A stretch of 20,499 bases of DNA from a virus, in IMG/VR virus record IMGVR_UViG_3300010883_000661, positions 1 through 20,499 of that record; one strand, written 5' to 3'. Below, in pieces: positions 1-20,499 of this stretch (within the stretch, counting starts at the first letter, position 1; each line of letters opens with the position of its first letter). Made by a program: the position numbers and the translations under genes. Under the pieces are notes generated by a model, which saw nothing but the letters and a program-made list of their open reading frames with translations, was not told the DNA's origin and made no database searches.

Positions 1-152
1 TACGCTTCAAAGAAAGGATCGCCGTTGGGAGGACACACAAGCCGTAGTTGGTGAGTCCCTTCATCTGGCTTCCAAAAGTTTTCCGAGGAGTCTCCGCCAC
101 GGCTAGTTAGAGCAGCGTGTTTCGCCCTCATCTTGTTTAAATCAATACCCAT
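1..152 (-). CDS. 32: gp32-like single-stranded DNA-binding protein, N-terminal fragment (cut by the left edge)
   Basis: Translating leftward from the ATG at 152 gives about 50 residues beginning MGIDLNKMRAKHAAL, followed by a Gly/Ser segment, then NFWKPDEG and a PPNGDPFFEA stretch. This is the N-terminal arrangement of T4-type gp32: a basic helix used for cooperative protein-protein contacts, then the start of the OB-fold core with the FWKP motif. The family coats single-stranded DNA in replication, recombination and repair. The start is supported by AAGGAG about eight bases upstream. A sigma70-like promoter lies 35-65 bases upstream. The zinc-binding core and acidic tail of the family would lie outside the window, so the assignment rests on the N-terminus only. 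Confidence 0.85.
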   Translation of the reverse strand, partial: MGIDLNKMRAKHAALTSRGGDSSENFWKPDEGTHQLRLVCPPNGDPFFEA

Positions 153-188
153 TGTATTTCTCCTTTACTGGTTAGTTGACCGTGATCT

Positions 189-216
189 ACTATACCACAC
201 TCGGAGAGGGTGTAAA
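189..216 (-). promoter_or_regulatory. Sigma70-like promoter upstream of the gp32-like gene
   Basis: On the minus strand, TTTACA (positions 216-211, one mismatch to TTGACA) is followed after 16 bases by TATAGT (194-189, one mismatch to TATAAT). It sits in the 65-base gap between the stop of the 144-residue gene and the gp32-like start, so a transcript would begin near 182 and carry a leader of about 30 bases. It would give gp32 a host-polymerase promoter separate from the long upstream structural transcript. This is judged by eye from consensus match only. Confidence 0.5.
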
Positions 217-217
217 G

Positions 218-652
218 CTAATTTTCCTCGGGAGGGTCCTCTATTTCAAAAATCTTTATAACTTCAAGAGGATGTGTCACAAGTTTTTTCCCCTGAGTCA
301 AGAGGAGGGTATTGCGGTAGGGTTCCCAGTCTAGTTTAAGATGTTTGCCAACCGAGCCGCTATACTGAGAGGCTACGGCCAGATTCAGAGCATTGATAGT
401 GTAAAGAGTATTAGTAAGTTTCTTCCGATGGACCCGAATAGTATATAAGTGAGGGTGGTATGACCCCCTTGGTCCTGGGGAGAGGTTATAAGTAAGAACC
501 TGCTTGCTAGGATCTTCTGTGTTGTGTAGAAGAAAAATGTAGTTGTTAGAAAGCTCTAACTTATTAACAATAAACTCTACCTCTTTTGTAACCTGCTCTT
601 CTGAAAACTCATTTAAAAAAGATGCTAGTAAAATACCTCGGGGTGATGTCAT
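218..652 (-). CDS. Conserved-looking phage protein of unknown function, 144 residues
   Basis: I cannot assign a function. The protein is 144 residues with no signal peptide or membrane segment. The N-terminal 45 residues form a likely amphipathic helix followed by a hydrophobic strand (YIFLLHN). The centre contains LYTIRVHRKK and TNTLYTINALN, and the C-terminal part has LDWEPYRNTLLL. The helix-rich TNTLYTINALN segment looks like the core of a small conserved phage family, but I recall no described role. The start is supported by AAGGA about nine bases upstream. It lies 75 bases downstream of the FtsZ-like gene and just before the gp32 promoter, so it is probably the last gene of the leftward structural transcript. 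The acidic C-terminus (IEDPPEEN) is notable. Confidence 0.75.
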   Translation of the reverse strand: MTSPRGILLASFLNEFSEEQVTKEVEFIVNKLELSNNYIFLLHNTEDPSKQVLTYNLSPGPRGSYHPHLYTIRVHRKKLTNTLYTINALNLAVASQYSGSVGKHLKLDWEPYRNTLLLTQGKKLVTHPLEVIKIFEIEDPPEEN

Positions 653-727
653 AGCGTAAATTCCTTGTCGATGGCGCTTGAGGTATTATATTTACCCCTT
701 TCATCTAAGTAGGTCAGGGAAAAGGGT

Positions 728-1618
728 TTAGGAGTCTGTCCAAAGGGGCTGTGGTTCTGAAGTATAAAAAACGCCCAAAAGATAGGAAGTTGTGGTATCT
801 ACCGGCACAACAGAATAAGAAAAAGACAACTCAGCGCTGAGTGCGTTTGATCCAGCCTCCATGTGTTCGTTAATCTGTCTCATTAAAGATGAATTAGTAG
901 AAATCTCGTCGCCAGGAATGCCATAAAAGAATTCCGCCATCCGAGGATTGTCCATCCTATACAATAAGTTAATAGGATTAGGACCTTCTTCGAGAGATGA
1001 TATCCCCAGCGTAGCCAGTCGGCATCCTACGGGTTTTTCGGAAAAGGTTGAAATAATGGTATCACTGTTTTCAAAGTAAAAAAGCATTCCAAGGGTATAA
1101 GCAATGATTTCCGCAGTTCGCTGTTCATATAAATTGATAGGTACATCTCCGACCATTCCCTCGACAAAGGATCTGTCAATAAATATCATCCTCTCCAGTA
1201 ACCCACTCCTGGCATATTCTTGAAGGGCTCCGAACGAAAGACGAGTATTCTGTACGATTTGAAGCGAGGCCAATGAGTTGCTAGGCTTTATATAGAAAAG
1301 ATTAATCTGGCAGTGCTGAAGTAGTTCCATTAGGCGTAGTAAACACCCAGTGATGGGCGATCCTCCCTCTACTACTATCAACACCTCTTGGCTATTCTCT
1401 AAACTGTCAAGATATAACCTTAGCTCCTCCTGTGGGAAATTCTTTTCATATTCTTCCATCGTCTCATGGCGTCCGAGGCTAAAGATGTTGTTATGAGAGC
1501 TATTCTCTACTATCTGATAGGTCCGATACTCTGGGTATTGTCGTAGGTCCTCAGCGATTCGTGAGCCCAGGCTCCCAACCCCGATAACTCTTATCTTGTC
1601 CCTAGATTTAGAATTCAT
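728..1618 (-). CDS. Divergent FtsZ/tubulin-superfamily-like protein, 296 residues
   Basis: The N-terminus (residues 10-21) reads RVIGVGSLGSRI, like the first strand and T1 glycine loop of FtsZ. Residues 65-92 follow the FtsZ pattern of helix, hydrophobic strand (EVLIVVEGG) and glycine loop, with GGSPITG in place of the tubulin signature GGGTGTG. A long helix at about 164-182 is followed by ENSDTII, matching the position of the catalytic T7 loop (N.D..D/E) but lacking the last acidic residue. Then comes GCRLATLGISS, resembling the FtsZ strand after T7. The C-terminal part (245-285) fits the helix-strand pattern of the FtsZ second domain. Length suits phage PhuZ/TubZ-type proteins. The start has GGGAGG five bases upstream, inside the polymerase gene, and overlaps it by 11 bases, implying translational coupling. 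The fold is inferred by eye; GTPase activity is doubtful. A non-tubulin Rossmann-like protein is the main alternative. Confidence 0.5.
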   Translation of the reverse strand: MNSKSRDKIRVIGVGSLGSRIAEDLRQYPEYRTYQIVENSSHNNIFSLGRHETMEEYEKNFPQEELRLYLDSLENSQEVLIVVEGGSPITGCLLRLMELLQHCQINLFYIKPSNSLASLQIVQNTRLSFGALQEYARSGLLERMIFIDRSFVEGMVGDVPINLYEQRTAEIIAYTLGMLFYFENSDTIISTFSEKPVGCRLATLGISSLEEGPNPINLLYRMDNPRMAEFFYGIPGDEISTNSSLMRQINEHMEAGSNALSAELSFSYSVVPVDTTTSYLLGVFYTSEPQPLWTDS

Positions 1619-2819
1619 AAAGTCCTCCCAAGTTTTTCCCCTTCTTTCTGTTTATAAGAAATTTTCCAAAGTTAGTTGACCCGAAAAGATGAGAAATAGC
1701 ATCGATGTGCTGGAGGTCTCCCTCCGTCATATCTAGTACTACGGAGTCATGAATCAAAAAGGCAATATGGGAAGAGGCCCCCCGTTGTCGTAAAAGCTCA
1801 TTAATTTTAAGAGATTGTTTAAGAAGGAGTTCCGCCGCCGTAGACTGGACTAGGTAATTCAAAGCGTAGTGCTTCTGGACATCATCAATCCGTTTACCGA
1901 AAGGAGTAATTATAGTGTTGTTGATCCAAAACTTATCCAAGAGTTTATCTTTTTGATAAAAGGAAGATAAATGTTCTGACTGTGCCGCATCGACTGATGT
2001 CTTAGAGCCATAGAGCCAGGCGAAGAAGGCGGTCTTGGCCTGTTCTCGGGTGGCGAGATTAGAAAAAATCTTCTCTAGATGAAACTTGTGAACATCCTCC
2101 GTGGGTTGGGAGTGTCCCAAAAGCCCCAATAGCGTGCGGATTTCGGCCCCATTAAAATCTAGCTCAACATAATAATCATTCTTTGGGATTATCGCAGTGC
2201 GTAGAGACTGCGGGAGGGTAAGGATAGGGAATGTATTAGGTTTTGTAGTAAGCCGTCCTGTTCGAGATCCAAACTGGTTATAGTGTACCTGTCTATTACT
2301 CTGGAGGGTTCGATCTATAATAGTTGACAAGTGCGGAATACTCCTGAACGAATTTAGAGTCTTCTCGTCTATGCGTACTTGACGAGTAGAGACATCCTCT
2401 AGCAGCTTAGAGAGGCAATGGTAAAAGGAGTACCTTTGGGGTCTAGGGTGGTTCTTAAAGACATATTCTGTTATTTTATTTTTTATTTCACACAGATCTA
2501 TGAGGAAGCGCTTTGGAACTAGATCATAAAAGCAGTTTTCGTTAGTGTCTACCTTAGAAAGTTGGAGAGATCGCTTAAACGCACTGATCTTCGTACTTAC
2601 GTCTTCCCAGTCCTCTTGTAGATATTCAGGTAAAACCTTTGACAAAGGTTTGCCCTCTAGGTAAAGAGAAGCGTACTCTATATCCAAGTCCTTTAAGTAC
2701 GCAGAGTGATTCCACGTTTGGGAGAGGGTTGAGGGGAATTCATCGGGGGAAAAGAGAAGCTCTCCTCCTGCATAAATCCCAACGCATTCAGACTTATCGT
2801 CCAATGTTTGAAATATCAT
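1608..2819 (-). CDS. Truncated family A (PolA-like) DNA polymerase, about 403 residues
   Basis: The C-terminal 220 residues carry the family A palm and fingers. TGRL at about 187-190 corresponds to the PolA TGRLSS region. Motif A is VELDFNGAEIR (218-228), with the metal-binding Asp at 221. Motif B is R258-x3-K262-x7-Y270-G271, an exact family pattern. NYLVQST (about 321-327) matches the conserved N...QG region. Motif C is HDS (357-359), with Ser in place of the usual Glu. The N-terminal 185 residues show no DxE or other 3'-5' or 5'-3' exonuclease motif, and the fingers are shorter than in E. coli Pol I. I chose the ATG at 2819 with an AGG-type site; an in-frame TTG at 2834 lacks a ribosome binding site. 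It follows the 490-residue structural-like gene by 11 bases and overlaps the FtsZ-like gene. Polymerase family is clear; biological role (replication, gap filling, repair) is not. Confidence 0.85.
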   Translation of the reverse strand: MIFQTLDDKSECVGIYAGGELLFSPDEFPSTLSQTWNHSAYLKDLDIEYASLYLEGKPLSKVLPEYLQEDWEDVSTKISAFKRSLQLSKVDTNENCFYDLVPKRFLIDLCEIKNKITEYVFKNHPRPQRYSFYHCLSKLLEDVSTRQVRIDEKTLNSFRSIPHLSTIIDRTLQSNRQVHYNQFGSRTGRLTTKPNTFPILTLPQSLRTAIIPKNDYYVELDFNGAEIRTLLGLLGHSQPTEDVHKFHLEKIFSNLATREQAKTAFFAWLYGSKTSVDAAQSEHLSSFYQKDKLLDKFWINNTIITPFGKRIDDVQKHYALNYLVQSTAAELLLKQSLKINELLRQRGASSHIAFLIHDSVVLDMTEGDLQHIDAISHLFGSTNFGKFLINRKKGKNLGGLYEF

Positions 2820-2830
2820 TATAAAACCTA

Positions 2831-4303
2831 TCAATAATTCTGTTCTGGTGGTTTCCCTAGTATACCTTGGTCTGCTCCAGGTGTAAACATTCTGTTCTCG
2901 GTAACAGGTCCGATGTACCGCTCTTGCATATACTCTAAAGCCCTTAGGAACTTAATGTGCGGCGTACCGTCAGAAAAATGATAGCGGGTTAAAATGGACT
3001 GGAGGTCTTTTTTTCTTTCTGCTGGCGATTTCTTATATCCCTTTTCGAGAAGGCGTAAATAGTAATAGCAAGACAGCGACCACTGAGGCCCGTAGCTCCC
3101 CACTTCTAAGGAAAACTGCTGAGGATCCACCCCTTGGCGAAGGTGAACAGTATTACGGTGTATAGCACAAGGGCGGCGGTCTGCGTTATATTCAAATATA
3201 TACGGTGATCCCTCCACATACACATTATAAAAGCCTATCAAATAATATTTTAATATTTCCATATCTGATGCCCACGTTTCCTGGTAGGCGTTTTGAAAAA
3301 CAATATTAGCTATTTTTTCCTGCGTGTGGAAGAGGGTCTGCGCCAAGGGTTCGAATGCTTCGTAGCGACCGGCATGCCGCAAGACGTGTTCTAGTCCGGG
3401 TATCGCTGAATAACCGTAAGGCTCAGGGATAGTAGGGTCTGTATAAACCGGTTCATCACAGGGTCCTATATACATATTAAATGGACCCGTAGCGGGTAGT
3501 TTACTCTGATCGTCAACTCCTACCATATACTCCACCATGGGTGGGGAAGAGATATCAGCGCAGAATCGCCAAGGGGCGTTTTTATCAATTGAAAATCCAT
3601 ACTCCGTAGCAATTTTAGCTACTAAGGAAAAGTTTTGATCATAGAAAAATGATTTTTCTTTTTCAAAGTCATCCGCATGTGAGTCATCGCTAATCTCTAT
3701 TACCAAGCCAGTGCTTAAGGGAGAACAATAAACACTTTCTAAGAATCCGCTTAGTGTAACTGGACCTGCAAAGGGGGCTGTCTTCTCGCAAAACTTACCG
3801 AAATAGTTGAGGAAGTCCTGTACATTCCTTATTTTATTCCCTCGGTTAAAGCTTAAAAAATCTTGGGTAAAGGCGGGGTAAATTATGTTTAGCATATATT
3901 CATGGTATGAGGCTAGCGGACTGACCCAAGCTTTAGTTGCCGTAGGAGCGCTGTAAGGCCCGTCATCATATAGTATATTTTCCTGCACAAGTCTGCGGAT
4001 ACGATCATTAAAATCTCGCCATGCATCTGCTACAAAGTTTACTGTAAAAAGCAGTTCACCGTCAGTATAACGTAGCTGTTTTAAAAAGCCTTCGTTTACT
4101 CGGATAGTATTTCCCCCCACCCCGGCCCTCGCATAAAAACGATCAGTGCCCCAGAAATCAAAATAGTTTGTAATATCGTAGGAGTCAAATAGGACATCCT
4201 TAAATGCCTGTCTCTCGTCGAAAGTAAAGCGAGCGCCGCCGGTGTTTGAAGCGTAAGTATACAGATCAAAATTATCAGAATTAAATGTCTTAGGCTGTGC
4301 CAT
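2831..4303 (-). CDS. Probable virion-associated protein of unknown function, 490 residues
   Basis: I do not recognise a named family. The protein is rich in aromatic residues (many Tyr and Phe) and has no signal peptide, membrane helix or long coiled coil. A segment at about 225-260 (FSLVAKIATEYGF, then DKNAPWRF) looks like a conserved core. The C-terminal quarter holds VGSYGPQWSLSCYYYLR and a basic helix. The ATG at 4303 has a near-perfect AAGGAGG eight bases upstream, whose first bases overlap the stop of the hub-like gene. Tight linkage to the hub-like gene, and the strong ribosome binding site typical of late genes, suggest a tail or baseplate component made in quantity. That role is inferred from context only. 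Confidence 0.7.
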   Translation of the reverse strand: MAQPKTFNSDNFDLYTYASNTGGARFTFDERQAFKDVLFDSYDITNYFDFWGTDRFYARAGVGGNTIRVNEGFLKQLRYTDGELLFTVNFVADAWRDFNDRIRRLVQENILYDDGPYSAPTATKAWVSPLASYHEYMLNIIYPAFTQDFLSFNRGNKIRNVQDFLNYFGKFCEKTAPFAGPVTLSGFLESVYCSPLSTGLVIEISDDSHADDFEKEKSFFYDQNFSLVAKIATEYGFSIDKNAPWRFCADISSPPMVEYMVGVDDQSKLPATGPFNMYIGPCDEPVYTDPTIPEPYGYSAIPGLEHVLRHAGRYEAFEPLAQTLFHTQEKIANIVFQNAYQETWASDMEILKYYLIGFYNVYVEGSPYIFEYNADRRPCAIHRNTVHLRQGVDPQQFSLEVGSYGPQWSLSCYYYLRLLEKGYKKSPAERKKDLQSILTRYHFSDGTPHIKFLRALEYMQERYIGPVTENRMFTPGADQGILGKPPEQNY

Positions 4304-4316
4304 CCTTAAATCCTCC

Positions 4317-7300
4317 TTACCCTACTTTAGGCTTAACAAAATTACACTTTATTTTAGTTTCGAATTTTCCGCTCTCGATATAATTATCCACTCGGGTAAT
4401 AGTATAGTACCCTCCAATCCCTAATTTTTTAGCAGCCGCACCTAGTCCGAAATCAGCATTAACAAATATAGTCTGCCCATTACGAAAAAGATTGTTTCCC
4501 ACCATAGTGATATCTACATTTTGAGCTAAGAAAACGCCTTGGGCAAAATTTCCCTGCTCAATCATCATCTCTTTATAGAAGGGGATGTCTAATTGACTGA
4601 AATTGAACTTCTTAACTAGCCCCCTGTCGGACCCGAGAGTAAGATGATATATTCCTCGGTCTAGATCTTTTTGTCTATTGCCAACAAGGCTCGGATTTAA
4701 TTGCTTTATATACATCAGAAAATACTCTCTTTGCCCGAGGCTCGACCATCTCTCGTCGCCCTGCCGGGAGACCAAATTTTTGAGGTCAGCCGTGCCGACC
4801 AGGCGTCCCAAGGTGGGGCTTCGAGTAGAGGCGGAGGGAATCTTAATCGGGGATGTAATGCTGCTACTATCAAAGACCATCCTTCCTAAGTTATTGTTAT
4901 CAGAAGATCGTAATACTCTGTTGAACAAGTTAGATACAAGTCCCGTCATTAGCTCTTTCATAAACCGTTGGAAAGATACCCTAGGGGTCGTCTGCTTTGT
5001 AAGAAAACTACGCATAAACCAATCCCCAAAATAATCCATAGAGATAGGAATATCCTTAAGAGAATAAATGTCTGAGGGCTTGGTCCCAGGTATTCGGTAG
5101 AGGTGAGGGTAAAAGCTACCTAGGATATATTCTATATCCGGGGAGTAGGGTCGGTCTTTAATCCCGCAGAGAACAAGATCAAGAATATCCCCAAGCTTCA
5201 TATAATAAAGAGCCGTGCTCTTATCATCCACCCCCGGCTCGGGACAAAAAGAATCGCCGGTAGGGTCAAGGTATGCTGCACCTGCGGTATCACCCCCGCT
5301 TGCGGAGGTGTGGTTGACAGCGCTCCTAAACCGGTCTTCTGCTATTCGTGCTCCGGCGATACTGGCGGGCTGTCCGCCTCGTACATCAACTCTCCATCCA
5401 TAGGGTATCCCACTAGTATATTTATAATCGCCGCCGAAGGAAATTTTTCCCCTCTCCTGTCCGGGACCTACTGACTGCTTTCCGGGGAAACTAGGCCCCA
5501 GTCCGTTGATCGTATCAGTATTGACCGTTGCATAATATAATTTCCCGCTAGATAATAGCTTAGAGATAAATCCCGAGTAGATTAAATCTGACTGGCTAAT
5601 CCGTATTTCCGCTGCAACGCTGCTAGCCACCTCTATCCACCCTTCGATAGACCTCAGGGCTGCATCATCTCCAGCCTTTATTCCTCTAGCTATCAATTCT
5701 TCTTTCATTAGCTTAAGAGTCTTAATTTCGTAGGAGACCCCACCGAGGGAGACTCCCACCCGCTGAACTTGATCTGTGCCATCCGTAAATATATTATTAG
5801 CGTCTTGTAGCCGGCGGGAAATATACCCCTGGGGCCACGATAGCCGGCTTAAACGAGGGAGCCCAGCTATAGATGTACTTTTGCCTGACCCATCATCAAA
5901 CCTGATATATCGAACACCGGTATTGACATAGACTTGCCGGCTATGAAGCTCCCCTAGGTTTACTCCCGAATCAAAAATATTAGATTTATCTGGCTGACCC
6001 AGAAATTCGTCCACCCCGCCGATGTAATCCAAGGTGAGGTGCAGTTGCCCCTGCTCCCCGAACTCTACTTGATACTGATACATCCTTAAGTTTATCAGGC
6101 GCTGGGATCGTTTAACTCCTGACAAAAAGGCGGCAGTAAGTTCTCCTTCTACGCCAGCAGGCACTGCCCACCCCGCCTTCAAGGTCAAGGCTGGTGGAGA
6201 GTTTGGACGACGGTGTCCTTTAGCCTCAGATTCTACAAGGTCAGCGGCATGAGGGCTTTCTGGTGAGAAAAAATCCGACTTGGGATTTTGTAACACGGAC
6301 AGACGGCTAGCTATTTGTCCTGTTATTTTTTCAAGATCCTTTACGGTCAGTCCTTCGCCGGTAGCCGCACCAGCAGAAGCGGTTGGGGGTCTGGTCGTGC
6401 CCCCACCAGAATGAAAAATGAAGCGCAGGTATTCGTCGTTTAATAATTCCATACTACTGCCAAAATATAACGTAAGGCTAGCCTTAAGAGTAGAGTCACC
6501 GCTATGTTTATTTTCGTATCTCCAAGAGAAGTTCTTTATCCCCACATCGGTTCCTACTGTGCCACGAGAACGAAAAATATCTTTGACGGACTGGGCGTTT
6601 GAGGCTTTCGCTTTGGCAAGATCCTGGATAAGGTGTCCGTCGGTATGGTCAGGGAACTCTACTGGACGACCGTCTATATAAAACTGAAGGCGTGGTTGTA
6701 GATATGCTAATTCCGCTGGAGTAGCGCATAAAAAAGCTTCTACCCCTCCTGGGTTAGCCAGTAAGTCCACAAGTGCCTGAGGCTCTCCGTCATAAAGATT
6801 AAGACATTCAGGGGTTATTTTATTCAGAAGTTTTTTATCGGGGTAGTCTGACCTGCTTGTGCCATTTTTTTTACGAGAAAGATCTTCTGCTTTTCTAAGA
6901 ATAGGACGCACGCCGTTGACTTGCATCATGTCCGGCATTGCCGTAATCAAGAGTGCCTGAGCATTTTCGAGGCGTAGCTTGAAGAGCGCTTCGAAGTCCG
7001 GCTCCGGTGACTTTGGGGGTCGTAAAGTTTTTCCGTGGCTATTTAAAACTTTTTTTAAGTTTGCCTCAATAGCCTCTCGGGTTGTCCAACCACCTCGTGC
7101 GGTATCTAAAAATTTCCCTTTCCCATACTCACTTCTGGCTTTGCTAGTCCACTTTATTAGGGCCTCCCGCAGATCTAGAAAGGTCTTGGTCTTGAAATAG
7201 CTGATAGCTACCCATTGTCCAGCGTAGGGGCTTAATACTGGGTTGAGACTACCATTGACAAAAGTGCCAGGGGGCCATTCGTTGTCAAGACCATCTGCCC

Positions 7301-8063
7301 GATTGTTTATGGGTACTTGCTCAGTAGCCCGAGGCAAGCGCCTGATAATTGTGTCAAACCGATTCGCAGGCTCCATAGCAGGCGAGCCAGCGTAGTCCGC
7401 TCGGGTTGTAACAAGGTCGTCTGTACCAAACATAGGCTTTATAAATCCAGGATGCAAGCCGGGCATTTTTTTCCCCGCATACATAACTTTGAGACCGTTG
7501 ACACGAGAAAGATAATCTAGAAACTGGATTACATCCTCAGGCTCATTACCGGCTGCCTCTCGGGCGGTGATTTGGTCCTCAAAGCTGATCCCACTAGTTT
7601 GCCGGAATGACCCGCCCATCGGACCATTGTGTCCATGAAATTTTCCTATAGCACTCTCGTCATACCCTAGAAAATATTGCTCTCTAAAGGTCTGAGCAGT
7701 ATACGCTGTTTCGAAATTGACCCCTTCGACCCGGCTGGAGTTGTAGCCGTTGGCAGGGACTTCATAAATCTTCGAGTTTGCATTAGCTTTCCGAGCGACT
7801 CTGGGATTCCCTTCTGGGGTAAGCCTGCTCATCTCAGCTTGGATGAGGTCGGCAGGGGGATCGGTACCGGCGTGCGCTTCCCTATATTTAGAGAAAAAGT
7901 CCCTGAGCATAACTTGATCTGCCCGCTCATCGGCTTTGCGGTACTCAGGAGAACGGATTAAGTAATACTTGACAAAGTTATCATAACGGACCCCGCCTTG
8001 CTCAGCGCTGCCTTCGATTATTATTGGGTGAGGGTTGCCGGGGGTCCCTAGGTCTCCTGCCAT
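4317..8063 (-). CDS. Very large baseplate hub-like structural protein, 1248 residues
   Basis: This is the largest gene in the window. Three segments look like hub or tail-tube-type beta domains. Around 505-540, VGIKNFSWRYE is followed by LKASLTLYFGSSMELL. Around 660-685, MYQYQVEFGEQGQLHLTLDY is followed by IGGVDEFL. The C-terminal 110 residues (LAQNVDITMVGNN, INVADFG-like FVNADFGLG, then LGIGGYYTITRVD) resemble the end of gp27/gpD-type hub proteins, where a substrate-positioning strand precedes a pumped-out beta barrel. A stretch near 950-1000 (YYMKLGDILDLVL) is conserved-looking but unassigned. The N-terminal 350 residues are unrecognised. The start lies two bases after the gp53-like stop, with GAGGG upstream. 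T4 gp27 is about a third of this length, so this may be a fused hub/wedge protein. No lysozyme motif is visible. Confidence 0.65.
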   Translation of the reverse strand: MAGDLGTPGNPHPIIIEGSAEQGGVRYDNFVKYYLIRSPEYRKADERADQVMLRDFFSKYREAHAGTDPPADLIQAEMSRLTPEGNPRVARKANANSKIYEVPANGYNSSRVEGVNFETAYTAQTFREQYFLGYDESAIGKFHGHNGPMGGSFRQTSGISFEDQITAREAAGNEPEDVIQFLDYLSRVNGLKVMYAGKKMPGLHPGFIKPMFGTDDLVTTRADYAGSPAMEPANRFDTIIRRLPRATEQVPINNRADGLDNEWPPGTFVNGSLNPVLSPYAGQWVAISYFKTKTFLDLREALIKWTSKARSEYGKGKFLDTARGGWTTREAIEANLKKVLNSHGKTLRPPKSPEPDFEALFKLRLENAQALLITAMPDMMQVNGVRPILRKAEDLSRKKNGTSRSDYPDKKLLNKITPECLNLYDGEPQALVDLLANPGGVEAFLCATPAELAYLQPRLQFYIDGRPVEFPDHTDGHLIQDLAKAKASNAQSVKDIFRSRGTVGTDVGIKNFSWRYENKHSGDSTLKASLTLYFGSSMELLNDEYLRFIFHSGGGTTRPPTASAGAATGEGLTVKDLEKITGQIASRLSVLQNPKSDFFSPESPHAADLVESEAKGHRRPNSPPALTLKAGWAVPAGVEGELTAAFLSGVKRSQRLINLRMYQYQVEFGEQGQLHLTLDYIGGVDEFLGQPDKSNIFDSGVNLGELHSRQVYVNTGVRYIRFDDGSGKSTSIAGLPRLSRLSWPQGYISRRLQDANNIFTDGTDQVQRVGVSLGGVSYEIKTLKLMKEELIARGIKAGDDAALRSIEGWIEVASSVAAEIRISQSDLIYSGFISKLLSSGKLYYATVNTDTINGLGPSFPGKQSVGPGQERGKISFGGDYKYTSGIPYGWRVDVRGGQPASIAGARIAEDRFRSAVNHTSASGGDTAGAAYLDPTGDSFCPEPGVDDKSTALYYMKLGDILDLVLCGIKDRPYSPDIEYILGSFYPHLYRIPGTKPSDIYSLKDIPISMDYFGDWFMRSFLTKQTTPRVSFQRFMKELMTGLVSNLFNRVLRSSDNNNLGRMVFDSSSITSPIKIPSASTRSPTLGRLVGTADLKNLVSRQGDERWSSLGQREYFLMYIKQLNPSLVGNRQKDLDRGIYHLTLGSDRGLVKKFNFSQLDIPFYKEMMIEQGNFAQGVFLAQNVDITMVGNNLFRNGQTIFVNADFGLGAAAKKLGIGGYYTITRVDNYIESGKFETKIKCNFVKPKVG

Positions 8064-8065
8064 GG

Positions 8066-8422
8066 CTACTGCCCTCTTTCAAAGATATTGATAGCTATAT
8101 CTGCTGGCTGAGGAATATAAACAATATCCCCGATAGACCAGCTACCCTCTGTGGGCTTTTTATTGAACCAAGCTATCAGCCACCAGAGAGTAGGATCCCC
8201 ATAATATTCAGAGGCTAGTTTATCCATACGATACCCCACCTGCCAAGCGGCTGTGTCTACTTGTAGTTCGCCATTTATGTCCCCAGCCGTGGGGTACTCG
8301 AAGACGGCCGTATCATATTGCATTATTTGCTGAACGCCTCGGGGATACTTAAAGAATTCATTATAGTACCCCTCATCATCATTAATAAATCTTTGCCTAA
8401 TAGAATACCGTGAATATGACAT
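8066..8422 (-). CDS. 53: gp53-like baseplate wedge protein, 118 residues
   Basis: The second half contains VGYRMDKLASEYYGDPTLWW, then LIAWFNK and GDIVYIPQP. This is the compact LysM-like arrangement characteristic of gp53-family baseplate wedge proteins: helix, YYGDP.LWW, then a strand with a G-D-x-x-Y/I-x-P end. In T4, gp53 joins wedges to the hub during baseplate assembly. Here the protein is shorter than T4 gp53 (about 196 residues) and keeps mainly the LysM-like part plus about 55 N-terminal residues. The start at 8422 has AAGGAAA upstream and lies 11 bases after the LysM-protein stop. It is followed two bases later by the hub-like gene, consistent with a baseplate gene cluster. Confidence 0.8.
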   Translation of the reverse strand: MSYSRYSIRQRFINDDEGYYNEFFKYPRGVQQIMQYDTAVFEYPTAGDINGELQVDTAAWQVGYRMDKLASEYYGDPTLWWLIAWFNKKPTEGSWSIGDIVYIPQPADIAINIFERGQ

Positions 8423-8433
8423 TGTGTTTCCTT

Positions 8434-9501
8434 TTATTTTAGCCTTATTGGCTCGCCGGGATAGATCCAGTGTCCATCACTACGTCGCCGGCGGGTATTG
8501 GTACTAGTGTTAGTAGTATGTTTGTTCATGACTAGGAGTCTCTGGAGTGGAACGCCTGTCCGCTCGGATATCCCGCTCATTGTGTCTCCTTTGCGCACAG
8601 TCAGCGACCCAAGGATAGCACTTGATTTAGCGCAAGCTATAGCAGCGCCAGGCCCGTCGCACTGAGCCTTGGGCTTTTCTGCCCATCTTCGGGGCTGTTG
8701 TCCAGGAGCGAAAGACACATCGTAAGGATATGTCTCATGGCTAACCCCACCACGTAGAGAATTATTTTGGTCATACCCCAGAGAGTGTTCGTGGAGAACC
8801 GTAAAGTTAAAGTTAAGGCGAACAGTCTTAGGATAGTAATCATTGCCCATTGTTTGTAAGCGGCCAAGCTCTATAGCGTTGTTCATATTAGACGCAATCT
8901 CCTCGGTTGTAGAACCGGCCATTGCGGTCATTAGGTTTTGCCCCTCTCTCCTTGAAATCTCGGCAGCGGCATCAGCACTACTCAGCATAAACACTCCGTC
9001 TTCAAGTACAGGCTCAAAAGTTATACCTGCGACATAACCAAGAAGTCCACCACCTGTTGCTGCATCCTGGATAAGGTTGCCGAATTTAATTCTCATTAAA
9101 GGACCCATGTTGATAGTGGTCGCACCGCAAGCGCCGCCACGCTCAGCGTACTGAGGATAGAGGTAAGAAATCAGTTTATTAATATCGTATAGATTTTGCT
9201 TGGCTGCGGTTAAGCTATCCGCTGGGACTTTCCACGATACTGAGATGGATCGGCGGGTGCCCATAAATGTCGAGATAGGGTCCATACGACCAAAGACCTG
9301 TTCCGCAGCCCATTCCGAGCTATATGCATCGCTAAACGACTCCATAAATGCAGGGAAAGAGACAGAATCGTTGGCTACCAGAGAATAAATGTCCAGAGTA
9401 TACCCTCGATTGGTAAGATCGCTTACTCCTAAACCTTTTTTTGAAACCTGAGGTGTATCGCTTCCTCGCTTGGGGTATAATAAGTTATCGAAAAATCCCA
9501 T
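8434..9501 (-). CDS. Baseplate tube-initiator-like protein (gp48/gp54 type) with C-terminal LysM domain, 355 residues
   Basis: The N-terminal 280 residues follow a pattern known from T4-like tube-cap/tube-initiator proteins: a strand ending in VSFPAFMESFSDAYS, then WAAEQVFGRMDPI, STFMGTRRSISVSW, a helix with LISYLYPQY, PLMRIKFGNL, and a late FNFTVLHEHSLGY strand. Residues 298-355 are a LysM domain (VRKGDTMSGISERTG, then LLVMNK, ending WIYPGEPIRL), a fold that binds peptidoglycan or serves as a structural module in baseplates. The start at 9501 has AGGAG nine bases upstream, overlapping the tape-measure stop. Position directly after the tape measure suits a protein from which the tail tube is nucleated. 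A basic RRRR segment lies inside the LysM domain. Exact equivalence to gp48 or gp54 is uncertain. Confidence 0.7.
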   Translation of the reverse strand: MGFFDNLLYPKRGSDTPQVSKKGLGVSDLTNRGYTLDIYSLVANDSVSFPAFMESFSDAYSSEWAAEQVFGRMDPISTFMGTRRSISVSWKVPADSLTAAKQNLYDINKLISYLYPQYAERGGACGATTINMGPLMRIKFGNLIQDAATGGGLLGYVAGITFEPVLEDGVFMLSSADAAAEISRREGQNLMTAMAGSTTEEIASNMNNAIELGRLQTMGNDYYPKTVRLNFNFTVLHEHSLGYDQNNSLRGGVSHETYPYDVSFAPGQQPRRWAEKPKAQCDGPGAAIACAKSSAILGSLTVRKGDTMSGISERTGVPLQRLLVMNKHTTNTSTNTRRRRSDGHWIYPGEPIRLK

Positions 9502-9513
9502 TTTTCTATTCTC

Positions 9514-11127
9514 CTAAAGTGGTACAACCGCAGACATTTGCTTGCCTATCTCATCCATTACTGCTCGCCCTATCACTCGTCCGTCCAAAGAGACCTCTAT
9601 GGGTTGAGGGCGGGACCTGCTAGATGCTGCCTTGAGAGCAGTAGCCATGCCGGTGGCGACTGCCTTCTGTAAATCTTGCGGAGAGATGCCCCCGCTTCCC
9701 AAGTCTGTTCCAGCAATGATAGAGTCCTGGGCGTGTAGCTGGAAGGTGCCCGCAGGCCCAGTAATATAATTTTTATTTCCATCAGCACCAGGAATATATA
9801 AATCAGGTACAGGCATAGGCGGGGGAACAGTCAGAGCCTTAGATAGTCCGCCAGTGCCGCCCTGGGCGTCAAAGTCGAACATTCCTGTGGCTGACGCTGC
9901 GAAGTCTTTCGCTGGTTTTAGCGAGGTTTCGGTCCACACACCGGCGAGAGCCGTGAAATAGTCGATGTAGCTACTATTTTCGTCAAGATGATCTAAGGCT
10001 GTAGCGAGTCCTTTTATTAAGTTTGTCCCGTACTCGATAAGTCCGCTATCCACAAAGAACTTCTGAGCAGCACCCTGGAGTCTTTCCATACTCGTCGTAA
10101 ATTTCTGTGATGTTTCTGCGAGACTTTCCTGCTGCTTCATATAGGCAGTATATTCCTCTTTGGGTCCAAACATCCGCCCCAAAAGATCTTGATCCCCGCC
10201 AGTCAAAATACCAGCAAGGGTTTGGCGCATGCGGTGACCCATTGAGGAAACCTCAATACCTGCATCTCGAAAAGATTCACCTAGATGTTCAATACGGTCT
10301 GCCTCATTCATCTCTCGAAGTGTTGAATCATTAAGCTGAAGCCCGAACTGACCAAAGACTTGATTCAATGAACCTACTTTCTCAGCAGCGCCCTCAAAAG
10401 TATCAAACTGGTTAGCAATCTGAAGAGCCTCGGACATGTCCATATGATAAGACCTAGCAGCTTTCTGTAGCTCTCCAAAGACCCTCTCGGTGCGCTCGCC
10501 ATACTTTAATAATTGAGGTGAGAATTGAGCAAACTCTTGCATCACCATTCCTGTTGATCGCCCTACCTCTTGGGCTAATTTATGCATAGCCTTGACGCTA
10601 GCCATAGCAGCCTGAGGTGTTTGGTTTAAGGATGTAACAAAGATGTCGAATGATTTAGCAGTAATCCTAGAATCAACTCCCACTTTTAATAATTGTCCAG
10701 CAATTAAGTTCAGTCCTTGGCGGGTATTTTGACTAAGGGCTGGGAATTTTCTAAACTCCGTGGCCATAGTAGCAACAATTTTCTGCGAATCACCAAAAGA
10801 CATACCAAGCGTGGAGGTATCATGAGCCAACTGAATCATATCTTTGCCTAGAAGCGATGTATATCCCGTAGTCTGCCCCAAAGTAATATTTAGTTTTTCG
10901 AGACTAGCTGCCAAATCATATGACGCCGCAATGAAGTTAACGGGGATGTTCAAGCTTGAAAAACTAAATTTAACTCGATCCATTGCAGTACCTACCTTGT
11001 CTGCAACACCCTTCAGCTTTTCCATTTTTTTTGTGACGTCGCCGGTGGGGTCGGCGTCACCAGGGTCCGAGCCACCGGAGGCGGCGATGGCGGCGATCAT
11101 ATTTAGTACAATAGCAGGTAACGCCAT
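9514..11127 (-). CDS. Tail tape measure protein, 537 residues
   Basis: The protein has the composition and order of a tape measure: a short hydrophobic start, a Gly/Asp linker, then long Ala-, Gln- and Met-rich helices (about 30-390), with TMP-like motifs such as FIAASYDLAASLEKLN, ITAKSFDIFVTSLNQTP and FGELQKAARSYHM. The C-terminal 30 residues (IEVSLDGRVIGRAV then MDEIGKQ) match the usual tape-measure ending. At roughly 0.15 nm per residue the length would specify a tail near 80 nm, somewhat shorter than T4 (gp29, 590 residues). It follows the gp26-like/63-residue chaperone-type pair, the expected position. The start at 11127 has a GGGGGG-type site about nine bases upstream, within a duplicated sequence. 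It occupies the same genomic role as gp29, though sequence identity to gp29 is not evident. Confidence 0.8.
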   Translation of the reverse strand: MALPAIVLNMIAAIAASGGSDPGDADPTGDVTKKMEKLKGVADKVGTAMDRVKFSFSSLNIPVNFIAASYDLAASLEKLNITLGQTTGYTSLLGKDMIQLAHDTSTLGMSFGDSQKIVATMATEFRKFPALSQNTRQGLNLIAGQLLKVGVDSRITAKSFDIFVTSLNQTPQAAMASVKAMHKLAQEVGRSTGMVMQEFAQFSPQLLKYGERTERVFGELQKAARSYHMDMSEALQIANQFDTFEGAAEKVGSLNQVFGQFGLQLNDSTLREMNEADRIEHLGESFRDAGIEVSSMGHRMRQTLAGILTGGDQDLLGRMFGPKEEYTAYMKQQESLAETSQKFTTSMERLQGAAQKFFVDSGLIEYGTNLIKGLATALDHLDENSSYIDYFTALAGVWTETSLKPAKDFAASATGMFDFDAQGGTGGLSKALTVPPPMPVPDLYIPGADGNKNYITGPAGTFQLHAQDSIIAGTDLGSGGISPQDLQKAVATGMATALKAASSRSRPQPIEVSLDGRVIGRAVMDEIGKQMSAVVPL

Positions 11128-11129
11128 CT

Positions 11130-11163
11130 ATCTTAGCCCCCCGTGGTCCAATTAATCTTAGCC
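11130..11163 (-). repeat. Direct repeat in the leader of the tape-measure gene
   Basis: On the minus strand GGCTAAGAT occurs twice, at 11163-11155 and 11138-11130, 25 bases apart. The second copy contains the spacer between the G-rich ribosome binding site and the ATG of the tape-measure gene. The first copy is preceded by GAGG and so resembles a second, decoy ribosome binding site without a canonical start codon behind it. The repeat is seen directly; any regulatory function is speculative. Confidence 0.45.
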
Positions 11164-11208
11164 TCTTCCTCTAAATAGTTCCCAATAGGAAATAATAGAG
11201 AGTTTCAA

Positions 11209-11219
11209 TGTAAGACTGG
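11209..11219. repeat. Eleven-base sequence shared by two intergenic regions (copy 1)
   Basis: TGTAAGACTGG (plus strand) occurs here, just beyond the 63-residue frame, and again at 18850-18860, upstream of the gp13-like gene. Both are non-coding and read CCAGTCTTACA on the transcribed strand. Chance identity of this length within such a small amount of intergenic DNA is unlikely but possible. It could be part of a late-gene leader element. Confidence 0.3.
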
Positions 11220-11221
11220 TT

Positions 11222-11413
11222 TTAGTTTTTCCCTTCTCGGGCTTTGCGTTCGTTTTCTTTTTCCTCAGTCAAACGCCTCAGGAACCACTTGCGCACCAAA
11301 ACAGGGAGATTATATACCTCCCAGAAGCTCCAATTTCCATATTGTTTGAGAAGAAAAAATTCTTCGTAAATTCCCTTTTTATATCGCTCACTTAGGCCAA
11401 AAAAAGTCCGCAC
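11222..11413 (-). CDS. 63-residue frame overlapping the gp26-like gene; candidate second tape-measure chaperone or frameshift extension
   Basis: After the gp26-like reading frame ends at 11388, another frame stays open to 11222 and encodes a protein-like sequence: GLSERYKKGIYEEFFLL, then YGNWSFWEVYNLPVLVRKW and a charged tail rich in Glu, Lys and Arg. The shape (acidic/aromatic helix, W.F.E.Y.LP, R.WFL..L) looks conserved and functional. Two routes of expression fit. A GTG at 11413 has GGAGGT eight bases upstream, a good internal start. Alternatively, ribosomes could shift +1 or -2 on the run of seven T at 11405-11399, giving a gp26-like extended protein. Position between tube and tape measure is where lambda-type phages make chaperones G and GT by frameshifting. 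Function is inferred from position; expression route is undecided. Confidence 0.65.
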   Translation of the reverse strand: MRTFFGLSERYKKGIYEEFFLLKQYGNWSFWEVYNLPVLVRKWFLRRLTEEKENERKAREGKN

Positions 11414-12275
11414 TAAGCGGGACCTCCATGTCCACGTTATGGGAACAGCTACTACAAGTATAATTCTGCTGAAGCGTGAAGAAGGGAATTTGGGTTGCGT
11501 ACTCTTTCTTAAGGAAAGTTGAGTCCCGAGTAGGCAAACTATGAACAAAGTTAGCAATCACTAGAGGATTAGTCTCGCCGTCTACTGAAGCGATCATCTG
11601 GCGCAGCAAGGAAGTAATAAGCGAGTTTTGAGATTTCTTAAAATAGGATTCCTTTGCCATCTTTTCCTCGTCGTAGCCAGTAAAAAGGCGGCACCCGACA
11701 ACTGCCTTGGTTATGGGGGTCGTAAAATAGACTAGAAGATTACCTTCGGAATCAACCTCTGGGTCGGGAAGTGTGTGTAGCAACTTGGCTGTTTTCTCTA
11801 GCGCACGACCTGTACACTCCTCAAGATTAAAACTATAATGATTAGCTTCCCCACAAGCTGTGCAAGTCACGTCTGTCTCATACTCATCGCCATACCCAGT
11901 GATCCGAGCGCCGACAGTTAGAGCATTTCTGTCCTGTACCAACAGAGAGCGAATGTCTATTGACTGGTCCATCATCATATTCTGAATTGCTCGGTTGACA
12001 GCTACACCTTCTTTTAGAAGGTTCTCCGAAGTTAATATATCTTCTTCTTTTGCCGTCATATAACGGATCTCAATAGAGTCTCGCCCGTGGCAAGGATGCT
12101 CGGGACCATAATACTTGCCTTGGGTTGGTAACTTGACAAAATAGGTAGGCACATTCCATTGGAAACTACCATTGGAATTGCCGGGCATACCGGGAGGGTT
12201 CACTGTATTGGGCTGAGAGGGGGCGGGATCAAAGGACTCTGGAGGAAGTCCCATTCTATAATCATTTCTATTCAT
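11388..12275 (-). CDS. gp26-like baseplate/tail assembly protein with zinc-ribbon cysteines, 295 residues
   Basis: The first 35 residues are Pro/Asn-rich and probably disordered. Then follow a strand-rich segment (YFVKLPTQGKYYG) and a helix-rich part starting IEIRYMTAKEEDILTSENLL, typical of the T4 gp26-like baseplate family. Two CxxC knuckles, CTAC at 138-141 and CSSC at 274-277, form a likely split zinc ribbon. In T4, gp26 is counted as a hub assembly component. Lying between the tube and tape-measure genes, this protein may act as a chaperone for the tape measure, as suggested by the position of analogous genes in other tailed phages. The ATG at 12275 has AAAGG six bases upstream. The last five codons contain seven consecutive T on the coding strand, which matter for the overlapping downstream frame. 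Confidence 0.75.
   Translation of the reverse strand: MNRNDYRMGLPPESFDPAPSQPNTVNPPGMPGNSNGSFQWNVPTYFVKLPTQGKYYGPEHPCHGRDSIEIRYMTAKEEDILTSENLLKEGVAVNRAIQNMMMDQSIDIRSLLVQDRNALTVGARITGYGDEYETDVTCTACGEANHYSFNLEECTGRALEKTAKLLHTLPDPEVDSEGNLLVYFTTPITKAVVGCRLFTGYDEEKMAKESYFKKSQNSLITSLLRQMIASVDGETNPLVIANFVHSLPTRDSTFLKKEYATQIPFFTLQQNYTCSSCSHNVDMEVPLSADFFWPK
11399..11405 (-). other. Candidate recoding site: seven-T run three codons before the gp26-like stop
   Basis: On the coding strand the last codons read GAC TTT TTT TGG CCT AAG TGA. The overlapping frame reads ACT TTT TTT GGC CTA AGT. Relative to the gp26-like frame this is +1, or equivalently -2. A Phe tRNA could re-pair on TTT after either shift, so the run is slippery. 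A GGAGGT 16 bases upstream is farther than the spacing usual for stimulating bacterial -1 shifts, and it fits initiation at the GTG at 11413 better. The run and frame relations are seen; use as a frameshift site is a hypothesis. Confidence 0.35.
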
Positions 12276-12304
12276 TTAAAACCTTTCTATAGAATATTGT
12301 ATTA

Positions 12305-12838
12305 CTAGACGGCAACATGCCCGCCGACAGCGTTATCGATTTCAGCCCAGTCATAGGCGATCTCAATGCTGATTTCGTTCATTTCGTCGGCTGCATAGTC
12401 TAAGCTGCCACCAAAATCTATACTTACGATCCATGGATTCTTTAAGCTCCAAATCTCGATAGGATTACCATCAGCATCAATCTGCTGAATGGAAATACCG
12501 CCGAGTCCGTCTAGGACCGAGCGTTGCTTGCTGATGCTGCCTCTCAGATTAGGGTTGACTGGATACTCATAGCCAGATGCACGTAAACTTTGAAGGAAAG
12601 TCTTGGCCAAGTCGGGCTCGATAGGATCAACCAAAGTTACAGTTACATTATCCCAGGTAACTCGGCCAGGGTACTTGAAGGTATGGTTAATAAACTGATG
12701 CTCTACCGTTGAGATATTAGCTTTAGGCTTTGAAGCTGTCTTGACAGTCCAAATCGGAATCTTGCCCATCGCTAATACAAAGCGAAAGCGTCTTTTGGGA
12801 TCGGTGTTAACATTGGACCAGAAAAGATCAGCAGCCAT
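12305..12838 (-). CDS. 19: Tail tube protein, gp19-like, 177 residues
   Basis: Length is close to T4 gp19 (163 residues), and the pattern is that of the T4 gp19 tail-tube family: a basic N-terminal strand (RRFRFVLAMGKIPIWTVKT), the loop containing ISTVEHQFINHTFKYPGRVTW, a VTVTLVDP strand, a helix with LAKTFLQSL, and near the end WIVSIDFGGSLDY followed by ISIEIAYDWAE. The protein would stack as hexameric rings to form the inner tube that sits within the contracted sheath and conducts DNA. It lies immediately downstream of the sheath gene, as in T4. The start at 12838 has GGAG ten bases upstream, inside a 48-base gap. The match is good across the length and I see no missing parts. Confidence 0.92.
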   Translation of the reverse strand: MAADLFWSNVNTDPKRRFRFVLAMGKIPIWTVKTASKPKANISTVEHQFINHTFKYPGRVTWDNVTVTLVDPIEPDLAKTFLQSLRASGYEYPVNPNLRGSISKQRSVLDGLGGISIQQIDADGNPIEIWSLKNPWIVSIDFGGSLDYAADEMNEISIEIAYDWAEIDNAVGGHVAV

Positions 12839-12886
12839 TAGTTGGTTTCTCCATTAGTTATAGTATATAGATTTCTCATAACTTTT

Positions 12887-15800
12887 TTAATCATCAAAAG
12901 CGGCCCCGCTATTAGTGACTACGAAGTCAATAGCAAAATATTCCGCAGCCCGAGTGGGTTTTACAATGAGCTTTGCATAGATAATATTGCGATCAATCAT
13001 ATCTGGAGTTGTTGTAGACTCGTCCAAAATCAACCGGAAGTCTTCAATCCCAAACTGAGATCTTACTGAGTCAAGGACTGGCGTCGCCTGCTGAGTAAAA
13101 CGAGTCCAGGTGTCTCGGGTGTTTGGTGCAAAAATTAACCTTGATGCAATAAACGAGATTTCTCTCTTAAGGAAAATCAGTAGGCGTCGAACGTTGATCC
13201 GGTCTAGTGCAGAAGCTGTCTGTTGAAGCGTTTTTTGCCCAAAGATGACAATTCCTTCAGCAGGGAACTTAGCTATAGGATTAATATTAGCCTCGTAAAG
13301 ATCGTCTCGGTTGTCCGAAGTTAACCGGCGAGACACTTCAAGTACTGGAATGCCCGCAGCGCCTTCGCTAAGACCGCCTCGGCTAAAGCCTGCCGGAGCA
13401 AACCAAGGTGCCGAGATCCTGTCGGTAGTAGAAAGGGCTCCCATGGCCGCCACTGAAGGTGGAGCCCACAGTGTGCGATTATTAATTGTATCCTGGATCA
13501 GAACCCAGGGATAATAAGCTGCGCCGTAGCTGTTGTTAAGATTACGTCCCTGTAAATCAGCAATAGCTTGGGCAACCGTAAAGTTATTGCGGTCTTCGGC
13601 ACTAGCACTATTTTCGGTATCAGCGGTATAAACGTAAGGAAGATCTATAATGGCTAGTGCGTCAGCCCGCTTCTCTACCATATCTAACAGATGGTTAGTA
13701 ACAAGGTTCTGAGTGACACCGGGCATAGCAACGGCATTGTACTGAAGCATTTCTGCCTCAGATACCATATCGATAGACCTTCTAAGAGAATAAAGAGGTG
13801 CGCTTGTCATATCTGTCTTAGACGCCATCAGACTATTCCGGAAAGGATCTCTTTCTCTTACATCGAATCCGGTTGAGCCTCCGAATAAGACAGTGGTGAA
13901 CTGGTTCAAGCTACCAGTCAGGAGACGATCATAGGTACCATCACCTCGATAGCTCGTTCCGGCAGTGCGTGATCCCGACACATAATAATATTCCCCTGAT
14001 GTGGTCGAGCCAGAAATATCATCTAGTGTGAACACCCAGGAAATTTCTACAGCGTCAGAGGAGCCAGCAGTAGGATTACCAGCTATGTCGTGGGTTGTAC
14101 TGTAGGGGGTATCTTGGTACCCTTTAGCACGAGAAGTAAGATAGTCAGAAATGCCAGGGTCGGCCGTTGTATCACTGGTACTACGCCCTGTCCAAGCACC
14201 CCAATAGGTCGAACGCAAGTCCTTGGGAGAACCCCAGTTCGAGCCTATTCGCAGAGGCATAGAAGGCATCATGACGGAGCCTGAAAATAAAGCGGTTTCC
14301 GTACCGGCGGGGGTAGCGGTCCATCCAGCACCGAAGCTTAATAGTTGTACTTCTCCGCTGACTAGTGCCGGAATACCTCCAAGGTCTCCGAACAGCGTTG
14401 CCGGGCCGCCATCAAATATTGCAGCAATGCCACTTCCGGCACTCACATCTGCATAACTACCTAGAGCATCCGGAGCGCCGCTGCCGCTGGTGAAGGAGAT
14501 GTCCCTGTTCTTAAGCGGACCGAAGACGCCAAACGGAAGATACTCGGGCTCTACTGAACCTCTTTCCACGTCCTCGTCCATTGCCACTCGTACCTGGGTA
14601 GAGCGATTTGCATATTGTCCATAAGTACGATTAGTTAAAGTAGTAGTATCAAACTTTTCGTATTGATCGCCAATCATACGAGCAATATAATTTGGAGAGG
14701 CTGGGTTAAGATTTAACTCGTCATATCTTTCGAGAATTCGGGGGTTAGCGTCGGTGTCGTTAAGGGCACGGACAAGAACACTAAATGATCCATAATCTTG
14801 ATAGGCCCCAACGGGTCCCTTAATATTTGTAATAGAAATTTTCACTTGTTTCTGAACATCTTCGCCTTCAGAAAGAGATTCAAAACGAAAGAGCTTCTGT
14901 TGGTTCTTGGACACGAAGGAAGCCGTAGCATTTGAAAGGTCTTGCCCGATAAACCACCCAGTGGTAGAGCGAGTAGCCCCGTAACGTTTGTCATTTTGAG
15001 TTACAAGGTAAGTAGCACCTTTTTGATCCCTCAGTGGGAAGATGGCGACATGGTATTTGGTAGGTACAGATCCGGAAGGGGATGAGGCACCAGCCAGTAA
15101 CCCCAGCGAAGCGGCCGTGTCACGTAGATTGTCTGCGCTGCCAAGGACACTACCCGTAGTGGACAAACGATACCCAAAACTTTCCCCTACCCAATATTCT
15201 CCGCCTTGGCTAGCAGTCTGAGTGGCTGGAGTTGTGATAGTAGAGTTAGTAATTGTAGGGTTGGTGTTTAATACCTTGCGTAAATAGTTTTTACTCGCAG
15301 GGTTAAAAGAAATATTTACATATTCTAGATCGGCAGCTAGCCCGGTAGAACTGATGCCGACCTTAATCTCGTTGTTCGCATCAGTTTCATAAAGCTCACA
15401 TGCCGACGCCGTCAAAGTTAATGCGGATAGTCCGGCACGGCTCCCGGAAAGGATGGCACGACCGGCGTCCAAATAAAGAGTTGCAGCCAAGGCCCCCGTT
15501 ACGGCTAACTGAGGATGTAGTGTTGCCGGTCCGCTGGGCATATTGAGCGAGGAAGAAGGCCAAACAGCGATTCCCCAGGCTCCGCCGTTTACTGTTGTTG
15601 ACGCACCTGCCCCAGGACCCAGGTCGCCAGCCCTCCAGCCAGCATATCCAGATTCATCAGTAGTGTTGGGATCTTGAAATTCCCCTACTCGCATGAAAGT
15701 TAAAGGAGCATTATTTCGCAGCCAGGCCTGAGCCGCATAAGCAGCATAGGTTGGTGCGTTCCTACTATTATCTCGCCATATGTCGGTGCCTTCACCGCCG

Positions 15801-16000
15801 GCAGCAGGATTCCCAAAAACCTCTACAAAATCATTGAAAGAGGTAACTGTTACGGGCTTGTTCAGCGGCCCTTTGGCAGCCGACCCCAGGATCAAAGGAC
15901 CGATAGCAGAGGAATCTGCTGGCAGTTGGGAGTTATCTATTTCATTAATGAAAACTCCAGGCGATATAAACTTAAATTTTCTTGAAGAATTGTCAGCCAT
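12887..16000 (-). CDS. 18: Tail sheath protein, gp18-like, 1037 residues with large insertion
   Basis: The N-terminal 115 residues have the sheath signature: ISPGVFINEIDNS, GPLILGSAAKGPLNKP, FVEVFGNP and a helix ending AAQAWLRN. The C-terminal 220 residues are the conserved contractile-sheath domain: INVRRLLIFLKREI, LIFAPNTRDTWTRF, then IDRNIIYAKLIVKPTRAAEYF near the end, which in other sheaths forms the interlocking arm and inner shell. T4 gp18 has 659 residues, so about 380 extra residues are inserted between these domains. They are rich in Gly, Ser, Thr and Ala and look like surface-exposed beta domains, which in other phages decorate the tail exterior. The start at 16000 has GAGGGG eleven bases upstream. 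The sheath contracts to drive the tube through the host envelope. Confidence 0.93.
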   Translation of the reverse strand: MADNSSRKFKFISPGVFINEIDNSQLPADSSAIGPLILGSAAKGPLNKPVTVTSFNDFVEVFGNPAAGGEGTDIWRDNSRNAPTYAAYAAQAWLRNNAPLTFMRVGEFQDPNTTDESGYAGWRAGDLGPGAGASTTVNGGAWGIAVWPSSSLNMPSGPATLHPQLAVTGALAATLYLDAGRAILSGSRAGLSALTLTASACELYETDANNEIKVGISSTGLAADLEYVNISFNPASKNYLRKVLNTNPTITNSTITTPATQTASQGGEYWVGESFGYRLSTTGSVLGSADNLRDTAASLGLLAGASSPSGSVPTKYHVAIFPLRDQKGATYLVTQNDKRYGATRSTTGWFIGQDLSNATASFVSKNQQKLFRFESLSEGEDVQKQVKISITNIKGPVGAYQDYGSFSVLVRALNDTDANPRILERYDELNLNPASPNYIARMIGDQYEKFDTTTLTNRTYGQYANRSTQVRVAMDEDVERGSVEPEYLPFGVFGPLKNRDISFTSGSGAPDALGSYADVSAGSGIAAIFDGGPATLFGDLGGIPALVSGEVQLLSFGAGWTATPAGTETALFSGSVMMPSMPLRIGSNWGSPKDLRSTYWGAWTGRSTSDTTADPGISDYLTSRAKGYQDTPYSTTHDIAGNPTAGSSDAVEISWVFTLDDISGSTTSGEYYYVSGSRTAGTSYRGDGTYDRLLTGSLNQFTTVLFGGSTGFDVRERDPFRNSLMASKTDMTSAPLYSLRRSIDMVSEAEMLQYNAVAMPGVTQNLVTNHLLDMVEKRADALAIIDLPYVYTADTENSASAEDRNNFTVAQAIADLQGRNLNNSYGAAYYPWVLIQDTINNRTLWAPPSVAAMGALSTTDRISAPWFAPAGFSRGGLSEGAAGIPVLEVSRRLTSDNRDDLYEANINPIAKFPAEGIVIFGQKTLQQTASALDRINVRRLLIFLKREISFIASRLIFAPNTRDTWTRFTQQATPVLDSVRSQFGIEDFRLILDESTTTPDMIDRNIIYAKLIVKPTRAAEYFAIDFVVTNSGAAFDD

Positions 16001-16018
16001 TTATCTAAATTCCCCTCG

Positions 16019-16026
16019 TATAAATA
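16019..16026 (+). promoter_or_regulatory. TATAAATA, T4 late-promoter-like octamer in the sheath leader (plus-strand sense)
   Basis: The 120-base gap between the gp15-like and sheath genes contains TATAAATA, the T4 late promoter consensus, but read on the plus strand, against the genes. The transcribed strand reads GTATTTATAC, 19 bases before the sheath ATG. An identical octamer in the same orientation lies at 18873-18880. It may be an antisense late promoter, a derived late element, or chance in AT-rich DNA. The rest of this gap shows no convincing hairpin or sigma70 promoter. Confidence 0.25.
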
Positions 16027-16120
16027 CTGATGGTGTGTTTGTATGTCTTATCCTGACTACAATTCACTATTATTAATTAGTAGGTTAAAATACGAAACGC
16101 ACTCGCAAATAAAACAGGAC

Positions 16121-17002
16121 CTAAGGGCGGTACTTCGATTTCCACCGAGTATTAAAATACGGTTCGGCACCCACTACAACCTGTTCCCGTTGAATAGTGA
16201 CTTTCGCTGCGGATTGGCGCACTACCACGTTTGGGGTCTCTTGGTTCTTATCAGATCCTACCAAATATCCCAAAACACTAATTGTGATACTAGTGGTAAA
16301 GGTTCTTTCATCTAAGTTTAGACCTTCCGCATTGCTCTCAATATTGTATTCTGGTGTAATAAAGGCTTCATATCTATTCTTGTCATTAAAGATAGGGAAT
16401 ACAGTGGGAGTAGAATGATTACTCAGGAAAGGAGAGAGCATTTCATTCATCTGTTCTTGAAAGTTGCTTATTAAGTTAATGGTGTACGACGTCTCGATAA
16501 AGGTGGGCATTGGTATAGAGAGAGTTTCATAAACAATTTGTTTATTATTCCCCGGAAAAGTTTGGTAATTTGCGCTGGCACCCGTAGCGGACTTACGTAT
16601 AGCATTGGCATTAGCAAAATTCTTTGTCTTGTCCTGATTGACTACCCGAGCAATATTTATCGAGGCAGGAGACTCGGATGAGGCAAAGTAAGGAGGTATA
16701 TAGACTCCATACCTTCCCTTGTTTGTTGGGTTATTATTTATAGAACTTTTAGTGATAGAGATTACTGGATATTTTAATGTCCTTCCAAATTCACGGGCAG
16801 TAGAATCTTCCTTGATCTGGAAAGATCTTTCAGCGGCAGCAAATTTAACGGGCACCTTGGTAAAGCCCTCGTTAGACGTGCAATAAATATTCAACTTAGT
16901 GTTGATATACTCATAAAGCGCCTCGTCGATGGTGGAGATAGTGGATGGAGCTAGAGGGTAAGATGCAGATAAATCAGTGTTTAGATCGGGAGTCTTAGGC
17001 AT
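16121..17002 (-). CDS. 15: Tail completion and sheath stabiliser protein, gp15-like, 293 residues
   Basis: Length is close to T4 gp15 (272 residues). The central part contains LSIPMPTFIETSYTINLISN and a helix with EQMNEMLSPFL, the best-conserved region of gp15-type proteins. Before it come VPVKFAAAERSF and YPVISITKSSI strands, and near the C-terminus VTIQREQVVVGAEP. In T4, gp15 forms a hexameric ring that caps the finished tube and sheath and joins the tail to the neck. The start codon overlaps the gp14-like stop by one base (TAATG), with GGAGGG just upstream, so translation is probably coupled. Order gp13-gp14-gp15 matches T4. The region at 95-150 is Asn/Ala/Ser-rich and divergent. Confidence 0.8.
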   Translation of the reverse strand: MPKTPDLNTDLSASYPLAPSTISTIDEALYEYINTKLNIYCTSNEGFTKVPVKFAAAERSFQIKEDSTAREFGRTLKYPVISITKSSINNNPTNKGRYGVYIPPYFASSESPASINIARVVNQDKTKNFANANAIRKSATGASANYQTFPGNNKQIVYETLSIPMPTFIETSYTINLISNFQEQMNEMLSPFLSNHSTPTVFPIFNDKNRYEAFITPEYNIESNAEGLNLDERTFTTSITISVLGYLVGSDKNQETPNVVVRQSAAKVTIQREQVVVGAEPYFNTRWKSKYRP

Positions 17003-17550
17003 TAGGCCCTCCTACTTGTTTGTGAAGAGCCTACCTTTGAACCAGGATCGAAGACGCCTTGGCGGGCTTGCTTGCAAACGGCGGTCACCTCAAAAGAGTT
17101 GCCATCGGCGAAATCGCTATCCTGTCCAAATAAATATTTGGGCTCAAAAATGTCTATGATCTCAAAATACATTTGGTCATACTGAATAAAATCTCCCAGA
17201 CGAGCAAATAGATCTTGGTCTTCGGCCAGTCTGCGCTTATGAAAGTGGATAGTCAGATTATATAAATTATCGAAGCCAAACTGAGTTTGAGTACGGTCAG
17301 AACCGTTATACTCTACTAGACAGTAGACTCTTATTGGGGGGAGAAAAGTTTTTTTCATTGCTTCCCCGTAAAAATTATAATCTGTTCGGGGTAAATCGAT
17401 AGGAAAGTACAGTACCTGCTGTCCAACGACCTTCTCAATGACCTCGTCATTGATCTGTTTGACAAAGTCTCGTTCAGCCTTTCCTACGAACATAGGAGGA
17501 GGAGGCTGTCTAGGCTGTGTCCATTTATTATTGCGGGGGTCGTTTGCCAT
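17002..17550 (-). CDS. 14: Neck protein, gp14-like, 182 residues
   Basis: The middle of the protein resembles gp14: QQVLYFPIDLPRTDYNFYGE, then a barrel-like strand set (NLTIHFHKRRL), a segment with LGDFIQYDQMYFEIIDIFEP and YLFGQDSDF. The pattern of Y-F-P, then G-D-x-I-x-Y..F-E-I, then P..LGQ is shared with T4 gp14. In T4, gp14 and gp13 form the neck that seals the DNA-filled head and receives the tail. At 182 residues it is shorter than T4 gp14 (256); the shortening is mainly C-terminal. The N-terminus is Pro-rich (QPRQPPPPMF). It lies three bases after the gp13-like stop with an AGGGT site and overlaps gp15 by one base. Confidence 0.75.
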   Translation of the reverse strand: MANDPRNNKWTQPRQPPPPMFVGKAERDFVKQINDEVIEKVVGQQVLYFPIDLPRTDYNFYGEAMKKTFLPPIRVYCLVEYNGSDRTQTQFGFDNLYNLTIHFHKRRLAEDQDLFARLGDFIQYDQMYFEIIDIFEPKYLFGQDSDFADGNSFEVTAVCKQARQGVFDPGSKVGSSQTSRRA

Positions 17551-17553
17551 TTT

Positions 17554-18834
17554 TTACCCTACATAAATTCCATAAGGGATCGATGCCATAACCTCCGTAA
17601 CATTCTTTTGTAGTTGCGCATCACCCTCGGCTAGTTTTCCGTATACCAATTCGTCTAAGACGGTCTTAAGTTCCTCTCTAAGTGCAGTTTGTTCCTCTTT
17701 AGCCTCTGATACTAAGGCTGGTCCATTAAGAGTTACACTGTCTCCTGGTATGGGGATAGAGGATAACTTCGAACGGATTTGTCCGAGTGTCTCTTTACAC
17801 AAAGATAAAGAGAATCTCCGAATCCATTGCTTCCCGATACTATTTATATTTTTATAAGGCATGTTGGGGAAAGGCAGGGTGTTCATACTGCTAACCCCAT
17901 CCGCACCGTACTTCCGGTCGGCGTTTTCCTGAAAGGCATCTTCTGAAACTCTGAAATCTATCCAGAAGTTCCTAGGATGGGTACCGTTAGGGATTGGATA
18001 TATACGAAGCTTATTGTTATTGATTTTAAAAGAATAATGTGAAGCCCGAACGTTCAAGTCATTCTCATAAGTTATTGCTTGAAGAATGTTCTGCCAAGCT
18101 GGGACAATTTCAAATGTACTAGAATCAGCGTACATCCCATAAGTAGATGAATTTCCTAAAGTACCAACTGCTGACCCTCCGAAGAACCTCCAGCCGGCTC
18201 TGGGGGTTTTAAAGTAAACGTTCTGTACGGTGATTGCATTTTTCCCCACCAGATCATAGAAAGGAGAAGCGGTGTCCAAGGAAGAGCTATAAATAATTTT
18301 TTGTAGGTCGTAGTCCTGTACACCCCTTTCAGCGGCAAATGAAGCAGAGAAAATTGTCTGAGATGCGCCGACATCAGCATGAACGCTAGCACCACGCCCA
18401 ATGTGCATCGCAAATCCCAACTGGAAACGGGGGTATTTGAGATCAGGCTTGGTCTCTATCCCGCCAGACCCAGAATATTCTGTAAACTCGCCGTCCTGAT
18501 TAAATGATCCCGTAGTATTCCCGAGAAAATCTGAAAGTACATTTTTAGCCTGATGGGTGTTAATGAGATAAGAATATTCTAAGCAAGCTTCCTCGTATGC
18601 GTTATAGACGTTAGAAGGCGTTATTTCTAAATCAAGAACATTGCCGCCCAATTTATTATAAACATAAGCTACTTGATCTACTGCACCGGATATGAACGAG
18701 CGCACACCGGGTTCTGAATCTCCCGCACTAGTATATATTCCATAAGCTAACGTGCTTTCAACGTCCGTAGGAGTTCCAGTGGCCGGTAAAACAACGGCAC
18801 TGACTACACTTAATGGTTGTAAATTCGTGGGCAT
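17554..18834 (-). CDS. 13: Neck protein, gp13-like, 426 residues
   Basis: This is the first gene after the capsid gene and precedes gp14- and gp15-like genes, the position of gp13 in T4. Residues about 70-110 contain LDLEITPSNVYNAYEEACLEYS, then LINTHQAKNVLSDFLG, a helix pair typical of connector proteins of T4-like phages. A later strand segment (HYSFKINNNKLRIYPIP) is followed by FWIDFRVSEDAF. The C-terminal 120 residues are helical and acidic/basic (EAKEEQTALREELKTVLDEL). T4 gp13 has 309 residues; this one is longer through loops in the middle. The start at 18834 has AGAGGTG ten bases upstream. The terminator and a 134-base gap separate it from the capsid gene, so it should have its own promoter; none is certain. 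Confidence 0.72.
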   Translation of the reverse strand: MPTNLQPLSVVSAVVLPATGTPTDVESTLAYGIYTSAGDSEPGVRSFISGAVDQVAYVYNKLGGNVLDLEITPSNVYNAYEEACLEYSYLINTHQAKNVLSDFLGNTTGSFNQDGEFTEYSGSGGIETKPDLKYPRFQLGFAMHIGRGASVHADVGASQTIFSASFAAERGVQDYDLQKIIYSSSLDTASPFYDLVGKNAITVQNVYFKTPRAGWRFFGGSAVGTLGNSSTYGMYADSSTFEIVPAWQNILQAITYENDLNVRASHYSFKINNNKLRIYPIPNGTHPRNFWIDFRVSEDAFQENADRKYGADGVSSMNTLPFPNMPYKNINSIGKQWIRRFSLSLCKETLGQIRSKLSSIPIPGDSVTLNGPALVSEAKEEQTALREELKTVLDELVYGKLAEGDAQLQKNVTEVMASIPYGIYVG

Positions 18835-18849
18835 AAACTTTTCACCTCT

Positions 18850-18860
18850 TGTAAGACTGG
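18850..18860. repeat. Eleven-base sequence shared by two intergenic regions (copy 2)
   Basis: TGTAAGACTGG (plus strand) matches the copy at 11209-11219. Here it lies 16 bases before the gp13-like start, on the leader strand as CCAGTCTTACA, between a TATTTATA element and the ribosome binding site. Confidence 0.3.
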
Positions 18861-18872
18861 ACTAGGTTGCCT

Positions 18873-18880
18873 TATAAATA
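18873..18880 (+). promoter_or_regulatory. TATAAATA octamer upstream of the gp13-like gene (plus-strand sense)
   Basis: This is the second intergenic TATAAATA. It lies between the capsid terminator and the gp13-like gene and again reads on the plus strand, against the genes. On the transcribed strand it reads CTATTTATAAGG, 39 bases before the gp13 ATG, similar to GTATTTATACGAGG before the sheath gene. A promoter serving gp13 and the genes after it is expected here, because the capsid transcript ends at the terminator. This AT-rich element is the only candidate I see, with no good sigma70 -35 box. Confidence 0.25.
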
Positions 18881-18901
18881 GTTTTTATTAGTCCCTTTTT
18901 T

Positions 18902-18936
18902 AAAAAAAGAAAACCTCGCCACTATGGACGAGGTTT
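18902..18936 (-). terminator. Rho-independent terminator after the major capsid gene
   Basis: On the minus strand an eight-pair stem, AAACCTCG with CGAGGTTT (18936-18929 and 18918-18911), encloses a ten-base loop and is followed by CTTTTTTTA (18909-18901). It lies 33 bases beyond the capsid stop. Stem, loop and T-run match an intrinsic terminator for leftward transcription and would end the capsid transcript before the neck genes. The A-rich 5' side would also allow pairing with the T tract. Confidence 0.85.
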
Positions 18937-18968
18937 CCTCAACTATTATTCAGATCTTGTTTGAGCGT

Positions 18969-20499
18969 TTAAGCGGAAACGAGATCGTGAATAAGAACTA
19001 GACCGTACATGTCCGGACGAACCATCTGAGATGCGTACCGGGTCATGACGCCCTTACGGGGCACAAAGTCCTCTGTACCAAAGATGGTAGGAGTGACTTG
19101 GAGCGGGACATACGGAGCGTAAACAAATCCGCTTTCCAGGAAGCTGGTACCCTTGCGTCCAACAAGAATGACATTACGCATGAAGTAAGGATCAACGTAG
19201 ATGTCCATCTTGCGGCTAATAGAGCCAACTTGCTTAACGCCCCAGCTACCACTTTCTTCGTCAGCAGCGGCCGCAGCACGGAATCCGCTGGTGAATTCTA
19301 GAAGGTTAGCAACTTCCGGAGAGCAAACTAGGAAGTTTGCGCCGCCACGAAGCGTTTTACGATGTATACGAGCGCTAACTTCGTTAACGGTCTCCAATAG
19401 AGTCTCGTACCATTCACTTACGGTACCCGTGAAATCAGGATACAAGCTATTGCCGTTGGCAGCGCCTGTGTCACGGTCCACGAATTTGCCAGGTAGACGG
19501 CTCCAATGGAGGGTCGCACCTGTAGCACCGACGACCAAGTCATTAAGAATTTCCTGGTCGATCTCAAGAGCAATTTGCTCAGAGAGAATACTGGTAAGCT
19601 CAACCTCAGCGTCAAGGTTATGATAAGCGTTAAGATCCTGAGCAAGCTCTGGAGTCCACTTAGCCTTAAGCTTCTTGGTCTTCGCCGTTACAGCAATACT
19701 ATCCACCTTGATATCAATCTCGGGGATATTGGGGTTATTTTCAAGTCCCCATCCACCACCAAGAGTTGTACCTGCGACGGCTCCGAAAGGAGACCCAGCA
19801 GCGACAAACTGGTCAGCGATTGGGAAGTTGAGGGCCGAGGACAGATCCGTACCGTCGGTAAGCTGTGTGTTCAAATTGGCAGAACTTACAGCGCCGTCCA
19901 GAGAGACAACCACAAACAACATATTAGCTTGAAGAGAGCCAGAGAACTGGTTCAAGCGGCGCATATGGAAAGCGCTCGTAGCACGTCCACCAGCAGCGAC
20001 ATAATTCGGACCAGCGCCAGCGCCGATTCCACCAGCACCGTCAGAACCAGAGATAACGATCTCGGTCAGCGGAGCAGCAGTGCCGGACTGAAAGCCACGG
20101 GCTCGAAGGTCGGCAGAGGCACGTTGAACGATAGCATAGGTCGTGGTACCAGAAACTAGTTCTGGATCACCTTGAAATACTCGTCCAAGACCAGCGTTGG
20201 TCATGTTAAGTGATTCCGCATCACCGTAGGTACCGGCACGAAGAACGTCCGTAGTTCCTACATTGCCCGCCACAGAGCCTGTGGGGGATGAGAATCCGGC
20301 GTTAAGAGAATATGCGCTCAATTCGCCGTCAGCAGCACCGAGGTTTACACCTCCAGTAAGCTGCGAGCCAACTACACCACCGCCGTATAGCGAGGTATCT
20401 TGGATCTGAGCTAGGCGTGGCATTGAGCCAAGGGGATCAGCACTGAACGTGAAGTCAAGAAAGAAAATGAGCCCACTTGGGAGACTCATTGGTTGGACA
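18969..20499 (-). CDS. 23: Major capsid protein, gp23-like, N-terminus missing at the right edge
   Basis: The frame is open to the window end. It enters with VQPMSLPSGLIFFL, matching the GVQPM.SPTG region that lies near residue 113 of T4 gp23, so roughly 110 residues, including the prohead-protease cleavage region, are outside. The core motif KKLKAKWTPELAQDLNAYH, then LDAEVELTSILSEQIALEID, aligns closely with T4 gp23 (KSRQLKAAYSIELAQDLRAVHGMDADAELSGIL). Further on come FLVCSPEVANLLE, IYVDPYFMRN, FVYAPYVPLQ and the end MVRPDMYGLVLIHDL. The Met at 20489 is internal and has no ribosome binding site. The protein forms the hexameric shell of the head. A Gly/Ala-rich region at 60-200 of the visible part probably contains the insertion domain. 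A terminator follows. Confidence 0.95.
   Translation of the reverse strand, partial: VQPMSLPSGLIFFLDFTFSADPLGSMPRLAQIQDTSLYGGGVVGSQLTGGVNLGAADGELSAYSLNAGFSSPTGSVAGNVGTTDVLRAGTYGDAESLNMTNAGLGRVFQGDPELVSGTTTYAIVQRASADLRARGFQSGTAAPLTEIVISGSDGAGGIGAGAGPNYVAAGGRATSAFHMRRLNQFSGSLQANMLFVVVSLDGAVSSANLNTQLTDGTDLSSALNFPIADQFVAAGSPFGAVAGTTLGGGWGLENNPNIPEIDIKVDSIAVTAKTKKLKAKWTPELAQDLNAYHNLDAEVELTSILSEQIALEIDQEILNDLVVGATGATLHWSRLPGKFVDRDTGAANGNSLYPDFTGTVSEWYETLLETVNEVSARIHRKTLRGGANFLVCSPEVANLLEFTSGFRAAAAADEESGSWGVKQVGSISRKMDIYVDPYFMRNVILVGRKGTSFLESGFVYAPYVPLQVTPTIFGTEDFVPRKGVMTRYASQMVRPDMYGLVLIHDLVSA

Follow-up and report, generated by a model that had tools for sequence, protein, structure and literature searches.

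A predicted tubulin fold with decayed GTPase loops encoded next to a DNA polymerase in marine T4-like phages

Introduction

What kind of protein is encoded by the 296-aa reading frame near the beginning of this phage record, and what may it do there? The window, i.e., the whole stretch of 20,499 nt analysed here, had received a first-pass annotation that took this gene for a divergent member of the tubulin/FtsZ superfamily with degraded loops, lying at the end of a structural operon. To our knowledge, characterised proteins of this superfamily are generally filament formers. We refer to the gene as pseudo-tubulin, and examine its reading frame, predicted fold, relatives, GTPase site and neighbourhood. 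Our partial coverage of the literature gave no paper on this family or on a T4-like phage with two tubulins, an absence that is weak evidence.

Materials and methods

Relatives were collected from IMG/VR: two loci were found with the window protein itself, ten with a five-member alignment, and many further loci through neighbour genes. A profile detected the pseudo-tubulin gene in 121 fetched loci, which encode 80 distinct proteins; 48 of these were retained after clustering at 75% identity, and the alignment, the tree and the column counts use these 48. The AlphaFold2 model of the window protein was built on this 48-row alignment. Positions of T6, H7 and T7 were mapped via profile alignment and secondary structure, not by residue-level superposition.

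Reading frame and gene start

The reading frame begins with ATG, and its exact bounds were confirmed (Table 1). The motifs on which the first-pass annotation had been based are all present in the translation: RVIGVGSLGSRI at residues 10–21, EVLIVVEGGSPITG at 78–91, ENSDTII at 183–189 and GCRLATLGISS at 198–208. With its ATG preceded by GGGAGGA, homologues in 121 loci and low dN/dS, the reading frame is a real gene. Because dN/dS is 0.016–0.13 in 13 close pairs, the sequences indicate that pseudo-tubulin is under strong purifying selection, as a working protein despite the decay of its site and not as debris.

The stop codon TAA of the preceding gene, a family A DNA polymerase (PolA), occupies 1608–1610, and the two genes overlap by 11 nt; the coding strand across the end of PolA and the start of pseudo-tubulin reads GGGAGGActttATGaattcTAA. 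With this overlap, translation of pseudo-tubulin is likely to be coupled to that of PolA.

Table 1. Positions in the window of the pseudo-tubulin gene, its structural elements and adjacent genes
Feature	Position	Strand	Basis or remark
gp32-like SSB gene, 5' end, cut by the record end	1..152	(-)	compared with locus L001
Conserved 144-aa neighbour protein; in 94 fetched loci	218..652	(-)	
Pseudo-tubulin gene, 296 aa, predicted tubulin/FtsZ-superfamily fold	728..1618	(-)	ORF call and structure prediction
C-terminal beta domain S7–S10, residues 201–286	761..1018	(-)	model and structural alignment
T7/H8 position, residues 184–200; without conserved acidic pair, without H8 helix in the model	1019..1069	(-)	
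Core helix H7, residues 161–183; Asn169 of clade B is Ala in the window protein	1070..1138	(-)	model, profile alignment and column counts
T6 position FIDRS, residues 146–150; Asn149 of clade B is Arg in the window protein	1169..1183	(-)	profile alignment and column counts
T4-loop position EGGSPITG, residues 84–91; GGGTGTG signature not retained	1346..1369	(-)	column counts
S1-T1 loop RVIGVGSLGSRIA, residues 10–22; G13, G15 and G18 conserved family-wide	1553..1591	(-)	column counts
Shine-Dalgarno GGGAGGA (1623–1629) and pseudo-tubulin start codon (1616–1618), both within the PolA gene	1608..1629	(-)	
Compact family A DNA polymerase (PolA), about 403–408 aa, polymerase part only, conserved start MIFQTLDD	1608..2834	(-)	directly upstream

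Predicted fold

Sequence scans of the window protein gave no significant match in Pfam, PHROG or PDB, and the cut-off of Pfam Tubulin (PF00091) was not reached; the latter family matches 3 of the 48 relatives weakly (best E 0.0055). The scans being blank, the fold is visible only via structure or relatives. The AlphaFold2 model of the window protein (pLDDT 93.7, pTM 0.91) has the two-domain tubulin fold, with a GTPase-type N-domain, the long core helix H7 and a C-terminal beta domain. Its elements follow the order S1-H1-S2-...-S4-H4-S5-H5-S6-H6-H7, and then come four C-terminal strands and one helical region. In a Foldseek search against PDB, each of the 50 matches listed is an FtsZ or a TubZ (lowest E 1.2e-14, probability 1.00), and a second structure aligner, covering residues 2–296, gave Z scores of 25.0 for CetZ, 24.9 for Aquifex FtsZ, 24.4 for TubZ and about 23 for tubulins. 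In a viral library, an uncultured Caudovirales phage gave the best match, with a protein that bears the name FtsZ.

On the basis of this model, the window protein almost certainly belongs to the tubulin/FtsZ superfamily, and the identity first proposed from the letters is borne out by the N-domain as well as by the C-terminal beta domain. The first-pass annotation had named a plain Rossmann or ThiF fold as the contrary outcome, and the predicted structure shows neither. That the protein is instead a plain Rossmann dehydrogenase, a KtrA/TrkA-like or a ThiF-like protein is hardly credible: its GxGxxG start does give weak matches to the TrkA_N and NAD_binding families, but the structural match to the tubulin superfamily extends over the full length, including the H7 core helix and the C-terminal domain.

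Family and distribution

The records that carry the gene are marine T4-like phage loci, and tblastn with three family members as queries found no homologue among about 50,700 isolate phage records. The tree of the 48 proteins is divided into four sets, namely clade A (28 rows), clade B (15), clade C (3) and a pair formed by the window protein and L014, which stands on a long stem of 1.55 changes per column. The pseudo-tubulin family is thus a new, divergent and fast-evolving branch of the tubulin superfamily in marine T4-like phages.

Decay of the GTPase site

Column counts differ among the loops of the site. The T1 glycine loop is retained, with G13 in 47/48 proteins, G15 in 48/48 and G18 in 44/48. 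At T4, G85 (48/48) and G91 (45/48) are the only glycines retained, and neither GGGTGTG nor GGGxGxG is found. The glycine-rich phosphate loop T3 is absent in all clades, residues 54–66 being a MEEYEKNF-type sequence. No clade has a conserved acidic position in residues 184–195, residue 186 being non-acidic in 16/48, and residues 184–200 form no helix in the AlphaFold2 model, i.e., H8 is missing there.

The guanine contacts of T6 and H7 depend on the clade. Asn149 (T6) and Asn169 (H7) are present in 15/15 members of clade B, where they align, in the profile alignment, with Asn204 and Asn224 of a canonical phage tubulin described below, and some relatives may therefore still bind nucleotide. Position 149 is Arg or Lys in 24 of the 28 clade A proteins, position 169 being mostly Ser, Ala or Tyr. 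In the window protein and L014, the former position is Arg and the latter Ala or Val, and both contacts are lost. The first-pass annotation had reported degraded loops with one T7 acid replaced. The loss at T7 stands, but the conserved acids have disappeared altogether and not at one residue, and the decay goes further than was then proposed, to the T3 glycine loop and, in the clade of the window, to the T6 and H7 base contacts.

Judging from these positions, we infer that pseudo-tubulin is a putative pseudo-GTPase, which would not carry out GTP-driven treadmilling polymerisation. Because PhuZ D190A, a catalytically inactive mutant, still polymerises with GTP (PMC4244570), a loss confined to T7 would be compatible with filaments. 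The window protein could be imagined as an active GTP-dependent filament former with unusual loops, like PhuZ or TubZ, and the persistence of the whole fold, of the T1 glycines and of part of the T4 glycines, together with the Asn residues kept by clade B, speaks for this. Absence of the T3 glycine loop, of GGGTGTG at T4 and of conserved T7 acids, the lack of H8 in the model and the disappearance of base contacts in the window's own clade argue against it, and we regard such activity as quite improbable.

Replication neighbourhood

The gene had been placed at the end of a structural operon, and this placement has to be corrected: it is the second gene of the replication block that follows, after PolA. 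The order of the block is PolA, pseudo-tubulin, the 144-aa protein, gp32-like SSB, UvsX-like recombinase and 5'-3' exonuclease, the window stopping inside the SSB gene. Upstream of the block lie T4-like structural genes, among them those for the tail sheath, the gp19 tube and the Gp23 capsid. The tail sheath protein (1037 aa; 12887–16000 in the window) is about twice the usual size, and the Pfam sheath domains match its C-terminal part only.

PolA is on the same strand in 121/121 loci and lies within 59 nt directly upstream of pseudo-tubulin in 117/121, a count that is biased by the retrieval of many loci through PolA; the loci retrieved by the query alone also show this link. The exceptions in spacing are three loci with a gap of 319 nt and one with 2,468 nt; in L114, the sole locus with a gap of this size, about 2.5 kb are inserted between PolA and pseudo-tubulin (between 4278 and 6755).

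At about 400 aa, PolA leaves no room for a 3'-5' exonuclease domain, and the 5'-3' exonuclease is a separate gene in these phages. Together, the compact PolA and the separate exonuclease look like a Pol I divided over two genes, which would remove primers and fill gaps. In the large records, a gene for a PolIII alpha subunit is also present, some 12 kb further downstream, and we found neither PolB nor the T4 clamp family in four long records. As PolIII alpha is present, we dropped the idea of PolA as the sole polymerase; the role of replicase does not have to fall to PolA. Judged by PolA, Flavobacterium Immutovirus is the closest isolate lineage, and it has the same PolA-SSB-RecA-exo order without pseudo-tubulin. 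The 144-aa neighbour is strongly conserved, with a core of HRKKxTNTLYTINALN; its model (pLDDT 89.4) gave no clear match in PDB (best E 0.11).

This neighbourhood bears on the idea that pseudo-tubulin acts on host FtsZ, as a poison or a cap, so that infected cells cease to divide. If its end surfaces are altered, a tubulin fold could attach to the end of an FtsZ filament, and FtsZ is a target of phage proteins such as T7 Gp0.4, lambda Kil and P1 Icd (PMC13423816, PMC3961180, PMC11897509). These known inhibitors are, however, small proteins, whereas the pseudo-tubulin gene almost always accompanies PolA in a replication block, and its product is not significantly similar in sequence to E. coli FtsZ (E 0.12). 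Nothing here speaks specifically for capping, and we consider an action on host FtsZ improbable.

A second, canonical tubulin in sister phages

A Pfam Tubulin search of the long records found a second tubulin gene of 378 aa, which is above the cut-offs of both Pfam Tubulin and TubZ-like_C (e.g., L125:1399-2535) and has canonical motifs, GGSGGGT at T4 and FDATDYDS at T7. It sits between a gp46-like gene and terminase/portal genes (names assigned by reading, not by family search), and is 88–100% identical across 80 loci of marine contigs. Such conservation is unusual for a phage protein, and two small membrane-type proteins flank the gene (L125:1399-2535, L127:808-1944). The literature covered has no description of this tubulin. 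The two tubulins are related in sequence: the pseudo-tubulin profile matches the second tubulin with E 9.5e-6 (0.32 for an unrelated neighbour as control), and the family profile matches it in 14/14 records, at about 1e-7 to 1e-6.

In clade A, the second tubulin is found on the same strand, about 30 kb upstream, in 11/11 records with at least 30.5 kb of upstream sequence; a twelfth record has an incomplete copy at its end, and three further records hold both genes. From clades B and C, the records that reach far enough upstream are L109, L110, L117 (by BLAST only) and L046, and no second tubulin was found in them. Nor was it found in 16 shorter or other records, which proves little alone, and the window record ends before the place expected for this gene. 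The clade A records reveal a lineage of T4-like marine phages, distinct from the nucleus-forming jumbo phages, whose genomes carry two tubulins each.

Pseudo-tubulin might serve the second tubulin as a partner, cap or adaptor without catalysis of its own, in the manner of a tubulin system with two subunits, and the pair would position phage DNA. The joint occurrence on one strand in all long clade A records and in the three others, and the relatedness of the two sequences, are consistent with this, and a filament that has many partners would be expected to show the high identity seen in the second tubulin. On the other hand, the four clade B and C records keep pseudo-tubulin without the second gene, the two genes are some 30 kb apart, and the window record stops short of the place in question. 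Loss of the T6/H7 Asn residues tracks the second tubulin in clades A and B, but this is broken by clade C, which has neither the Asn residues nor the second tubulin; a tie between the two was rejected on this ground, and the same clade argues against the partnership. We consider it unlikely, though worth keeping in mind.

Proposed role in replication

Our preferred reading, which we hold tentatively and at slightly below even chances, is that a dead tubulin fold has been reused as a scaffold or structural accessory for the replication machinery formed by PolA, SSB, UvsX and exonuclease. Pseudo-tubulin would be made at the same place as PolA, from overlapping genes, and would be a stable accessory of this machinery, whose tasks would be to remove primers, fill gaps and recombine DNA; it would keep or position these enzymes where the phage DNA is replicated. 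Among clade A phages, it may also tether the machinery to filaments of the second tubulin. The PolA link seen even with the query alone, and the SSB, UvsX and exonuclease genes downstream, in an order that Immutovirus keeps, point to this role; gene order and overlap, however, are linkage and not contact. As the Immutovirus module is without pseudo-tubulin, the protein is not required by every PolA of this type. A fuller proposal is possible but rather doubtful: the dead tubulin would be a stable subunit of a replication/repair complex in a widespread lineage of marine phages and, in part of this lineage, would form with the second tubulin a two-tubulin cytoskeleton that couples DNA synthesis to positioning.

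With its fold kept, with T3, T7 and part of base recognition lost and with its replication context, this widespread branch would represent a pseudo-GTPase that has been drawn into DNA metabolism. The tie to the PolA gene suggests that a cytoskeletal protein has come to assist the replication of viral DNA, and a link between phage replication and the phage cytoskeleton becomes directly testable.

Comparison with known systems

FtsZ, TubZ and CetZ (1fsz, 4ei7, 3zid) share with the model the same whole two-domain fold (Z 23–25 over 267–288 residues), including the T1 glycines and the H7 core helix. Compared with them, pseudo-tubulin has 10–16% identity, is without the T3 glycine loop, GGGTGTG and the T7 acids, and its model lacks H8 and has a shorter C-terminal domain. 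In comparison with TubZRC, where tubR and a centromere lie beside tubZ, the neighbours of the tubulin gene here are PolA and the 144-aa protein without a clear fold match. FtsZl1 and FtsZl2 are also strongly diverged branches of the superfamily, FtsZl1 being without recognisable T6-H7 (Makarova and Koonin, 2010, PMC2875224); these are cellular proteins with a membrane context and other C-terminal regions, whereas the pseudo-tubulin family still has a recognisable T6 and H7 and is found in a DNA replication context.

POLG2, an accessory of the mitochondrial PolA-family polymerase, is a dead synthetase fold reused in this way (PMC4419789), and shows, by analogy only, that a dead enzyme fold can turn into a polymerase accessory. 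The same logic, an enzyme fold without catalysis serving a family A polymerase, is what we hypothesise for pseudo-tubulin, with a tubulin fold in place of the synthetase fold and no homology between the two.

PhuZ of the nucleus-forming jumbo phages is likewise a tubulin-superfamily protein of phages. It forms filaments driven by GTP (PMC4244570), whereas pseudo-tubulin lacks the loops for catalysis and its gene is tied to that of PolA, in a T4-like genome with Gp23 capsid. The PhuZ type has an extended C-terminal tail and belongs to Chimalliviridae; PhuZ is not among the 50 Foldseek matches listed for PDB, which excludes nothing. The closest sequence relative found is the second phage tubulin, whose VDN...FW..INN (T6-H7) aligns with VDN...YY..LN of clade B, but which differs in its canonical GGSGGGT and T7, its 88–100% conservation and its gene context. 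Pseudo-tubulin is thus a new branch of a known superfamily in a new context.
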